From: Limimaricola variabilis
Lineage (GTDB): Bacteria > Pseudomonadota > Alphaproteobacteria > Rhodobacterales > Rhodobacteraceae
Direction of reading: 5' to 3'
Length of the DNA stretch: 64,000 nt
NCBI RefSeq assembly: GCF_014195545.1
Contig: NZ_JACIBX010000009.1
Span: 62,001 to 126,000, forward strand
Shown: positions 1 through 64,000 of the stretch, one piece after another
How the letters are laid out: every line of letters begins with the position of its first letter
Numbering within the stretch: position 1 is the first letter of the stretch
Notes under the pieces: model-generated
The model's input: only the letters and a program-made list of their open reading frames with translations
Told to the model about the DNA's origin: nothing
Databases searched by the model: none
Position numbers and translations under genes: made by a program

Positions 1-1
1 G

Positions 2-1093
2 AAGCGCTCGGCGCTGGCCATCGCCGAGGCGATCGAGGACGTGGGCGGCTACATCAACGCCTATACCTCGCGCGAGATGACCGCCTATTACGCCCGGGTG
101 CTGGGGCAGGACGTGGACCTCGCGCTCGACGTGATCTCCGACATCCTGCTGAACCCGGTCTTCTCGCCCGAGGAAATCGAGGTCGAGCGCGGCGTGATCC
201 TGCAGGAGATCGGCCAGGCGCTGGACACGCCCGACGACATCATCTTCGATTGGCTCCAGGAAGAGGCCTATCCGGGCCAGTCGCTGGGCCGCACCATCCT
301 CGGCCCCGCCGAGCGGGTGGCGCGCTTCAGCCGCGCCGATCTAGAGGCCTTTACCCAGGCCCACTACGGCCCGGGCCAGCTAATCCTGTCGGCGGCGGGC
401 GATGTCGATCACGAGGCCATCGTGGCCGCGGCCGAACGGCTGTTCGGCGGGCTGGCGCCGCGCGTCACCGCACCGATCCAGCCGCCTGCGCGTTTCCTCG
501 GCGGCGAGAGGCGGGTGATCAAACCGCTTGAGCAGGTGCATTTCGCGATGGCGCTCGAAGGCCCGCATTACCGCGATCCGGCGATCTACACGGCGCAGAT
601 CTACGCGACCGCTTTGGGCGGCGGCATGTCGTCCCGGCTGTTCCAGAAGATCCGCGAGGATCGGGGCCTGTGCTACACCATCTTTGCGCAGGCCGGGGCC
701 TATGAGGACACCGGCATGACCACGATTTATGCCGGGACCTCGGCCGAGGAGATCGGCGATCTGGCGCGGCTCACCATCGACGAGATGAAGCGCGCGGCCG
801 ACGACATGAGCGAGGCCGAGGTCGCCCGGGCCCGCGCGCAGATGAAGGCCGGGATGCTGATGGGGCTGGAAAGCCCGTCGAACCGGGCCGAGCGCCTGGC
901 GCGGATGCTGGCGATCTGGGGCCGGGTGCCGGGCATCGAGGAGGCGGTCGAGAAGATCGACGCCGTCACCGTCGAGGATGTCCGCGCCTTCGCCGCGCAT
1001 GCGGCGGGCGGCGCCGGCAGTGCGCTGGCGCTCTACGGCCCGGCGGAAAAGGCGCCGCGTCTCGACGAGCTGAAGGAAAGGCTCGCCGCCTGA
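2..1093 (+). CDS. M16 family zinc peptidase (5' end outside window)
   Basis: The reading frame is open from base 2, so the gene starts before the window. The visible 363 residues match the pitrilysin/processing-peptidase family M16: the segment GGYINAYTSREMTAYYARVL normally follows the HxxEH zinc motif, which must lie just upstream and is not seen. The third zinc ligand is expected in the EVERGVILQEI helix, which is present. The second, non-catalytic M16 half (ALGGGMSSRLFQKIREDRGLCYTI) is intact. The family cleaves peptides or leader sequences; the substrate is unknown here. The stop TGA overlaps the ATG of the next gene, so the two are probably translationally coupled. Confidence 0.9.
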   Translation, partial: KRSALAIAEAIEDVGGYINAYTSREMTAYYARVLGQDVDLALDVISDILLNPVFSPEEIEVERGVILQEIGQALDTPDDIIFDWLQEEAYPGQSLGRTILGPAERVARFSRADLEAFTQAHYGPGQLILSAAGDVDHEAIVAAAERLFGGLAPRVTAPIQPPARFLGGERRVIKPLEQVHFAMALEGPHYRDPAIYTAQIYATALGGGMSSRLFQKIREDRGLCYTIFAQAGAYEDTGMTTIYAGTSAEEIGDLARLTIDEMKRAADDMSEAEVARARAQMKAGMLMGLESPSNRAERLARMLAIWGRVPGIEEAVEKIDAVTVEDVRAFAAHAAGGAGSALALYGPAEKAPRLDELKERLAA

Positions 1094-1677
1094 TGCTCGG
1101 CCAGCGGCGGCGGGTCCAGATCGAGACCGAGCGGCTGACCCTGCGCCCGCCCGTGCATGGCGATTACCGGGCCTGGGCGGCGCTGCGCGAGGACTCGGCG
1201 GATTTCCTGACCCGCTGGGAGCCGACTTGGGCGGCCGACCACCTGACCCGCCGCGCCTTCACCAACCGCGTCTACTGGGCGCAGCGCTCGATCGCCCAGA
1301 ACACCGCGCTGCCGCTGTTTCTGATCCGCCGCGCCGACCAGATGCTGCTGGGGGCCATTACCCTCGACAACATCCGCCGCGGCCCAGCACAGGCGGGCAC
1401 GACCGGCTACTGGATCGGCAAACCCTTCGCCCGCGCGGGCTACATGCGCGAAGCGGTGCTGGCGGTGGTGCACCACGCCTTCAACGTCATGGATCTCAGC
1501 CGCATCGAGGCGGGATGCCTGCCGGAAAACACCCCCTCGCGCCGCCTGCTCGAAAGCTGCGGCTACAAGTATGAGGGCGTGGCGCAGAGTTACCTGCAGA
1601 TAGACGGACGCTGGCGCAACCATGTGCTCTACGCCAATCTGCGGGCCGACCGGCGCGGTCGCGCCGAGACTGGCTAG
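1093..1677 (+). CDS. RimJ/RimL-type GNAT N-acetyltransferase
   Basis: A 194-residue GNAT protein of the RimJ type, which acetylates N-terminal amines (of ribosomal protein S5 in Escherichia coli). The N-terminal ETERLTLRPP strand, the central TTGYWIGKPFARAGYMREA acetyl-CoA-binding region and the C-terminal ENTPSRRLLESCGYKYEG are all characteristic. The ATG overlaps the stop of the M16 peptidase by one base, a coupled two-gene arrangement that is common in this bacterial group. The true substrate cannot be read from sequence; other small-molecule or protein amines are possible. Confidence 0.85.
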   Translation: MLGQRRRVQIETERLTLRPPVHGDYRAWAALREDSADFLTRWEPTWAADHLTRRAFTNRVYWAQRSIAQNTALPLFLIRRADQMLLGAITLDNIRRGPAQAGTTGYWIGKPFARAGYMREAVLAVVHHAFNVMDLSRIEAGCLPENTPSRRLLESCGYKYEGVAQSYLQIDGRWRNHVLYANLRADRRGRAETG

Positions 1678-1691
1678 GGAGGAGACCTGCC

Positions 1692-3101
1692 ATGCTGAAC
1701 CCCGCCACGCCTGCATTCCTCGACACGCTCCGCGCGCACCTGCCCGCGGCCACGTTCCGCGAGGCGGGGCCGGAACATCTGCAGGAGCCGAGGGGCCGCT
1801 ACACGGGGCAGGGGCTGCTGCTGGCACCGAACTCGACCGAGGAGGTGGCCACGATCCTGCGGGCCTGCCACGCGGCGCGCGTCGGCGTGGTGCCGCATGG
1901 CGGCGGTACCGGCCTCGTGGGCGGGCAGGTGATGCAGGATGGCGCGGCGCCGGTGATCCTGTCGCTGGCCCGGATGGACGCGATCCGCGCGGTCCACCCC
2001 TCCGAGAATGTCATCGTCGCCGAGGCCGGGGCAATCCTGGCCGAGGTGCAGGCGGCCGCGCGCGACGCCGGGCGCATGTTCCCGCTCTCGCTTGCCTCGG
2101 AAGGCTCGGCCCGGATCGGCGGGCTCCTGTCGACAAATGCGGGGGGGCTCAACGTGCTGCGCTACGGCAATGCGCGGGCGCAATGCCTCGGGCTCGAGGT
2201 GGTCACAGCACAGGGCGAGATCTGGCACGGGCTGACGCGGCTCTACAAGGACAACACCGGCTACGGCCTGCGCGACCTGATGATCGGCGCGGAGGGCACG
2301 CTGGGCGTCATCACCGCCGCGGCGCTGAAGCTGGCGCCGGTGCCCGCGGCCTCCGGCACGGCGCTCCTGCAGGTGGCCTCGCCCCGGGCCGCGCTCGATC
2401 TGCTGGCGCTGGCGCGCGACCGGGTCGGCGACAACGTCACCGCGTTCGAGCTGATGCACCGGCAAGGCCCCGAGTTCCTGATCGAGGCGGGTCTAGACGC
2501 GCGCGTACCGCTCGATCCGCTGCCGGAGTGGATGGTGCTGATCGAACTGGGCCTGCCCGAGGGGCTGCGTCCCGAGGACAGCCTCGCCGCGATCTTCGAA
2601 GCAGCGCTCGAGAAGGGGCTGTCCGAGGATGGGGTGATCGCCTCGTCCGAGGCTCAGGCCCAGGCGCTCTGGGCGGTGCGGGAGACGATCCCCGAGGCCA
2701 ACCGCCGCATCGGCTCGATCTCTTCGCACGACATCTCCGTCCCGCTCTCCTCCGTGCCGGACTTCATCGCGCAAGGCGGCTCGGCGCTGCAGGAAGTGGG
2801 CGAGGTGCGGATCAACTGCTTCGGCCATCTGGGCGACGGCAACCTGCATTACAACGTTTTCCCGCCGAAAGGACGGGACCGGCGGGAGTTCGACGACATC
2901 CGCCCGCGCGTGAAGGAGATCGTCCACGACCTCGCGCATGGCTTCGGCGGCTCTGTGAGCGCCGAGCATGGCATCGGGAGGCTCAAGGTCGGCGATCTGG
3001 AGCGCTACGGCGACCCGGTGAAGCTGTCGATGATGCGCGCAATCAAGTCGGCGCTCGATCCGAACGGTATCCTCAATCCGGGCGCGGTATTGAGGGGCTG
3101 A
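1692..3101 (+). CDS. FAD-binding oxidase, D-2-hydroxyglutarate/glycolate dehydrogenase (GlcD-like)
   Basis: A 469-residue flavoprotein with an N-terminal PCMH FAD-binding domain (VVPHGGGTGLVGGQV, about residues 74-88; SLASEGSARIGGLLSTNAGG, about 134-153) and a C-terminal FAD-oxidase domain with the NCFGHLGDGNLHYNVFPP and SAEHGIGRLK motifs. This is the D-2-hydroxyglutarate / D-lactate / GlcD family, which oxidises D-2-hydroxy acids and passes electrons to a carrier. A good ribosome site (GGAGACCTGCC) precedes the ATG, 14 bases after the acetyltransferase stop. The exact substrate is uncertain; there is no glcE or glcF next to it, which argues against a classical glycolate oxidase subunit. Confidence 0.88.
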   Translation: MLNPATPAFLDTLRAHLPAATFREAGPEHLQEPRGRYTGQGLLLAPNSTEEVATILRACHAARVGVVPHGGGTGLVGGQVMQDGAAPVILSLARMDAIRAVHPSENVIVAEAGAILAEVQAAARDAGRMFPLSLASEGSARIGGLLSTNAGGLNVLRYGNARAQCLGLEVVTAQGEIWHGLTRLYKDNTGYGLRDLMIGAEGTLGVITAAALKLAPVPAASGTALLQVASPRAALDLLALARDRVGDNVTAFELMHRQGPEFLIEAGLDARVPLDPLPEWMVLIELGLPEGLRPEDSLAAIFEAALEKGLSEDGVIASSEAQAQALWAVRETIPEANRRIGSISSHDISVPLSSVPDFIAQGGSALQEVGEVRINCFGHLGDGNLHYNVFPPKGRDRREFDDIRPRVKEIVHDLAHGFGGSVSAEHGIGRLKVGDLERYGDPVKLSMMRAIKSALDPNGILNPGAVLRG

Positions 3102-3112
3102 GGCCCGACATG

Positions 3113-3140
3113 CGAATGGCCGCACCGCTGCGGCCATTCG
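3113..3140. terminator. Strong hairpin between convergent genes
   Basis: A perfect 12-base stem (CGAATGGCCGCA / TGCGGCCATTCG) with a 4-base loop lies between the convergent FAD oxidase and CsbD-like genes. No T-run follows on either strand, so it may be a weak or Rho-assisted bidirectional terminator. Confidence 0.5.
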
Positions 3141-3174
3141 GGCTCACGCGGAGCCGGGATTTGGGGAGACGTGA

Positions 3175-3357
3175 TCAGATATCGTCGCCCAACGCCCCCT
3201 TGATCGAACCCGAGACGTTCTGAGCCGTGCCGCGTGCCTTTTGTGCCTTGCCCTCGGAGCGCAGCCGCTCGTCGCCCGTCGCCTCGCCGATGGCATCCTT
3301 GGCGGAGCCAGCGGCCTTGTTGGCGGCGGCCTTGGTCTTGTCGATGAATTCACCCAT
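3175..3357 (-). CDS. CsbD-like stress response protein
   Basis: A 60-residue very hydrophilic protein starting MGEFIDKTKAAANKAAG and continuing with SAKDAIGEATGDERLRSEGKA, the signature of the CsbD family (small stress-induced, probably disordered proteins; molecular function unknown). I chose the internal ATG rather than an upstream one because GAGGA lies nine bases before it and because the family begins here. It stands alone between a hairpin and apt. Confidence 0.85.
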   Translation of the reverse strand: MGEFIDKTKAAANKAAGSAKDAIGEATGDERLRSEGKAQKARGTAQNVSGSIKGALGDDI

Positions 3358-3485
3358 TGGGGACGTCCTCAATCGCGGCAGGCGCGGCGACCATCGCCGC
3401 ACCTCGCTTCGTGGACATCAAACGCTGGAGCACGCCCCGCAGTTGCGCGCGGCGTGCCGCCAAGCTTCACGTCTGCGAGATGGGC

Positions 3486-4016
3486 TCAGGCCCCTTCATA
3501 GGCGCAGAGCGCCTCGACCCGCTGACCCAGCCCCTCGAGCCGCTTCCGGCCGCCCAGCTCCCTGAGATCGATCACGAAGGCGCAGGCCGTGACCTCGGCG
3601 CCCAGCCGCTCGATCAGCCGGATCCCCGCCTCGGCCGTGCCGCCGGTGGCCAGCAGATCGTCGACCAAGAGCACCTTCTGGCCGGCATGCAGCGCGTCGT
3701 CATGAATTTCGACCACCGCTTCGCCATATTCGAGGCTGTAGGCCTGCTCGATGGTCTTGCCGGGCAGCTTGCCCTTCTTGCGGATCGGCACGAAGCCGGT
3801 GCCGAGCCGGTCGGCAAGCGCCCCGCCTAGGATGAAGCCGCGGGCTTCGAGACCCGCCACCGTGTCGATCTCGAGCCCTTCGCAGGCCGTGACCAGCCCC
3901 TCGATGGCGAGCCGCAGCCCGTCGCGATCGGCGAAGAGCGTGGTGACGTCCCTGAACATGATGCCTTCATGCGGGAAGTCGGGGATGGTGCGGATGTAGT
4001 CGGTCACATGGGCCAT
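3486..4016 (-). CDS. apt: Adenine phosphoribosyltransferase
   Basis: A 176-residue protein that makes AMP from adenine and PRPP in purine salvage in the cytoplasm. The PRPP-binding signature [14 protein letters not shown] is at about residues 115-128, and the [11 protein letters not shown] and [11 protein letters not shown] segments are typical of bacterial Apt. The start is fixed by AAGGAG five bases before the ATG; an open frame upstream of it is non-coding. It diverges from the SulP gene across about 180 bases that hold both promoters. Length is normal for the family (170-180). Confidence 0.96.
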
Positions 4017-4197
4017 GACGGCTCCTTGTATTGCGGCTGTACGTGTCCCCAAGGGACGGGCGGCGCGTTCATAGGGCGTGCAGGGCCGCTTGCGAAGCCC
4101 GATTCGGGGAAACGGCGCGTTTGCGGGTTCCGTCGCGGGGCGCGCTGGGCTATGCCGCGACCGCATCCCGAACGAACCTGTCCGCGAAAGTGAGCCG

Positions 4198-5790
4198 ATG
4201 AGCCGATCCCCGCTGGCCGTGCTGGCCAATGCCGTCTCCTCCGAGAACGCACCGGCGCTGCCCGGCAGCGCCGCCGATTACAAGACCGAGATCCTGTCGG
4301 GGCTGACGGTGGCGCTGGCGCTGGTGCCCGAGGCGGTGGCCTTCGCCTTCGTCGCTGGAGTCAATCCGCTCGTCGGTCTCTACGCGGCCTTCCTGGTCGG
4401 CCTGATCACGGCACTGATCGGCGGCCGGCCCGGCATGATCTCTGGCGCAACCGGCGCGCTCGCCGTGGTCATGGTCAGCCTCGTCGCCGAGCACGGGGTC
4501 GAGTATCTCTTCGCCACCGTGGTGCTGATGGGCATCCTGCAAGTGCTCGCCGGCATCTTTCGGCTGGGCAAGTTCATGCGGCTGGTGCCGCATCCGGTGA
4601 TGCTCGGCTTCGTCAACGGCCTGGCCATCGTGATTGGCCTGTCGCAGCTTGAGCAGTTCCACGACCCCCAGACCGGCGGCTTCCTCAGCGGTGGACGCTT
4701 GGTGCTGATGCTGGCGCTGGTGGCGCTCACGATGTTCATCATCTGGATCATGCCGCGCCTGACCCGTGCGATCCCCGCGCCGCTCGCCGCCATCGGCATT
4801 GTGGCCGCGCTGGTGATCGGCTTCGGCCTGCCGGTGCCGCGCGTCGGCGACCTCGCGCAGATCTCGGGCGGGCTGCCCGAGTTCTCGATCCCGATGGTGC
4901 CGCTCAACCTCGAGACCTTCGGCATCATCCTGCCCTACGCGCTTATCCTCGCGGCGATCGGCCTGATCGAAAGCCTGCTGACGCTCAACCTCGTCAGCGA
5001 GATCACGGGCAAGCGCGGCGGCGCCAGCCAAGAATGCGTGGCCCAGGGCATCGCCAACGTCGTCACCGGCTTTTTCGGCGGGATGGGCGGCTGCGCGATG
5101 ATCGGCCAGTCGATGATCAACGTCTCCTCGGGCGGCCGCACCCGTCTTGCCGCCGCCTCGGCCGCGATCTTCCTTCTGTGCTTCATCCTCTTCGCCGCCC
5201 CTGTGATCGAGCAGATCCCGCTCGCCGCGCTGGTCGGCGTGATGTTCATGGTGGTTATCGGCACCTTCGCCTGGAACAGCTTCCGGGTGATGCGCCGGGT
5301 GCCGCGGGTGGATGCCATCGTCATCGTGCTGGTCACGGTCATCACCGTGCTGACCGACCTCGCCACCGCGGTGGTGGCGGGCGTCATCGTCTCGGCGCTG
5401 GCCTATGCCTGGCAGAACGCGACCCGGATCGGCGCACGCACCTTCCGCACCGAGGACGGCGCCAAGGTCTACCAGATACAGGGCCCGCTCTTCTTCGGCT
5501 CGGCCGATGGCTTTTCCGAGCTGTTCCAGGTCGAAAACGACCCGGACCACGTGATCGTCGATTTCGAGCACAGCCGCGTCGCCGACCAGTCGGCGCTGGC
5601 GGCGATCGAGACGATGGCCGAGCGCTACACCAATGCCGGCAAGCGGCTGGTGCTGCGCCACCTGTCGCCGGACTGCCACGCGCTTCTGCGCCGGGCGGGC
5701 CAGCTCGTGGTCGAGAGCGATGACGATCCGAATTACGGTCTGGCGGTCGATTACGACGTCCGGCTCGGCGCGCTGGGCGGCGGGCACTGA
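4198..5790 (+). CDS. SulP family anion transporter with STAS domain
   Basis: A 530-residue inner-membrane transporter of the SulP/SLC26 family (sulfate, bicarbonate or other anions). The N-terminal SulP core contains [21 protein letters not shown] and [14 protein letters not shown], with 10-12 hydrophobic segments; the C-terminal about 110 residues form a STAS domain ([20 protein letters not shown]), a regulatory module related to anti-sigma antagonists. I placed the start at the ATG preceded by GAAAGTGAG. The specific anion cannot be told; there is no carbonic anhydrase or sulfate assimilation gene alongside. Confidence 0.92.
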
Positions 5791-5816
5791 GCCCACCGGC
5801 CTTTGCGAAAATCGAG

Positions 5817-5843
5817 AGGCGGCCCCTTGGCGGGCCGCCTTTT
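5817..5843 (+). terminator. Rho-independent terminator after SulP gene
   Basis: A nine-base perfect stem (AGGCGGCCC / GGGCCGCCT) followed by a short T-run, between the convergent SulP and flavin reductase genes. Confidence 0.8.
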
Positions 5844-5847
5844 GCGT

Positions 5848-6453
5848 TCAGTCGGCGGGCCGCTTGAGGCTGAACAGCTCGGTCACCCGGGCATAGTCGC
5901 GGTAGCCGAGCCGCGCCAAGGGCTGGAACCGGGTCACGTCGAAATGGCCATCGACGAGGCAGTCGTCGCGCATGTGCACGCCCGTCACTTCGCCGATCGC
6001 CATCACGTTCATCTCGCCTTCCAGCTCGACGAAGCGGAGCAGCTTGCACTCAAGCGATGCAGGCGCCGACGCCACGCGCGAGCAGGGGATGGTCTCGCAT
6101 TCCGCCCGCTCGATGCCGGCATGCTCGAATTCGTCGGTGCCGCGCGGCCACGGCCCGGAGGTCGCGTTCATGGCGTCGCGCGCCGCGTATTCGACGATGT
6201 TGACGCAGAACACGCCGGTCTCGCGGATGTTGGACATGCTGTCCTTGGACCAGTCTCGGTCCTCCTTGGCCGAGGTCGAGGCGAACATCACCTGCGGCGG
6301 GACGTAGGCCACGGCGTTGAAGAAGGAGTAGGGGGCGAGGTTCTCCGATCCATCGGCGCCACGGGTGGAGATCCAGCCGATCGGGCGGGGCGTGACGATG
6401 GCGTTGAACGGGTTGTGCGGCAGGCCGTGGCCATTCTCGGGGCGGTAGAACAT
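5848..6453 (-). CDS. Flavin reductase-like domain protein
   Basis: A 201-residue protein of the flavin reductase / FMN-binding split-barrel family. Motifs include NPFNAIVTPRPIGWISTRG near the N-terminus and the FASTSAKEDRDWSKDSMSNI stretch. Members reduce or bind FMN and often supply reduced flavin to monooxygenases, but this subgroup (PRPIGWIST) is usually uncharacterised. The start follows AAGGAAA, with a good spacing, and longer upstream frames have no family similarity. It is a single gene, divergent from the GNAT downstream. Confidence 0.85.
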   Translation of the reverse strand: MFYRPENGHGLPHNPFNAIVTPRPIGWISTRGADGSENLAPYSFFNAVAYVPPQVMFASTSAKEDRDWSKDSMSNIRETGVFCVNIVEYAARDAMNATSGPWPRGTDEFEHAGIERAECETIPCSRVASAPASLECKLLRFVELEGEMNVMAIGEVTGVHMRDDCLVDGHFDVTRFQPLARLGYRDYARVTELFSLKRPAD

Positions 6454-6592
6454 CGCGCTTTCCTTTTCAGTTGTACCGAGAGGTAGCGGCCCGGCCTGCG
6501 TCGGTCCAGCCGCCTGAGGCGGTTTGCACCGCGCCCCCGCCATGCTAGGGCGCGGCGCGCGGCGCGCTTCGCCGCGGGGGCGGGAGTGACGC

Positions 6593-7081
6593 ATGGCCGA
6601 GATCGCGCGCGAGGCGCCCGGGGATTTCCACGAGGTCGAAGCTCTCTACGACCTGTGCTTCGCACCGGGACGCGAGGCGCTGTCGTCGTATCGCTTGCGT
6701 GACGGAGTGCCGCCGGAGGCGGCGCTGTGCCTCGTGGCGCGCGGCCGCGCGGGCGAGGTGGCCGGGGCGATCCGCACCTGGCCGGTGCGCGTGGACGAGG
6801 TACCCGCGCTGCTTCTGGGGCCGGTCGCGGTGCACCCGACCCGTCAGGGCGAAGGCCTTGGCGCGCTGCTGATCCACAAGGTGGTCGCCCGGGCACGCGA
6901 TCTGGGCCATCCACGCATGATGCTCGTCGGTGACGCGCCCTATTACGCCCGCTTCGGCTTCGCGCGGCTCGAAGGCGTGGTCATGCCGCCGCCGACCAAT
7001 CCCGAACGCGTGCTCGGGCTCGAGCTCGTGGAGGGCGGCTGGGACGGGATCGCGGGCGAAGTGACGCGCGCAGTGGATTGA
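6593..7081 (+). CDS. GNAT family N-acetyltransferase (YhbS-like)
   Basis: A 162-residue acetyltransferase. The acetyl-CoA site is visible as LLGPVAVHPTRQGEGLGALL (about residues 76-95), followed by LVGDAPYYARFGF, which is typical of the YhbS subgroup. GGGAGTG precedes the ATG. Substrate unknown. It faces away from the flavin reductase across about 140 bases. Confidence 0.87.
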   Translation: MAEIAREAPGDFHEVEALYDLCFAPGREALSSYRLRDGVPPEAALCLVARGRAGEVAGAIRTWPVRVDEVPALLLGPVAVHPTRQGEGLGALLIHKVVARARDLGHPRMMLVGDAPYYARFGFARLEGVVMPPPTNPERVLGLELVEGGWDGIAGEVTRAVD

Positions 7082-7112
7082 AAACCGCCCCGGGCATCCC
7101 AGATATCGGCGC

Positions 7113-7928
7113 ATGAGCCCCGTCATGCGCGAGATCAATCCCGAACATCCCCCCGCGCCGCTCGATGCGGCGGTGAAGGACGAGATCACGGCGCTGGCCG
7201 AACGTCAGGCGCGCGCGGGGCGCGGGCTGATACGGATCATCAATCTGGCCGGCAATCGTGTCGAGGGCGGCATCCGGATGCTGCCAAAGCCCGCCCGGGC
7301 GCGGATCGAGGCGGCGGCACGGGCCGCGCTGACGCGCAGCTACGACATGGCCGAACGCACCCGCGCCCCTGGCAATGGCGCGGCCGTGCTCGAGGCAGCC
7401 TTCGGCTCGGACCGGGCGGCGCGGTTCATGTGCACGCTGTCGGGGGCGCTGGGCGGCCTAGGCGGAATGACCACGGCGCTGGCCGAACTGCCGGTCGCCA
7501 CCACGATGATCTTTCGCGCCGTCCAGCGCGTGGCCGAGGCCAATGGCGAGGATCCTGCCAGCGCCGAAACTCGGGCCGAATGCCTGCGCGTGTTCGGCGC
7601 CGGGGGCACGGAGGAGGATGACGACGGCGTCGACACCGCCTTTCTCGGCGCGAGGCTCGGCCTTTCAGGCGTCGCCGTGAACCGGTTGATCTCGCGCGTG
7701 GCGCCGCGCTTTGCCACCGTGCTGGGACAGAAGCTTGCAGGCCAAGCCGTGCCGATCCTTGGCGCCGCGGCCGGTGCGGGCACGAATTACGCTTTCATCG
7801 ATTATTACGTTGAGATCGCACATGTCCATTTCGGGCTGCGGCGGCTGGCGCGCGTCCATGGCGAGACGGCGGTGCTCGAGGCCTTCCACGCGGCGCTCGA
7901 CCGCCGCCGTATGCCGGCGCGGCGCTAG
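7113..7928 (+). CDS. EcsC family protein
   Basis: A 271-residue protein matching the EcsC family, named for a Bacillus protein of the ecs secretion operon, with no established biochemical role. It is rich in Ala and has moderately hydrophobic helices ([38 protein letters not shown]), suggesting membrane association. A second ATG five codons in is an alternative start. It converges on arsH, with which it overlaps by four bases (stop against stop). Confidence 0.82.
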
Positions 7929-8632
7929 ATCCTACCGGTGTTCACCCGCTTCGACAGCGCCGCGTGGCTCTCTACCCGCTCGGAGTAGCGGTCGGTCAGG
8001 GCGGGACGGCCGCGGGTCATGTAGGTGAACTTCACCAGCTCCTCCATCACGTCGACGATCCGCGCGTAATAGGGCGAGGGCTTCATCCGCCCGGCCTCGT
8101 CGAACTCGTCCCACGCCTTGGCGACCGAGGACTGGTTGGGGATCGTCACCATGCGCATCCAGCGGCCCAATACCCGCATCTGGTTGAGGGCGTTGAAGCT
8201 CTGCGAGCCGCCGCAGACCTGCATCAGGGCGAGGGTCTTGCCCTGGGTCGGCCGCACGCTGCCCAACGAGAGCGGGATCCAGTCGATCTGCGCCTTGAGG
8301 ATGCCCGTCATCGCGCCATGCCGCTCGGGGCTGGACCAGACCATGCCTTCGGACCAGTCCGCGAGTTCGCGCAGTTCGGCGACCTTGGGGTGGTCGGCAG
8401 GTTCGGCATCCGGCAGCGGCAGGCCGGTGGGGTCGAAGATCCGCACCTCGGCTCCGAGATGTTCGAGCAGCCGCGCGGCCTCCTCGGCGGCGAAGCGCGA
8501 GAAGGAGCGGGTGCGCAGGCTGCCATACAGGATCAGGATGCGCGGCGCGTGGCCCGGATCGCCGGGGGCGGCGTAGAGCGCCGGGTCGATCGGCTCCAGC
8601 CGGTCGCGGTCGAGATTGGGCAGGTCGGACAT
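7925..8632 (-). CDS. arsH: ArsH-like NADPH-dependent FMN reductase
   Basis: A 235-residue flavodoxin-like reductase. The FMN-phosphate loop [13 protein letters not shown] (about residues 33-45), [19 protein letters not shown] and the C-terminal [18 protein letters not shown] are diagnostic of ArsH, which oxidises organoarsenicals (trivalent methyl arsenicals) or reduces quinones and azo dyes. GGAGACGGCC precedes the ATG. No arsR, arsC or arsB/acr3 lies nearby, so it is an orphan and arsenic resistance is not certain. Confidence 0.9.
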
Positions 8633-8643
8633 GGCCGTCTCCT

Positions 8644-8673
8644 CATTTCCATTTTTCTGGATATATGGAAGTG
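8644..8673 (-). promoter_or_regulatory. Inverted repeat upstream of arsH (candidate operator)
   Basis: Nine-base arms CATTTCCAT and ATGGAAGTG (one mismatch) separated by 12 bases of A/T-rich DNA, immediately before the arsH ribosome site. Its position fits a repressor site for arsH; the regulator is not in this window. Confidence 0.4.
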
Positions 8674-8692
8674 AGGAGGGCGGTTCAAGTCG

Positions 8693-10948
8693 TCACATCA
8701 GCCAGCCCTGCGAGGTCAGCCATTTGGTCACAGCCGGCCGCACCGATGCAGCGCCCTCGGCCCGCGCCTCTTCGATGACACCGCGCAGCGCCTTGAGGTT
8801 GCAGTGCCGAATCAGGTGCTTGACCGGTCCGACCGAGGCCGGGCGCATCGACAGCATCGGAAAACCAAGGGCGGCGAGGCACAGCGCCTCCATCGGCCGT
8901 CCCGCATCCTCGCCGCAGAAGGAGATCGGCGTGCCGGCCGCCTTGGCGCGGGAGAGGATGTGGTCGAGGAAGCTCAGGAAGCTCACGTCGAGCGTATCGT
9001 AGCGGCGGCGCACCCGCTCGTTCTCGCGATCGGCGGCGAAGAAGAACTGCTTGAGATCGTTGCCGCCCACGGAGAGGAAGTCGACCTCGTGGTAGAAGCA
9101 GTCTGGCGCGTAGGCGAGGCTCGGCGTCTCGAGCATGGCGCCGACCTCGATGGTTTCGGGCAGCGCATGGCCGAGGATGCGCTCGCGCGCCATCGCCTTC
9201 TCGAATTCCTCGCGCGCGGCATAGAATTCGGCCGGCAGGGTGATGAAGGGAAACATCACCGATAGCGGGCGGCCATTCGCGGCGCGGATCAGTGCCTGCA
9301 GCTGCATCCTGAGCACGCCGGGCTTGTCGAGCCCGACCCGCACCGCGCGCCAGCCCATCGCCGGGTTCGGCTCGTCATTGGGCTTCATGTAGCTCAGCAC
9401 CTTGTCCGAGCCGATGTCGAGCGTTCGGAAGGCAACGCGCTTGCCGTCCGCCGCGTCCATCACCCGCGCATAGAGCGCCGAGAGCTCGGCGCGCTTGGGC
9501 ATCTTGTTGCGGATCAGGAACTGCAGCTCGGTGCGAAACAGCCCGACCCCTTCGGCGCCCGAGCCCTTGAGCGAGGGCAGGTCGGCCATCAGTCCGGCAT
9601 TCATGTGCAGCGAGATCGTGCTGCCGCACAGCGCGGTGGCCTTCAGATCGCGGATCGAGGCATAGCGTTCGAGCGCACGGGCCTGCATCGCGATCTTGTC
9701 GCGGAACGCGGTCTTCACCGTCTCCTCGGGCCGCAGATGCGCCACGCCCTGATCGCCGTCGACCAGGATCACGTCACCGTTCAGCGCCTCCTGGGTGATG
9801 TTGCGCGCATGGATCACCAGCGGAATCGCCCAGGCCCGGGCGACGATCGCGGCGTGGGAGCCGACCGAGCCCTCTTCGAGCACGATGCCCCTGAGCTTCT
9901 TGCCGTATTCGAGAAGCTCGCCGGGGCCGATATTGCGCGCAACCAGCACAGGGTCGTCGGGCATCTCGGCGCCGGTGTCGCGGCCCTGTCCGGTCAGGAT
10001 GCGCAGCAGCCGGTTCGACAGATCGTCGAGATCCGAGAGCCGCTCGCGCATGTAATGATCGCCCGAGCGGTTCATCCGCGAACGCGCCAGCGACTGCTCC
10101 TTTTCCACGGCGGCCTCGGCCGAGAGCCCGCTTTCGATGTCCTCCTCCATGCGCCGCATCCAGCTGCGCGAATTGGCGAACATGCGATAGGTCTCGAGCA
10201 CCTGCACCTGATCGGCATTCGCGGTCGTCGCCCCCGAGAGCATCTCGTCGACGGTGACGCGCAGCTTGTCCACGGCCTGGCGCAGCCGCTCCAGCTCGAT
10301 CGCCGGGTCGTCGGCGATCGGGTTGGTGACGACGACGCGGGGGTCGTGCAGCCAGACATGGCCCTCGGCCGCGCCCTCCTGGCCGGAAGTGCCCTTGAAC
10401 ATCACCGCCTGCTGGTGACGCGCTGAGAGCGCGGCACCGGTATCGATGAAGGCGCCCAGCTCGGTCATCTCGGCCAGCACCATGGCCACGACCTCGAGCG
10501 CATAGACCTCGTCGGGGGTGAATTCGCGCGCCGCCTTGGACTGCACCACCAACACGCCCAAGGGCTCGCCCAGGCGCTGGATCGGCACGCCGCAGAAGCT
10601 GGAATACCGTTCCTCGCCGGTCTCGGGCATGTAGCGGAAGCCCGGCTCGGCGGGGGCGTCGGCGGTGTTGACCACCTGGCGGGTGCGGGCGGTGCGGCCG
10701 ACCAGGCCCTCGCCGAGTCGCATCCTTGTCTGGTGCACGGATTCGGCCTTGAGACCCTCGGTGGCGCAGAGCTCGAGGGTCTCGGCGTCGCGGAACAGGT
10801 AGATCGAGCAGACCTCGGTCTTCATCGAGGAGGCAATCAGCCCGACGATGCGGTCGAGCCGCGCCTGGCCCGCGCCGCCCTCGGCCATCACGGCCGAAAG
10901 GCGCCCCAGCAGCTTGCGGCTCTCGGATTCTACCTGTCGATCGACCAT
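8693..10948 (-). CDS. ptsP: Phosphoenolpyruvate-protein phosphotransferase PtsP (enzyme I of the nitrogen PTS)
   Basis: A 751-residue regulatory enzyme I. Domains in order: GAF sensor (about residues 25-165), PEP-utiliser N domain, swivelling domain with the phospho-acceptor His365 in GSHAAIVAR, and the PEP-binding TIM barrel (GLFRTELQFLIRN; LSVGGNDLKQF; ISFCGEDAG). It takes phosphate from PEP and starts the NPr-EIIA(Ntr) relay, which controls potassium uptake, PHB and stress responses rather than sugar import. The start chosen gives the GAF domain directly; upstream codons look non-coding. It lies 43 bases after lysC and is probably co-transcribed with it. Confidence 0.96.
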   Translation of the reverse strand: MVDRQVESESRKLLGRLSAVMAEGGAGQARLDRIVGLIASSMKTEVCSIYLFRDAETLELCATEGLKAESVHQTRMRLGEGLVGRTARTRQVVNTADAPAEPGFRYMPETGEERYSSFCGVPIQRLGEPLGVLVVQSKAAREFTPDEVYALEVVAMVLAEMTELGAFIDTGAALSARHQQAVMFKGTSGQEGAAEGHVWLHDPRVVVTNPIADDPAIELERLRQAVDKLRVTVDEMLSGATTANADQVQVLETYRMFANSRSWMRRMEEDIESGLSAEAAVEKEQSLARSRMNRSGDHYMRERLSDLDDLSNRLLRILTGQGRDTGAEMPDDPVLVARNIGPGELLEYGKKLRGIVLEEGSVGSHAAIVARAWAIPLVIHARNITQEALNGDVILVDGDQGVAHLRPEETVKTAFRDKIAMQARALERYASIRDLKATALCGSTISLHMNAGLMADLPSLKGSGAEGVGLFRTELQFLIRNKMPKRAELSALYARVMDAADGKRVAFRTLDIGSDKVLSYMKPNDEPNPAMGWRAVRVGLDKPGVLRMQLQALIRAANGRPLSVMFPFITLPAEFYAAREEFEKAMARERILGHALPETIEVGAMLETPSLAYAPDCFYHEVDFLSVGGNDLKQFFFAADRENERVRRRYDTLDVSFLSFLDHILSRAKAAGTPISFCGEDAGRPMEALCLAALGFPMLSMRPASVGPVKHLIRHCNLKALRGVIEEARAEGAASVRPAVTKWLTSQGWLM

Positions 10949-10991
10949 CGCCGCCCCTTCGCCGCCCGTACCCTGGGGGGAGTCGTCCCGG

Positions 10992-12230
10992 TCAGGCGGC
11001 CTTGTCCAGCCCGAAGGCATCATGGAGGGCCTGCACGGCGAGTTCCATGTATTTCCGGTCGATCAGTACGGAAATCTTGATCTCCGAGGTGGTGATGACC
11101 TTGATATTGATGCCTTCGGCGGCAAGTGCCTTGAACATGTCGGCGGCGACGCCGGTATGGCTGCGCATGCCGATGCCGACGACCGAGACCTTGGCCACGC
11201 CGGTGTCGGTGACGAGGTCGTTGAAGCGGATGTCGCCACGCTCGCGGGCGGCTTCGACCGCCTTCTCGGCGCGCATCACCTGGTCGTTGGGGCAGGAGAA
11301 GGTCATGTCGGTGCGACCCTCTTCCGAAATGTTCTGGACGATCATGTCCACGTTCACGCTCGCATCGGCGAGCGCGCCGAAGATCGCCGAGGCGATGCCG
11401 GGCCGGTCGGCCACGGAGATGAGCGTCATCTTGGCCTCGTCGCGGGAATAGGCGACACCGGCGACCACGTTGCTTTCCATGATATCCTCCTCGTCGCAGA
11501 CGAGCGTTCCCGCATCGTCGGACTGTTCCTCGAAGCTCGACAGCACGCGCAGCTTCACCTTGTAACGCATCGCCAGCTCGACCGAGCGGGTCTGCAGCAC
11601 CTTGGCCCCGAGAGAGGCCAGCTCCAGCATCTCCTCGAAGGCGATGCGATCGAGCTTGCGGGCCTTCTCGCAGATCCGCGGGTCAGTGGTGTAGACCCCG
11701 TCCACGTCGGTGTAGATGTCGCAGCGCACCGCGTCGAAGGCGGCCGCGAAGGCCACCGCCGTGGTGTCCGAGCCACCCCGGCCCAGCGTGGTGATGCGGC
11801 CCTCGGGACTGACGCCCTGAAAGCCCGCGACCACGGCGACCTTCATGCCCTCGGCGAACTTGGCGCGGATGTTCTCGGGCGGGATGTCCTCGATGCGCGC
11901 GGCGCCATGGGCACTCGTCGTCTGCACCGGCACCTGCCAGCCCTGCCAGCTGCGCGCCGGGATATCCATTTCCTGAAGCCGCAGCGCCATCAGGCCCGCG
12001 GTCACGTTCTCGCCCGAGGAGGTGACGGCGTCGTATTCGCGCGCGTCATACATCGGGGAGGTCTCATTGACCCAGCCAACCAGCTCGTTGGTCTTGCCGG
12101 CCATCGCCGAGACGATCACGATCACCTCGTGCCCCTTGGCCACCTCGACGGCCACGCGTTTCGCGGCACGGTGGATCCGATCGAGCGTGGCGACCGAGGT
12201 GCCGCCGAATTTCATCACCAGGACCGACAT
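10992..12230 (-). CDS. lysC: Aspartate kinase
   Basis: A 412-residue monofunctional aspartokinase, the first step from aspartate to lysine, threonine and methionine. The kinase domain begins VMKFGGTSVA and contains TLGRGGSDTTAVA; two ACT domains follow from about residue 265 (MTLISVADRPGIASAIFGAL; VSVVGIGMRSHTGVAADM), which bind feedback inhibitors. GGGGAGAG precedes the ATG. The lysC-ptsP order is common in Rhodobacterales and places amino acid synthesis next to a nitrogen-responsive phosphorelay. Confidence 0.97.
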   Translation of the reverse strand: MSVLVMKFGGTSVATLDRIHRAAKRVAVEVAKGHEVIVIVSAMAGKTNELVGWVNETSPMYDAREYDAVTSSGENVTAGLMALRLQEMDIPARSWQGWQVPVQTTSAHGAARIEDIPPENIRAKFAEGMKVAVVAGFQGVSPEGRITTLGRGGSDTTAVAFAAAFDAVRCDIYTDVDGVYTTDPRICEKARKLDRIAFEEMLELASLGAKVLQTRSVELAMRYKVKLRVLSSFEEQSDDAGTLVCDEEDIMESNVVAGVAYSRDEAKMTLISVADRPGIASAIFGALADASVNVDMIVQNISEEGRTDMTFSCPNDQVMRAEKAVEAARERGDIRFNDLVTDTGVAKVSVVGIGMRSHTGVAADMFKALAAEGINIKVITTSEIKISVLIDRKYMELAVQALHDAFGLDKAA

Positions 12231-12297
12231 GGCTCTCCCCGCGCAGATTCCGGCGCCTCCATAGCGGCCGGGCGACGCGAGGGCAATGGAGGTAGGA

Positions 12298-12720
12298 TCA
12301 GTTGGTCCGGCGCTTGGGCGCGAAAGGCAGCGGCGCGACCGGAATCCCGTCCTCGATCAACCGCCGCGCCTCTTCGGGGCGGGCTTCGCCATGGATCGCC
12401 CGCTCGGGGGTCTTGCCTTCATGCATGGACCGAACCTCGCGCACGAAGGTATCGCCGACATAGTCGGAATTCGCCTCCAGCTTGCGCCGCAGCTCGGCCA
12501 TCGCCTTTTCGAGCGGGCTGCCCGGTTCCGACAGCCGCCGCTTCGGCGCAGTGGCGTTCTCGTTGACCGAGGGCGCCATCAGCGCCTTCTTCACCCGCGC
12601 GTCGCCGCAGACCGCGCAGGAGAGCTGCCCGGCCTTCTCGAGCGCGTCATAGGCGCTCGCGGAGGCGAACCAGCTATCGAAGGCGTGGCCGTTCTGGCAG
12701 GTGAGGTCGTAACGGATCAT
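12298..12720 (-). CDS. DUF1178 family protein
   Basis: A 140-residue alphaproteobacterial protein of unknown function. It starts MIRYDLTCQNGHAFDSWFAS and has a single Cys pair (LSCAVCGDARV); with Cys8 this suggests a zinc ribbon. The C-terminal half is basic and ends PFAPKRRTN. I used the ATG that starts at the family N-terminus; AGGA lies about nine bases before it. It follows the NUDIX gene on the same strand by about 70 bases. Confidence 0.85.
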   Translation of the reverse strand: MIRYDLTCQNGHAFDSWFASASAYDALEKAGQLSCAVCGDARVKKALMAPSVNENATAPKRRLSEPGSPLEKAMAELRRKLEANSDYVGDTFVREVRSMHEGKTPERAIHGEARPEEARRLIEDGIPVAPLPFAPKRRTN

Positions 12721-12787
12721 CGGCAGAAATCCTGGTCTGATAGCCATCAGATAGGCGCAGAGGCGGAAAGGTGCAAAGTGCCGCGCT

Positions 12788-13279
12788 TCACGAGGCCGGG
12801 GGCGGGTCCGCCTCCGTCATGCGCGGGCGCTGCGGTGCGGGGTCGAAGCCGAGCACCATCTGCCGCAGCTCGGGCGCGGAGAGCTTGGCCGCGGCTGCCT
12901 CGCGGGTGAACCACTTGCGGCGTCGTTCGCCGCGTTCGGGCCAGTCCGCGAGCACTTGGGTGACCCGGACCGGAAAAACCATGGCGAAATGCGGCCGCCC
13001 GCTGCGGCCGCTGCCCTTCACATAGGACCATATGCCGAGGCAGCGATCCTCCGGCAGGCCGATGAGCCCGGCTTCCTCGCGCGCCTCGGCCGCCGCCGCC
13101 TCGGCCGGGGTAGCACCGTCCATTGGCCAACCCTTGGGCAGGATCCAACGGCCACGCCCCCGGCTGGTGATCAGACAGATCTCGATCGAATCGCCGGCCA
13201 CGCGCCAGGGCAGGGCCGCGAACTGGGTTCGGCCCATGCGCTGGTGCCGCTTGGCGACGCGGAGCGGGTGCTGGATCAT
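12788..13279 (-). CDS. NUDIX hydrolase with non-canonical Nudix box
   Basis: A 163-residue NUDIX protein, similar in layout to diphosphoinositol-polyphosphate/diadenosine-type hydrolases (LPWRVAGDSIEICLITSRG, then RGRWILPKGWPMDG). The box reads G-x5-A-x7-A-E-x2-E-E-x-G-L: the first Glu and the Arg of the consensus are both Ala, while the metal-binding Glu cluster (EAREEAGL) is kept. It should still bind magnesium, but substrate is unknown. It is divergent from the deacetylase gene. Confidence 0.85.
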   Translation of the reverse strand: MIQHPLRVAKRHQRMGRTQFAALPWRVAGDSIEICLITSRGRGRWILPKGWPMDGATPAEAAAAEAREEAGLIGLPEDRCLGIWSYVKGSGRSGRPHFAMVFPVRVTQVLADWPERGERRRKWFTREAAAAKLSAPELRQMVLGFDPAPQRPRMTEADPPPAS

Positions 13280-13419
13280 GGGGTCTCTCGGGGCCGCTTA
13301 AGGTCTGCCAGTGGTTCCATGAGCGGGCAGGGGCTGGCAAGACATGGGCGCGCCCCGGCCGCGGCGACGTGGCGATGGCGCCGCGTTCGAACGCGCAGGG
13401 TGCGGGTGGGGAACGAGGC

Positions 13420-14544
13420 ATGACAACAAGAGCGCGTTTCATCGGATCCGAGATCTACCGGGGATCGTCCTATGGTGCCTGGCATCCGCTGCGGGTGCCG
13501 CGGGTCTCGACCGTCATGGACCTCGCCCGCGCGCTGGGCTGGCTGCCCGATGCGGCCTATATCCGCAGCCCGCGTGCCCGACCGGCGGCGCTGCACGCCT
13601 TTCACACGCCGGACTATGTCTCGGCCCTGTTGGCGGCCGAGGAGACACAACAGGTCGCCGGCGAGACCCGCGCGCGCCACCAGCTCGGTACGCCGGCCAA
13701 CCCGGTCTTTCCCGAGATGTATCGCCGCCCCGCCACCGGTGTGGGCGGGGCGCTGCTGGCAGGCGAGTTGCTGCGCGATGGCGGGCGGTTGCATCTGCCG
13801 GGCGGCGGGACCCATCACGGGCTGCCCGATCGCGCCAACGGCTTTTGCTATCTCAACGACCCGGTCTTCGCGATCCTGTCCCTCAGGCATCATGGCGCGC
13901 GGCGCGTCGCCTATGTCGATATCGACGCGCATCACTGCGACGGGGTCGAGGCGGCCTTCGCACGCGATTCCGACACGCTTCTCGTTTCGACCCATGAGGA
14001 GAACCGATGGCCCCGCACCGGCGCGCTGGAGGATGTCGGCTCCGGGCAGGTCTTCAACCTGCCGCTGCCGTCCGGTGCCGGCGATGACGCGATGGCGCTG
14101 GCGCGGGACCGGGTGATCCTCCCCGCCGTTGCCGCGTTCCGGCCGGATGCGATCGTGCTGCAATGCGGATCCGACGCGCTGGAAGAAGACCCGCAGTCGC
14201 GGCTCGCCATGTCAGGCCATGCCCATCTGTCGGTGTTGCGCGCGCTCATGCCGCTTGCGCCGCGTTTCCTGCTGCTGGGCGGCGGCGGCTACAACCCTTG
14301 GGGCGTCGGTCGCCTCTGGACGGCGGCATGGGGTGTTCTGGCAGGTCACGCGCTGCCCGACCGGCTGCCGGAACCGGCGCAGGCGGTGCTGCGGGCTCTG
14401 GAATGGGGCAACCAGAAACGCGTCAAGCGGCCGCCGGCAGAGTGGCTGACCACGCTGGTCGACCCGCCGCGCCCGGGTCTCCTGCCGGATCTGCTGCGCG
14501 ACCGCGTTGCGACGCTGGAGTCGCGGCTGGTGGCATGGGTCTGA
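13420..14544 (+). CDS. Histone deacetylase family protein (AcuC-like)
   Basis: A 374-residue member of the arginase-fold deacetylase superfamily; bacterial homologues deacetylate acetyl-CoA synthetase (AcuC) or acetyl-polyamines. Zinc ligands Asp169 and His171 are in VDIDAHHCDG, the third Asp is expected in LQCGSDALEEDP, and the active-site His pair is GGGTHHGLP (His132-133). LLLGGGGYN is the conserved glycine loop. I placed the start at the ATG near GAACGAGG; an in-frame ATG 17 codons earlier is possible. The protein substrate is unknown. Confidence 0.9.
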   Translation: MTTRARFIGSEIYRGSSYGAWHPLRVPRVSTVMDLARALGWLPDAAYIRSPRARPAALHAFHTPDYVSALLAAEETQQVAGETRARHQLGTPANPVFPEMYRRPATGVGGALLAGELLRDGGRLHLPGGGTHHGLPDRANGFCYLNDPVFAILSLRHHGARRVAYVDIDAHHCDGVEAAFARDSDTLLVSTHEENRWPRTGALEDVGSGQVFNLPLPSGAGDDAMALARDRVILPAVAAFRPDAIVLQCGSDALEEDPQSRLAMSGHAHLSVLRALMPLAPRFLLLGGGGYNPWGVGRLWTAAWGVLAGHALPDRLPEPAQAVLRALEWGNQKRVKRPPAEWLTTLVDPPRPGLLPDLLRDRVATLESRLVAWV

Positions 14545-14605
14545 GCCGCACCCTTGCGGGGCAGGGTCGGGGGATGCGAGAGGGAAGCGTCAGACGGGGA
14601 GAAAC

Positions 14606-15370
14606 ATGCGCACCGGAATCCTGCTCGCAGCGTTGCTGGCGGCTTCGCCCGGTCTCGGCCGGGCCGAGATACTGACCTTCGCGGCGGCGAGTCTTGGCGG
14701 CCCGCTCGACCGCGCCATCGAGGTCTGGGAGGCGCAGGGCGGCGCCCCGGTGACCGTGTCCTATGCCGGCAGCTCGGCCTTGGCGCGCCAGATCGCCGCC
14801 GGTGCCCCAGCCGATCTCTTCGTCTCGGCCAGCACGGAATGGATGGACGAGGTGGCAAAAGACGGGCTGATCCAGCCTGAAAGCCGTCGCGACCTTATGG
14901 GCAACGCGCTGGTGCTCGTCGCCGAGCCGCACGCTAAGCCGGTGACGATCGGCCCCGATCTCGACCTTCCCGCGCTTCTGGGCGATGGCCGTCTGGCCAT
15001 GGCACTGGTCGACGCGGTACCGGCCGGCCAATACGGCCGCGCGGCGCTGGAGAGCCTCGATCTATGGAACGAGGTCGCGCCGCGCGTCGCGCAGGCCGAG
15101 AACGTGCGCGCCGCGCTGGCGCTCGTGGCCAGCGGTGCCGCGCCCTATGGCATCGTCTACGCCACGGACGCGCATGAGGAGCCGCGGGTGCGCGTGGTGG
15201 GTCAGTTTCCCGAAGACAGCCACCCGCCGATCCTCTACCCGGCCGCCCTCGTGGCCGGGGCGGATGAGGACGCGGCGGCGTTTCTAGACTTCCTGTCCGG
15301 CCCGCTGGCGGGCGAGATCTTCGCGGAGGCGGGCTTCACCCGGCCGCCGCAGGCGGAGGCGCCGGAGTGA
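14606..15370 (+). CDS. modA: Molybdate ABC transporter substrate-binding protein ModA
   Basis: A 254-residue periplasmic binding protein. Residues 1-20 form a signal peptide ending GRA. The mature part begins EILTFAAASLGGPLDRAI and includes YAGSSALARQIAAGAPADLF and PAGQYGRAAL, the oxyanion-binding regions of ModA. GGGGAGAAAC precedes the ATG. The last codon overlaps the GTG of modB, giving a modABC operon for molybdate (or tungstate) uptake to supply molybdopterin enzymes. Confidence 0.95.
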   Translation: MRTGILLAALLAASPGLGRAEILTFAAASLGGPLDRAIEVWEAQGGAPVTVSYAGSSALARQIAAGAPADLFVSASTEWMDEVAKDGLIQPESRRDLMGNALVLVAEPHAKPVTIGPDLDLPALLGDGRLAMALVDAVPAGQYGRAALESLDLWNEVAPRVAQAENVRAALALVASGAAPYGIVYATDAHEEPRVRVVGQFPEDSHPPILYPAALVAGADEDAAAFLDFLSGPLAGEIFAEAGFTRPPQAEAPE

Positions 15371-16059
15371 TCGACTGGCTCGGTCCCGAGGAATGGCAGG
15401 CGGTGCGGCTGTCGCTCAAGGTGTCGGCCACCGCCGTCGCGGCGAGCCTTCCGCTCGGGCTGCTCTGCGCGCTGGCACTGGCCAAGGGCCGGTTTCCGGG
15501 GCGGCAGCTTCTCAACGGGCTGGTGCATCTGCCGCTGATCCTGCCGCCGGTGGTGACCGGCTACCTGCTCTTGATCGCCTTCTCGCGGCAGGGCCCGCTG
15601 GGTTCGCTGCTCGAGCCGCTCGGCGTGTCCTTCGCCTTTCGTTGGACCGGCGCGGCACTCGCTGCCGCGATCATGGCCTTTCCGCTGATGGTGCGGCCGA
15701 TGCGGCTTGCCTTCGAGGCGGTCGATCCGGGGCTCGAGGCGGCGGCGGCGACGCTCGGCGCGTCGCGGCTCAGGGTCTTCGCCACCGTGACGCTGCCGCT
15801 GGCGCTGCCCGGCGTGGTGGCGGGCGCCATCCTCGCCTTCGCCAAGGCCATGGGCGAGTTCGGTGCCACCATCACCTTCGTGTCGAACATCCCCGGCGAA
15901 ACCCGGACCATCCCGACCGCGATCTATGCATTCCTGCAGATGCCGGGCGGCGAGGGCGCGGCGCTGCGGCTCGTGGCGGTCTCCATCGCGCTGGCCATGG
16001 GCGCGCTTCTGGCCTCGGAATGGCTGTCGCGGCGGATCGCGCGGCGGGTGGCGGCATGA
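15367..16059 (+). CDS. modB: Molybdate ABC transporter permease ModB
   Basis: A 230-residue inner-membrane permease with about five membrane helices. The EAA loop that docks to the ATPase reads EAAAATLGASRLRVFATVTL, and GEFGATITFVSNIPGETRT is typical of ModB. It starts with GTG overlapping the modA stop by four bases and ends with an ATGA overlap into modC, so all three are translated in a coupled way. Confidence 0.95.
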   Translation: MIDWLGPEEWQAVRLSLKVSATAVAASLPLGLLCALALAKGRFPGRQLLNGLVHLPLILPPVVTGYLLLIAFSRQGPLGSLLEPLGVSFAFRWTGAALAAAIMAFPLMVRPMRLAFEAVDPGLEAAAATLGASRLRVFATVTLPLALPGVVAGAILAFAKAMGEFGATITFVSNIPGETRTIPTAIYAFLQMPGGEGAALRLVAVSIALAMGALLASEWLSRRIARRVAA

Positions 16060-17120
16060 TCGCGATTCACGTGAAAAAGCGACTCGGCGCCTTCGATCTT
16101 GACGCGGAGTTCGAGGCGCTGCCCGGCGTCACCGCGCTGTTCGGCCGCTCGGGCTCGGGCAAGACCAGCGTCATCAATGCCGTGGCGGGGCTGCTGCGAC
16201 CGGATGCGGGGCGGATCGAAGTTGACGGAGCGGTGCTCTATGACCGGGCGGCGCGGGTCGACGTGCCGGTGCATCGTCGCCGCGTCGGCTACGTGTTTCA
16301 GGATGCGCGGCTGTTCCCCCACATGTCGGTGGAAAAGAACCTCGCCTATGGCGGCCGCCACGACCGCGACCGGGTGATCGCCATGCTCGGGCTTGAGGGG
16401 CTGCTCGAGCGTCGTCCTGCCGCGCTTTCGGGGGGTGAGCGGCAGCGCGTGGCGATCGGGCGCGCGTTGATGAGCGATCCACGCATCCTGCTGATGGACG
16501 AGCCGCTCTCGGCGCTCGACGCGGCGCGCAAGGCCGAGATCCTGCCTTGGCTCGAGCGGCTGCGCGACGAGGCCGGGCTGCCGATTCTCTATGTCAGCCA
16601 CGCTGCCTCCGAGGTCGCGCGACTGGCCACCACGGTGGTGGTGATGGAGGCGGGCCGCGTGCTGCGCGCGGGGGCGGTCGCCGAGGTGCTGTCCGACCCG
16701 GCGGCGGTCGGCATGATCGGCGCGCAGGAGGCGGGCGCGGTGGTGCGGGCGCGGATCGCCGGGCTCGACCGGATCGACGGGCTGACGGAGCTGGCGCTGT
16801 CCGGCGGACGGATCGTGCTGCCTGGTCGGCTCGGCGGCATCGGCACCCATCTGCGGCTGCGCATCTCGGCGCAGGACGTGATCCTCGCCCGCGAGAAGCC
16901 GCAGGGTCTGAGCGCCCTCAATATCCTGCCCGCCGAGGTCACTGCCCTCGACGAGGGCCCCGAAGGCGTGGCGGTGGGCCTGCTATGCGGCAGCGACCGG
17001 CTGCTGGCGCGGGTCACACGCCGCTCGGCCCGGGCGCTCCGGCTGGAGCCGGGGCAGGGGGTCTGGGCGATCGTCAAGGCGAGCGCGGTGGCCCCTGACG
17101 ATGTCGGCGGCGCGGTCTGA
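16056..17120 (+). CDS. modC: Molybdate ABC transporter ATP-binding protein ModC
   Basis: A 354-residue ATPase. Walker A GRSGSGKT is residues 30-37, the signature LSGGERQR is in the middle, Walker B is ILLMDEP, and the C-terminal 120 residues form a TOBE/Mop molybdate-binding domain (LSALNILPAEVTALDEGPEG), which separates ModC from other importers. The ATG overlaps the modB stop. No molybdate-sensing riboswitch or modE gene is visible. Confidence 0.95.
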   Translation: MIAIHVKKRLGAFDLDAEFEALPGVTALFGRSGSGKTSVINAVAGLLRPDAGRIEVDGAVLYDRAARVDVPVHRRRVGYVFQDARLFPHMSVEKNLAYGGRHDRDRVIAMLGLEGLLERRPAALSGGERQRVAIGRALMSDPRILLMDEPLSALDAARKAEILPWLERLRDEAGLPILYVSHAASEVARLATTVVVMEAGRVLRAGAVAEVLSDPAAVGMIGAQEAGAVVRARIAGLDRIDGLTELALSGGRIVLPGRLGGIGTHLRLRISAQDVILAREKPQGLSALNILPAEVTALDEGPEGVAVGLLCGSDRLLARVTRRSARALRLEPGQGVWAIVKASAVAPDDVGGAV

Positions 17121-17177
17121 ACTCCGGGCGTCCGTTCCGGTCATGCTTCCCCGAATCCGCGGAGCCGCTCTCCTTGT

Positions 17178-17447
17178 TCAGCGCAGCTGGCTGTCCTTGG
17201 ATCCACGCCGATTGATGCCGCCGCGGGCTTGCGGCCGGGCATCGCGCCCCTGCTGACACTCGATGCAGAGCTTCACGCCGGGGATCGCCTCGCGTCGCCG
17301 CTCGGGGATCTCCTCGTCGCATTCCGCGCAATGGGTCGCGCTTTCACCGACCGGGCCGCGCCGCGCCTGCATGCGCTTCAGCTCGTCATTGATCGAGGCC
17401 TCGATCTGCTCTTCCACCGCGCCGTCGCGGGCCCAGCCTCCGGCCAT
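17178..17447 (-). CDS. DksA/TraR C4-type zinc finger protein
   Basis: An 89-residue protein with a CAEC-x17-CIEC zinc finger in the DksA/TraR C-terminal fold (HCAECDEEIPERRREAIPG). It resembles the short E. coli YbiI type: it lacks the long coiled coil of true DksA, so a ppGpp-like role on RNA polymerase is unproven. GGAGG lies seven bases before the ATG. Confidence 0.9.
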   Translation of the reverse strand: MAGGWARDGAVEEQIEASINDELKRMQARRGPVGESATHCAECDEEIPERRREAIPGVKLCIECQQGRDARPQARGGINRRGSKDSQLR

Positions 17448-17522
17448 GATCGCCTCCCGTGATTGGATCTCCTTTCACCTAGGCGCTCGCGCCGCGAAGT
17501 GAACCCCTGTACCCCGACATGA

Positions 17523-17548
17523 AAAAGCCCCGCCGAAGCGGGGCTTTT
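17523..17548. terminator. Bidirectional terminator between zinc finger gene and nhaC
   Basis: A perfect 11-base stem AAAAGCCCCGC / GCGGGGCTTTT with a CGAA loop gives A- and T-runs on both strands. On the minus strand it ends nhaC. Confidence 0.88.
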
Positions 17549-17568
17549 GGGTCGTCTGCAGGCCTGGT

Positions 17569-19086
17569 TCAGACCGGCATGGCTTCCTTGGCGGGGCCGG
17601 GGTCGCCGAGGTGGTCGTGACCGGAGAGGTCCATGACGTCCTCGTTGTCGCGAGCCCAGTTGGCGCGGTCCTTGTCGGAGGCCTTGGGCGAGAACAGCCC
17701 CGTGACGGCGTAGAAGATACCGATCACCGGCGCAGTCCAGCAGGCGAAGGCCAGCGGGATGTAGAGCAGGTTCTCCATGTTGCCGTCCATGATGCCGAGG
17801 CCCAGCGCGGTGATCACGAAGGCACCGCCGGCGTTCCACGGGATCAGGGGGCTCATCAGCGTGCCGCCTTCCTCGGTGGCGCGGCTCAGGTTGAGCGTGG
17901 AGTAGCCCATGCCGCGATAGAGCGGCGCATACATCCGGCCCGGCAGGGCGATCGAGATGTAGGGATCGCCCGCAACCACGTTGGTGGCAAACGAGGTGAC
18001 GATGGCCGAGGACTGCACCGCGGCAAAGCTCTTCACCCGGTTGACGATGGCGAGGATGATCGCCTCGAGGCAGCCGGTGCGCTCCAGCGCGCCACCGAAG
18101 CCCAGCGCGATCAGCATCAGCGAGATGGTCCACATCATCGACTGGATGCCGCCCTTGTTCAGCAGCGCGTCGATGTCGGCGATGCCGGTCTCGATCGAGT
18201 AGCCCGACTGCGCGTAGGTGAACACGTCATGCAGGCCGACGCCCTGCTGGAACATGGCGATGATGCCACCCAGCAGCACGCCCGCGAAGAGCGAGGGCAG
18301 CGGCGGCTGGCGGAACAGCGCGAGACCGATGACCAGCAGTGCCGGGGTCAGCGGGATCAGCCCGAGGGCGAAGTCCTGCTCCAGCCGCGCGGTGATCTGG
18401 GTGATCGCCTCAAGCGAGGTATCGGCCGGCTCGATCAGCCCGTAGCCCGCCACGATATAGACGCCCAGCGCGATCAGCATCGCGGGCACCGTGGTCGGCA
18501 GCATGTTCTGGATGTGGTCGAAGATGTTCACGCCGGTCACGGCGGGGGCGAGGTTGGTGGTGTCCGACAGCGGCGAGATCTTGTCGCCGAAGAAGGCGCC
18601 CGAGACGATCGCACCGGCGGTCCAGTACATCGGGATGCCGAAGCCCGCGCCGATGCCCATGAGCGCCACGCCGATCGTGCCGACCGTGCCCCAGGAGGTG
18701 CCCAGCGACAGCGAGACGACCGCACAGAGGATCATCGCGGCGGCAAGGAAGATCGAGGGGTTCAGAAGGGTCAGGCCGTAATAGATCAGTGTCGGCACGG
18801 TGCCCGAGGCGATCCAGACGCCGATGATCATGCCAACCACGATCAGCACCGAAAGCGACGGCAGCGAGACGTGGATGACGTGGAACACGCCCTCGCGGAT
18901 ATCGGTCCATTTCTGGCCGCGCAGGACGCCCAGCAGGCCGGTGATGGCGAGGCCGATGACCAGCGGGATATGCGGCGTGAAGTCACCGAAATAGAAGAGC
19001 TGCAGGCCGAGTAGGCCCAAGGTCAGAACGACCGGCAACAGGGCCAGTCCGAGCGATGGCAGTTTTCTGTCTGTCGTGTCGGTCAC
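17569..19086 (-). CDS. nhaC: Na+/H+ antiporter NhaC family
   Basis: A 505-residue inner-membrane protein with about 11 hydrophobic helices. The segments SLGTSWGTVGTIGVALMGI, GAFFGDKISPLSDTTNLAPA and ATEEGGTLMSPLIPWNAGGA are characteristic of NhaC, which exchanges sodium for protons. The start is GTG (first residues VTDTTDRK), with AGGAG about twelve bases upstream; a longer frame to an earlier ATG covers untranslated DNA. Paralogues can carry other substrates such as malate-lactate, so specificity is inferred. Confidence 0.9.
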   Translation of the reverse strand: MTDTTDRKLPSLGLALLPVVLTLGLLGLQLFYFGDFTPHIPLVIGLAITGLLGVLRGQKWTDIREGVFHVIHVSLPSLSVLIVVGMIIGVWIASGTVPTLIYYGLTLLNPSIFLAAAMILCAVVSLSLGTSWGTVGTIGVALMGIGAGFGIPMYWTAGAIVSGAFFGDKISPLSDTTNLAPAVTGVNIFDHIQNMLPTTVPAMLIALGVYIVAGYGLIEPADTSLEAITQITARLEQDFALGLIPLTPALLVIGLALFRQPPLPSLFAGVLLGGIIAMFQQGVGLHDVFTYAQSGYSIETGIADIDALLNKGGIQSMMWTISLMLIALGFGGALERTGCLEAIILAIVNRVKSFAAVQSSAIVTSFATNVVAGDPYISIALPGRMYAPLYRGMGYSTLNLSRATEEGGTLMSPLIPWNAGGAFVITALGLGIMDGNMENLLYIPLAFACWTAPVIGIFYAVTGLFSPKASDKDRANWARDNEDVMDLSGHDHLGDPGPAKEAMPV

Positions 19087-19341
19087 GTGGGAGCGATCTC
19101 CTGACTGTTGAAAAAGGCGCCTTATGGGGGAATTAGCGGAGAATTGCCACCGGGGTAGGGGAATTTCGGCTGAAATAATCTGGTTTCGAAGGCATATGGA
19201 GCCGTCATGGCCCATTATTGCAGGCGGATCGGGCCGTGGTGCGGAAGTGCGCAACGGATTGTGCAGGGCCTCTCCCTCGACAGCCACCTTCCGCAGGGAC
19301 ATCTACCGGACCAACCCGTCACAGATGTCAGGACACCCGCG

Positions 19342-20208
19342 ATGAAGGATCTCACCGAGTACACCCCGCCCAAGGTCTGGACCTGGGATGCGGAGAATGG
19401 CGGCCAGTTCGCCAAGACCAACCGCCCCATCGCCGGGGCGACCCATGACAAGCCGTTGCCCGAGGGCGAGCATCCCTTCCAGCTCTACTCCATGGCCACG
19501 CCCAATGGCGTTAAGGTCACGATGCTGTTCGAGGAACTGCTCGAAGCGGGACATGAGGGCGCGGAATACGACGCCTGGCTCATCAGGATCGGCGAGGGCG
19601 ACCAGTTCGGTTCGGGCTTCGTGGAGATCAATCCGAACTCCAAGATCCCGGCGCTGGTGGACCGCACCGGCGACGCGCCGCAGCGGGTCTTCGAATCGGG
19701 CGCGATCCTTCTGCATCTGGCGGAGAAGTTCGGGGCCTTCCTGCCGAAGGAGCCGGGCCGGCGCACCGAGGCGCTGAGCTGGCTGTTCTGGCAGATGGGA
19801 AGCGCGCCCTATCTGGGCGGCGGCTTCGGACACTTCTATGCCTATGCGCCGGAAAAGTTCGAATACCCGATCAACCGTTTCGCCATGGAGACCAAGCGCC
19901 AACTCGACGTGCTCGACCGGCACTTGGCCGAGCATGAGTTCATGGCGGACGAGTACTCGATCGCCGACATGGCGATCTGGGCTTGGTACGGTCAACTGGT
20001 GCTGGGCCGCCTCTACGATGCCGCCGAGTTCCTCGACGTCGAGAGCTACGGCCACGTGATGCGCTGGGCGAAGGCCATCGATGCCCGGCCCGCGGTTCGG
20101 CGGGGCCGCATGGTCAACCGCTCCTTCGGCGATCCGGCCCTGCAGCTGCACGAACGGCACGCGGCCGAGGATTTCGAGACCAAAACGCAAGACAAGATCG
20201 GCGGCTGA
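19342..20208 (+). CDS. yghU: Glutathione-dependent disulfide-bond oxidoreductase YghU
   Basis: A 288-residue glutathione transferase-like protein. The thioredoxin-fold N domain carries LYSMATPNGVKVTMLFEELL and the C domain the ADMAIWAWYG motif, both typical of YghU/Ure2-like Nu-class enzymes that reduce disulfides with two bound glutathiones. I used the ATG at MKDLTEYTPPKVWTW, the family start; AGGA is about ten bases upstream. The 255-base gap to nhaC must contain two divergent promoters. Confidence 0.93.
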   Translation: MKDLTEYTPPKVWTWDAENGGQFAKTNRPIAGATHDKPLPEGEHPFQLYSMATPNGVKVTMLFEELLEAGHEGAEYDAWLIRIGEGDQFGSGFVEINPNSKIPALVDRTGDAPQRVFESGAILLHLAEKFGAFLPKEPGRRTEALSWLFWQMGSAPYLGGGFGHFYAYAPEKFEYPINRFAMETKRQLDVLDRHLAEHEFMADEYSIADMAIWAWYGQLVLGRLYDAAEFLDVESYGHVMRWAKAIDARPAVRRGRMVNRSFGDPALQLHERHAAEDFETKTQDKIGG

Positions 20209-20230
20209 GCCGGCGCATCTTCGAGAAGAG

Positions 20231-20263
20231 AGGGCTGGCACCGACGGGTGCCAGCCCTTTTCG
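20231..20263 (+). terminator. Rho-independent terminator after yghU
   Basis: An 11-base perfect GC-rich stem (GGGCTGGCACC / GGTGCCAGCCC) with a tetraloop and a TTTTCGTTT tail, between yghU and the convergent transglycosylase gene. Confidence 0.88.
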
Positions 20264-20271
20264 TTTGCATG

Positions 20272-21516
20272 TCAGCGCAATGCGGACTTCATCCCGGCCT
20301 CGGAAAAGCAGGTCGGCGCACGCCCCTGCGTGGCCTGCCACTGGCCGATCGAGCGTCGGGTCTTGTAGCCCGCCAGCCCGTCGGCCCCGCCCGTGTCGTA
20401 GCCCTTGGACATCAGCGCCTGCTGCATGGCGGCCACGTCGCCGCGCATGAGCCCGCCCACCGCGCCCCAGCCCGCCGCGAAATCGCCCGCCCCATAGGCG
20501 ATGCGGTCACCGACATGGCCGACGAACAGCGCGTAGAGATCGCTCATGTTGTAGTCCTTGAGCACGTAGAAGTTGGGCGTGACGATGAAGGCGGGACCGT
20601 GCCGGCCGGCCGGCATCAACAGAAAGCCCGTCGCGGCGGCTTCATGCGCCGGAAACGGCTTGCCCGAGACGCGGCTGATGCCCATGGCGGCCCAATCGCG
20701 GATCAGGCGGCCCTGATCCGGTCCTTCCAGCGCGCAGGAGACATTCGCGGGCACCCGGACCTCGAAGCCCCAGTCGCGCCCCGCCACCCAGCCGTGCCGC
20801 GCGAGGTAGTTGCCGATCGAGGCGAGGGTGTCGGCCTCGGATCGCCAGATGTCGGTCCGGCCGTCGCCATCACCGTCGGCTGCGAACTTCAGAAAGCTCG
20901 ACGGCATGAATTGCGGTTGGCCCAGCGCCCCGGCCCAGCTCGACTTCATCGCACCGGCAGGCGCGTGTCCGGCCTGCGCGATGCGCAGCAGCGCTAGCAG
21001 CTCGGCGGTGAAGTATTCGGCGCGGCGCCCCATGAAGGCCTTGGTGCCGAGGACGCGGAAGGCGTCATGCGGGATCGCCGCGCGGCCATAGGCGCTCTCG
21101 CGGCCCCAGATCGCCAGGGTGATGTGCCCCGGCACGCCGGTCGCCCGTTCCACCGCGCGCAGCACCCCGGCATGGCGCGCCGCCATCTGACGGCCGGTCG
21201 CCGCCGCGCCTTCGACCGCGCCGCGCGAGAAATAGGCAGAGGGGCTCGCGAATTCTGCCTGACGCTGGCGCCCCTGGGGCTGGGTCGGCGCGCCGGGCGG
21301 GGCGAGATCCGGGATGTCCCAATCCAGCGCGACATGTCCCAGCGCCGCGTCGAAAGTCCCGCGCGACACGCCCTCGCGCGCCGCCTGCGGCCAGAGCGTC
21401 CTCTCGCGCCATTCGCGGAACTGCCGCTCGACAGCCGCGCGATCCTGCGCGCTGGCGGCGAGGGGCAGGACAGCGGGCAGGGCGATCAGCAAGCACAGGG
21501 CGATCAGGCGGATCAT
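20272..21516 (-). CDS. Lytic murein transglycosylase (MltB-type) with peptidoglycan-binding domain
   Basis: A 414-residue secreted enzyme that cleaves the MurNAc-GlcNAc bond to leave 1,6-anhydro ends. A signal peptide covers about residues 1-23 (MIRLIALCLLIALPAV). The catalytic domain has the Glu in IWGRESAYGR and the GALGQPQFMPSSFLKFA motif of family 3; a C-terminal peptidoglycan-binding repeat ends the protein (ALMSKGYDTGGADGLAGYKT). GGAGG sits five bases before the second in-frame ATG, so I start there instead of five codons earlier. Confidence 0.93.
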   Translation of the reverse strand: MIRLIALCLLIALPAVLPLAASAQDRAAVERQFREWRERTLWPQAAREGVSRGTFDAALGHVALDWDIPDLAPPGAPTQPQGRQRQAEFASPSAYFSRGAVEGAAATGRQMAARHAGVLRAVERATGVPGHITLAIWGRESAYGRAAIPHDAFRVLGTKAFMGRRAEYFTAELLALLRIAQAGHAPAGAMKSSWAGALGQPQFMPSSFLKFAADGDGDGRTDIWRSEADTLASIGNYLARHGWVAGRDWGFEVRVPANVSCALEGPDQGRLIRDWAAMGISRVSGKPFPAHEAAATGFLLMPAGRHGPAFIVTPNFYVLKDYNMSDLYALFVGHVGDRIAYGAGDFAAGWGAVGGLMRGDVAAMQQALMSKGYDTGGADGLAGYKTRRSIGQWQATQGRAPTCFSEAGMKSALR

Positions 21517-21700
21517 CGGGGCCTCCGGCAAACGGGGTGGTCTGGGGGACCCTAGACCGCCGACCCCGCCCGGTCACGGCGCTGTGGAGCGCGGGGCAGG
21601 CCACCCGGCGTGATCCCGCCGGGGACGCCGAGCTTGCCTGCGCTGCGGACCGACGCATGTTCACTGACGCGAAGGTCGCAGGACATGGCAGGCGAGGCGG

Positions 21701-22975
21701 ATGCAGGAAGAGGCGTTTTTCGGGTTCAATCGCTACCACATCGCGTTGGCGGTGCTGGGGCTGGTGGTGATCGCGGCGCGCTGGCTGCCGCGGCTGGTGT
21801 CGCGGCGCGAACCGGCGGCGGCACCGCTGATGATCCTGTTCGGCGCGGGCGTGGCGCTGCTCCTTCCCGACCTCGCCACGCTGCCCGACCCGCGCGAGGC
21901 GCCGCTGCCTTGGGAGCTTGCGAGCGAGTTGACCGTGATCGTGGCGCTGTTCGGAGCCGGCATGCGGATCGACGATCTGGGCTCCTGGGCGCGGTGGATG
22001 CCGACGATCCGGATGCTGGGCATCGCCATGCCACTGACCATCCTCTCCGTGGCGCTTCTCGGGGTCGGGCTCACCGGCATGACCGTGGCCGGGGCGATCC
22101 TGCTCGGCGCGGTTCTCGCGCCCACCGACCCGGTGCTCGCCGCTGACGTCCAGGTCGGACCGCCACAGGAGGGCGAGGAGCATCCCGTCCGCTTCACCCT
22201 GACCACCGAGGCGGGACTGAATGACGGCCTCGCCTTTCCCTTCGTCTATCTCGGCCTGATCGTCGCGGCGGAGGGGCTGAACCCGGGCAATTGGTTGATG
22301 GAATGGCTGGCGCTCGACGTGGTCTACCGGATCGCCGTGGGCACGGCGATGGGCTGGCTGGGTGGCAAAGCGCTGGCCTTTATACTGTTCCGGCTGCCCT
22401 CCGACGCCGCCCTGGCCGAGACCGGCTCGGGCGTGGTGGCGCTGGCGGGCATCCTGCTATGCTACGGTTCGACCGAGTTGGTCGAAGGCTACGGGTTCAT
22501 CGCGGTGGCGATCCTCGGCCTGACGCTCCGCCGGATCGAGGCGGATCACCATTTCCACCGTCGCCTGCACGACTTCTCCGAATCGATCGAGCATGCGCTG
22601 ACCGCCGTGCTTCTGGTGGCGCTGGGCACGGTGCTGCCGCTGCTGTTCCGCGACCTCAGCTGGGGGCAGGTCGTGGCGGCGTTGGCGCTGCTGTTGGTAA
22701 TCCGGCCGCTGGCAGGCTGGGTGTCGCTCGCCGGGAGCGGTTTCCATCCACGCGACCGGATGATCGTCGCCGTCTACGGCGTGCGTGGCATCGGTTCGAT
22801 CTACTATTTGTGCTATGCCGGCAGCCACATGGAGTTCGTCAACGAGGACGCGCTGTGGTCCTTGGTGGCGCTGGTGATCCTGATCTCGACCATTCTCCAC
22901 GGCTTCAGCGTCGGCTGGGCGATGGAGCAATCCTCCGAGACGCGTGAGCGTCGAAAGCTCGCTGTCGATCGATGA
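21701..22975 (+). CDS. CPA1 family cation:proton antiporter
   Basis: A 424-residue membrane protein with about 12 helices. The LGAVLAPTDPVLAADVQVG and TTEAGLNDGLAFPFVY motifs carry the Asp residues used for ion exchange in the NhaP/CPA1 group. It therefore probably exchanges Na+ or K+ for H+. Together with NhaC it makes two antiporters in 5 kb, fitting a marine or saline habitat. Confidence 0.9.
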   Translation: MQEEAFFGFNRYHIALAVLGLVVIAARWLPRLVSRREPAAAPLMILFGAGVALLLPDLATLPDPREAPLPWELASELTVIVALFGAGMRIDDLGSWARWMPTIRMLGIAMPLTILSVALLGVGLTGMTVAGAILLGAVLAPTDPVLAADVQVGPPQEGEEHPVRFTLTTEAGLNDGLAFPFVYLGLIVAAEGLNPGNWLMEWLALDVVYRIAVGTAMGWLGGKALAFILFRLPSDAALAETGSGVVALAGILLCYGSTELVEGYGFIAVAILGLTLRRIEADHHFHRRLHDFSESIEHALTAVLLVALGTVLPLLFRDLSWGQVVAALALLLVIRPLAGWVSLAGSGFHPRDRMIVAVYGVRGIGSIYYLCYAGSHMEFVNEDALWSLVALVILISTILHGFSVGWAMEQSSETRERRKLAVDR

Positions 22976-22994
22976 GGGGCCGCAGCTAGGTGCG

Positions 22995-23029
22995 GACCGA
23001 TCCGAGCGATCTGCCCGGATCGGTCTTCC
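22995..23029. terminator. Hairpin terminator between antiporter and aminotransferase genes
   Basis: A ten-base perfect stem (GACCGATCCG / CGGATCGGTC) with an 11-base loop followed by TTCC, lying between convergent genes. Confidence 0.6.
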
Positions 23030-23119
23030 AGCTCAGGGTGATGTTTCGCCTCAATCGGCTAGCGCATCCGCGCCTCGTAAGCCTGAACGATCAGCGGTCC
23101 GCTACTTCCTGTGGACCTC

Positions 23120-24358
23120 TCATCCGATCAGTTCGACCTGCCTTTGCAAAGGGGCCGCGGGGCTGGGCCGGGCGAATGTCCGAATGCGGGATACGGCGTG
23201 CAAGGCGCGGGCCAGCGGCGCGATCTGCTCATGCCTGAGCCCCGCGACGTTGATGCGCCCGGTATCGGTGCCGTAGATCGCGAACTCCTCGCGCAGCCGC
23301 CGCATTTCCTCCGGTCCGAGTGGCAGCAGCGAGAACATTCCCTTCTGCCGACGCAGACCGGCAAAGGCCGGATCCGCCCCCTCCGCTTCGAGCGCATCGC
23401 CCAGGGCCGAACGCAGGCCGTTCACTCGCGCGCGCATCGCGTCGACCTCGCGGAGCCAGCTTTCCGGCGCGACGAGGATCTCTGCCGCGATCGCCGCGCC
23501 ATGCTCGGGCGGCATGGAGTAACTGGCCCGGGCGATCCGCTCCAGCAGCGGGCCGACCGGGGCGATCGCGGCGGGGCTTTCGCCGACCACCAGTGCCGCG
23601 CCGGTGCGTTCGCAATAGAGTCCCATGTTCTTGGAACAACTGGCGGCGATCAGCACGGTGGGGTTTTCGTCCACCACGCGACGCAGCCCCGCGGCGTCTG
23701 CCTCCATGCCGTCGCCGAAGCCCTGATAGGCCATATCGACCAGCGGGATCAGCCCGCGTGCAGCGCAGAAGGCCGAGACTTCGGCCCATTGCGGTTCTGA
23801 CAGGTCGATGCCCGACGGGTTGTGGCAGCAGCCATGCAGCAGCACCACATCGCCGGGCACCGCCGCCTTCAGATCGTCGAGCATCGCGTCAAGATCGAGG
23901 GCTCGGTCGTCCTCGCGCAGCCGGTAGGTCTCGAAGCGCAGGCCCGGCGCGGTCATCAGGGGCCGGTGGTTGATGTAGCCCGGATCGCTCGACCAGACGG
24001 TCGCATCCGGGCGGGCGGCGGCGATCATCTCGGCCAGGAGCCGCAGCGCGCCAGTGCCGCCGACGCTCTGCATCGCATGGGTGCGGGCGAGGCGGGCCGG
24101 CACGTCGCCCAGCAAGAGACGCACCATGCCCGCGTTGAACGCGGCGTTGCCGGACAGCGCGCGGTAGGCCTTGGAGGGCGCGGCCTGCGCGAGCCGCGCC
24201 TCGGCCCGGCGCACCGCTTCGGGCACGGGTGTCTCGCCGCTCTCATCGCGGTAGACACCGACCACGAGATCCATGCGCCCCGGGCGCGGGTCGGCGCGGA
24301 AGGCCGAGATCAGGCTCCACAGCGGATCGGAGCCGGGCTGGGGCAGTCGGTCGAGCAT
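23120..24358 (-). CDS. Aromatic amino acid aminotransferase (TyrB family)
   Basis: A 412-residue class I aminotransferase. The PLP lysine is in SCSKNMGLYCERTG, and the N-terminal DPLWSLISAFRADPRPGRMD and HGCCHNPSGID stretches place it with TyrB/aspartate-type enzymes, which interconvert aromatic amino acids and their keto acids. It carries about 15 extra residues at the C-terminus (RPSPAAPLQRQVELIG). It lies 17 bases after the EamA gene and is probably co-transcribed with it under the divergent Lrp regulator. Confidence 0.92.
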   Translation of the reverse strand: MLDRLPQPGSDPLWSLISAFRADPRPGRMDLVVGVYRDESGETPVPEAVRRAEARLAQAAPSKAYRALSGNAAFNAGMVRLLLGDVPARLARTHAMQSVGGTGALRLLAEMIAAARPDATVWSSDPGYINHRPLMTAPGLRFETYRLREDDRALDLDAMLDDLKAAVPGDVVLLHGCCHNPSGIDLSEPQWAEVSAFCAARGLIPLVDMAYQGFGDGMEADAAGLRRVVDENPTVLIAASCSKNMGLYCERTGAALVVGESPAAIAPVGPLLERIARASYSMPPEHGAAIAAEILVAPESWLREVDAMRARVNGLRSALGDALEAEGADPAFAGLRRQKGMFSLLPLGPEEMRRLREEFAIYGTDTGRINVAGLRHEQIAPLARALHAVSRIRTFARPSPAAPLQRQVELIG

Positions 24359-24375
24359 GACGGTCTCCTACGGGA

Positions 24376-25281
24376 TCAAGAACGGGCGGCGCGGAACACG
24401 CCAAGGGTGACGATGGCGATGCCGGCGAAGATCATCGGCGTCAGCGACTCGCCCAGCAGCGGCACCGCGCCGAGGGCTGCGAGGGCAGGGGCGAGGGAGC
24501 CCACGGCGGCGCAGGTCGCCGGGCCGAGCCGGGCGATCGCGGCGGCATAGGCGAGGCTCGCCAGCACGCCGACGCCGAGCCCCTGCACCACGAGGAAAGG
24601 CAGGATCTCCGTGAACGACACGGTCATGATCCGCGTCTCGACCATGCCCGTGGCGATCATCGCGCCCAGCGCGGCAAGCGAGGGCAGGCACAACAGCAGG
24701 GTGCAGCCGATCGGGTCGAGCCCGGCGCGCCGCAGCCCGAGCGTGTAGGCGCCCCACATCAGGCTCGCGCCCAGCAGCAGCCCCGCGCCACCGAGCGCCG
24801 CGCCGTCGAGCGCGCCTTGGCCCGCCACGAGCAGCGCCACGCCGCCGAGGATCAGGGCCAGCGCACGGCCGCGCGCGCGGGACACGGCGGTCCTGTCGAT
24901 CAGGAAAGCGAGCAGGGCAACCGAGAGCGGCGTGGTCCCCGCGATCAGGGCGCCGACATGCGCTGCCGAGGTAAGCCTACCGCCCCATGAGGCGGTAAAG
25001 AAGAAGGGCAGCCCCGCCCCGAGCGTCACCAGCGCGGCATCGAGCGGCCGCACCCGGCGCAGCGCCGGAAGCCGCGAAGCGAGCCACGGCGCGAGGATCA
25101 ACACGGGCAGGCCGAAGCGGATCAGCGCCACGTCGGCCGGTGCCAGCGCCGAGACGCCGATCGCCCGGATCGAGAGCGCGAACCCCGCCCAGATCGTCAC
25201 CGCCACCGCGATGGCGGCCCAGCCGGCCAGCCGGGACGTGGCGGGCCACGCGCTGGTCGGTGTCATGATGGTCGTGGTCAT
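24376..25281 (-). CDS. EamA/DMT superfamily transporter
   Basis: A 301-residue protein with ten predicted membrane helices arranged as two EamA repeats (IWAGFALSIRAIGVSALAPAD; SLMWGAYTLGLRRAGLDPIG). Such proteins export amino acids or other metabolites. AGGAGAG precedes the ATG. It is first in a two-gene unit with the aromatic aminotransferase and is divergent from lrp, which suggests amino acid or keto-acid efflux; the substrate is inferred from context only. Confidence 0.9.
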   Translation of the reverse strand: MTTTIMTPTSAWPATSRLAGWAAIAVAVTIWAGFALSIRAIGVSALAPADVALIRFGLPVLILAPWLASRLPALRRVRPLDAALVTLGAGLPFFFTASWGGRLTSAAHVGALIAGTTPLSVALLAFLIDRTAVSRARGRALALILGGVALLVAGQGALDGAALGGAGLLLGASLMWGAYTLGLRRAGLDPIGCTLLLCLPSLAALGAMIATGMVETRIMTVSFTEILPFLVVQGLGVGVLASLAYAAAIARLGPATCAAVGSLAPALAALGAVPLLGESLTPMIFAGIAIVTLGVFRAARS

Positions 25282-25343
25282 GCCGCTCTCCTGCCTGTCT
25301 CGGGCGCAGCATGGCGTGGCGTCTCAGCAATCGGCTTGCTATC

Positions 25344-25382
25344 TCTGCCTGCAGAGTAAGAGATTTTGGCAGATTCTGCCAA
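25344..25382. promoter_or_regulatory. Palindromic operator between eamA and lrp
   Basis: A perfect 17-base palindrome TTGGCAGATTCTGCCAA (8-base arms, positions 25366-25382) lies 13 bases before the lrp start, and a second dyad TCTGC-CT-GCAGA sits at 25344-25355. This is the expected place for autogenous and divergent control by an Lrp/AsnC regulator. Confidence 0.6.
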
Positions 25383-25395
25383 GAAAGGGCGGGAA

Positions 25396-25854
25396 ATGGA
25401 CGAGAAGGACAGGCAGATCATCGCCGCGCTCCAAGCGCATGGGCGGCTGACCAACCAGGAACTGTCGCAGAAGGTGAATCTCTCACCGTCGCCCTGCCTG
25501 CGACGGCTGCGGATTTTGGAGGATAGCGGCGTCATTCGTGGCTATGCCGCCATCGTTGATGAGATCGCCTATGGCCTACCGATCACTGCCTTCGTGCGGG
25601 TCCGGCTGGAGCGGCATGGCGAGGCGCAGGTCGCTGAGTTCGAGCGCAAGGTACGCGACATCGACGCGATCCTCGACTGCTACATGATGACCGGGGATGA
25701 CGACTATCTGCTGCGGGTGCTGGTCTCCAGCCTGCAGGATTACGAGATCTTCGTGCGCCAGAAGCTGCACCAGATCGGCGGCATCGCCGCGATCGAGACG
25801 AGCTTTGCCTATGGCACGGTCAAGCGGCGGACGGTGTTTCCCCGGATCGACTGA
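25396..25854 (+). CDS. Lrp/AsnC family transcriptional regulator
   Basis: A 152-residue regulator. The N-terminal winged helix (DRQIIAALQAHGRLTNQELS; LSPSPCLRRLRILEDSG) is followed by the RAM ligand-binding domain (VRVRLERHGEAQVAEFE; YMMTGDDDYLLRV). I chose the ATG after AAGGGCGGG that yields the family N-terminus MDEKDRQII. It faces the eamA-aminotransferase unit and probably controls it in response to an amino acid. Confidence 0.95.
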   Translation: MDEKDRQIIAALQAHGRLTNQELSQKVNLSPSPCLRRLRILEDSGVIRGYAAIVDEIAYGLPITAFVRVRLERHGEAQVAEFERKVRDIDAILDCYMMTGDDDYLLRVLVSSLQDYEIFVRQKLHQIGGIAAIETSFAYGTVKRRTVFPRID

Positions 25855-26033
25855 CCGGGCGCCCGGCGGCAGTTCGACTGCGACAAGATCCCCGTCTCAA
25901 ATTCCCTTGCCATACGACGAAGGGCAGACCCTGATGGATGGGCGCCACCGGTGTTCCGGCTCACTGCCCCCGGTCGGTGCTGCGCTTCGAACGATCGGCG
26001 TCATTCCATCGAACGCGAAGTCTAGGAGGTGCC

Positions 26034-26828
26034 ATGTCCAGATTACGCAACAAGACCGCTCTTATCACAGGGGGCGCGCGCGGCATCGGGGCCGCCATCG
26101 CTCGCGCATTTCGCGACGAAGGTGCTGCCGTGCTCCTGATCGACATCGACGGCGATGAGGGCCAGGCGACGGCCGACCAGATCGGCGCGCGTTTCGCTCG
26201 GCTCGACGTATCCTCCGAAGCGGACTGGGACGCAGTGGCCGAACAGTACCCAGCGCTCGACGTGCTGGTGAACAATGCGGGCATCACCGGTTTCGAGGGG
26301 CCGTTCGATGGCCCGCCGCCCGCGCATGACCCCGAGAATGCGAGCCTCGCAGACTGGCGCGCGGTGCACGCGGTCAACAGTGACGGCACCTTCCTCGGCT
26401 GTCGCTATGCCATTCGTGCGATGCGGGCGAAGGGGGCGGGCTCCATCATCAATATCTCGTCGCGCTCCGGCCTCGTGGGGATCCCGATGGCGGCAGCCTA
26501 CGCGGCATCAAAAGCCGCGATCCGCAACCACACGAAATCCGTCGCGCTCTACTGCGCGGGGCAGGGGCTCGCGATCCGCTGCAATTCGATCCACCCGGCG
26601 GCGATCATGACGCCGATGTGGGAGCCGATGCTGGGCGATGGCCCCGACCGCACCGAACGGGAGGCCGCGATGGTTGCCGACACGCCGCTTAGGCGGTTCG
26701 GCGAGGCGGAGGAGGTCGCCGCGCTGGCCGTCCTGCTCGCTTCGGACGAGGTCACCTACATGACCGGGGCGGAGTTGACGATCGACGGTGGTATCCTCGC
26801 GGGATCGGCCGCCACGCCGGGCGGCTGA
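26034..26828 (+). CDS. Short-chain dehydrogenase/reductase
   Basis: A 264-residue classical SDR. The cofactor motif TGGARGIG is near residues 13-20, NNAG follows in [12 protein letters not shown], the catalytic Ser is in NISSRSG and Tyr-x3-Lys is YAASK. Asp at the end of the second strand (LLIDIDGD) favours NAD over NADP. AGGAGG before the ATG is strong and sets the start. It resembles cyclohexanol/cyclopentanol and 3-hydroxysteroid dehydrogenases, but the substrate is unknown. Confidence 0.9.
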
Positions 26829-26947
26829 GGGGAAACCTTTTCTGGCACGCGTTCACCCGCTGCTTGGGTGGGATCGCTTCGTCTGAAGTGATGCTCAAGC
26901 CCGGAGATGAAGGCAGCCGCGCACTAAGTGCTTCGTGCCCTTGGCCC

Positions 26948-27724
26948 TCAGCGATCCAGATCCATCGCAGTGACGGTCGCGACGAGCTTGGACTGATCCA
27001 CTGCGATCAGCCCGCGGCGCGGCCGGTCCAGATCCATGATCAGGAAGACCAGCACGACGATCAGGATCATCATCGCATAGACCGGGACGCCGGGCCGGAT
27101 GTTCGAGATCCAGGTGGAGTAGCCGACCACGCCGCCAAGAAGGATGAATGTTCCGAACAAAAGGATCAGGACCAGCTCCGGGACGTGGCGGTCGATGGCC
27201 GCGTCTCTCGTGGCCAGCGCGTCGACCATGTCGTTCAGGCTGGCAGCGAAGCTCATCGCCACAGGGTTACCCATCTCCCGCGCTTCGGCTGCGGCCACGC
27301 GCCAGAGCCGGCCGAACACCGCCTCCGCTTCGGCGAGCAGGCGGGACCGTTCCCCCTGATTGGATGCGGCCACCGTCGCGGATTCGAGCCGGATGGCGCC
27401 ATATTCCCGGAGCAGCGTCCGGGCCTCCTCGCGCCGCTCGTCGCCGATCAGATCGGTGCGCAGCCAAGCGGTTCCGATGGCATTCGCCTCGAGAACCACC
27501 GCAGCGGATCTCTGATCGTAGCGCCCCAGCGACAGGGAAAAGGTGAAGCCTAGCAACAGCGCCAAGAGGCCAAGGAGCGAACCCTGAACAGCGTTCGCCT
27601 GGCTCTTGCTGTCTCCGTTCGCCGTCACATGGCGCCGTCTGCCGATCGCGCCGCCCAGCCACATGGAGGCAAGCATGGCGAGAGCCAGGATCAATGCGAT
27701 CACATAGGAGGGGACGTCATACAT
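26948..27724 (-). CDS. Bestrophin-like/DUF4239-type membrane protein
   Basis: A 258-residue integral membrane protein with two N-terminal helices (IALILALAMLASMWLGGAIG; GSLLGLLALLLGFTFSLSLG) and two near the C-terminus (ELVLILLFGTFILLGGVVGY; VYAMMILIVVLVFLIMDLD) around a soluble helical middle. This topology and the RYDQRSAAVVLEANAIGTAW segment match the DUF4239/bestrophin-like family. Function unknown. The ribosome site is weak. Confidence 0.75.
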   Translation of the reverse strand: MYDVPSYVIALILALAMLASMWLGGAIGRRRHVTANGDSKSQANAVQGSLLGLLALLLGFTFSLSLGRYDQRSAAVVLEANAIGTAWLRTDLIGDERREEARTLLREYGAIRLESATVAASNQGERSRLLAEAEAVFGRLWRVAAAEAREMGNPVAMSFAASLNDMVDALATRDAAIDRHVPELVLILLFGTFILLGGVVGYSTWISNIRPGVPVYAMMILIVVLVFLIMDLDRPRRGLIAVDQSKLVATVTAMDLDR

Positions 27725-27983
27725 CGCTCTGGCCCGATCAACCTCGCGCTTGGAGATCAGGCGCTCTCAGCGGTTGATACACATCGTCCCCCGTCACCGG
27801 CAAGATCCGGCCTGTTCACGCAGGGCGCCGTTCAAGTGTGAGCTGCGGTAGGGAATGCGGGGGGAGGCGCTTGGCCCTGCCATGAGGACAAAAGGGAGGC
27901 GCGGGCCGTGATCCAGCAGGCCGGAGGCGAAAGCGCAGCTTTCGCATGCTCGGCGGCACGGATCGTATGTGCTTGAAATGATG

Positions 27984-28057
27984 TGGAGGCGGGTACCGGA
28001 ATCGAACCGGTCTACACGGATTTGCAATCCGCTGCGTAACCTCTCCGCCAACCCGCC
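27984..28057 (-). tRNA. tRNA-Cys (anticodon GCA)
   Basis: A 74-base cloverleaf on the minus strand. The acceptor stem is GGCGGGT / ACCCGCC with discriminator U and an encoded CCA. The anticodon loop reads TTGCAAA, the T arm contains GGTTCGATTCC. Discriminator U73 is the identity base for cysteine tRNA. Confidence 0.97.
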
Positions 28058-28248
28058 TCGGTGGCGGCTTCACTAGGCGCTGCGGCGCGGGTCGTCAAGC
28101 GGTTATCGGGGCGGATGCGGGGCAAAGCGGGGCGGCACCGGCGCCGGTGCGCGCCGGGTGTGGCCGCCGCGGCACTGGATGGGGCGAAGCCGGGGCCGCC
28201 GGGCGGCGGGAGCAGTTGCCGCCTGCCCGGGGTTGTGGCATCACGGTC

Positions 28249-28932
28249 ATGGCGAAACTGAACGAAAGAGTCCGGTCCGTGGTTGATTATGCGACCCGCC
28301 GCGTCTTCATGGTCGACACCCAGGTGCGGCCCTCCGACGTGACGAAATTCCCGATCATCGACGCCATGCTCGATGTCCCGCGCGAGGCCTATGTGCCGGC
28401 GGGCCTGCGCGAGGCGGCCTATGTGGGCGAGAACCTGCCCCTAGGCGGCGACCGGGTGGTGCTCGAGCCCCGGACCCTGGCCAAGATGCTCGACGCGCTC
28501 GAGATTGATCCGCAGGACGCGGTGCTCGATCTGGGCTGCGGGCTCGGCTACTCCACCGCGCTTCTCGCGCGGCTCGCGGGATTCGTGGCCGCCGTCGAGG
28601 ATGACGAGGCGCGCGCCGCCGAGGCGCAGTCGATCCTGTCCGAGCATGGCGTCGACAACGCGGCGGTGATCTGCGCACCCTTGACCGAAGGCGCCCCCAA
28701 GAGCGGCCCCTACGACGTGATCATGATCGAGGGCGCCATCGAGCGCTTCCCCGATACGCTGGCCGATCAGTTGCGCGAGGGCGGCCGGGTCGGGGCGATC
28801 TTCGCGGAAGGCGCGCTGGGCGTGGTTCGTGTCGGCTACAAGATCGACGGCAGGATCTCCTGGCGTTTCGCATTCAATGCCGGGGCGCCGCTGTTGTCGG
28901 GCTTCGAGGCGGCGCAGGATTTCGTGCTGTAA
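28249..28932 (+). CDS. Protein-L-isoaspartate O-methyltransferase family protein
   Basis: A 227-residue SAM-dependent methyltransferase of the Pcm family, which repairs isoaspartyl residues. VLDLGCGLGYSTALLARLAG is the SAM motif I, and VPREAYVPAGLREAAYVGENLPLG resembles the substrate loop. The usual catalytic Ser of Pcm (in the QPxxVA.MT region) is not evident, as is usual in this Rhodobacteraceae subgroup, so true repair activity is uncertain. It lies 32 bases before tolC, probably in the same operon. Confidence 0.85.
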   Translation: MAKLNERVRSVVDYATRRVFMVDTQVRPSDVTKFPIIDAMLDVPREAYVPAGLREAAYVGENLPLGGDRVVLEPRTLAKMLDALEIDPQDAVLDLGCGLGYSTALLARLAGFVAAVEDDEARAAEAQSILSEHGVDNAAVICAPLTEGAPKSGPYDVIMIEGAIERFPDTLADQLREGGRVGAIFAEGALGVVRVGYKIDGRISWRFAFNAGAPLLSGFEAAQDFVL

Positions 28933-28964
28933 CATAGCGATTAAAGAAAAGGGGACGGGGCGGT

Positions 28965-30353
28965 ATGCGGCGTTTGATTGGAAGCTTGGTTCTCGGCGCC
29001 GGTCTGGCCGCCGTGAGCCTCGGAGCGGCGCGGGCCGACACGTTGGCCAGCGCGCTGGCGCATGGCTACGAGCATAGCGGCCTGCTCGACCAGAACCGGG
29101 CGCTGCTCCGCGCGGCCGACGAGGATGTCGCGCAGGCGCTGGCCACGTTGCGACCGATCCTGAGCTGGTCGGCGCAGACCGCGCTCTCCACCAGCAGCCA
29201 GCGGCGCGACAGCGCCTCGGGCGTCGTCGGTGTGGACAGCTTCGACGTCTCCTCTCAGGTCTCGCTGACCGCCTCGCTGCTGCTCTATGACGGCGGCCAG
29301 ACCCGCTACGGCCTCGATTCGCAAAAGGCACTGGTGCTATCGACGCGCGAGCGGCTGCGCCAGATCGAGCAGCAGGTGCTGCAGCGGGTCGTCGAGGCCT
29401 ACATGGAAGTGCGCCGCGCCGCCGCCTTCGTCGAACTGCGCCGCAACAACCTTCAGCTCATCACCCAGGAACTGCGCGCAGCCCAAGACCGGTTCGAGGT
29501 TGGCGAAATCACCCGTACCGACGTCTCGCTCGCCGAAGCGCAGCTCGCGTCGGCCCGCAGCCAGCTCGCCGCCGATGAGGGCCAGCTCGCCCAGGCGCGC
29601 GCCGAGTTCCGCGCCGCCGTCGGCCGCGCCCCTGGTCCGCTCGGGGCGGTTCCGGATGCCCGGGTCCCCGGCAGCCTCGCCGAGGCGCAGGCGATCGCAC
29701 GGCGCGAGCATCCCTCGATCCTCGAGGCCCAGCATTCCATCTCGGTGGCCGAGATCAACATCGCCGCGGCCGAGGCCGCCAAGCGGCCGACCGTGTCGCT
29801 CAGCGGCACCCTGACGGTCGATGACGAATTCGAGGACAGCCAGCAGATCGGCATCACGGCCAACCAGACGCTCTATTCCGGTGGCCGGATCGCCAGCCAG
29901 GTGCGCCAAGCCAAGGCCCGGCGTGACGCTGCCCGGGGCGCCCTGATCAACACCAGCCGCACCATCGACCGCAACGTCGAGAATGCCTATGCGCTGCTCG
30001 CCGTGGCGCGGGCCAGCATCGAAGCCTCGGGCCGCGAGGTTCGGGCGGCGCAGGTGGCCTTCGACGGCCTGCGCGAAGAGGCCCGCCTCGGGGCGCGGAC
30101 CACGCTCGACGTGCTCAACGCGGAGCAGGACCTGCTCGACGCGCGCGCCACGCTTGCCTCGGCGCAGATCGACGAGACTCTGGCGACCTATGTCGTTCTG
30201 GCCTCGATCGGCCGGCTGACGGCGGAGCAGCTGGGGCTCGCGGTGCAGGTCTATGACCCGGTCGCGTATTACAACCTCGTGCGCAATGCGCCGTCGAGCA
30301 CCTCCGAGCAGGGCAAGGCCCTCGACCGCGTGCTGGACGCCATCGGACGTTAA
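28965..30353 (+). CDS. TolC family outer membrane efflux protein
   Basis: A 462-residue outer membrane channel with a signal peptide (residues 1-24, ending ARA). Two structural repeats of long helices are visible (RVVEAYMEVRRAAAFVELRR; RFEVGEITRTDVSLAEAQLA; REEARLGARTTLDVLNAEQD), the last being the most conserved TolC segment. It forms the exit duct for type I secretion and RND or ABC efflux. It follows the methyltransferase and is followed by a PopZ-like gene; no inner-membrane pump is adjacent. Confidence 0.93.
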   Translation: MRRLIGSLVLGAGLAAVSLGAARADTLASALAHGYEHSGLLDQNRALLRAADEDVAQALATLRPILSWSAQTALSTSSQRRDSASGVVGVDSFDVSSQVSLTASLLLYDGGQTRYGLDSQKALVLSTRERLRQIEQQVLQRVVEAYMEVRRAAAFVELRRNNLQLITQELRAAQDRFEVGEITRTDVSLAEAQLASARSQLAADEGQLAQARAEFRAAVGRAPGPLGAVPDARVPGSLAEAQAIARREHPSILEAQHSISVAEINIAAAEAAKRPTVSLSGTLTVDDEFEDSQQIGITANQTLYSGGRIASQVRQAKARRDAARGALINTSRTIDRNVENAYALLAVARASIEASGREVRAAQVAFDGLREEARLGARTTLDVLNAEQDLLDARATLASAQIDETLATYVVLASIGRLTAEQLGLAVQVYDPVAYYNLVRNAPSSTSEQGKALDRVLDAIGR

Positions 30354-30426
30354 TCCCGTAACGTCGGGATCGTTGCCGGAGGCGGCGGGCTTCGCTAGAC
30401 TCCTGACGAGGCAAGCAGGGAAGATC

Positions 30427-31218
30427 ATGTCGGATCCGGTCAAGAGCGTCGAAATCGAGGATGTGCTTTCCTCCATCCGCCGGCTTCTCGCCGATGGCGA
30501 GGCGCCGGGCGCCGGTAGCGGGGCGCGACCGCGCCCCGAAGCCGCTCCGGAGCAGGGGCGGGAACTGCCGTCGCGTGCCCGCGAAGAACGTCGCGAGGAC
30601 GCACCCCTCATGCTGACGCCGGCGCTGCGCGTGGCGGGGCGCTCGGAGGCGGGCGCACGGCATACGCCGACGCCGTTTCCCGGCCCGTCGCAATCCCAGT
30701 CCGAAGTCGAGGACGACGATCAGGATTTCGAGCCGACCGGCATCGCCGCGGAGCCGCAGCCGGCCCCCGCGCCGCGTCCCAAGCTGAAGGAAACGATCGC
30801 CGAACTCGAATCGGCCGTCACCCATCAGGACGATGAATGGGAGCCTGATGGCAGCGAGCCGGCGCCGGTCATGGACTGGTCGAACGCTCGCGCCGAGGAT
30901 GCGCCCTTCCTGAGCCGCCGCCACCCGGCGCGCCCGGTACCGAAAGTCGCGCAGCCGCCCAAGGCGCCCGAGCCCGTGGCCGAAACACCTGCCGTTCGGG
31001 AGCCGGCGCCCGTCGTCGCATCGGCGCCAGCGCCGCAAACCAACGCCGCCCCGGCCGACGAGATGCCCCGGATCGACGAGGATCTCCTGCGCGACATGAT
31101 CCGCGACGTGCTGCGCGAGGAGCTGCGCGGTCCGCTCGGCGATCGCATCACTGGCAACCTGCGCAAGCTGGTGCGCCGGGAGATCTTCCGCGCGCTGGCC
31201 AGTGGCGAGTTCGACTGA
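30427..31218 (+). CDS. PopZ-like polar organising protein (DUF2497)
   Basis: A 263-residue protein with the layout of PopZ: a short N-terminal helix (SVEIEDVLSSIRRLLADGE), a long acidic and proline-rich disordered middle, and the conserved C-terminal helices (LLRDMIRDVLREELRGPLGD; KLVRREIFRALASGEFD). PopZ forms a pole-localised matrix that anchors the chromosome origin and recruits cell-cycle factors in alphaproteobacteria. Its place downstream of tolC is usual for the group. Function is inferred from the family. Confidence 0.85.
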   Translation: MSDPVKSVEIEDVLSSIRRLLADGEAPGAGSGARPRPEAAPEQGRELPSRAREERREDAPLMLTPALRVAGRSEAGARHTPTPFPGPSQSQSEVEDDDQDFEPTGIAAEPQPAPAPRPKLKETIAELESAVTHQDDEWEPDGSEPAPVMDWSNARAEDAPFLSRRHPARPVPKVAQPPKAPEPVAETPAVREPAPVVASAPAPQTNAAPADEMPRIDEDLLRDMIRDVLREELRGPLGDRITGNLRKLVRREIFRALASGEFD

Positions 31219-31221
31219 GCC

Positions 31222-32673
31222 TCAGACCGGCTCGGCGAGGGCGAGCAGGCGATCGATGTCGAGATGGCGCTCCAGATGCGCGGCCAGCGCATCGAGCGCC
31301 GTTTCCACGCCGGCTTCGTAGCTCGCACCCGAGGCGCGCCCGCCCAGCTCCGTGAGGAAGGCCGCGCGGAACGCATCGTCGGAAAACAGGCCGTGCAGGT
31401 AGCAGCCGCGCACGCGTCCATCCGCGCTCGCTGCGCCCTCGGGGCGACCTTCGATCTCGATCCAGGCCCGGGCCGTGTGATCGGGACCGGCGGTCTCTCC
31501 GATATGGATCTCGTAGCCGTCGATCGCGCCGCCGTCGCGCAGGCGGCCCCGCACCAACCCCAGCCGCTTTTCCGGGTGCATCACGGTTTCGACGTCGAGC
31601 AGGCCCAGCCCCTCGACGCTGCCGGGCGCGCCCTCGATGCCCTCCGGGTCGGCAATGCTGTGCCCCAGCATCTGGTAGCCGCCGCAGATGCCCAAGACCC
31701 GGCCGCCGCGCCGCACATGCGCCTTCAGATCGATGTCCCAACCCTCGGCGCGGAAGGCGGTGAGATCGGCGATGGTGGATTTGGAGCCGGGGATCAGCAC
31801 GAGATCCGCGTCGCCGGGCAGGGGGCGGCCGGGTGCGATCATCTCGACGCTGACATCGGGCTCGGCCGAGAGCGGGTCGAGATCGTCGAAATTGGCGATC
31901 CGGTTCAGCCGGGGCACCGCGATCTTCACCGGCCCGCCGGGACGCGAAACGATCTCGGCCGCGTCCTCGGCCGGCAGGCGCCAAGCCTCCGCGAAATGCG
32001 GCACGATGCCGAGCGGCGCCCAACCCGTGCGGGCGGCGATGAACGCCATGCCGTCGGCGAAGAGGGACGCGTCGCCGCGAAACTTGTTGACCGCGAAGCC
32101 GCGGATCAGGCCCGCGTCATCGGCGTCGAGGACCGCATGGCTGCCCACCAACTGAGCGATCACGCCGCCCCGGTCGATGTCGCCCATCAGCACGACGGGC
32201 ACGCCCGCCGCCCGGGCAAAGCCCATATTGGCAATATCGCCCGCCCGCAGGTTCACCTCGGCCGGGCTGCCGGCCCCTTCGACGATCAGCAGGTCATGCG
32301 CCGCCGCGAGCCTGTGGAAGCTTTCGAGCACCCGCGGCAGCAGCTGGGGTTTGAGCGCGGCATAATCGCGCGCCCGCGCGGTGGTCAGGCGCTTGCCCTG
32401 TACCACGACCTGGGCACCGGTCTCGCTCTCGGGTTTCAGGAGAACGGGGTTCATGTCGACCAGAGGGGCGATGCCGGCAGCGCGGGCCTGCAGGGCCTGA
32501 GCCCGGCCGATTTCGCCGCCATCGAGGGTCACGGCGGCGTTGTTCGACATGTTCTGGGGCTTGAATGGCGCGACCGAGAGTCCGCGCAGTCGCGCGGCCC
32601 GCGCCAGCCCGGCCACGATCAGTGATTTGCCGACATTCGAGCCGGTGCCCTGGATCATGAACGCCCGCCCCAT
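31222..32673 (-). CDS. cobQ: Cobyric acid synthase
   Basis: A 483-residue glutamine amidotransferase that amidates four side chains of adenosyl-cobyrinic acid diamide in cobalamin synthesis. The N-terminal ATP-binding domain starts [18 protein letters not shown] and contains [10 protein letters not shown]; the C-terminal class I-like amidotransferase domain has the nucleophile region [16 protein letters not shown] before the ATG sets the start; a longer frame is not supported. No other cob genes are in the window. Confidence 0.95.
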
Positions 32674-32734
32674 CGCGTGCTCCCTGGTTGCCTGCGCCGC
32701 AGGTACAGGGGCAGATGAGCGGGGAAAAGGCCAA

Positions 32735-32771
32735 GAAAAAACGCGGCGTCCCGAAGGAGCCGCGCTTTTTT
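32735..32771 (-). terminator. Rho-independent terminator after DUF6280 gene
   Basis: A GC stem (GCCGCG / CGCGGC core) flanked by A- and T-runs, so it can work on both strands; on the minus strand it ends the DUF6280 transcript before cobQ. Confidence 0.8.
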
Positions 32772-32791
32772 CTCTCAAGCTGGCGCGCGGA

Positions 32792-33115
32792 TCAGGCGGC
32801 GCGGGATTCCAGCTCGGCAGCGTGACGACGCTCGCTCTCTTCGCGCGACAGGGCGACCGAGGTACGCACGCCTTTGCCGACAAATTCCATCAGACCAGCG
32901 ACGACGCGCTCGTTGGGGTCGATACCGGCGCAGGACAGCACTTCGCGGCCATCACGCGACCGGGCCCAGCGGGCGATCTGCTCGGGGCCGTTGCCATATT
33001 TCTTATCGTCGGCGATGGCGTCATCCAGAGCGGCAAGGACGACGGCCGCGAAGAGCTTGCGGGCGCGGTTGCCCTGCTCGTTGTTGTAGGCGGTGCCGTC
33101 AACGAAATCCTTCAT
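32792..33115 (-). CDS. DUF6280 family protein
   Basis: A 107-residue protein of unknown function found mostly in Rhodobacterales. It starts [20 protein letters not shown], continues with a helical alanine-rich segment and ends with a charged tail ([17 protein letters not shown]). Two ATGs are adjacent; AAGGA spacing favours the second. It has its own terminator and a 230-base divergent region shared with efp. Confidence 0.82.
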
Positions 33116-33345
33116 CATGCTTCCTTACGTTCTTTTTGCTCTTGTCGCCAATGCGTCCCGGTGACTTATCGAATTTGCTACCGATTCGATGCGCCCTAAA
33201 CGGAATGGCAGCCATGCGTCTGGTGCATGGCTCGTCGCTCAAGCCCCTGCGCCGTCGGCTCAGCTTGCCTTGCAGCGACCCGCGAGATATAGGCGGAGGC
33301 CAATTGCGATCAACCCATCGCCCCAATTCCGTCACATGGACCGAC

Positions 33346-33909
33346 ATGCCCAAGATCAACGGTAACGAAATCCGCCCCGGCAACATCCTCGAGCATAACG
33401 GTGGCCTGTGGGCTGCCGTGAAGGTCGATCACGTGAAGCCCGGCAAGGGCGGCGCCTTCGCCCAGGTCGAGCTGAAGAACCTGCGCAACGGCTCCAAGCT
33501 CAACGAGCGCTTCCGCTCCGCCGACAAGGTCGAGCGCGTGCGTCTCGAGCAGAAGGACCAGCAGTTCCTGTTCGAAACCGACGGCATGCTGACCTTCATG
33601 GACAGCGAGACCTTCGACCAGATCGCGCTGCCGGCCGAACTGCTCGGCGAACGTCGCCCGTTCCTGCAGGACGGCATGACCGTGCATATCGAGTATTTCG
33701 GCGAGGAGGCGCTCAACGTCTCGCTGCCGCAGAAGGTGACCTGCAAGGTCGTGGAGACCGAGCCGGTCGTGAAGGGCCAGACCGCGGCCAACAGCTTCAA
33801 GCCGGCGCTTCTCGACAATGGCGTGCGGGTGATGGTGCCGCCCTTCGTCGCTCAGGACGAAGACATCATCGTCAACACCGAGACCATGGAATATTCCGAG
33901 CGCGCCTGA
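33346..33909 (+). CDS. efp: Translation elongation factor P
   Basis: A 187-residue factor that rescues ribosomes stalled at polyproline. Three beta-barrel domains are recognisable; the tip loop KPGKGGAF has Lys34, the residue modified by EpmA-type enzymes in many bacteria. The C-terminal [20 protein letters not shown] is the family signature. The start is the ATG at MPKINGNEI; the upstream open frame is leader. No epmA is in the window. Confidence 0.97.
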
Positions 33910-33953
33910 CCTCTTGCCCTTGCGGCAGGGATCTCCAGACTGCGCCCGAACGG

Positions 33954-33984
33954 GGCGGTCCTTCCCGGGCCGCCTCTTTTTATT
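33954..33984 (+). terminator. Rho-independent terminator after efp
   Basis: An eight-base stem (GGCGGTCC / GGGCCGCC, one G-U) followed by TCTTTTTATT. It lies only 15 bases before the next gene on the same strand. Confidence 0.82.
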
Positions 33985-33998
33985 GGCGAGGTGCGGCG

Positions 33999-34826
33999 AT
34001 GATCGGCAATGACGAACTGGCGAAGATTCTGAAGGCGGCGGCTCGGGCGGAGATCCTGCCGCGTTTCCGGCGGCTGGACGCCGACGCGATAACTACCAAG
34101 AGCCGCCCCGACGATCTCGTCACCGAGGCCGATACCGCCGCCGAGGCCCGGATCACGGAGGCGTTGCGCGCGCGGCTCCCAGAGGCGCTGATCCTCGGCG
34201 AGGAGGCGGTGGCCGGGAATCCTGCGTTGCTGGATGGGCTGGGCGAGGCCGATGTGGCGGCGATCATCGATCCGGTCGACGGGACCTGGAACTTCGCGCG
34301 CGGTCTCGCGCTGTTCGGCACGATCCTGGCCCTCGGTGCCCGTGGCCGTGTCACCCATGGCATTCTCTACGATCCGTTGCTCGACGACCGGGTCGAGGCG
34401 CACGAAGACGGGCCCTGCGAGATGGTGACGGCGGACGGGGTGCGCCGGCGGCTGACGACCTCGTCCGAAACCGACCTGTCGCTGATGACCGCCTATCTGC
34501 CCCTCTCGCTGCTGCCGCGCGAAAAGCAGGCCGCCATGGCCGCCACCTTCCCGAGCTTCGGGCGCGCCATGGGGCTGCGCTGCGCCTGCCACGAGTACCG
34601 TCTGATCGCCCAGGGCCACGCCGAGATCGCGCTGGCGGCGGTGCTCAACCCCTGGGACCACGCCGCCGGAGCGCTCGTGGTGACGCGGGCAGGTGGCGTG
34701 GCGCGGATGCTGGATGGGCGCGACTACCATCTCGGACTGGCGCCGGATGCGGGCTACCTGCTGACGGCGGCGAACGAGGCGGCTTGGGACGCTGCGGCCA
34801 AGCGGATCGGCCCTGCGCTGCTCTAG
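33999..34826 (+). CDS. Inositol monophosphatase family protein
   Basis: A 275-residue phosphatase of the IMPase fold. Metal sites are visible: LGEEAV (Glu), IIDPVDGTWNFARG (Asp pair) and NPWDHAAGALV (C-terminal Asp). Relatives include inositol monophosphatase, SuhB, CysQ and HisN; the sequence does not decide among them. GAGGTG precedes the ATG. Its TAG stop overlaps the end of the convergent ygfZ gene. Confidence 0.88.
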   Translation: MIGNDELAKILKAAARAEILPRFRRLDADAITTKSRPDDLVTEADTAAEARITEALRARLPEALILGEEAVAGNPALLDGLGEADVAAIIDPVDGTWNFARGLALFGTILALGARGRVTHGILYDPLLDDRVEAHEDGPCEMVTADGVRRRLTTSSETDLSLMTAYLPLSLLPREKQAAMAATFPSFGRAMGLRCACHEYRLIAQGHAEIALAAVLNPWDHAAGALVVTRAGGVARMLDGRDYHLGLAPDAGYLLTAANEAAWDAAAKRIGPALL

Positions 34827-35560
34827 TCCAGCCGTATCACGCGGGCTTCGCCTATGCGCATCTCGCCCTCGGCCCGGTCGAAGCGCAGCCATGCGATGGC
34901 CCGTTCCCCGGCGCGGCTGTGCAGCGTGCCTACCGGCCGCTCATCGGCCACGATCTCGGCACCCGGATCGGCGGCGCCCTCGACTGCGACGCGGGCAAAT
35001 CCCTTGCGCAGCTCGGTCTTGTGCTTCATCCGCGCCGTGACCTCCTGACCGACATAGCAGCCCTTGCGGAAATCAACGCCGTTCAGGCGTTCGAAGCCGG
35101 CCTCAAGGACATAGCTCTCGGGGCCCAGCTCGCTGCCCCATTCGGGGATCAGGTGCTCGACCCTGATCGCGGTCCAGTCACTGCCGTCGTCGCCCTCAGC
35201 CGCGCCATAGAGCCGCCAGCCCAGCGCGGGATGGCGGGGGTCGGGCAGGGCGCCCTCCGGGGCGGGTCCGGTGCCGCGCGAGACCTTCACATCGGCTTCG
35301 GCCAGCGCCACGTCGGCGCGCAGCTTGTACATCGAGAGCCGTTGGAACAACTGCGGCGCCACGTCGGCAGCGACGTCGATCAGGATGCGGTCGGGCTCTC
35401 CCTTGAGGAAGAAGTCCGCGATCAGCTTGCCCTGCGGCGTCAGCAGCGCGGCATAGGCGAGCCCGTCCTTTGCACGGGCGATGTCGTTGGTGACGAGTCC
35501 CTGCAGGAACTCCTCTCGGTCGGCGCCGCTGACGGCGATGATGCTGCGATCCTGTGTCAT
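34823..35560 (-). CDS. ygfZ: Folate-binding protein YgfZ
   Basis: A 245-residue protein of the YgfZ/IBA57 family, which uses a folate to help repair or assemble certain [4Fe-4S] enzymes. The diagnostic KGCYVGQEVTARMKHK is present, with the conserved Cys; the N-terminal GCV-T-like fold is seen in EEFLQGLVTND and LLTPQGKLIADFFL. It lies just downstream of the ABC exporter gene on the opposite side of a short gap and may be transcribed alone. Confidence 0.92.
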   Translation of the reverse strand: MTQDRSIIAVSGADREEFLQGLVTNDIARAKDGLAYAALLTPQGKLIADFFLKGEPDRILIDVAADVAPQLFQRLSMYKLRADVALAEADVKVSRGTGPAPEGALPDPRHPALGWRLYGAAEGDDGSDWTAIRVEHLIPEWGSELGPESYVLEAGFERLNGVDFRKGCYVGQEVTARMKHKTELRKGFARVAVEGAADPGAEIVADERPVGTLHSRAGERAIAWLRFDRAEGEMRIGEARVIRLD

Positions 35561-35592
35561 GTGACCCTACATAGGCGCGACAAAGGGCGGCG

Positions 35593-37386
35593 TCAGCCCG
35601 TCTCGGCGTCGCGGAACTGCAGGGCGTGCAGATCCGCATAGAGGCCACCGCGCGCGAGCAGTTCGCCATGCGTGCCCTGGTCGACGACCCGGCCGTGATC
35701 CATGACCACGATGCTGTCGGCACCCTGCACGGTCGAGAGCCGGTGCGCGATCACCAGCGTCGTGCGCCCCTCGGACAGGCGCTCCAGTGCCTGCTGCACC
35801 ACGGCCTCGGACTTCGTGTCGAGCGCGCTGGTCGCCTCGTCCAGCAGCAGCACGGGCGTGTCGCGCAGCAAGGCGCGGGCGATGGCGACGCGCTGTCGTT
35901 GCCCGCCCGAGAGCGCCGAACCACGGGGGCCTGCGGGGCTGTCGAGGCCGTTGGAGAGCCGCGGCAGGAAATCCGAGACATGCGCGGCGTCGAGCACCTC
36001 CTTCAGCCGCGCCTCGCTGACATCGGTGCGCCCCAGAAGGATGTTGTCGCGGATCGTCTCGTCGAAAAGCAGCGCGTCCTGCGTGACGACGGAGATCAAT
36101 CCGCGCAGCTCCTCCAGCTTCAGCGCGCGGGTCGGCACGCCACCGATCGTGATCTCGCCCGATTGCGGATCGACGAGGCGCGCCAGCAGGTTGAACACCG
36201 TGCTCTTGCCCGCGCCCGAGGCGCCGACCAGCGCGGTGGTGCGGCCCGCCAGCGCAGTGAAGCTCGCGCCGCGCAGCACCGGCAGATCGCCGTAGGAGAG
36301 CTGCACGTCCTCCAGCCGGATCTCCGGCGCACCGTTGGGGGCGGGGCTCGGCTTGGCCGGCGAGACAAGGCTTGGGCGCGCGTCGAAGATGGCACGCATC
36401 CGCTCGAGGCTGGCCGCGGCCGTCTGCCACTGACCCGAGATGTTGCCCAGCCGGCGCAGCGGTTCGAAGGCGAGAGACATGGCGGTGAAGAAGGCCATGA
36501 ATTGGCCCACCGACTTGTCGCCGGCGATGATCTCGGCGCCGCCGTAGAACAGCACCCCGAGAAAGCCGAGACCGGTCATGATGTCGATCATCGACGGGAT
36601 GGCGGCCTGACCCGAGGAGGAGCGGATCTCGGCGCTTACCCGTTGGCGTATCAGCTTGCCGTAGCGCGCCGACTGGTAGTCCTCCAGCCCGTTGAGCTTG
36701 ATCGGCGCGATGTTGTGGAACACCTCGTCGAGCCGCGTCGACATGCGGGCGGCGATCTCGCGCGAGGCGCGCGAGCGGCGGCGCACGTATTTCTGCGCGA
36801 TCAGCGAGGGCAGAACCAGCAGCGGGATGCCGATCAGCGCCACCAGCGTCCAGCGCCAGTCGACAGAGATCGCCACGGCAAACAGCGCGATCACCGAGGT
36901 CAGGTCGCGCCCGGCGCCGGTGACGAGGCCGGCCCAGATCTGATTGATCGCGGTGACATCGCCCTGCACCCGTTCGATCAGGTAGCCCGGCGGGTGCGCC
37001 TGGTGCCAGCCGCCATCGAGCCGCATCAGATGTGCCAGCAGGTCGCCCCGCAGGTCAGCCGCGCTGCGCTCGCGGATCGTGGTCATCAGCACCCGCTGGC
37101 CGAGCGAGGTCACGGCGCGCACGATGAAGATGCCCATCACCACCACGCCGACGATCCACAGCGCCTCGGTGCGGCCGGCGACGAAGACCTCGTCGAACAT
37201 CGGCTTCATCATCGAGGCGAAGAGCCCGAGCGAGCCGCCCTCGATCGCCATCAGCACCATCGCCACCATCAGCCAGCGCCAGTGCTTGCGCAGGTAGCTG
37301 CGCCAGAGCCAGAGGAACAGGCCGCGCCGATCGGCCCGCAGATCGCCGGTATCCGCCGGGGCGGGGCTGCGCAGGGTTGCGGTCAC
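35593..37386 (-). CDS. ABC exporter, MsbA-like permease/ATPase
   Basis: A 597-residue half-transporter: six membrane helices in residues 30-330, then the ATPase with Walker A GASGAGKST, signature LSGGQRQRV, Walker B VLLLDEATSALD and the IAHRLSTV switch. It resembles MsbA-type lipid or drug exporters. The start is GTG, overlapping the stop of the phosphatase gene by four bases (GTGA), so the two are translated together. The transported substrate is unknown. Confidence 0.9.
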   Translation of the reverse strand: MTATLRSPAPADTGDLRADRRGLFLWLWRSYLRKHWRWLMVAMVLMAIEGGSLGLFASMMKPMFDEVFVAGRTEALWIVGVVVMGIFIVRAVTSLGQRVLMTTIRERSAADLRGDLLAHLMRLDGGWHQAHPPGYLIERVQGDVTAINQIWAGLVTGAGRDLTSVIALFAVAISVDWRWTLVALIGIPLLVLPSLIAQKYVRRRSRASREIAARMSTRLDEVFHNIAPIKLNGLEDYQSARYGKLIRQRVSAEIRSSSGQAAIPSMIDIMTGLGFLGVLFYGGAEIIAGDKSVGQFMAFFTAMSLAFEPLRRLGNISGQWQTAAASLERMRAIFDARPSLVSPAKPSPAPNGAPEIRLEDVQLSYGDLPVLRGASFTALAGRTTALVGASGAGKSTVFNLLARLVDPQSGEITIGGVPTRALKLEELRGLISVVTQDALLFDETIRDNILLGRTDVSEARLKEVLDAAHVSDFLPRLSNGLDSPAGPRGSALSGGQRQRVAIARALLRDTPVLLLDEATSALDTKSEAVVQQALERLSEGRTTLVIAHRLSTVQGADSIVVMDHGRVVDQGTHGELLARGGLYADLHALQFRDAETG

Positions 37387-38099
37387 TGTCCCACCCGCCC
37401 TTCGTCGAAGCCACGCTGGGCGGCATCGGCGTCGTACTCGGTGGCGATCCATTCCTCGATGCCGATCGGGCCGCGCTCGAGCCGGGCGGCGTAGAGATCG
37501 AGGATGTGATCGAGGATGCCCGTGCGCGAGCGCCGGAAATGCAGGAAGCGCGGGTGCAGCTGCCGCCGCGCCTCTTCGATCGAACGCCCCTCGGCCAGCA
37601 GGTGCAGCGCCGAGGCGAAGCCGGCGCGGTCGGCGCCGGACTTGCAATGCATGACCACGGGGCGCTCGGCTTCGCGCAGCAATGCGAAGAGCCGCAGGAT
37701 CTGGTCGCGCGGCGCGGCGCGGCGCGCCGAAAGCTGGGTCGAGACCAGCCGCAGCCCGAGCGCATGGCAGCTCTCGGCCTCGAACAGGTAGCGCGGATGC
37801 CCGCCCTCGCCGCGCAGGTTGATGACGGTGCGGATACCGATCTTGGCCATCTTTTCGAACCGGCCATGGGTCGGCTGGTTGGACCGGAACACGCCGGGCG
37901 TCACGAGGTGGAAGTTGGTCCACCAGTAGCGCAGGATCGCGTGATCGAGGATCAGGTAGCTTGCAAGTGCGCGACGCCGCGCGCCGGCATCACCTAGATG
38001 ATGGTGCCGCCCGGTGCGGGCGCGCCTTTCCCAGGCCTTCAGCTTCTGCAGAACCGTCATTGCCCATTCCATCGCACGCATCCGGCCTTGCATAAGCAT
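37383..38099 (-). CDS. Dual-specificity/tyrosine phosphatase-like protein
   Basis: A 238-residue protein with the cysteine phosphatase loop HCKSGADRAG (C-x5-R) and a preceding Asp-free TVINLRGEGG strand, typical of bacterial DSP-like phosphatases. FHLVTPGVFRSNQPTHGRFEK is the family N-terminal motif. I use the ATG preceded by GAGGGGGGG; later ATGs are possible. Its stop overlaps the ABC exporter start. Relatives act on phospholipids, lipid A precursors or proteins, so an envelope role with the exporter is plausible but inferred. Confidence 0.85.
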   Translation of the reverse strand: MLMQGRMRAMEWAMTVLQKLKAWERRARTGRHHHLGDAGARRRALASYLILDHAILRYWWTNFHLVTPGVFRSNQPTHGRFEKMAKIGIRTVINLRGEGGHPRYLFEAESCHALGLRLVSTQLSARRAAPRDQILRLFALLREAERPVVMHCKSGADRAGFASALHLLAEGRSIEEARRQLHPRFLHFRRSRTGILDHILDLYAARLERGPIGIEEWIATEYDADAAQRGFDEGRVGQ

Positions 38100-38182
38100 C
38101 CCGGCCCCCCCTCGCAAGGCGCGAGGATTTGACGGGATCGCCTCGGCGGCCTAGGGCAAGACGGCAGGCTGGAGGCGCGGGC

Positions 38183-38797
38183 ATGGATGATCTGGACGTC
38201 GAGGTGATCGACAAGGTGCGGCTGTGGCCCAGCCATGCAAACGTCGACGGGCACCTGCGGCGGGTGAAGTGGGGTGCCTGGGCGGTCTATCTGCCGGGGT
38301 CCCAGCTCAAGCTGATGCATGCGGTGGCCGGGCGTCAGCATTGCATCTACTACAAGGCACCCCGACGTGAGGAAGTGCTTGGCGGGTTCGACAAACGGCC
38401 GAGCGCCCCGGACTGGGCGCGCGCCTTCGAGACGCCGGTGCTGCGCCGGGTGGCCGAGAACTGGGTGATGTTCGCGCGGCTGCATGCCGCCGGCCTCGGC
38501 CCGGAGCCGATGGGGCTCGTCGCGGTGCGCGATTATCGCAGCTTCTTTTCGCGTGGACGGGGGATCACCGCCGGGCTCAGGCTCGCGGATCTCACGAAGT
38601 ATCCGGAGAAGGTGCCTTGCACCGAGGAGGAGCTGCGCGCCGCCGGTATCCTGCCCGATCGCAGCCGCGCGTCGCTGCGCGAGCAGATCCGCGGCTATGT
38701 CAGCGATCTCAACAACCTGCATGGCGCGATGCCGGAGGATGGCGCGGCCGAGGTCGCACGGGTGGAGGCGGCGCTGGCGCGCGCTCTGGGACGCTGA
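38183..38797 (+). CDS. Conserved hypothetical protein
   Basis: A 204-residue soluble protein I do not recognise. It begins MDDLDVEVIDKVRLWPSHAN, has a compact alpha/beta-like first half (GAWAVYLPGSQLKLMHAVAG; HCIYYKAPRREEV) and a helical C-terminus (LREQIRGYVSDLNNLHGAMP). There is no signal peptide, membrane segment or obvious catalytic motif. It lies divergent from the phosphatase gene and 70 bases before the aminotransferase on the same strand. Codon use is like its neighbours, so it looks resident. Confidence 0.75.
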   Translation: MDDLDVEVIDKVRLWPSHANVDGHLRRVKWGAWAVYLPGSQLKLMHAVAGRQHCIYYKAPRREEVLGGFDKRPSAPDWARAFETPVLRRVAENWVMFARLHAAGLGPEPMGLVAVRDYRSFFSRGRGITAGLRLADLTKYPEKVPCTEEELRAAGILPDRSRASLREQIRGYVSDLNNLHGAMPEDGAAEVARVEAALARALGR

Positions 38798-38865
38798 AGC
38801 CCCGTTGACGGCGGCGCCGGGCAGGGCGAGGCTGCGCGCGAACCACCGCTCCGAAGGCCCCTCGC

Positions 38866-40047
38866 ATGACGCTCTCCCACGGTCGCCCTTATCTCGCCAT
38901 TCCCGGCCCGTCGGTCATGCCCGACCGGGTGCTCGCCGCCATGCAGCGCCCGGCGCCCAACATCTATACCGGTGCGCTGCACGAGATGACCGAGACGCTG
39001 TTTCCCGATCTCCGGCGGGTGGCGGGCACGGCGCATCACGCGGCGATTTACATTTCCAACGGCCACGGCGTCTGGGAGGCCGCGCTTCTCAACCTGCTGG
39101 CGCGCGGCGACCGGGTGCTGGCGCTGGTCACGGGCCATTTCGGGCGTACCTTCGCGGCGACCGCGCGGGCGCTCGGGGCCGAGGTCGAGCTGATCGAAAG
39201 CGACGGGGCGGGGCCGGTCGATCCGGCGCGGCTGGAGGACCGGCTCAGATCCGATCCGGGTCACGAGATCCGTGCCGTGATTGCCTGCCATGTGGACACC
39301 GCATCGACGGCGCGGGCCGACATGGCGGCCTATCGCGCGGCGATCGATGCCTGCGGGCACCCGGCGGTCCTGGTCGCCGACTGCATCGCCTCGATGGGCT
39401 GCGACCGTTTCGAGATGGACGCGATGGGCGTCGACGTGGCGATCACCGCCAGCCAGAAGGGGCTGATGACGCCACCGGGCCTCGGTTTTCTCTTCTTCAA
39501 CGAGTGCGCCGCCGAAGCGCGCAAGCGGGCCGACATGGTGACGCCCTATTGGGACTGGACGCCGCGCGCGACGCCCGATCTCTACTACCAGTACTTTGCA
39601 GGCACGGCGCCCACGCATCACCTCTACGCACTGCGCGCCGCGCTCGACCTGATCGTCGAAGAAGGCCTGGAGAATGTCTGGCAGCGCCACGCCCGGCTCG
39701 CCGAAGCGATCTGGGCTGCGGTGGCGCAGTGGGGACGCGAGGGCGAGATGCGGCTCGGCGTCCGGGCGGCGGGGGATCGCAGCCATGCCGTCACCTCGAT
39801 CCATCTCGGAGCCCCCGATGCCGACAGGCTGCGGGCTTGGTGCGAGGCAGAGACGGGGGTGACCTTCGGGATCGGATTGGGACGGACCCCGCCCGAGGGT
39901 TGGTTCCGGATCGGCCATATGGGCCACGTGAACGCGCATATGGTGCTGGGCGCGCTGGGCGTGATCGAGGCGGGGCTCGCCGCCTTGGCGATCCCGCATG
40001 CAAGCGGCGGGGTGACGGCGGCGGCCAGAACGCTGGCCACCGCCTGA
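38866..40047 (+). CDS. Class V aminotransferase (alanine/serine-glyoxylate type)
   Basis: A 393-residue PLP enzyme. The lysine is in ITASQKGLMTPPGLGF, and NIYTGALHEMTET with SNGHGVWEAAL fits the AgxT/SgaA family, which converts glyoxylate to glycine with alanine or serine as donor, as in photorespiration-like or C1 (serine cycle) metabolism. It is followed by the convergent PHB depolymerase gene, four bases from its end. The exact donor is not determined. Confidence 0.92.
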   Translation: MTLSHGRPYLAIPGPSVMPDRVLAAMQRPAPNIYTGALHEMTETLFPDLRRVAGTAHHAAIYISNGHGVWEAALLNLLARGDRVLALVTGHFGRTFAATARALGAEVELIESDGAGPVDPARLEDRLRSDPGHEIRAVIACHVDTASTARADMAAYRAAIDACGHPAVLVADCIASMGCDRFEMDAMGVDVAITASQKGLMTPPGLGFLFFNECAAEARKRADMVTPYWDWTPRATPDLYYQYFAGTAPTHHLYALRAALDLIVEEGLENVWQRHARLAEAIWAAVAQWGREGEMRLGVRAAGDRSHAVTSIHLGAPDADRLRAWCEAETGVTFGIGLGRTPPEGWFRIGHMGHVNAHMVLGALGVIEAGLAALAIPHASGGVTAAARTLATA

Positions 40048-40051
40048 GGCG

Positions 40052-41728
40052 TCAGTCGTTGGCGGCGCGGTCCGGGGTGCCGGGCTTCGCCGGCTGTTCC
40101 GGGCGATCCGTCTTGGCGGTCTCGTCCTTTGCCGAGCCAGCGGCCGGCTGCGGCGTGCCAGCCTGTTCCGTCTTCGCCTGAGGGGCAGGCGTGCTCGCGA
40201 CGAGGGTGGGCTTCGACGGGGCGGGTTTGGGCGCCTCCTGCGGAGCCGGAGAGGTCGCTTGAGCCTTAGGCTCGGGCGTCGCCTGAACGGCCTTGGGCGC
40301 TTCCTTCGGCGCTTGAGGCGCCGGCGCGGCCTTCACCTCGGCCGCGGGCTTCGGCGCGGCGGGCTTGGGTGCCTGCTGCGGAGGAGTCGGCTGGGTCGTG
40401 GCTTTGGCCTTGGGCGCCGGTTTCGCCGGGGCGGGCTTGGCCGCTTTCTTGGGCTTGGCGGCCGCTGCCGGCTTCGCCGCCTGCGGCTTGGCCGGCGCAT
40501 CGGAATTGGCGTCGATGAAGCCGAGCACCAAAGGCCGGATGTTGTTGCGCCAGCTCGACCCGGCGAAGATGCCGTAATGCCCCGCGCCGGGCTCGAGATG
40601 CGCGGCCTTCTTGGAGTCGGGCAGACCGGTCAGCAGGTCCAGCGCGGCGAGGCACTGGCCCGGCGCCGAAATGTCGTCCTTCTCACCTTCGACGATCTTC
40701 ACCGCGACGGTGGTGATCTTGCCGAAATCGAGCTGGCGACCATCGACGGTAAAGACGTTGCGGGCGATCTCGCGCGTCTTGAAGATCCGCTCCACGGTCG
40801 AGAGGTAGAACTCGGCCGTCATGTCCATCACGGCAAGGTATTCGTCGTAGAACTGGTTGTGCTTGTCGTGCTCGGAAGCTTTCCCCTGCGCGGCGCGGAA
40901 GATCTGGTCGGTGAAGGCTTGGGCGTGGGTCGACGCGTTCATCGCGATGAACGAGGCGAGCTGCAGCAGCCCCGGATAGACCTGCCGGCCGACGCCCCGG
41001 TACTTGAAGCCGACCCGCTGGATCATCGAATGCTCGAGCTGACCCATGGTCACGCGGCTGCCGAAATCGGTGACGTCGGTGGCCGCGGCGTCGGGATCGA
41101 CCGGCCCACCGATCAGGGTGAGCGAGCGCGGCTGCGCCGCCGCGTCATCCTCGGCCAGCATCGCGGTCGCCGCGAGGGTCAGCGGCACCGGCTGGCACAC
41201 TGCGATGACATGCAGGTCCGGGCCCAGATGCCGCATGAAGTCGGCGACGTATTTGGTATAGTCCTCGACGTCGAACTTGCCCTTGCTGACGGGAATGTCG
41301 CGGGCGTTGTGCCAGTCAGTGATGTGGACGTCGCAATCGGGCAGGAGGCTGATCACCGTCTTGCGCAGCAGGGTCGCGTAATGCCCCGACATCGGAGCAA
41401 CCAGGAGAACCCGTCTCCTCGGCGATTTTCTGCCGGGCGTTGTAAAGCGGATCAGGTCGCCGAAGGGACGCTTCACCAGCGTCTCGACCTTGACGATGTG
41501 GTCCTTGCCGTCGGGGCCGGTGATCGAGGGGATACCCCAGTCAGGCTTGACCACCATGCGCTCGAAGCTGCGCTCGGTCACCTCGCCCCAGGCCTTCAGC
41601 ATCTGCATGCCGGGGTGGTTGGTCATCGCCATCGCCGGGTAGTCACCCAGGGCCCGCGCGGTCGCGCCAAGCCACTGGTTGGTATTGCGCATGCTTTCCA
41701 TTAGGTCGTAGGTCGGCATATACTTCAT
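40052..41728 (-). CDS. phaZ: Intracellular polyhydroxybutyrate depolymerase with long KPA-rich tail
   Basis: A 558-residue granule-associated depolymerase that breaks stored PHB. Residues 1-408 are a normal PhaZ: nucleophile Cys178 in VCQPVP, Asp351/352 in EGEKDDIS and His384 in GAGHYGIF. Residues 409-558 are an extra, low-complexity tail of Ala, Pro, Lys, Gln and Glu (KPAAAAKPKKAAKPAPAKPA and similar), basic at first and mixed later, not part of the usual 410-430 residue enzyme. GGAG precedes the ATG. It is divergent from phaC across 120 bases. Confidence 0.95.
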   Translation of the reverse strand: MKYMPTYDLMESMRNTNQWLGATARALGDYPAMAMTNHPGMQMLKAWGEVTERSFERMVVKPDWGIPSITGPDGKDHIVKVETLVKRPFGDLIRFTTPGRKSPRRRVLLVAPMSGHYATLLRKTVISLLPDCDVHITDWHNARDIPVSKGKFDVEDYTKYVADFMRHLGPDLHVIAVCQPVPLTLAATAMLAEDDAAAQPRSLTLIGGPVDPDAAATDVTDFGSRVTMGQLEHSMIQRVGFKYRGVGRQVYPGLLQLASFIAMNASTHAQAFTDQIFRAAQGKASEHDKHNQFYDEYLAVMDMTAEFYLSTVERIFKTREIARNVFTVDGRQLDFGKITTVAVKIVEGEKDDISAPGQCLAALDLLTGLPDSKKAAHLEPGAGHYGIFAGSSWRNNIRPLVLGFIDANSDAPAKPQAAKPAAAAKPKKAAKPAPAKPAPKAKATTQPTPPQQAPKPAAPKPAAEVKAAPAPQAPKEAPKAVQATPEPKAQATSPAPQEAPKPAPSKPTLVASTPAPQAKTEQAGTPQPAAGSAKDETAKTDRPEQPAKPGTPDRAAND

Positions 41729-41848
41729 TTGACTGCTCCAGGCAGGGTTCCGGGGTTCGCAGGGGCCTCCCCCGCCTCGGCTGCACACGGGTCCGACCCT
41801 CCCGTCAGGTCGTATGCTGCGGCTGCAAAATAGGGCGCGGGAGGGTGT

Positions 41849-43678
41849 ATGACAACTGACGATCACGGCAAGGGCGACAATGGGCTCGGCGGGGGTGACG
41901 CCGCTGCCACGGGGGCGAAAGCCCGGCTCGAGGCCAATCTCGCCCGGATCGAGGCGCTAACCCAGCGCCTGGTCGGGGCGATGGGGCAGGGGCGGCAGGT
42001 GCCAAAGAACCTGCAGGGCCCGAGCCATGACCTCTACGTCAAGGCCGCCGGGACCTACTGGGCCGAGATGATGCGCGACCCGGCCAAGCTGATGGAGCAT
42101 CAACTCGGCTATTGGGGCCAGACGCTCAAGCATTACGTCGAGGCCCAGCAGCAGATGATCCCCGGCACCGCGCCGACGGCCGATGGTCCGAAGGACCGTC
42201 GCTTCGCCAACCCGCTCTGGGACACCAACCCCTGGTTCAGCTTCATCAAGAACCAGTACCTGACCAATGCCGAGGCCGTGCGGCAGGCGGTGAACTCGAT
42301 CGAGGGCCTCTCGGATCGCGAGAAAAAGCGGCTCGACTACTTCGCGACGCAGATCGTCGACATGTTCAGCCCCACGAACTTCCTCGCCACCAATCCCGAC
42401 GCGCTGCAAAAGGCGCTCGAGACCGAGGGGCAGAGCCTGATCGACGGGCTCGAGAACCTGGTGCGCGACCTCGAGTCGAATGGCGGCGACCTCGTCGTCA
42501 CCCTGGCCGATGGCGACGCCTTCCGGGTCGGTGAGAACCTCGCCACCACGCCGGGCGAGGTGGTGTTTCGGAACCACCTGTTCGAGCTGATCCAGTACGC
42601 ACCCACCACCGAGGACGTGCACGAGACGCCGGTGGTGCTGTTCCCGCCCTGGATCAACAAGTACTACATCCTCGACTTGAAGCCGCAGAACAGCCTGATC
42701 CGCCACGTGGTCGAGCAGGGCCACACGCTCTTCGTGGTCAGCTGGATCAACCCCGACCCGAGCTATGCCGAGATCGGCATGACCGATTACGTCGAGGACG
42801 GCTACATCCGCGCGATCGAGACGGTGAAGGAGATCTGCGGCACCAAGACGGTCAATGCCGTCGGCTACTGCATCGCCGGGACGACGCTGGCGCTGACCCT
42901 GTCGGTGCTCAAGGCCCGTAAGGACAAGTCGGTCAACTCCGCCACCTTCTTCACCACGCTCACCGATTTCTCGGACCAGGGCGAGGTGGGCGTGTTCCTC
43001 GACGATGATTTCGTCGATGGGATCGAGGCCGAGGCGCGGGCCGCTGGGGTGCTCGACAAGTTCTACATGTCGCGCACCTTCTCGTTTCTCAGGGCGCGCG
43101 ACCTGATCTACCAGCCGGCGATCCGCAGCTACATGATGGGCGAGGCGCCGCCCGCTTTCGATCTGCTCTACTGGAACGGCGACGGGACCAACCTGCCTGC
43201 GCGCATGGCGGTCGAGTACCTGCGCGGTTTGTGCCAGGAGGACCGCTTCGCACGGGACGGGTTCGAGGTGGCGGGGCATCTAGCGAAACTGTCGGAAGTC
43301 AGCGTGCCGGTCTTTGCCGTGGGCTGCGAGAGCGACCATATCGCCGCCTGGGACTCGAGCTGGCGCGGCGTGAAGAAGATGGGCGCCAAGGACAAGACCT
43401 TTGTGCTGTCGGGTTCGGGCCATATCGCCGGTATCGTCAATCCGCCCGCGAAGAAGAAATACGGCTACTGGACCAACGCGGCCGACGCGGCGACGCCGGA
43501 GGAATGGCGCGCCGCCGCGACCCGGCACGAGGGGTCCTGGTGGCCGCTCTGGACCGAGTGGCTGAAGCCCCGCGCAGGCGAGCTGGTACCGGCTCGCGAG
43601 CCCGGCTCCAAGGCGCATCCGCCGCTTGGCCCGGCGCCCGGCCGCTATGTTCTCGGGGGTCGACTCGCTGCCGAGTAG
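41849..43678 (+). CDS. phaC: Class I poly(3-hydroxyalkanoate) synthase
   Basis: A 609-residue enzyme that polymerises (R)-3-hydroxybutyryl-CoA at the granule surface. The catalytic triad is Cys341 in GYCIAG, Asp496 in ESDHIAAW and His525 in GSGHIAGIV. WINKYYILDL and VSWINPD are class I signatures; the N-terminal 100 residues are the variable domain. GGGAGG precedes the ATG. phaA and phaB are not here. The region shared with phaZ contains TGC-rich half sites at 41816-41827. Confidence 0.97.
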   Translation: MTTDDHGKGDNGLGGGDAAATGAKARLEANLARIEALTQRLVGAMGQGRQVPKNLQGPSHDLYVKAAGTYWAEMMRDPAKLMEHQLGYWGQTLKHYVEAQQQMIPGTAPTADGPKDRRFANPLWDTNPWFSFIKNQYLTNAEAVRQAVNSIEGLSDREKKRLDYFATQIVDMFSPTNFLATNPDALQKALETEGQSLIDGLENLVRDLESNGGDLVVTLADGDAFRVGENLATTPGEVVFRNHLFELIQYAPTTEDVHETPVVLFPPWINKYYILDLKPQNSLIRHVVEQGHTLFVVSWINPDPSYAEIGMTDYVEDGYIRAIETVKEICGTKTVNAVGYCIAGTTLALTLSVLKARKDKSVNSATFFTTLTDFSDQGEVGVFLDDDFVDGIEAEARAAGVLDKFYMSRTFSFLRARDLIYQPAIRSYMMGEAPPAFDLLYWNGDGTNLPARMAVEYLRGLCQEDRFARDGFEVAGHLAKLSEVSVPVFAVGCESDHIAAWDSSWRGVKKMGAKDKTFVLSGSGHIAGIVNPPAKKKYGYWTNAADAATPEEWRAAATRHEGSWWPLWTEWLKPRAGELVPAREPGSKAHPPLGPAPGRYVLGGRLAAE

Positions 43679-43718
43679 AGGGCGTATGGGTGAAGCCTGC
43701 CCCTAGGGAAATTTTTTG

Positions 43719-43767
43719 CTGCACCGCAGAAGAATGACTTGAAATGCTGCGGTGCAGCATGCATATT
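43719..43767 (+). promoter_or_regulatory. phaP promoter with two PhaR-type operators
   Basis: TTGAAA (43739-43744) and CATATT (43762-43767) form a -35/-10 pair with a 17-base spacer. The spacer holds a perfect 17-base palindrome, ATGCTGC-GGT-GCAGCAT (43744-43760). A second dyad, CTGC-ACC-GCAG, is at 43719-43729. Both match the CTGC-N3-GCAG type reported for PhaR of this bacterial group, and the first would block polymerase. Confidence 0.75.
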
Positions 43768-43830
43768 CCCCTTACGAGTTCGATAGAGCGGGGCCTTGGA
43801 GCTGCCGCAGCGACCAGAAAGGGACCTCAA

Positions 43831-44295
43831 ATGGCCAACACCCAAGACTTCACCTCGATCTTCAAAGACATGATGGGCTCCTTCCCCGTCGACACCAAGA
43901 ACATGGAAGAGATGTTCAAGAACCAGAGCACGCTCGCCGAGAAGCTGTCGGCCGCCAACCTGGAAGCCGCCCAGAAGTCGACCGAGCTGTCGGCGAAGTG
44001 GGCCCAGGACACGCTCGCCAAGTTCGGCGAAGTGACCCGCGCCAAGTCCGAGCCGGCCGACTACGCCAAGTCGATGAGCGACTTCCTCTCCGCTTCGGCC
44101 GAAGCCACTTCCGAGCACATGGCCGCCTTCGCCGAGATCGCGAAGAAGCTGCAGACCGAGACCCTCGAGCTGATGCTTTCGGCCGGCAAGGATCTGAGCG
44201 ACGACATGACCAACGCCGCCAAGAAGGCCGGTGCCGACGCTCAGGCCGCGACCCGCAAGGCCTCGGCCCAGACCGCACAGGCTGCCTCCAAGTAA
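43831..44295 (+). CDS. phaP: Phasin
   Basis: A 154-residue helical, amphipathic protein that coats PHB granules. It contains the phasin pattern MFKNQSTLAEKLSAANLEAA and LTETLELMLSAGKDL-like repeats, with an Ala/Lys-rich tail (KASAQTAQAASK). AGGGA is nine bases before the ATG. Lying between phaC and phaR and with two operator dyads, it is expected to be released from PhaR repression when granules form and titrate PhaR. Confidence 0.95.
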   Translation: MANTQDFTSIFKDMMGSFPVDTKNMEEMFKNQSTLAEKLSAANLEAAQKSTELSAKWAQDTLAKFGEVTRAKSEPADYAKSMSDFLSASAEATSEHMAAFAEIAKKLQTETLELMLSAGKDLSDDMTNAAKKAGADAQAATRKASAQTAQAASK

Positions 44296-44326
44296 GCCGC
44301 ACCGCGGCGATCCTCCCTCGCCGCGA

Positions 44327-44364
44327 AGGGCGGGCTGCCAAGCGCAGCCCGCCCTTTCTTTTTG
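44327..44364 (+). terminator. Rho-independent terminator after phaP
   Basis: A 12-base perfect stem (AGGGCGGGCTGC / GCAGCCCGCCCT) followed by TTCTTTTT; it separates abundant phaP mRNA from phaR. Confidence 0.92.
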
Positions 44365-44384
44365 TGAAACACCATCCTAGGCTT

Positions 44385-44396
44385 TGCTGCAGCGCA
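44385..44396 (+). promoter_or_regulatory. TGC-rich dyad before phaR (possible autoregulation)
   Basis: TGCTGCAGCGCA, a 12-base near-palindrome of TGC half sites, 23 bases before the phaR start. It differs in spacing from the phaP operators and is only a candidate PhaR site. Confidence 0.35.
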
Positions 44397-44418
44397 TCAT
44401 GCCTTGGGGGGAACCGAG

Positions 44419-44958
44419 ATGGCCGAGACCACGAAACCGCTTCTGATCAAGCGCTATGCCAGCCGCCGGCTCTACAACACCGAGACCAGCGACTACGTCA
44501 CGCTCGAGGATATCGCGGGCTTCATTCGCGCGGGCCGCGAGGTGCAGATCGTCGACCTCAAATCCGGTGACGACCTGACCCGGCAGTATCTGCTGCAGAT
44601 CATCGCCGAGCACGAGAGCCGTGGCGAGAGCGTGTTGCCCGTCGACGTGCTGACCGACCTCGTGCGCAGCTACACGAGCCAGGCCAGCTCGGTGGTGCCG
44701 CAATTCCTTGCCGCCTCCTTCGAGATGCTGCGCGACGGCCAGTCGAAGATGATGGAGAACATGACCAAGGTGTCGCCGATGGGGCAGATGCCCGGCTTCG
44801 ACGCGATGCGCGCGCAGCAGGCCGCCTTCTTCAAGGCGATGACTGGCGGCATGATGGGCTCCACCGGTCCCAAGCCGGAGCGCGAGGAAGACAATCTCGA
44901 CGACATCAAGAAGCAGCTCGCAGAGCTTCAGTCCAAACTGGCGCGGATGAGCAAGTAG
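44419..44958 (+). CDS. phaR: Polyhydroxyalkanoate synthesis repressor PhaR
   Basis: A 179-residue regulator. The DNA-binding N-terminal domain is clear (LLIKRYASRRLYNTETSDYV, then LEDIAGFIRAGREVQIVDLK); the C-terminus has a Met-rich helix (MMENMTKVSPMGQMPGFDAM) and a terminal coiled coil that contacts PHB. PhaR represses phaP and itself and leaves DNA when granules bind it. The ATG preceded by GGGGGG-rich sequence gives the family start. Confidence 0.96.
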   Translation: MAETTKPLLIKRYASRRLYNTETSDYVTLEDIAGFIRAGREVQIVDLKSGDDLTRQYLLQIIAEHESRGESVLPVDVLTDLVRSYTSQASSVVPQFLAASFEMLRDGQSKMMENMTKVSPMGQMPGFDAMRAQQAAFFKAMTGGMMGSTGPKPEREEDNLDDIKKQLAELQSKLARMSK

Positions 44959-45002
44959 CGCCGACCCCGGCGCTTCCGTCCGTCATGATTTCAGGGAATG
45001 GT

Positions 45003-45030
45003 GAGGCGCGGGCATGTCCCGCGCCTCCTT
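45003..45030. terminator. Hairpin terminator between phaR and aminotransferase
   Basis: A ten-base perfect stem (GAGGCGCGGG / CCCGCGCCTC) with a five-base loop and a short CTT tail, between convergent genes. Confidence 0.65.
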
Positions 45031-45046
45031 GTCTTCCGGACCTAGG

Positions 45047-46414
45047 TCAGGCGACTTCGGCGAATACCTTGTCCAGCGCCGCTTCGAGCTTGGCGAACAT
45101 CTCGTCCATCTGGCCCTCGGTGAGGATGAAGGGCGGGCAGAGCACGATCGACTGGCCCAGCGGCCGGCAGATCAGCCCCTGATCGGTGCAGGCATTGGCG
45201 ATCCGCTCGCTGACCGAGAGGTGTCCCTCGAACGGCGTCTTCGTGGCCTTGTCCGCGACCGCCTCAAGCGCGCCCATGAAACCACGTCCACGCCATTCGC
45301 CGATATGCGGATGCTCGGCGAGCCGCGCCATACCGGCCTCGAAGCGCGGCGTCAGCCGCTTCACATTGTCTGCCAGCCCCCCGTTCATCACCACGTCGAT
45401 CGCCTTGAGCGCGATGGCGCAGCCCACCGGGTGCCCCGATGCGGTGAAGCCGTGCGGGAACTCCTCGATCTTCTCGGCGGCGCGGCCCATCCGGTCCGAC
45501 AGCTCCGGCCCGAGGATCACCGCGCCCATCGGGAAGAAGCCCGCGGTCAGGTTCTTGGACGAGATGATGGCGTCGGGCATGAAGTCGTAGGTCTCGCAAC
45601 CCCAGGTGTTGCCGGTGCGACCGAAGCCGGTGATCACCTCGTCCGAGATGATCGGGATGCCATGGCGACGCAGGATCGGCTCAATCGCTTGGAAGTAGCC
45701 CGCGCTGGGCGGGATCACCCCGCCCGCACCCATCACCGGCTCGGCAAAGAAGCCGGCGATGGTCTCGGCGCCCTCGCGCGCGATGGTCTCCTCGAGCTCG
45801 TCGGCCATGCGCTGCGTGAACTGCGCCTCGCTCTCGCCCTCGCGCCCCTCGCGCCAGTAATGCGGGCAGGAGAGGTGGATGAAGCCGTCGAAGGGCAGGC
45901 CGAAGACGGAATTGTAGGGTTTGCCGGTCATCGAAGCCGAGACCGCCGTGACGCCGTGATAGGCGTTCTTGCGGGTGAGGATCTTGCGTCGCTGCGGCTG
46001 GCCCTCGCTGGCCCAGAGGAACCACAGCATCTTGACCATGGTGTCGTTCGCCTCGGAACCGGAGTTGGTGTAGAACACCTTGGCGCTCTCGAAGGGCGAA
46101 ACCTCCGACAGCTTCTCCGACAGCATCACCGTCTGGTCCGACATCCGCCCGAAGAAGGCGTGGTAGCCGGGAAACCGCGCGTATTGGGCCTGTGCCGCTT
46201 CGATCATGCCGGGGTGGTCGAAGCCGGCCACCATGTTCCAGAGCCCGGAATTGGCGTCGAGATAGCGGCGCCCTTCGGTGTCGACGATGTAGGGCCCCTC
46301 GCCATGGGTCACCACGATGGTGCCGCGTTCGGCCACCGTGGGCAGGTCGGTGAAACCGTAGAAGGAATGCGCCGCCGCGCGGGCGCCCCAGCTGTTCGGG
46401 CCGTGTTGGGTCAT
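45047..46414 (-). CDS. Class III omega-aminotransferase
   Basis: A 455-residue PLP enzyme. Lysine is in IISSKNLTAGFFPMGA, and EVITGFGRTG, TNSGSEANDTMVKMLWF and NAYHGVTAVSASMTG are class III motifs. It closely resembles omega-transaminases that use pyruvate as acceptor and amines, beta-alanine or taurine as donor; the donor here is unknown. AGGAGAG precedes the ATG, and a longer upstream frame is not supported. Confidence 0.92.
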   Translation of the reverse strand: MTQHGPNSWGARAAAHSFYGFTDLPTVAERGTIVVTHGEGPYIVDTEGRRYLDANSGLWNMVAGFDHPGMIEAAQAQYARFPGYHAFFGRMSDQTVMLSEKLSEVSPFESAKVFYTNSGSEANDTMVKMLWFLWASEGQPQRRKILTRKNAYHGVTAVSASMTGKPYNSVFGLPFDGFIHLSCPHYWREGREGESEAQFTQRMADELEETIAREGAETIAGFFAEPVMGAGGVIPPSAGYFQAIEPILRRHGIPIISDEVITGFGRTGNTWGCETYDFMPDAIISSKNLTAGFFPMGAVILGPELSDRMGRAAEKIEEFPHGFTASGHPVGCAIALKAIDVVMNGGLADNVKRLTPRFEAGMARLAEHPHIGEWRGRGFMGALEAVADKATKTPFEGHLSVSERIANACTDQGLICRPLGQSIVLCPPFILTEGQMDEMFAKLEAALDKVFAEVA

Positions 46415-46505
46415 CTTGCTCTCCTGCGTCTTGCAGCGGAGCCTAGACGCGGGCTCGACGCGCCGCAATCGGGACGACGGGCGACGCGGGGGCAGGGCTG
46501 ACCAC

Positions 46506-46536
46506 GAAAAAGGGGCCGGCGTTTCCGCCGGCCCCC
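46506..46536 (-). terminator. Rho-independent terminator after Bax inhibitor-1 gene
   Basis: A perfect GC-rich stem (GGGGCCGGCG / CGCCGGCCCC) followed on the minus strand by TTTTT, 23 bases beyond the stop codon. Confidence 0.9.
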
Positions 46537-46558
46537 TCGGGTTCCGAAGTCCTGGTGC

Positions 46559-47335
46559 TTACTCGCGATTGCCGAAGAGCTGCAGCAGGAACATGAACAT
46601 GTTGATGAAGTCGAGATAGAGCTGCAGCGCGCCCATGATGGCGGCCTTGCCCAGCCACTCGGCGTCGCCATGCGCGGCATGGCTGACATAGACGTTCTTG
46701 ATGTTCTGCGTGTCATAGGCCGTCAGGCCCGCGAAGATCAGAACGCCCAGCACCGAGATCGCGAAAGCGACCGCCGAGGAGGCGAGGAAGATGTTTACGA
46801 TCGAGGCGACGATCAGGCCGATCACGCCCATGATCAGGAAGGTGCCGAAGCCCGACAGGTCCTTCTTGGTGGTGTAGCCGTAAAGCGACAGCCCCGCGAA
46901 GGCGATCGCCGTGATCAGGAAGACCTGCACGATCGACACGCCGGTGAAGACGAGGAAGATCGAGCTGAGCGACAGGCCCATCACCGCGGCGAAGGCGTAG
47001 AACACGGTCTGGGCGGTGGCCGCGGACATCCGGTTCATGCCGGCCGAGAAGCCGAAGACAAAGAGCAGCGGCGCGAACATGATCAGCCATTTCAGCGGCG
47101 AGGCGTAGATCGCGGCGCCGAAATTGGTCAGGTACTTGCCGGCGCCGATCTGCGCGGCGGCAAGCGACGGGTCGGTGGTGGTGGCCAGCCCTGCGATCGC
47201 CCAGGCGGCGGCGGCAGTGATCACCATGCCCACGGACATCGTGCCGTAGACCTTGTTCATGTGGGCGCGCAGGCCCTCGTCGATCCGAGCGGTGCGGGCT
47301 CCGGCCGTCGCACGGATCGTGTTGAATTCAGCCAT
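46559..47335 (-). CDS. Bax inhibitor-1/YccA family protein
   Basis: A 258-residue inner-membrane protein with seven hydrophobic helices (e.g. WLIMFAPLLFVFGFSAGMNR; YGTMSVGMVITAAAAWAIAG). The C-terminal SVLGVLIFAGLTAYDTQNIK with its Asp is the BI-1 pore motif. Bacterial homologues conduct calcium in a pH-dependent way or modulate FtsH protease. GGAGG precedes the ATG. It is divergent from the XRE gene over 450 bases. Confidence 0.93.
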   Translation of the reverse strand: MAEFNTIRATAGARTARIDEGLRAHMNKVYGTMSVGMVITAAAAWAIAGLATTTDPSLAAAQIGAGKYLTNFGAAIYASPLKWLIMFAPLLFVFGFSAGMNRMSAATAQTVFYAFAAVMGLSLSSIFLVFTGVSIVQVFLITAIAFAGLSLYGYTTKKDLSGFGTFLIMGVIGLIVASIVNIFLASSAVAFAISVLGVLIFAGLTAYDTQNIKNVYVSHAAHGDAEWLGKAAIMGALQLYLDFINMFMFLLQLFGNRE

Positions 47336-47787
47336 AGAGACCTCCGTTCAGAAAGCAGTTCAGTCGCTGTCCGATATTGGGGATCGGCCCGCTCTTTTCA
47401 AGTGTGTCGGGGCGGGTCGCCCCTCGCTCTGTGACGCTTTCGGGCGCGTTTGGAGAGCCGGAATATCAGCGCCGCTCGTTACGTTGCGTCGTGTTCGTTT
47501 TTAAAGCGATATTCTTACCGGGAGGAGAAGACCGGCACGCTAGCGGCATTCCGCCCGCACAACCCGAATGGCGTTGCAATTCATGAAGTTGCGATACAAT
47601 CCTGACCTTCCGGACAGGTGCCGCCCTGCGGATGCCCCGATTTCTGATCTAAAAGCAATGATGACCGATGCAACCAAAACGTGTCTTAATGGATATATAC
47701 TGACGGGCAGTTCTTGCTCGAACATTAATCGACTTGGGAGCGTCGCTATCCGGGAGGAGGGCGTCCGAAGGTAGGAAGGCCGGCATT
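47336..47787. other. Long intergenic region before the XRE regulator
   Basis: 452 bases without a credible gene and less GC-rich than its neighbours. It must hold the promoters of the BI-1 gene and the XRE regulator. TTGCAA (47574-47579) and TACAAT (47595-47600) form a possible plus-strand promoter with a short 15-base spacer, which would give a leader of about 180 bases. I see no tRNA, riboswitch or terminator. Confidence 0.5.
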
Positions 47788-48156
47788 ATGAAGCATCCAG
47801 TAGACGTCCATGTTGGCAAGCGTATTCGCCACCGGAGGTGGATGAACGGCACCACCCAGCAGCAGCTTGCCGAAAAGGTCGGCATTAAGTTTCAGCAGAT
47901 CCAGAAATATGAAACCGGCATGAACCGGGTCAGCGCCTCCCGGCTGTGGGACATCGCACACGCGCTCGGTGTGCCGGTCTCCTTCTTCTTTGAGGGCATG
48001 GAAGCGGCCCAGCCCGAGGCCGGCCCCGGCGACATGCCCGGCGACGTGATGGCGGATCGCGAGGCGCTGGAACTGCTCCGCTCTTATTATGCGATCCCCG
48101 AGCAGCAGCGCCGTCGGTTGTTCGATCTCGCGCGCGTGCTGAGCGACGCCGCCTGA
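47788..48156 (+). CDS. XRE family helix-turn-helix regulator
   Basis: A 122-residue regulator with an N-terminal lambda-repressor type HTH (TTQQQLAEKVGIKFQQIQKY, about residues 23-42) and the following ASRLWDIAHALGVPVSFFFE. The C-terminal 45 residues include a helix (REALELLRSYYAIPEQQRRR) found in a conserved alphaproteobacterial group. AAGG is upstream of the ATG. Target genes are unknown; the long upstream region suggests its own regulation. Confidence 0.88.
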   Translation: MKHPVDVHVGKRIRHRRWMNGTTQQQLAEKVGIKFQQIQKYETGMNRVSASRLWDIAHALGVPVSFFFEGMEAAQPEAGPGDMPGDVMADREALELLRSYYAIPEQQRRRLFDLARVLSDAA

Positions 48157-48258
48157 AAGCCCCGATCCGAGGGTGAGCCCCCGGCTTGACCGGGGCGACA
48201 CCTGCGCGCTACCGCCGGTGCCGGGCGGGATGCTCCGTCCGGGCTCGACGGAGACATC

Positions 48259-49062
48259 ATGACCGGCACGCTTACCCCCGATCTGCAGCGCGACCTCGCG
48301 GCCACCGCCCATGCGCTAGCCGACGCAGCCCGTCCCGAGGCGCTGCGTCATTTCCGCACCCAGATCGCGTCCGAGAACAAGCTCGAAACCGGCTTCGACC
48401 CGGTTACCGAGGCCGATCGGGCCGCCGAGCGCGCGATGCGCGCGGTGCTGGCCGAGCGCCGCCCCGATGACGCGATCCTGGGCGAGGAATACGGCCACAG
48501 CGCCGGGACCAGCGGCCTGACCTGGGTGCTCGACCCGATCGACGGTACCCGTGCCTATATCGCCGGCACGCCCACTTGGGGCGTGTTGATCGCGGTGAAC
48601 GACGCCGAGGGGCCAGTCCATGGGCTGATCGATCAACCCTATATCGGCGAACGCTTCGAAGGCGGTTTCGGCGTGGCACGGCTGGCCGGCCCCCGGGGTG
48701 AAACCCCGCTTGCCACCCGTGCCCCGCGTCCCTTGGCCGAGGCGATCGTGATGACGACCTTTCCGGAAGTGGGCAGCCCCGCCGAGCGGGCAGGGTTCGA
48801 GGCAGTGAGCCAGGCTGTCCGGCTGACCCGCTATGGCATGGACTGCTACGCCTATGCGTTGGTGGCGCTGGGTCAGGTCGATCTGGTGATCGAGGCCGGG
48901 CTCAACAGCTACGACATCTGCGCGCCGATCGCGGTGATCGAGGCGGCGGGCGGCATCGTCACCGATTGGGATGGCGGCCCGGCGCATGGCGGCGGTCGCG
49001 TGATCGCCGCCGCCAACAGCCGGATCCATGCCGAGGCGCTCGAACTGTTGCGGGGGCGCTAG
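48259..49062 (+). CDS. hisN: Histidinol-phosphatase HisN (inositol monophosphatase fold)
   Basis: A 267-residue IMPase-fold enzyme. ILGEEYG, VLDPIDGTRAYIAGTPTWG and NSYDICAPIAVIEAAGG provide the metal ligands; the DGTRAYIAG-TPTWG form is typical of the HisN group, which makes histidinol from its phosphate in actinobacteria and alphaproteobacteria lacking HisB-N. The last four bases overlap guaD, which converges on it. A second IMPase homologue lies at 34 kb. Confidence 0.85.
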   Translation: MTGTLTPDLQRDLAATAHALADAARPEALRHFRTQIASENKLETGFDPVTEADRAAERAMRAVLAERRPDDAILGEEYGHSAGTSGLTWVLDPIDGTRAYIAGTPTWGVLIAVNDAEGPVHGLIDQPYIGERFEGGFGVARLAGPRGETPLATRAPRPLAEAIVMTTFPEVGSPAERAGFEAVSQAVRLTRYGMDCYAYALVALGQVDLVIEAGLNSYDICAPIAVIEAAGGIVTDWDGGPAHGGGRVIAAANSRIHAEALELLRGR

Positions 49063-50348
49063 CCCTTCATCCGCCGCCCGGCGACATAGGTTGCCGCGAT
49101 CGCCCGGTCGTCGCCCATCATGATGGTCGGGAACAACGCCTCCCAGATATCGGAGGCCACCGCGCTGCGCTGCGCGATGCCCGGCGTCGAGGCGAGGTCG
49201 AGCACGATCATGTCGGCCATGGCGCCTGGTGCCAGCCGCCCGATCTCGCCTTCGGCATGCAGCACCTTCGCCGATCCTTCAGTGGCCAGCCACAGGAGCT
49301 GCGCCGGATGGATCGGGTTGCGCTTGAGCTGGCCGATCTCATAGGCGGCGCCCATCACCCGCAGCATCGAGAACGACGAGCCGCCGCCGGTATCCGAGGC
49401 CAGCCCGATCCGCTGCCCCTCGGCCACCCGTGCGGCCATGTCGAACAGGCCGGAGCCGATGAAGGTGTTCGAGGTCGGGCAATGCACCAGCCCCGCGCCG
49501 GTCTCGCGCAGCCGGTCGGCCTCGCGCGGCTCAAGGTGGATCGCGTGGCCGTAGAGCCCACGTTCACCCAGCAGCCCGTGCGCCTCGTAAGTGTCGAGAT
49601 AGTCGCGCGCTTGCGGGTAGAGGCTTTTGACCCATTCGATCTCGTCGACCTGCTCGGAAAGATGGGTCTGCATCAGGCAGGAGGGGCTCTCGGCCCAGAG
49701 TGCGCCCAGCGCCTCGAGCTGCTCGGGCGTCGAGGTGGGCGAGAAGCGCGGCGTGATGACATAGGTCGCGCGGCCCTTGCCGTGCCAGCGTTCGAGCAGC
49801 GCCTTGCTGTCGTCATAAGCACTCTGCGACGTGTCGCTGAGGTAATCGGGGGCGTTGCGGTCCATGCAGGTCTTGCCCGCGAAGCCCGCCATGCCGCGCG
49901 CCTGCGCGGCCTCGAAGAAGGCGTCGACGCTGCTGGGATGGATGGTGCAGAAGCTGGTCAGCGTGGTGGTGCCATGCGCCAGCGCCAGATCGAGCGTGCG
50001 GCCTGCGATCTCGTCGGCATAGGCCCGGTCGGCGAACTTGCCTTCCTCGGGAAAGGTATAGCTGTTGAGCCAGTCGATCAGCCGCTTGCCCCAGCTCGCG
50101 ATCATCGCAGTCTGCGGGTAATGCATGTGCGCGTCGACGAAGCCGGGCAGGATCAGGCCGTCACCGTGATCCTCGACAATCGCCTCGGGATGCGCGGCGC
50201 GCAGCGCGTCGGCCTCACCGGTGGCCGAGACGCGTCCGCCCTCGACCAGCACCGCGCCGCGGCTCGAATGGGTGGCGGCGGCGGGGCCCTCGATGAAGGG
50301 ATCGCCGGTGAAGCTCAGGGTCTGCCCGAGATGCAATGTCTTTGTCAT
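49059..50348 (-). CDS. guaD: Guanine deaminase
   Basis: A 429-residue amidohydrolase that converts guanine to xanthine. Zinc ligands are in GFVDAHMHYPQTAM and TCMDRNAPDYL/THLSEQ, and HCPTSNTFIGSGLFDM plus GLASDTGGGSSFSML are family signatures. The start is set at MTKTLHLGQTL; a much longer frame upstream has no similarity. It stands alone, without other purine-catabolism genes. Confidence 0.94.
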   Translation of the reverse strand: MTKTLHLGQTLSFTGDPFIEGPAAATHSSRGAVLVEGGRVSATGEADALRAAHPEAIVEDHGDGLILPGFVDAHMHYPQTAMIASWGKRLIDWLNSYTFPEEGKFADRAYADEIAGRTLDLALAHGTTTLTSFCTIHPSSVDAFFEAAQARGMAGFAGKTCMDRNAPDYLSDTSQSAYDDSKALLERWHGKGRATYVITPRFSPTSTPEQLEALGALWAESPSCLMQTHLSEQVDEIEWVKSLYPQARDYLDTYEAHGLLGERGLYGHAIHLEPREADRLRETGAGLVHCPTSNTFIGSGLFDMAARVAEGQRIGLASDTGGGSSFSMLRVMGAAYEIGQLKRNPIHPAQLLWLATEGSAKVLHAEGEIGRLAPGAMADMIVLDLASTPGIAQRSAVASDIWEALFPTIMMGDDRAIAATYVAGRRMKG

Positions 50349-50458
50349 GCGCCAACGATAGGAGCGGCGCGCGCGCAGGTAAATCGGCCAAGCGGGCCGC
50401 GCTCCGGTTGCCGTGGCGCGAACAATCACTATGGTCCGCGCAAACACCGGGAGACGCC

Positions 50459-51847
50459 ATGAACGACCAGATCGAGAGCCCGGAGCCGGAGACCGAGGAG
50501 GACGATTTCGGCCTGCCGGCACGGCTCTTCGACGAGGTGCTCGACGCGGTCGAGGCAGGCGACGCGGCGCGGCTCGACGCGCTGCTCGATCCGCTGCACC
50601 CGGCCGACGTCGCCGACCTGCTCGAACAGATCGATGGCCGCGACCGTCGCGCGCTACTCGCACTGTGGAAGGGCGGGATGGACGGGGAGATCCTCTCCGA
50701 GCTCGACGACAATCTGCGCGAGGAGATCATCCAGAGCCTCGCGCCGACCGAGCTGGCCGAGGCGGTGCGCGAGCTCGAATCCGACGACGTGGTCGACCTT
50801 GTCGAGTATCTCGACGAGGACCAGCAGGCGGCCGTGCTCGACGCGCTGGCCGCCACCGACCGGATCGCGGTCGAGAAGGCGCTCGCCTATCCGGAGGAAT
50901 CCGCCGGCCGACTGATGCAGGTCGAGGTGGTGCGCGCGCCCGAGCACTGGACCGTGGGCGAGGCGATCGACTTCCTGCGCCGCTCCGAGACGCTGCCCGA
51001 CCAGTTCTACCACGTCATGCTGGTCGATCCGCGCATGAAGCCGGTGGGCTACGTGCAGATCGGCAGGCTCCTGTCCAAGCCGCGGGCCACGCCGTTGCGC
51101 GACATCACCGAGGAGAGCTTCCGCACCTTCCATGTCGAGGATGACGAGGGCGCGGTTGCCTATGCCTTCAACCAGTACCACCTGATCTCGGCCCCGGTGG
51201 TCGATGACGACGACCGGCTGGTCGGGGTCATCACCATCGACGACGCGATGAACGTACTCGACGAGGAGCACGAGGAGGACATCCTGCGCCTCGCCGGCGT
51301 CGGCGGCGAAAGCGAGCTGTCGGATTCGGTGCGCGAGACGACCAAGCAGCGTCTGCCTTGGCTCGCGGTGAACCTCGGCACGGCGATCATCGCCTCGCTC
51401 GTGATCTCGCTCTTCGAGGAGACCATCGCCGGGCTGGTGGCGCTTGCCGTCCTCATGCCGATCGTCGCCTCAATGGGCGGCAATGCGGGCACCCAGTCGC
51501 TCACCGTCGCGGTGCGCGCCATCGCGACGCGCGACCTCACCACGTCGAATGTCTGGCGGGTGATCCGCCGCGAGGTGGCGGTGGGGCTGATCAATGGCCT
51601 CGCCTTCGCGCTGGTCATGGGCGTGGTCGGCCTGTTGTGGTTCGGGTCGCCGATGCTCGGTGCGGTGATCGCCGTCGCCATGGTCATCAACCTCGTCGTG
51701 GCCGGGCTGTCGGGGGTGGTGGTGCCGGTGGTGCTCGATCGGTTCGGGATCGACCCGGCGCTGGCCTCGGGCACCTTCGTGACCACGGTGACCGACGTGG
51801 TGGGCTTCTTCGCTTTCCTCGGCCTCGCCTCGGTGATCCTGCTGTGA
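50459..51847 (+). CDS. mgtE: Magnesium transporter MgtE
   Basis: A 462-residue channel. The N-terminal superhelical domain (LLDPLHPADVADLLEQIDGR) is followed by two CBS domains that sense magnesium (about residues 145-265) and five membrane helices; PIVASMGGNAGTQS is the pore signature. GGGAG precedes the ATG. Its stop overlaps the GTG start of the folate gene by four bases, so the two are coupled. Confidence 0.96.
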   Translation: MNDQIESPEPETEEDDFGLPARLFDEVLDAVEAGDAARLDALLDPLHPADVADLLEQIDGRDRRALLALWKGGMDGEILSELDDNLREEIIQSLAPTELAEAVRELESDDVVDLVEYLDEDQQAAVLDALAATDRIAVEKALAYPEESAGRLMQVEVVRAPEHWTVGEAIDFLRRSETLPDQFYHVMLVDPRMKPVGYVQIGRLLSKPRATPLRDITEESFRTFHVEDDEGAVAYAFNQYHLISAPVVDDDDRLVGVITIDDAMNVLDEEHEEDILRLAGVGGESELSDSVRETTKQRLPWLAVNLGTAIIASLVISLFEETIAGLVALAVLMPIVASMGGNAGTQSLTVAVRAIATRDLTTSNVWRVIRREVAVGLINGLAFALVMGVVGLLWFGSPMLGAVIAVAMVINLVVAGLSGVVVPVVLDRFGIDPALASGTFVTTVTDVVGFFAFLGLASVILL

Positions 51848-52401
51848 GCGATCTGGCGGCGCGCAAGCGGGCGGCGCGCGAAGCGGCCTTCGCGCGTCGC
51901 GCCGCGGCCTACCGCGTCGAGGGGCCGCAGGCGGTGCATCTCGCACGATGGCTGCGCGCGCATCCGGGGCTCGATGTCGCGGGCTACATGCCGATGCGCA
52001 CCGAGATCGACCCGCTGCCTGCCATGGCGGCGGCGGCCGAGACGGCGCGCGTCGGCGTGCCGGTGATCGACGGGCCGGGACTGCCGCTGCGGTTTCGCGA
52101 ATGGCGGCCGGGCTGCGCGCTCGAGCCGGGCCGCTTCGGCGCGCAGGTGCCGGTCTCGGGTGACTGGATCGAGCCGCGAATCGTCATCGTGCCGCTGGTG
52201 GCCTTCGACCGTCAGGGGCACCGGCTGGGCTATGGCGGCGGCTTCTACGACCGGACCCTGGCCCGGCTGCGCGCGCTTGGATCGGTGACAGCGGTCGGTT
52301 TCGCCTTCGCGGCGCAGGAGGCCGTGGAAATTCCGATCGAGCCGACCGACCAGCCGCTGGACCTGATCGTGACCGAAACCGGGATCGTCGTTCCGGGCTG
52401 A
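51844..52401 (+). CDS. 5-formyltetrahydrofolate cyclo-ligase
   Basis: A 185-residue enzyme that turns 5-formyl-THF into 5,10-methenyl-THF with ATP. The C-terminal IVPLVAFDRQGHRLGYGGGF and the GYMPMRTEIDPLP segment are characteristic. It starts with GTG inside the mgtE stop, and the N-terminal basic helix (ARKRAAREAAFARR) fits the family. No 6S RNA is seen near it. Confidence 0.92.
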   Translation: MSDLAARKRAAREAAFARRAAAYRVEGPQAVHLARWLRAHPGLDVAGYMPMRTEIDPLPAMAAAAETARVGVPVIDGPGLPLRFREWRPGCALEPGRFGAQVPVSGDWIEPRIVIVPLVAFDRQGHRLGYGGGFYDRTLARLRALGSVTAVGFAFAAQEAVEIPIEPTDQPLDLIVTETGIVVPG

Positions 52402-52537
52402 ATGCGGCCGGGGAACGGGCGTTCCGAAGGCAGGCACGGCCACGGATCGGGCGGTCCGACAGGGGGCGCCGGAGACGCTGCGACGCGCCGCAACGCTGCG
52501 CTTGCCCTTTACGGATGCCCCCCCTAACACCTGCGGA

Positions 52538-53371
52538 ATGAGAATATTATTCCTTGGCGATGTGATGGGACGTGGCGGACGACAGGCGGTGGCCGAGCGC
52601 CTGCCGAACCTGCGTCGCGACTGGCGGCTCGATTTCGTGGTGGTCAATGGCGAGAACGCCACCGGTGGGCGGGGTCTGTCGCCGGAGCATGCCAAGGGCA
52701 TCCTTGAGGCCGGCGCGGACGTCATCACGCTGGGCGATCATGCCTTCGATCAGAAGGAGATGATGCGCTTCTGCGAGACCGAGCCGCGCATCATCCGTCC
52801 CCTGAACTACTCGAAATCCGCGCCCGGCACCGGCGCGCGGGTGTTCGAGGCGACGCGCGGCCGCAAGGTGCTGGTGGCGCAGGTGCTGGGGCAGGTCTTC
52901 ATGAGCCGCCCCTATGACGACCCGTTCTCGGCGCTCGACCCGGTGCTGCGGGCGCATCCGCCCGGCGGCGCGGTCGCGGCGAGCCTGATCGACATCCATT
53001 GCGAGGCGACGAGCGAGAAGATGGGCGTCGGCCATTACTGCGATGGCCGCGCGAGCGTCGTGGTCGGCACCCATACCCACGTGCCCACCGCCGATGTGCA
53101 GATCCTGCCGCGCGGCACCGCCTTTCAGTCGGATGCCGGGATGTGCGGCGATTACGACAGCGTCATCGGCATGCAGAAGGACGAGCCGCTCAGGCGCTTC
53201 GTCACCGGCATGCCGGGAGGACGCTTCACCCCGGCGATGCAGGAGGTCACGCTAGCCGGTCTCTACGTGGAGACCGACGACCGGACCGGCCTCGCCACCC
53301 GGGTCGAGATGGTCCGTCAGGGGGGGCGGCTGTCTCAGTGCGGACCCGCGGCAGCAACCGCGGGGCAGTAG
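52538..53371 (+). CDS. YmdB family metallophosphoesterase
   Basis: A 277-residue binuclear metal phosphodiesterase of the YmdB/TIGR00282 family; the Bacillus protein hydrolyses cyclic nucleotides and affects development. Metal ligands are in LFLGDVMGRGG, VVNGENATGG, TLGDHAFDQ and VGTHTHVPTAD, and QSDAGMCGDYDSVIGM is a family signature. The ribosome site is weak, but the ATG gives the normal N-terminus. Confidence 0.93.
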   Translation: MRILFLGDVMGRGGRQAVAERLPNLRRDWRLDFVVVNGENATGGRGLSPEHAKGILEAGADVITLGDHAFDQKEMMRFCETEPRIIRPLNYSKSAPGTGARVFEATRGRKVLVAQVLGQVFMSRPYDDPFSALDPVLRAHPPGGAVAASLIDIHCEATSEKMGVGHYCDGRASVVVGTHTHVPTADVQILPRGTAFQSDAGMCGDYDSVIGMQKDEPLRRFVTGMPGGRFTPAMQEVTLAGLYVETDDRTGLATRVEMVRQGGRLSQCGPAAATAGQ

Positions 53372-53409
53372 AGTTCCGGCCACATCCGTGGTCGTAGAAA
53401 GGTTCTGAA

Positions 53410-55188
53410 ATGTTCGGAATTTCCCTGTCGCCGGACGCCGAGGCCATCGCGGCGATGTTGATCGTGCTGGCGATGTTCCTCGCCTTCCTGCGCGAGTTCT
53501 ACCCGGTCGAAGTGGTGGCGATCACCGGGGCCGTGCTGATGCTGGTGCTGGGCATCCTGCCCGAATCCACCGCGATCAGCATCTTTGCCAACCCCGCGCC
53601 CTGGACCATCGCCGCGCTTTTCGTCGTGGTTGGGGCGCTGGTGCGCACCGGCGCGCTCGACTGGCTCTCGGCCCAGGCCGCCCGCCATGTCGAGCAACGC
53701 CCCAAGACGACGCTGATCACGCTGACCTTCACCGTGCTGGCGATGTCGGCCTTCATCAACAACACGCCGATCGTCGTGGTGATGATCCCGATCTTCGTGA
53801 AGTTGTCGGGGCAGATGGGGCATCAGCCGTCAAAGCTGCTGATCCCGCTCAGCTACTTCGCGATCTTCGGCGGGATGCTGACGCTGATCGGCACCTCGAC
53901 GAACCTGCTGGTCGACGGCGTGGTGCAGGCCACCGGGATGAAGCCCTTCGGTATCTTCGAGATCACCGGGCCGGGGCTGATCATGGCAGCCGTGGCGGTC
54001 ACCTATCTCGGTCTGTTCGGGCGCAAGTTGCTGCCCGACCGCGACTCGATGGCCGGGCTGCTGTCGAACAAGTCGAAGATGCGTTTCTTCACCGAAGCGG
54101 TGATCCCGCCCGACAGCAACCTGATCGGCCGCGAGGTCACCGACGTGCAGCTGTTCAAGCGCGACGGCGTGCGGCTGATCGACGTGGTGCGCGGCGACGC
54201 CTCGCTGCGGCGCGACCTCACCGGCGTCACGCTGCAGGTCGGCGACCGGGTGGTGCTGCGGACCGCGATGACCGAGCTTCTCTCGCTGCAGGCCAATAAG
54301 AGCCTGCGCCGCGTCGATCAGGTCTCGGCGGTCGAGACCACCACGGTCGAGGTGCTGATCACCCCCGACTGCCGGATGGTCGGGCGCAAGCTGGGCGATC
54401 TGCGACTGCGCCGTCGCTACGGCGTCTATACGCTGGCGGTGCATCGCCGCGACCGCAATATCGGCCGCCAGATTGACGATCTCGTGGTTCGGATCGGCGA
54501 TACGCTGCTGCTCGAAGGCGCGATGGCTGACATCCAGCGTCTCGCTACGGACATGAACCTCGTCAACGTCGCCCAGCCGACCGAGCGGGCCTACCGGCGC
54601 AGCCACGCGCCGATCGTGCTCGCCGTTCTGTTCGGCATCGTCGGGCTGTCGGCGATCGGTGTCGCCAACATCGCGGTGATGAGCTTTCTCGGCGTCGCGG
54701 TGGTGCTGCTGACGCGGTGTATCGACGCCGACGAGGCCTTCGGCTTCATCGACGGAAGGTTGCTGGCGCTGATCTTTGGCATGCTCGCGGTGGGAGCCGG
54801 GCTCGATCATTCCGGCGCGGTGGCGCTCCTGGTTGAGTGGCTGACGCCGGTGCTGCAGCACATGCCGAGCTGGGCGCTGGTGCTGGTCGTCTACCTGCTG
54901 GCCTCGGTGCTGACCGAAATCGTGTCCAACAACGCGGTGGCGGTGATCCTCACCCCGGTGGCGATCGGTCTGGGGCAGGCGCTGGGCGTCGATCCGCGGC
55001 CGCTGGTGGTGGCGGTGATGTTTGGCGCGAGCGCCAGCTTCGCCACGCCGATCGGCTACCAGACCAACACGCTGGTCTATGGTCCCGGCGGCTACAAGTT
55101 CACCGACTTCCTTCGGATCGGCGTGCCGCTCAACGTGTTGACGGCGCTGACCGCGGCGATCGTGATCCCGCTGTTCTTTCCGCTGTGA
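53410..55188 (+). CDS. SLC13/DASS-type transporter with two TrkA-C domains
   Basis: A 592-residue membrane protein: helices at 15-215, two RCK/TrkA-C cytoplasmic domains at about 220-385, then more helices. INNTPIVVVMIPIF and VSNNAVAVILTPVAI are the paired anion-binding motifs of the DASS family. Relatives import sulfate, phosphate or dicarboxylates; the substrate is unclear. AAAGG is upstream of the ATG. A stand-alone gene between the YmdB-like gene and yebC. Confidence 0.9.
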   Translation: MFGISLSPDAEAIAAMLIVLAMFLAFLREFYPVEVVAITGAVLMLVLGILPESTAISIFANPAPWTIAALFVVVGALVRTGALDWLSAQAARHVEQRPKTTLITLTFTVLAMSAFINNTPIVVVMIPIFVKLSGQMGHQPSKLLIPLSYFAIFGGMLTLIGTSTNLLVDGVVQATGMKPFGIFEITGPGLIMAAVAVTYLGLFGRKLLPDRDSMAGLLSNKSKMRFFTEAVIPPDSNLIGREVTDVQLFKRDGVRLIDVVRGDASLRRDLTGVTLQVGDRVVLRTAMTELLSLQANKSLRRVDQVSAVETTTVEVLITPDCRMVGRKLGDLRLRRRYGVYTLAVHRRDRNIGRQIDDLVVRIGDTLLLEGAMADIQRLATDMNLVNVAQPTERAYRRSHAPIVLAVLFGIVGLSAIGVANIAVMSFLGVAVVLLTRCIDADEAFGFIDGRLLALIFGMLAVGAGLDHSGAVALLVEWLTPVLQHMPSWALVLVVYLLASVLTEIVSNNAVAVILTPVAIGLGQALGVDPRPLVVAVMFGASASFATPIGYQTNTLVYGPGGYKFTDFLRIGVPLNVLTALTAAIVIPLFFPL

Positions 55189-55261
55189 CGCTGCGCTTGC
55201 CCCCTTCGCGGGGGCTGGCATATAGAGACCCGGTTCTCGCATTCACGACAGGAGCCCCGCC

Positions 55262-56011
55262 ATGGCCGGCCATTCCAAATGGGCCAACATCCAGCACCGC
55301 AAGGGGCGGCAGGACGCCGCGCGCTCCAAGCTGTTCTCGAAGCTCTCCAAGGAGATCACCGTCGCCGCCAAGATGGGTGACCCCGATCCCGACAAGAACC
55401 CGCGCCTGCGCATGGCGGTCAAGGAGGCCAAGTCGGTCTCGGTTCCCAAGGACGTGATCGACCGCGCCATCAAGAAGTCCCAAGGCGGCGACGCGGAGAG
55501 CTATGACGAGATCCGCTACGAGGGCTACGGCCCCGGCGGCGTCGCCGTCATCGTCGAGGCGATGACCGACAACCGCAACCGGACCGTCTCGAACGTGCGC
55601 TCGACCTTCGGCAAGAGCGGCGGCAACCTTGGCGAGACCGGCTCGGTTTCCTTCATGTTCGATCGCAAGGGCGAGATCTTCTACAAGCCCGAGGTCGGCG
55701 ACGCCGACACGGTGATGATGGCCGCGATCGAGGCGGGCGCCGAGGATGTCGAAAGCGACGAGGACGGCCACTGGATCTATTGCGCCGACACCGATCTCAA
55801 CGAGGTCGCGACGGCCCTCGAGGCCTCGCTCGGCGAGAGCGAGACCAGCAAGCTGATCTGGAAGCCGCAGAACCGCACGCCGCTCGGCGCCGAGGAATTT
55901 GCGAAGCTGATGAAACTGGTCGAGACGCTCGAGGATGACGACGACGTGCAGACCGTCACCACCAATGTCGATGCTTCCGATGAGGTGATGCAGGCCTATG
56001 CCGAAGGCTGA
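55262..56011 (+). CDS. yebC: YebC/PmpR family regulatory protein
   Basis: A 249-residue protein starting [20 protein letters not shown], the unmistakable YebC/TACO1 signature. Members relieve ribosome stalling or act as DNA-binding regulators; recent work favours a translation role alongside EF-P, which is encoded 22 kb away. AGGAG precedes the ATG. Length is normal for the family. Confidence 0.96.
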
Positions 56012-56044
56012 GGCCTAGGGCTCACGTTGACAGAAACGACCGCG

Positions 56045-56080
56045 ACGCCGGGGACCCAGATGGGTCTCCGGCGTTTCTCG
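56045..56080. terminator. Terminator between yebC and lysE-type gene
   Basis: A 13-base stem (ACGCCGGGGACCC / GGGTCTCCGGCGT, one G-U) followed by TTCTCGT, between convergent genes. Confidence 0.8.
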
Positions 56081-56686
56081 TCAGAGCGCCGCGAGGATCG
56101 GCCAGAGCGTGGCGACCAGCAGCGCCGCCATCGTGACGTTGAAGATCCTGAGACGGCGGGGCTGCGACAGCAGGCGCCGCAGCGAAGTCCCGAGCACGGT
56201 CCATAGCCCGGCCGAGACCGTGCCCATCACGGCGAAGACCGCCACCACCAGCGCCACACCCCAGAGCCCGGCATCCCCGACATAGGCGCTGGTTGCCGTC
56301 ACCGACATCGCCCAGGCCTTGGGGTTCACCCATTGGAACGCCGCTGCCTGAATGAAGGTGAGGGGACGACCCTCGGTCTCGGGCGCGTCGGCCGATTTCG
56401 GCGCCGCCGTGGCGATCTTCCAAGCCAGCCAGAGCAGGAAGCCGATCGAGGCGATCCGCAGCACGGTGGTCAGCGCCGGCCACAGCTCGAAGACCCGTGC
56501 AAGTCCGAGGCCTACGAGTCCGGCCATGGCGGCGAAGCCCAGCGCCACGCCCGCCATGTGCGGCACCGAGCGGCGCAGCCCGAAATTGGCGCCCGAGGCC
56601 ATCAGCATGAAGTTGTTCGGCCCCGGCGTGAACAGGGTCACGAGGGCGAAGCCCATCAGGGCGGGCAGGAGCGCGAGCGAGGTCAT
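56081..56686 (-). CDS. LysE/RhtB family amino acid exporter
   Basis: A 201-residue inner-membrane protein with about six helices. The N-terminal LVTLFTPGPNNFMLMASGAN is the LysE/RhtB signature and FQWVNPKAWAMSVTATSAYV the second. I use the ATG at MTSLALLPAL; a GTG five codons upstream is the alternative. The last hairpin of the RNA array ends about 50 bases upstream on the same strand, so read-through from that transcript is possible. Confidence 0.9.
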   Translation of the reverse strand: MTSLALLPALMGFALVTLFTPGPNNFMLMASGANFGLRRSVPHMAGVALGFAAMAGLVGLGLARVFELWPALTTVLRIASIGFLLWLAWKIATAAPKSADAPETEGRPLTFIQAAAFQWVNPKAWAMSVTATSAYVGDAGLWGVALVVAVFAVMGTVSAGLWTVLGTSLRRLLSQPRRLRIFNVTMAALLVATLWPILAAL

Positions 56687-56736
56687 GCCGTCAATCTGCA
56701 CGCGTCGGGGAGAATGGAAAGTCCCAAAACGAGAAA

Positions 56737-56816
56737 CGGCGACGCCCAGGGAGGAGGAGGGGCGCCGCCGTCTGTTCCGGTCCGCGGGTCCTCAGGGAGG
56801 AGGAGGAGAACCCGTG
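56737..56816 (-). ncRNA. Two-hairpin module 7 with terminal hairpin
   Basis: Two hairpins with the full loop motif. The last (56737-56770, ten-base stem with one G-U) is followed on the minus strand by TTTCTCGTTTT and so can act as the Rho-independent terminator of the whole transcript. Confidence 0.7.
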
Positions 56817-56827
56817 TCCGTCTCTGT

Positions 56828-56904
56828 CGACCGGCGGAGCCAGGGAGGAAGAGGGCCCGGCCGGTCCATGCAACGGATGCCTGTATGGGAGGAGGGGCAT
56901 CCGT
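56828..56904 (-). ncRNA. Two-hairpin module 6
   Basis: First stem ACGGATGCC / GGCATCCGT is perfect, with a divergent loop; the second has an outer GACCGGC / GCCGGTC arm and one base change in the loop motif. Confidence 0.65.
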
Positions 56905-56913
56905 ATCCTGTGC

Positions 56914-56989
56914 GACCGGCGGGGTCAGGGAGGAGGAGGACCCCGCCGGTCTGATGCGCGCCGTTCCAGGGAGGAGGAGGGAACGGCCC
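56914..56989 (-). ncRNA. Two-hairpin module 5
   Basis: First stem GCCGTTCC / GGAACGGC; second a perfect 13-base stem GACCGGCGGGGTC / GACCCCGCCGGTC. Both loops carry the full motif. Confidence 0.7.
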
Positions 56990-57005
56990 GTATTCGAATG
57001 TCTGC

Positions 57006-57081
57006 GAGCGGCGGGGCAGGGAGGAGGAGAGCCCCGCCGCTCAGATCCACGAGGCACCCAGGGAGGAGGAGGGGCACCGCG
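57006..57081 (-). ncRNA. Two-hairpin module 4
   Basis: The first stem contains two G-U pairs that exist only on the minus strand. The second stem is perfect over 12 bases (GAGCGGCGGGGC / GCCCCGCCGCTC) and is nearly the same as in module 2, so modules 1-2 and 3-4 look like a duplicated four-hairpin unit. Confidence 0.7.
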
Positions 57082-57091
57082 CGTCTCGGTC

Positions 57092-57173
57092 GACCGGCGA
57101 GGGCCAGGGAGGAGTAGGGCCCGGCCGGTCTGATCTACGTGCGCACCCCAGGGAGGAGGAGGGGGCGGCCCGT
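57092..57173 (-). ncRNA. Two-hairpin module 3
   Basis: Closely similar to module 1 in both stems and in the TAGATCA linker. The second loop has one substitution in the motif. Confidence 0.7.
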
Positions 57174-57187
57174 ATTCGAATTCCTGC

Positions 57188-57257
57188 GAGCGACGGGGCA
57201 GGGAGCCCCGCCGCTCTTTGGTCCGCGTGCGCTCCAAGGGAGGAGGAGAAGCGCCCG
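57188..57257 (-). ncRNA. Two-hairpin module 2 (one truncated loop)
   Basis: The first hairpin has a normal loop. The second has a near-perfect 12-base stem (GAGCGACGGGGC / GCCCCGCCGCTC) but a shortened loop lacking the repeated CTCC motif. Confidence 0.7.
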
Positions 57258-57266
57258 TGGTGTGCG

Positions 57267-57346
57267 ACCGGCGAGGGCCGGGGAGGAGGAGGGCCCGGCC
57301 GGTCTGATCTACGCGCGCGCCCCAGGGAGGAGGAGGGAGCGGCCCG
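57267..57346 (-). ncRNA. Two-hairpin module 1
   Basis: First hairpin begins ACGGGCC in the sense strand; about seven bases later (TAGATCA) comes the second, with arms GACCGGC / GCCGGTC plus GGGCC / GGCCC. Nearly a copy of module 3. Confidence 0.7.
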
Positions 57347-57363
57347 TATCTCGGTGTTCGTCA

Positions 57364-57477
57364 AGGCGACGGCATCAGGGAGGAGGAGATGCCGTCGCCT
57401 CGTTGCGGATCGCCCAGGGAGGAGGAGGGGCGATGCCGCTGCTCGCGACCGGTTCAGGGAGGAGGAGGAACCGGTCG
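57364..57477 (-). ncRNA. Three leading hairpins of the array
   Basis: The first three hairpins after the DUF1127 stop are spaced by only 4-6 bases and have perfect or one-bulge stems of 9, 11 and 12 bases (for example AGGCGACGGCAT / ATGCCGTCGCCT). They do not follow the two-hairpin module pattern below and may include the mRNA 3' end. Confidence 0.7.
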
Positions 57478-57490
57478 GGAAGCGGGAAAC

Positions 57491-57700
57491 TTACTTGGCC
57501 TCGGAGGCCTCGATCGCCACGCGCTTGATCATCGAGCGGCTCAGGCCGAGATCGGCGAGGTCACGGTCGCTCAGCGCCTGCAGCTCGTTGTAGGTCGCGC
57601 GATAGATCTTGTTCTTCGCCACACGGTCGGCCAGAGTGGCGCGGAAGGCGGCGATGCGCTGGCCCAGGCCAGCGCTGCGGGTTTCGGTCGTGTATGCCAT
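57491..57700 (-). CDS. DUF1127 small protein (CcaF1-like RNA-binding protein)
   Basis: A 69-residue basic protein starting MAYTTETRSAGLGQRIAAFR and ending with the DUF1127 core YNELQALSDRDLADLGLSRS followed by MIKRVAIEA. In R. sphaeroides a DUF1127 protein (CcaF1) encoded directly before the CcsR sRNAs binds RNA and assists their maturation. I start at the ATG with AAAGAGG seven bases upstream; an ATG six codons earlier lacks a site. The hairpin array starts 13 bases after the stop, so both are one transcript. Confidence 0.93.
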   Translation of the reverse strand: MAYTTETRSAGLGQRIAAFRATLADRVAKNKIYRATYNELQALSDRDLADLGLSRSMIKRVAIEASEAK

Positions 57701-57812
57701 GTCGCATACCTCTTTCATTCAGGGCCCGTTCGGGGCCGGTCTCTACTGCTCTGGTCGATCCCAGATTTGCGGGACCGGTCGTCGAAGCCGCCGTATTGCG
57801 TCTTCGAGGATC

Positions 57813-57840
57813 AAAATAGGCGCATGCTGCGGATGCACAA
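57813..57840 (-). promoter_or_regulatory. Candidate RpoH-type promoter of the DUF1127/sRNA operon
   Basis: Minus strand: TTGTGC (57835-57840), 14-base spacer, CCTATTTT (57813-57820). The CCTATTT box and short spacer fit the heat-shock sigma promoters of Rhodobacter (-35 TTG, -10 CCTATNT), which drive the homologous operon there. It predicts a leader of about 105 bases. Confidence 0.5.
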
Positions 57841-57858
57841 TCCCTCGCATCGGCAATG

Positions 57859-57869
57859 CTGCTATGCAG
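57859..57869. promoter_or_regulatory. PhaR-type dyad upstream of the DUF1127/sRNA promoter
   Basis: CTGC-TAT-GCAG, extended to GCTGC-TAT-GCAGC, the same form as the phaP operators. It lies 18 bases upstream of the proposed -35 box and also in front of mrp. Such an 11-base pattern is expected about twice by chance in this window, so it is only a candidate. Confidence 0.35.
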
Positions 57870-58018
57870 CGAATGCATGGTAAAAGTTTCATGAAAACAT
57901 GGGCTTCCCTAGGGGAATTGTGGCTTTTCTGGGGCTGCTTGCGCTTTGGGCGGCAAAGCGCGAGTCTTGCGCGGCGATCGGGCAGAGGCCTGACGAAACA
58001 CAAGGAATTGGACCCGAG

Positions 58019-59116
58019 ATGACAGTGACCCGCGACCAGATCCTCGATGAACTGCGCCGCATCGGCCTTCCCGGCGGCGGCGATCCGGTGTCGCGCGACA
58101 TGGTGCGGGCGCTGGGAATAGATGGGGGGCGGGTGCGTTTCGTGCTCGAGGCGCCCGATGCCGCGACCGCGCGCGACTTGGAGCCAGTGCGCCGCGCCGC
58201 CGAATCCGTGGTAGCGGCGCTGCCCGGGGTCGAGTCGGTCAGCGTCGTGCTGACCGCCCATGGTCCGGCTGCCCCCGCCGCGCGTCCCGCGGGCGAGGCG
58301 CCCTCGCTGAAGATCGGCCGCCATCCCACGCCGCAGGCGCCGGGCCAAAGCGGTCCGCAGCGGGTGGCGGGGATCGACCGGATCCTCGCGGTCGGGTCGG
58401 GAAAGGGCGGGGTCGGGAAATCGACCGTGGCCTCGAACCTCGCCGTGGCGCTGGCCCGGGAGGGGCGACGCGTCGGCCTGCTCGACGCAGACATCTACGG
58501 GCCCTCGCAGCCGCGCATGATGGGTGTGTCCAAGCGCCCGGGCTCGCCGGACGGCAAGACGATCGAGCCGCTGGTCGCCCATGGCGTCACGATGATGTCG
58601 ATCGGGTTAATGCTCGATCCCGACAAGGCGGTGGTCTGGCGCGGGCCGATGCTGATGGGCGCGCTGCAGCAGCTGATCGGTCAGGTCGCCTGGGGCGAGC
58701 TCGACGTGCTGATCGTCGATCTGCCGCCGGGTACCGGCGACGTGCAGCTAACCTTGTGCCAGCGCACCCACCTGACCGGCGCTCTGGTCGTCTCGACCCC
58801 GCAGGACGTCGCCCTGCTCGATGCGCGCAAGGCGATCGACATGTTCAACACGCTCAAGACGCCGGTGCTCGGGCTGATCGAGAACATGTCTCTTTATATA
58901 TGTCCCGAATGCGGCCACGAGGCGCATATATTCGGCCATGGCGGCGTGGGTCGCGAGGCCGAGCGGATCGGAGTGCCGCTGTTGGGCAGCCTGCCGATCG
59001 ATCTCGATACCCGGCTTGCCGGGGATTCGGGTCGCCCGGTCGCGGTCGGCGAAGGGCCGATGGCCGAGGCCTACCTCCAGATCGCCCGCGGCCTCGTCGC
59101 GGGGGGAATGGCCTGA
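58019..59116 (+). CDS. mrp: Mrp/ApbC iron-sulfur cluster carrier ATPase
   Basis: A 365-residue P-loop protein that delivers [4Fe-4S] clusters. An N-terminal MIP18 (DUF59) domain (residues 1-80) precedes the deviant Walker A GSGKGGVGKST (126-136) and the CPEC cluster-binding pair (Cys295, Cys298). I start at the ATG with AAGGAA upstream; an in-frame ATG 40 codons earlier would put coding sequence over the divergent promoter region. Confidence 0.95.
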   Translation: MTVTRDQILDELRRIGLPGGGDPVSRDMVRALGIDGGRVRFVLEAPDAATARDLEPVRRAAESVVAALPGVESVSVVLTAHGPAAPAARPAGEAPSLKIGRHPTPQAPGQSGPQRVAGIDRILAVGSGKGGVGKSTVASNLAVALAREGRRVGLLDADIYGPSQPRMMGVSKRPGSPDGKTIEPLVAHGVTMMSIGLMLDPDKAVVWRGPMLMGALQQLIGQVAWGELDVLIVDLPPGTGDVQLTLCQRTHLTGALVVSTPQDVALLDARKAIDMFNTLKTPVLGLIENMSLYICPECGHEAHIFGHGGVGREAERIGVPLLGSLPIDLDTRLAGDSGRPVAVGEGPMAEAYLQIARGLVAGGMA

Positions 59117-59123
59117 ACAATCG

Positions 59124-59187
59124 CGGGGTGGGATCCGATGGGATCCCGCTCCGGCGCGTCCCGGGAATTCCTGGGACGCTCGTTTCA
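59124..59187 (+). terminator. Double hairpin terminator after mrp
   Basis: First a 13-base stem with G-U pairs (59124-59153), then a stem GCGTCCC / GGGACGC enclosing GGAATTCC (59156-59179) followed by TCGTTTCATT. Confidence 0.75.
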
Positions 59188-59540
59188 TTCCCGAATCGTG
59201 ACAATCGATTCGACTAGTTGGAACGGCTTATCCCCGGCCTTATCCACAACCGGCGGAACTTTTCCCTGATTTCGACGTTCTGATGGTGAATCTGATGGTG
59301 AAGTTGGGCCCGCACCTTGTGCGGTCTCTTTCGGGTGGGTCCGGGAAATGGTGGCCCCACCTCACCTTCATCACATCCCCATATATTGATGAGTCTCGGT
59401 CTTCGCATCTAGATGGTGTGTTCATGGGGTGACCGAATCGTGACAATGGCGGTGCGGTTGAGAAACAACACTCCCGACAAGCGCCAATTTGGCCCGGAAA
59501 TTTGTTGCCTCCCATGAATTCCCATGGCATCCCTATGGCC
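59188..59540 (+). promoter_or_regulatory. Repeat- and box-rich region upstream of the dcw cluster
   Basis: No gene. It contains an exact 15-base direct repeat CCGAATCGTGACAAT (59191-59205, 59433-59447); an inverted repeat CGAATCG-N7-CGATTCG (59192-59212); tandem DnaA-box-like sites TTATCCCCG (59228-59236) and TTATCCACA (59240-59248); a tandem TGATGGTGAA pair (59281-59290, 59293-59302); and five GANTC sites between 59193 and 59439, the target of the CcrM cell-cycle methylase. Confidence 0.6.
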
Positions 59541-59752
59541 AAGGAAACGGTGGACAGACGGACTAGGGGCACCCAAGACCCCATCGGCAAAATAGAGCAG
59601 GTTCATACAGGCAACCCGCTGTTTTCTAACAAGAGATCCGGCGCGCGAGCGAGCAGACATCCCCCCAGGTGGCGCGCGCGATCGGACATCCCGGAAACGG
59701 GACGATGCGGCGGATCGAGCAGTGGCAGCAGCTCGATCCGCCGTTTTCGTAT
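59541..59752 (+). ncRNA. UpsM-like sRNA / mraZ leader (5' end approximate)
   Basis: In R. sphaeroides the dcw cluster has a long 5' leader that is partly terminated to give the abundant sRNA UpsM. Here the same position holds a strong terminator (59708-59749) 50 bases before mraZ, and there is no gene for 680 bases upstream. The 5' end given is set only from the roughly 200-base length of UpsM; I could not place a promoter. Confidence 0.5.
59708..59749 (+). terminator. Strong terminator in the mraZ leader
   Basis: A perfect 13-base stem (CGGCGGATCGAGC / GCTCGATCCGCCG), ten-base loop, then TTTTCGT. Placed between any upstream promoter and mraZ it would attenuate transcription into the division genes. 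Confidence 0.9.
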
Positions 59753-59799
59753 CACGGGTCTGACGACCTGGGCGGGCAGGAACGAGGGTCGCGGACAGC

Positions 59800-60294
59800 G
59801 TGCTGGGGTTTACCGGAGAGTATCCGCAGAAGATCGACGGGAAAGGGCGCATGTCCATCCCGGCTGACTTCCGCCGCGTGCTCGAGGCCGGCGACCCGGA
59901 CTGGACCGAAGGACTTTCTCCCAAGCTTTACCTGCAGTTCGGCGATCATCTTAAAGACAATCTGCGGGTCTATTCGGTCGAGGAGTTCGACCGCATCGCC
60001 GCGCAGATCCGCGCCATGCCCGTGGGCTCCAAGCAAAAGCAGATGGTGAGCCGGCTCTATCTCGGCCAGTCGATGAAGCTCGAGGTCGACCGCGACGGCC
60101 GCATCGTCATGCCGATCCGCCAGCGCCGCAAGCTCGGGCTGGAGCAGGGCGAGGTCTTGTTCATGGGCGTGGGCGACTATTTCGAGATCTGGAAGGCCGA
60201 CACCTTCGAGCAGACCGTGGGCCAGGAGGTCACCGATTGGCTCGAAGAGCTGCCCGAAGGTTTCGATCCGCTGAGCCTGGTAGAGGGGCTCTGA
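59800..60294 (+). CDS. mraZ: Division/cell wall cluster regulator MraZ
   Basis: A 164-residue DNA-binding protein of the AbrB-like fold, first gene of the dcw cluster. Two copies of the motif are seen: [20 protein letters not shown] and [20 protein letters not shown]. The start is GTG. MraZ represses its own cluster in other bacteria. The stop lies four bases before rsmH. Confidence 0.95.
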
Positions 60295-60298
60295 GCCT

Positions 60299-61273
60299 AT
60301 GACCGACGCGCCGCATATCCCGGTCCTGCTGCGTCCGCTGATCGCCGCGCTGGCGCCGATCAAAGGCATCTGGCTGGACGGCACCTTTGGGGCCGGTGGC
60401 TATACCCGGGCGCTCCTGGACGCGGGGGCCGACAAGGTCTTCGCGGTGGATCGCGATCCCTCGACCTTCGAGATGGCCCAAGCCTGGGCCGGGCAGTATG
60501 GCGACCGGCTGCAGATGCGCGAGGGACGGTTCTCACAGCTCGACGCGCTGGCGGGCGAGCCGCTCGACGGCGTCGTGCTTGATCTGGGCGTGTCCTCGAT
60601 GCAGATCGATCAGGCCGAGCGGGGGTTCTCCTTCCAGAAGGACGGCCCGCTCGACATGCGCATGGGGCGCGACGGCCCCTCCGCCGCCGATCTGGTCAAC
60701 GAGGCCGACGAGGCGCATCTGGCCCGCATCCTGTTCCTCTATGGCGAGGAGCGGCAGAGCCGCCGCATCGCTCGCGCGATCATCGCCGCGCGCCCCGTCA
60801 CGACGACGCTGCAACTCGCCGAGATCGTGAAATCCTGTCTGCCGCGTCAGAAGCCGGGTCAGAGTCACCCCGCCACGCGCAGCTTCCAGGCGCTCAGGAT
60901 CGCGGTGAACGAAGAGTATGACGAGCTGTTCGAGGGGCTCGCCGCCGCCGAGCGCGCGCTCAAGCCCGGCGGTCTCCTGGGCGTGGTGACCTTCCATTCG
61001 GTCGAGGACCGGATGGTCAAGCGCTTCATGCAACTGCGATCCGGCGCCACCGGCAACGCCAACCGCTTCGCCCCGGAGGTCGAGGGCCCGCCGCCGGCCT
61101 TCGAGCTGGTGGGACGCAAGGCGGTGGCCGCCGATGATGATGAACTCGCCGTCAATCCGCGCGCCCGCTCGGCGCGGCTCAGGATCGCGCGGCGCACCGA
61201 TGCCCCGGCGGGTCGGGCCGAACCGGCCGCGCTGGGAATGCCCGTTCTGGACAAGGGGGAGAAACGCCGATGA
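60299..61273 (+). CDS. rsmH: 16S rRNA (cytosine1402-N4)-methyltransferase
   Basis: A 324-residue SAM methyltransferase that modifies C1402 of 16S r[30 protein letters not shown] (SAM site), [18 protein letters not shown] and [16 protein letters not shown] are the family signatures. Its stop overlaps the ftsL ATG by three bases (ATGA). Second gene in the cluster. Confidence 0.97.
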
Positions 61274-61629
61274 GGGGCGTGATCTACGTGTTTTCGGCCT
61301 TGGCCGTCGTCGCTCTGGGGTTCTGGGCCTACCAGGAGAACTACGCCACGCAGCAATCCCTGCGTGAGGTTCGGCAGCTCTACGCCAAGATCGGTGCGGC
61401 GCATGCGCGGCTGGGCATGCTCAACGCCGAATGGGCCTATCTCAACCGTCCCGACCGGCTGCGCGATCTCGCCGACCTGAACTTCGACCGGCTCGGCCTG
61501 CTGCCGCTGCGGCCGGAGGCTTTCGGCCATGTCCAGCAGGTCGGCTTCCCGCCGGAGATGCTGCCGCCGATCATGAACCCGGTCGAGGTGTCCTCGGCCT
61601 TCATGAACACCGACGAGGAACCGCTGTGA
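61270..61629 (+). CDS. ftsL: Cell division protein FtsL
   Basis: A 119-residue bitopic protein with a single N-terminal membrane segment ([20 protein letters not shown]) and a short periplasmic coiled coil ([20 protein letters not shown]). Identified mainly by position between rsmH and ftsI and by topology. The final TGA overlaps the GTG of ftsI. Confidence 0.88.
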
Positions 61630-63410
61630 TCCGACGGCCGCTGCGCCCGCTGGCGCGTATCCTCAAGGCCCGCGAACGCGGCGAGAATCCGGACGCGATC
61701 GAACGCGAAAACCTCCGGCTCCGTCACGAGGAAGTCCGCGACCGGGCGAGGAGCCGCGCCGAAGGGCGCCTCTTGGTGATGGGCGGCTTCTTCCTGCTGG
61801 CCTTCGGCGCGATCGGCGTGAAGATGGCCGGCATGGCCGGCGCCCCTGCCGAAGAGCCGCGCGCCTCGGCCTCGGGCAACCCGATTATCGCCCAGCGCGC
61901 CGACATCATCGACCGCGAGGGGCGGATCCTCGCCACCAACCTCGACACCTATGCCCTCTACGCCCAGCCGCCGCAGATGATCGACCCGGTCCGCTCGGCC
62001 GCCGAGCTGGTGCGGATCTTCCCCGAGCTGGACGAACAGGAACTGCTCGAGGACTTCACCGGTCCCCGCAAGTTCATGTGGATCCGCAAGCAGATCAGCC
62101 CCGAGCAGCGGCAGGCGGTGCATGACATCGGCGATCCCGGCCTGCTGTTCGGCCCGCGCGAAATGCGGATCTATCCCAACGGGCCGATCGCGTCACATAT
62201 CCTCGGCGGCGCGAGCTACGGCCGCGAGGGCGTCTCTTCGGCAGAGGTGATCGGTGTGGCCGGGGTGGAGCGCCGATTCGATGCCTACCTCCGCGACCCG
62301 GCCAACGAGGGCGCGCCGTTGCGGTTGTCCCTGGACCTTACCGTGCAATCCGCGGTGGAGGAGGTGCTGCTGGGCGGCATGAATCTGCTCAATGCCCGTG
62401 GCGCTGCTGCCGTGTTGATGGAGGCCAAGACCGGCGAGATCGTCGCCATGGCGAGCCTACCGGATTTCGATCCGAACAACCGGCCCCGGCCGCTGACCAA
62501 GGGCTCGCCCGCCGACAGCCCGCTGTTCAATCGCATGGTGCAGGGCGTCTACGAGCTTGGCTCGGTCTTCAAGATCTTCGCGGTCGCGCAGGGGCTCGAG
62601 ATGGGGCTGATCCAGCCTTCGACCATGATCGACACCAAGGGCCCCATGACTTGGGGCCGGTTCCGAATCCGCGATTTCCACGATTACGGCCCGCAGCTCT
62701 CGGCCACAGACGTGATCGTCGAAAGCTCCAACATCGGCACCTCGCGCATCGCGCTGATGTTCGGCGCCGAGAAGCAGAAGGAATTCCTCGGCAAGCTCGG
62801 CATGCTCGAGCCTACGGCAGTCGAGATGATCGAGGCGCCGACCGGCAAGCCCCTGCTGCCCGCCCAGTGGTCGGAGATCTCGACCATGACGATCTCCTAT
62901 GGCCACGGCCTCTCGGTCACGCCGCTGCACCTCGCCGCGGGTTACGCGACGCTGGCGAATGGCGGTCTCAAGGTCACGCCGACGCTGCTGCACAAGGCGA
63001 ACCGGGCCCCCGGTGAACGGGTGGTGAGCGAACAGACCGCCGCCGCCACCCGCGCCATGCTGCGCGCCGTGGTGAGCCGCGGCACCGCGAGCCTCGGCGA
63101 TGTCGACGGCTACGAGGTCGGTGGCAAGACCGGCACCGCCGACAAGCCCAAGGAAAACGGCGGCGGCTATTACAAGGACAAGGTGATCTCCACCTTCGCC
63201 GGCATGTTTCCGGCCTCCGATCCGAAATACGTCTTCGTCGTGACCTTCGACGAACCCGTGGAAACCACCGGTTCGATCCCGCGCCGCACCGCCGGCTGGA
63301 CGGCCGTTCCGGTGGCCGCGGAGATGATCCGGCGGACCGCGCCGCTGCTGGGTGTCAGGCCGCAGGTTGAAGGTGCGCCCTTCGAGGGTATATCGCTCGC
63401 TGCGAACTAG
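61626..63410 (+). CDS. ftsI: Peptidoglycan transpeptidase FtsI (PBP3)
   Basis: A 594-residue septal transpeptidase. One membrane helix (about residues 48-68), a pedestal domain, then the catalytic domain with Ser313-x2-Lys316 (GSVFKIF), ESSNIG and GGKTGTA. The start is GTG overlapping the ftsL stop by four bases; earlier in-frame codons fall inside ftsL. It cross-links peptidoglycan at the division site. Confidence 0.95.
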   Translation: MIRRPLRPLARILKARERGENPDAIERENLRLRHEEVRDRARSRAEGRLLVMGGFFLLAFGAIGVKMAGMAGAPAEEPRASASGNPIIAQRADIIDREGRILATNLDTYALYAQPPQMIDPVRSAAELVRIFPELDEQELLEDFTGPRKFMWIRKQISPEQRQAVHDIGDPGLLFGPREMRIYPNGPIASHILGGASYGREGVSSAEVIGVAGVERRFDAYLRDPANEGAPLRLSLDLTVQSAVEEVLLGGMNLLNARGAAAVLMEAKTGEIVAMASLPDFDPNNRPRPLTKGSPADSPLFNRMVQGVYELGSVFKIFAVAQGLEMGLIQPSTMIDTKGPMTWGRFRIRDFHDYGPQLSATDVIVESSNIGTSRIALMFGAEKQKEFLGKLGMLEPTAVEMIEAPTGKPLLPAQWSEISTMTISYGHGLSVTPLHLAAGYATLANGGLKVTPTLLHKANRAPGERVVSEQTAAATRAMLRAVVSRGTASLGDVDGYEVGGKTGTADKPKENGGGYYKDKVISTFAGMFPASDPKYVFVVTFDEPVETTGSIPRRTAGWTAVPVAAEMIRRTAPLLGVRPQVEGAPFEGISLAAN

Positions 63411-63426
63411 GCTGCGAGGGGCTGAC

Positions 63427-64000
63427 ATGGACGGCAAACAGGCCACGCTGGCCGAATTGGGGCTGACGGCCCAGGGTGGCCGCGAAGCGCGGCTGACCGG
63501 GCTGACGGCGGACAGCCGCGAAGTCCGCGAGGGCCATCTCTTCGCGGCGCTGCCCGGCAGCGTCGCGCATGGTGCGGGCTTCATCGAGACCGCGCTCGAA
63601 AAGGGCGCGTCTGCGATCCTCACCGATGCGGAGGGCGCACGCATCGCCGCGCCCACGCTGGCCGGATCGGATGTCGCGCTGGTGGTGGCCGAGGAGCCGC
63701 GCCAGGCCCTGGCGCGGGCCGCCGCGCTCTGGTTCGGAGCGGCACCCGAGACCATCGTCGCGGTCACCGGCACCAACGGTAAGACCTCCGTCTCGACATT
63801 CGCCCGGATGATCTGGATGGCGCTGGGCCGCCGCGCGGTCAATCTCGGCACGACCGGGGTCGAGGGCGCCTGGACCTACCCGCTCCGCCATACCACGCCG
63901 GATCCAATCACCCTGCACCGGGCGCTGGCGCAGGCCGCGCGCGAGGGTGTCACCCATGTGGCGATGGAAGCTTCCTCCCACGGGCTCGATCAGCACCGGC
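63427..64000 (+). CDS. murE: UDP-MurNAc-tripeptide synthetase MurE (3' end outside window)
   Basis: The first 191 residues of MurE, which adds meso-diaminopimelate to UDP-MurNAc-L-Ala-D-Glu. The N-terminal ADSREVREGHLFAALPG uridine-binding segment, the ATP loop VTGTNGKTS (about 113-121), the HTTPDPITLH segment and MEASSHGLDQHR are visible. The diaminopimelate-specific DNPR motif lies beyond the window end. It starts 16 bases after ftsI. Confidence 0.95.
   Translation, partial: MDGKQATLAELGLTAQGGREARLTGLTADSREVREGHLFAALPGSVAHGAGFIETALEKGASAILTDAEGARIAAPTLAGSDVALVVAEEPRQALARAAALWFGAAPETIVAVTGTNGKTSVSTFARMIWMALGRRAVNLGTTGVEGAWTYPLRHTTPDPITLHRALAQAAREGVTHVAMEASSHGLDQHR

Follow-up and report, generated by a model that had tools for sequence, protein, structure and literature searches.

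What is the long series of hairpins that follows a small DUF1127 gene on the minus strand of the Limimaricola variabilis genome, and what does the number of its hairpins mean? From the letters of the window (i.e., the whole 64,000-nt stretch of DNA analysed here), an earlier note had described 17 hairpins with 13 exact loop motifs and had assigned them to the cuckoo/CcsR-type family of anti-Shine-Dalgarno (anti-SD) RNAs. This family call is right: given the DUF1127 neighbour, an Rfam ar14 match above the gathering score and the anti-SD loops, the locus represents ccaF1-CcsR (also named "cuckoo" or CIN1) in its Limimaricola form. Its features and those of its surroundings are listed in Table 1.

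Table 1. Features of the locus and its surroundings in window positions, with the basis of each assignment.
Feature	Position	Strand	Basis
Array of 17 hairpins with anti-SD loops, one of them broken	56734..57479	-	MFE fold, motif, covariance model
Head, hairpins 1-3, Rfam ar14 match	57362..57479	-	aligned in 8 Limimaricola genomes
Candidate RNase E site: 14-nt spacer ahead of unit 1	57348..57361	-	inference from length and position; AU 0.50
Unit 1, hairpins 4-7 (A1 B1 C1 D1)	57187..57347	-	repeat comparison
Hairpin 7 (D1), loop CTCCC	57187..57215	-	motif intact in the 6 congeners having D1
Candidate RNase E site: 13-nt spacer CAGGAATTCGAAT separating units 1 and 2	57174..57186	-	inference; AU 0.62
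Unit 2, hairpins 8-11 (A2 B2 C2 D2)	57005..57173	-	80% identical to unit 1
Candidate RNase E site: 11-nt spacer separating unit 2 from the tail	56994..57004	-	inference; AU 0.55
Tail, hairpins 12-17 (A9 B9 E F G T)	56734..56993	-	11/69 pairs compensatory
Anti-SD hairpin 17, followed by T-rich TTTCTCGTTTT	56726..56773	-	sequence; conservation
DUF1127 gene, CcaF1-like, 69 aa	57491..57700	-	Pfam PF06568, E 1.4e-12
Predicted RpoHI/RpoHII-type promoter, TTG (57840) ... CTATTTTG (57819)	57812..57840	-	conservation and published features
Palindrome GCTGCATAGCAGC, possible regulator site upstream of the promoter	57858..57870	-	invariant in 8 Limimaricola genomes
LysE-family exporter gene, neighbour outside the system	56081..56686	-	Pfam PF01810

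The MFE fold of the array (window positions 57479-56734) yields 17 hairpins, and all 13 exact copies of the motif CTCCTCCTCCC in the window are located inside the array, i.e., both counts of the earlier note are borne out. When at most one mismatch is allowed, the window holds 18 matches (one of them elsewhere, at 47520, and one overlapping another) compared to 2.5 ± 1.7 in shuffled sequences. Loops with one mismatch are found in three hairpins (at 57107, 56887 and 56843). A CTCCTCCTCCC-type motif is recognisable in 16 of the 17 loops, the exception being the shortened loop of hairpin 7, and the 9-mer CCTCCTCCC is present in 14 exact copies. Four more exact motifs exist in the whole genome outside the array. 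The fold clearly exceeds that of shuffled sequences in stability, with a z-score of -14.6 on the array's own strand and of -5.3 on the other strand (20 shuffles each). Adjacent hairpins with CCUCCUCCC in the loop, which is a criterion for cuckoo RNAs, are present in the Limimaricola array. The stems had been described as mutually unrelated; this is ruled out, since hairpins 8-11 form a second copy of the unit that comprises hairpins 4-7 (80% identity). By eye, hairpins 12, 13 and 15 also resemble the A and B members of this four-hairpin unit.

The self-complementarity of the stems, on the other hand, finds support in the tail, where 11 of 69 base pairs show a compensatory change compared to 3.8 ± 1.4 in shuffles that leave kinship in; none of 500 shuffles reaches the observed value. 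Furthermore, 98.3% of the cells are paired in the tail, versus at most 47.1% when the partners are slid. That is, variable but paired stems, a further criterion for cuckoo RNAs, are found on the tail pairs. In the head, one of 38 pairs shows covariation, which is no better than in shuffles (256/500) and is uninformative because the head sequence hardly varies. Among the eight Limimaricola arrays, the mean pairwise differences of loops, stems and spacers are 0.103, 0.109 and 0.180 for the tail and 0.023, 0.043 and 0.262 for the head, respectively. Across the genus, the loops of the tail do not surpass its stems in conservation. We also looked in the Limimaricola alignments for loops that vary freely on fixed stems, which the earlier note had named as the outcome that would speak against its reading, and such a pattern is not seen there.

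We also compared the array with covariance models. For a single-hairpin model, 12 hairpins from other genera served as training set. This model detects 15 of the 17 hairpins with E < 0.01 in the 64-kb window, and its 14 best matches there are without exception located in the array; E-values of 0.07 and 0.12 are obtained for hairpins 7 and 14. We do not use the pair statistics of this model as evidence, since the training hairpins were picked for good pairing. Among the Rfam families, ar14 (RF02344) reaches 60.1 bits for hairpins 1-3 only (gathering score 58.8), while the best match of CcsR1 (RF02791) at the array has 42.8 bits, i.e., less than its gathering score of 65.3, and we thus do not file the array under RF02791. 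At gathering scores, no Rfam family is found in the 12 related loci scanned (ar14 passes in 0/12). Together with the coverage of just hairpins 1-3 here, this implies that standard annotation would probably miss most such arrays. Outside the array, the single-hairpin model also matches window positions 20231-20258 on both strands (E 0.004 and 0.009). A separate locus of the same genome that was found by the hairpin model (L281 on contig G000:C14, positions ~1460-1624, minus strand) comprises three folded hairpins with the loops CTCCTCCTCT, CTCTCCTCCC and TTCCTCCTCCC. With 42.0 bits for Rfam CcsR1 and 38.8 bits for ar14, both below threshold, it is probably a lone cuckoo-type sRNA.

To what extent is the number of 17 special? 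Within eight Limimaricola genomes, 17 hairpins are found in four (the window's genome, G006, G007 and G004), 13 in three (G003, G005 and G001) and 9 in one (G002). In several arrays, the whole-array fold misses one or two modules, which are recovered by a local stem search; for G002, one module missed by the local stem search is shown by the fold. The arrays have a common layout: a three-hairpin head, zero to two copies of a repeat unit of four distinct hairpins (171-182 nt, i.e., about 180 nt), and a six-hairpin tail. Genomes with 9, 13 and 17 hairpins hold zero, one and two full unit copies, respectively, such that the steps of four in this series match the four-hairpin unit. This suggests, from sequence comparison, that the array grows and shrinks in blocks of four hairpins. 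The identity between the two unit copies is 80% in the window, 92% in G006 and G007, and 79% in G004. Across all eight arrays, 106 exact copies of CCTCCTCCC are found for 116 hairpins. Among the four 17-hairpin arrays, the one of the window is the most decayed (14 exact 9-mers vs. 15, 16 and 16). Since most of the loop of hairpin 7 is lost here and single damaged loops are present in other congeners too, hairpins appear to decay singly inside arrays. An expansion unique to the window's genome is ruled out by the congeners with 17 hairpins and by longer arrays in relatives. The count of 17 is not unique: the seven congeners show 17, 17, 17, 13, 13, 13 and 9 hairpins, and another genus reaches up to 26.

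Beyond the genus, a neighbouring motif pair is present in 297 of 394 Rhodobacteraceae genomes; many of these show just one pair, which may be due to chance. By our reading, 13 of the 394 genomes have at least ten pairs on one strand, nine of which exceed the ten pairs of the window. Ten of these 13 were checked (set aside were the window's genome, G004, which was known already, and G325 with a count of 8 for the reversed control), and in all ten a DUF1127 gene is located directly upstream on the same strand. The proposed comparison of hairpin counts across relatives was run on named DUF1127 loci (best 80 of 322 confirmed ones, a few of them cut by contig ends), among which array size ranges from 0 to 26. 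Within these best 80, the commonest size is 8 (16/80), and at least 17 hairpins are found in 3/80, namely Alexandriicola marinus (26), Wenxinia marina (17) and Limimaricola pyoseonensis (17). Their arrays follow DUF1127 in a compact or nearly compact layout, as is the case here. Judged by spacing, the Limimaricola repeat comprises four hairpins (~180 nt), that of Alexandriicola and of Wenxinia three (~140 nt). In the 26-hairpin array of Alexandriicola marinus (G179; L131 and L068), in which the spacing recurs with every third hairpin, the copies are near-identical.

Among the 64 named arrays with at least four hairpins (again from the best 80 of 322), 39 show an alternating short/long spacing, which is expected of two-hairpin CcsRs, while 16 are compact and 9 mixed. 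Array size differs by architecture (medians 10 and 8, p 0.03, kinship ignored). The spacer AU content is 0.68 for compact, 0.37 for mixed and 0.41 for alternating arrays; these figures are not used as evidence, since stem borders in compact arrays are rough automatic ones and the spacers very short. For counting independent expansions, a DUF1127 tree has too few columns and leaves 36 of 60 inner branches open. Given that the Rfam CcsR1 model covers two hairpins, that there are four CcsRs, and that 8 is the commonest array size, we take about eight hairpins as yardstick for an R. sphaeroides-type locus. The expansion to 17 is thus about twofold, i.e., the fair version of the earlier comparison of 4 with 17 is one of about 8 with 17. 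In a class-wide sample with about one genome per family, 8/142 genomes match, two of them in Rhodobacteraceae; the remaining matches (6/140 in other families) are 1-4 scattered ones each, without arrays. The motif as well as its link with DUF1127 are known beyond this sample from the reported rhizobial ar14 RNAs (PMC7143759) and from a statement on CIN1 (PMC10253847).

No more than about 15 nt separate the array from the DUF1127 stop codon, which confirms its reported position directly downstream of the gene on the same strand (Pfam PF06568); the gene lies directly upstream of the array in all eight Limimaricola genomes. The protein has its best matches in each of the seven congeners (identity 72-97%). 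Its nearest relatives among the best 80 of 322 loci are from Limimaricola hongkongensis, L. cinnabarinus and L. pyoseonensis, with 13 hairpins in the first two species. Upstream of the gene, TTGTGC and CTATTTTG are invariant in 8/8 Limimaricola genomes. TTG...CTATTT matches the RpoHI/RpoHII promoter features described in PMC3441632 (TTG, C-14, T-13, A-12, T-9), with a spacing one base shorter than in the published numbering. No sigma-70-type promoter was found in 56600-58000, and this candidate was dropped for the locus. The palindrome GCTGCATAGCAGC has one exact copy in the window, and the 18-mer around it occurs a single time in the genome when up to two mismatches are allowed. At the other end of the locus, the stem of hairpin 17 and TTTCTCGT are kept in all eight genomes, with a shorter loop in G006. 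Hairpin 17 with TTTCTCGTTTT is absent from the results of a terminator scan, the loop limit of which is 8 nt; judged by its sequence, it probably doubles as an intrinsic terminator. The conserved RpoH-like promoter and the terminator-like last hairpin would fit one transcript. The downstream neighbour is the LysE-family exporter gene in 8/8 Limimaricola genomes.

Spacer lengths in the array range from 2 to 14 nt, and values of at least 11 nt are found only after hairpins 3, 7, 11, 15 and 16. The spacers after hairpins 3, 7 and 11 each lie ahead of a related A-type hairpin. These candidate cut spacers have an AU content of 0.50-0.62, while some of the 2-6-nt spacers show higher values (0.67-1.00). 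Apart from the gap around hairpin 7, motif distances are 39-53 nt. An R. sphaeroides-type spacing (hairpin pairs, long spacers, and an alternation of ~40/68 nt as inferred from 8-hairpin relatives) is not observed in the window's array. With regard to the 70-80-base fragments predicted by the earlier note, these spacer positions imply that such products fit the usual spaced arrays better than the compact array considered here.

As best explanation we consider the locus a stress-induced 3'UTR source of multi-hairpin anti-SD sRNAs, i.e., a ccaF1-CcsR (CIN1) operon whose array is compact as well as enlarged (probability about 0.7). We infer its expression, processing and targets as follows. An RpoH-type stress promoter would drive one predicted transcript of ~1.1 kb, in which the coding region of the small DUF1127 protein is followed by a 3'UTR with the 17 hairpins; transcription would probably end at hairpin 17. 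Nearly all hairpins would present a single-stranded CUCCUCCUCCC loop. RNase E, influenced by the DUF1127 protein, would be expected to cut within longer spacers, with those after hairpins 3, 7 and 11 as the most likely sites, such that the products would be sRNAs of about 3, 4, 4 and 6 hairpins (about 120-280 nt), unlike the two-hairpin CcsRs of R. sphaeroides. The notion that the DUF1127 protein helps cutting is not simple, since excess CcaF1 is reported to hinder CcsR maturation in R. sphaeroides (PMC8307010). The loops would pair with GGAGGAGG-rich Shine-Dalgarno sites and thereby block translation, with ABC-transporter mRNAs as a likely target class. Hairpin number would shift by gain or loss of the ~180-nt four-hairpin unit, i.e., the dose of anti-SD loops per transcript could change stepwise.

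This reading is in accordance with what is reported for R. sphaeroides, where an RpoHI/RpoHII promoter drives the cotranscription of ccaF1 and CcsR1-4, a terminator is present and the RNA is processed by RNase E; the same source describes DUF1127 genes beside CcsR-like sRNAs as frequent in alphaproteobacteria (PMC10253847). Both loci show a DUF1127 gene followed by same-strand hairpins with CCUCCUCCC loops as well as RpoH-type promoter features (predicted ones in Limimaricola) and a terminator-like end, and they presumably have the stress setting in common (PMC10253847, PMC8307010). Limimaricola differs by its 17 hairpins in place of presumably about eight, by the lack of long inter-pair spacers, by its four-hairpin repeat unit, and by a score below the Rfam CcsR1 threshold. 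Concerning alpha-r14/NfeR1 of Sinorhizobium meliloti (RF02344, ar14), the ar14 score is passed by hairpins 1-3 of Limimaricola. The same anti-SD loop motif on variable stems is found in both, and ABC transporters are among the predicted targets (PMC10746234). In contrast, ar14 RNAs have three hairpins rather than 17 in one operon, and NfeR1 is described with a sigma-70 promoter of its own, where one of the six dispersed copies was detected as expressed under the tested conditions (PMC7143759). SmelC201, SmelA075 and SmelA099 have two, three and four hairpin copies, i.e., likewise a variable number of a one-hairpin module, and SmelA075 and SmelA099 carry CCUCCUCCC loops as in Limimaricola; the described range is two to four versus 17 here (PMC3927594). 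Our literature search yielded no title on arrays of such length, while the main papers on the family may report long ones. Array size, compact layout and the four-hairpin copy-number series in one genus thus seem to be new, with priority not certain.

Does the hairpin number itself have a function? In a dose device, the number of hairpins, changed in four-hairpin units, would set the repression of GGAGGAGG-led mRNAs (some of them for ABC transporters), and compact arrays would be multivalent, holding several mRNAs or several loops per site, unlike two-hairpin CcsRs. We consider such a device rather unlikely, and the natural strains with 9, 13 and 17 hairpins form a ready series for the question whether seed number sets the strength of control. 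A sizeable possibility, albeit below even odds, is that the usual CcsR mechanism operates while the extra hairpins are immaterial, i.e., slippage or unequal recombination would add and remove tandem units, which would hardly affect fitness. This view concerns the hairpin count alone and is compatible with the mechanism of our best explanation. It would account for 9, 13 and 17 hairpins within one genus, for the tolerated broken loop of hairpin 7, and for array sizes of 0-26 in the named loci (best 80 of 322), a few of which are cut by contig ends. The largely intact state of the hairpins (106 exact copies of the 9-mer among 116 hairpins) speaks against it, but recent duplication without selection would be compatible with this count as well.

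Many near-identical loops on one predicted transcript, compactly spaced in Limimaricola, and the constant partnership with DUF1127 in the long-array genomes examined could also be expected of a multivalent sponge, i.e., an uncut RNA whose pyrimidine-rich loops bind protein (the DUF1127 protein, Hfq or another) in a CsrB/RsmZ-like manner, without mRNA pairing. CcaF1 of R. sphaeroides is indeed reported to bind RNA (PMC10253847), and CcsR to interact with Hfq (PMC8307010). We deem a sponge improbable, given that the loop is an anti-SD sequence and that related loops act by mRNA pairing, as described for NfeR1 of S. meliloti, the three hairpins of which have mutually redundant anti-SD loops that silence ntrB by base pairing (PMC10746234). 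Moreover, the CcsR RNAs of R. sphaeroides are reported to be cut from a precursor (PMC8625941), and the CsrB-like behaviour is an analogy. The position of the array straight after the gene and its strong folding (z -14.6) would suit an action in cis, in which the structured 3'UTR would either protect the DUF1127 mRNA or limit it. This is very improbable: a stabiliser would need no common anti-SD loop in nearly all hairpins, and the DUF1127 start region AAAGAGGTATGCGACATG matches the loop, by eye, only briefly. Open frames cross the array region, but the chance of a protein-coding repeat or a DNA-level repeat element is negligible. The 13 exact motifs are spread over all three reading phases, which rules out a protein-coding repeat, the tail shows compensatory base-pair changes, and the array follows DUF1127 on the same strand in 8/8 Limimaricola and 10/10 other long-array genomes.

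Finally, we evaluated candidate targets of the predicted anti-SD sRNAs. The pattern GGAGGAGG at 2-11 nt before an ATG is matched 65 times in the genome, including 3 matches on the strand opposite to the array and a few duplicate counts of a site, compared to 9 times for the reversed pattern. The control Shine-Dalgarno sequence AAGGAGA shows a like excess (95 vs. 4 for the reversed pattern), which implies that the GGAGGAGG sites are real Shine-Dalgarno sequences and gives no sign of target choice. Among 62 GGAGGAGG loci, open frames with a length of 60 aa or more are present in 44, where some sites are represented twice, and 20 genes with long frame and plausible spacing were picked by eye for the Pfam search; the rest includes many short or internal frames. 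Controls are based on the first 30 of the 95 AAGGAGA matches (contigs 1 and 2 only), 21 of which have frames of at least 90 aa; 20 were scanned, with L208 left out. According to our own reading of the Pfam results, ABC-transporter domains are present in 8/20 GGAGGAGG genes and in 4/20 control genes (p 0.15), where the two sets were not chosen alike due to the by-eye pick versus first-listed loci. Without the control with an internal start the ratio is 3/20 (p 0.08), and also without a SufC-like gene 2/20 (p 0.03). That is, the candidate targets lean weakly to ABC-transporter genes.

In the deep congener G004, 48 matches of GGAGGAGG starts are found (47 loci taken, 33 with frames). For four orthologous pairs with such starts in both genomes, the alignment begins at residue 1; three of these pairs are ABC-transporter parts and one is GNAT, and two further pairs are partial (L154/L254 and L164/L245). 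The lean to ABC transporters fits the target predictions reported for NfeR1 and is to be taken as a lead only; the CcsR target named for R. sphaeroides is flhR (PMC8307010). L199 (G000:C22; IS110-type transposase by Pfam) and L172 (G000:C4) show nearly the same N-terminus and the same GGAGGAGG start region, i.e., some of the Shine-Dalgarno matches are copies of mobile elements.
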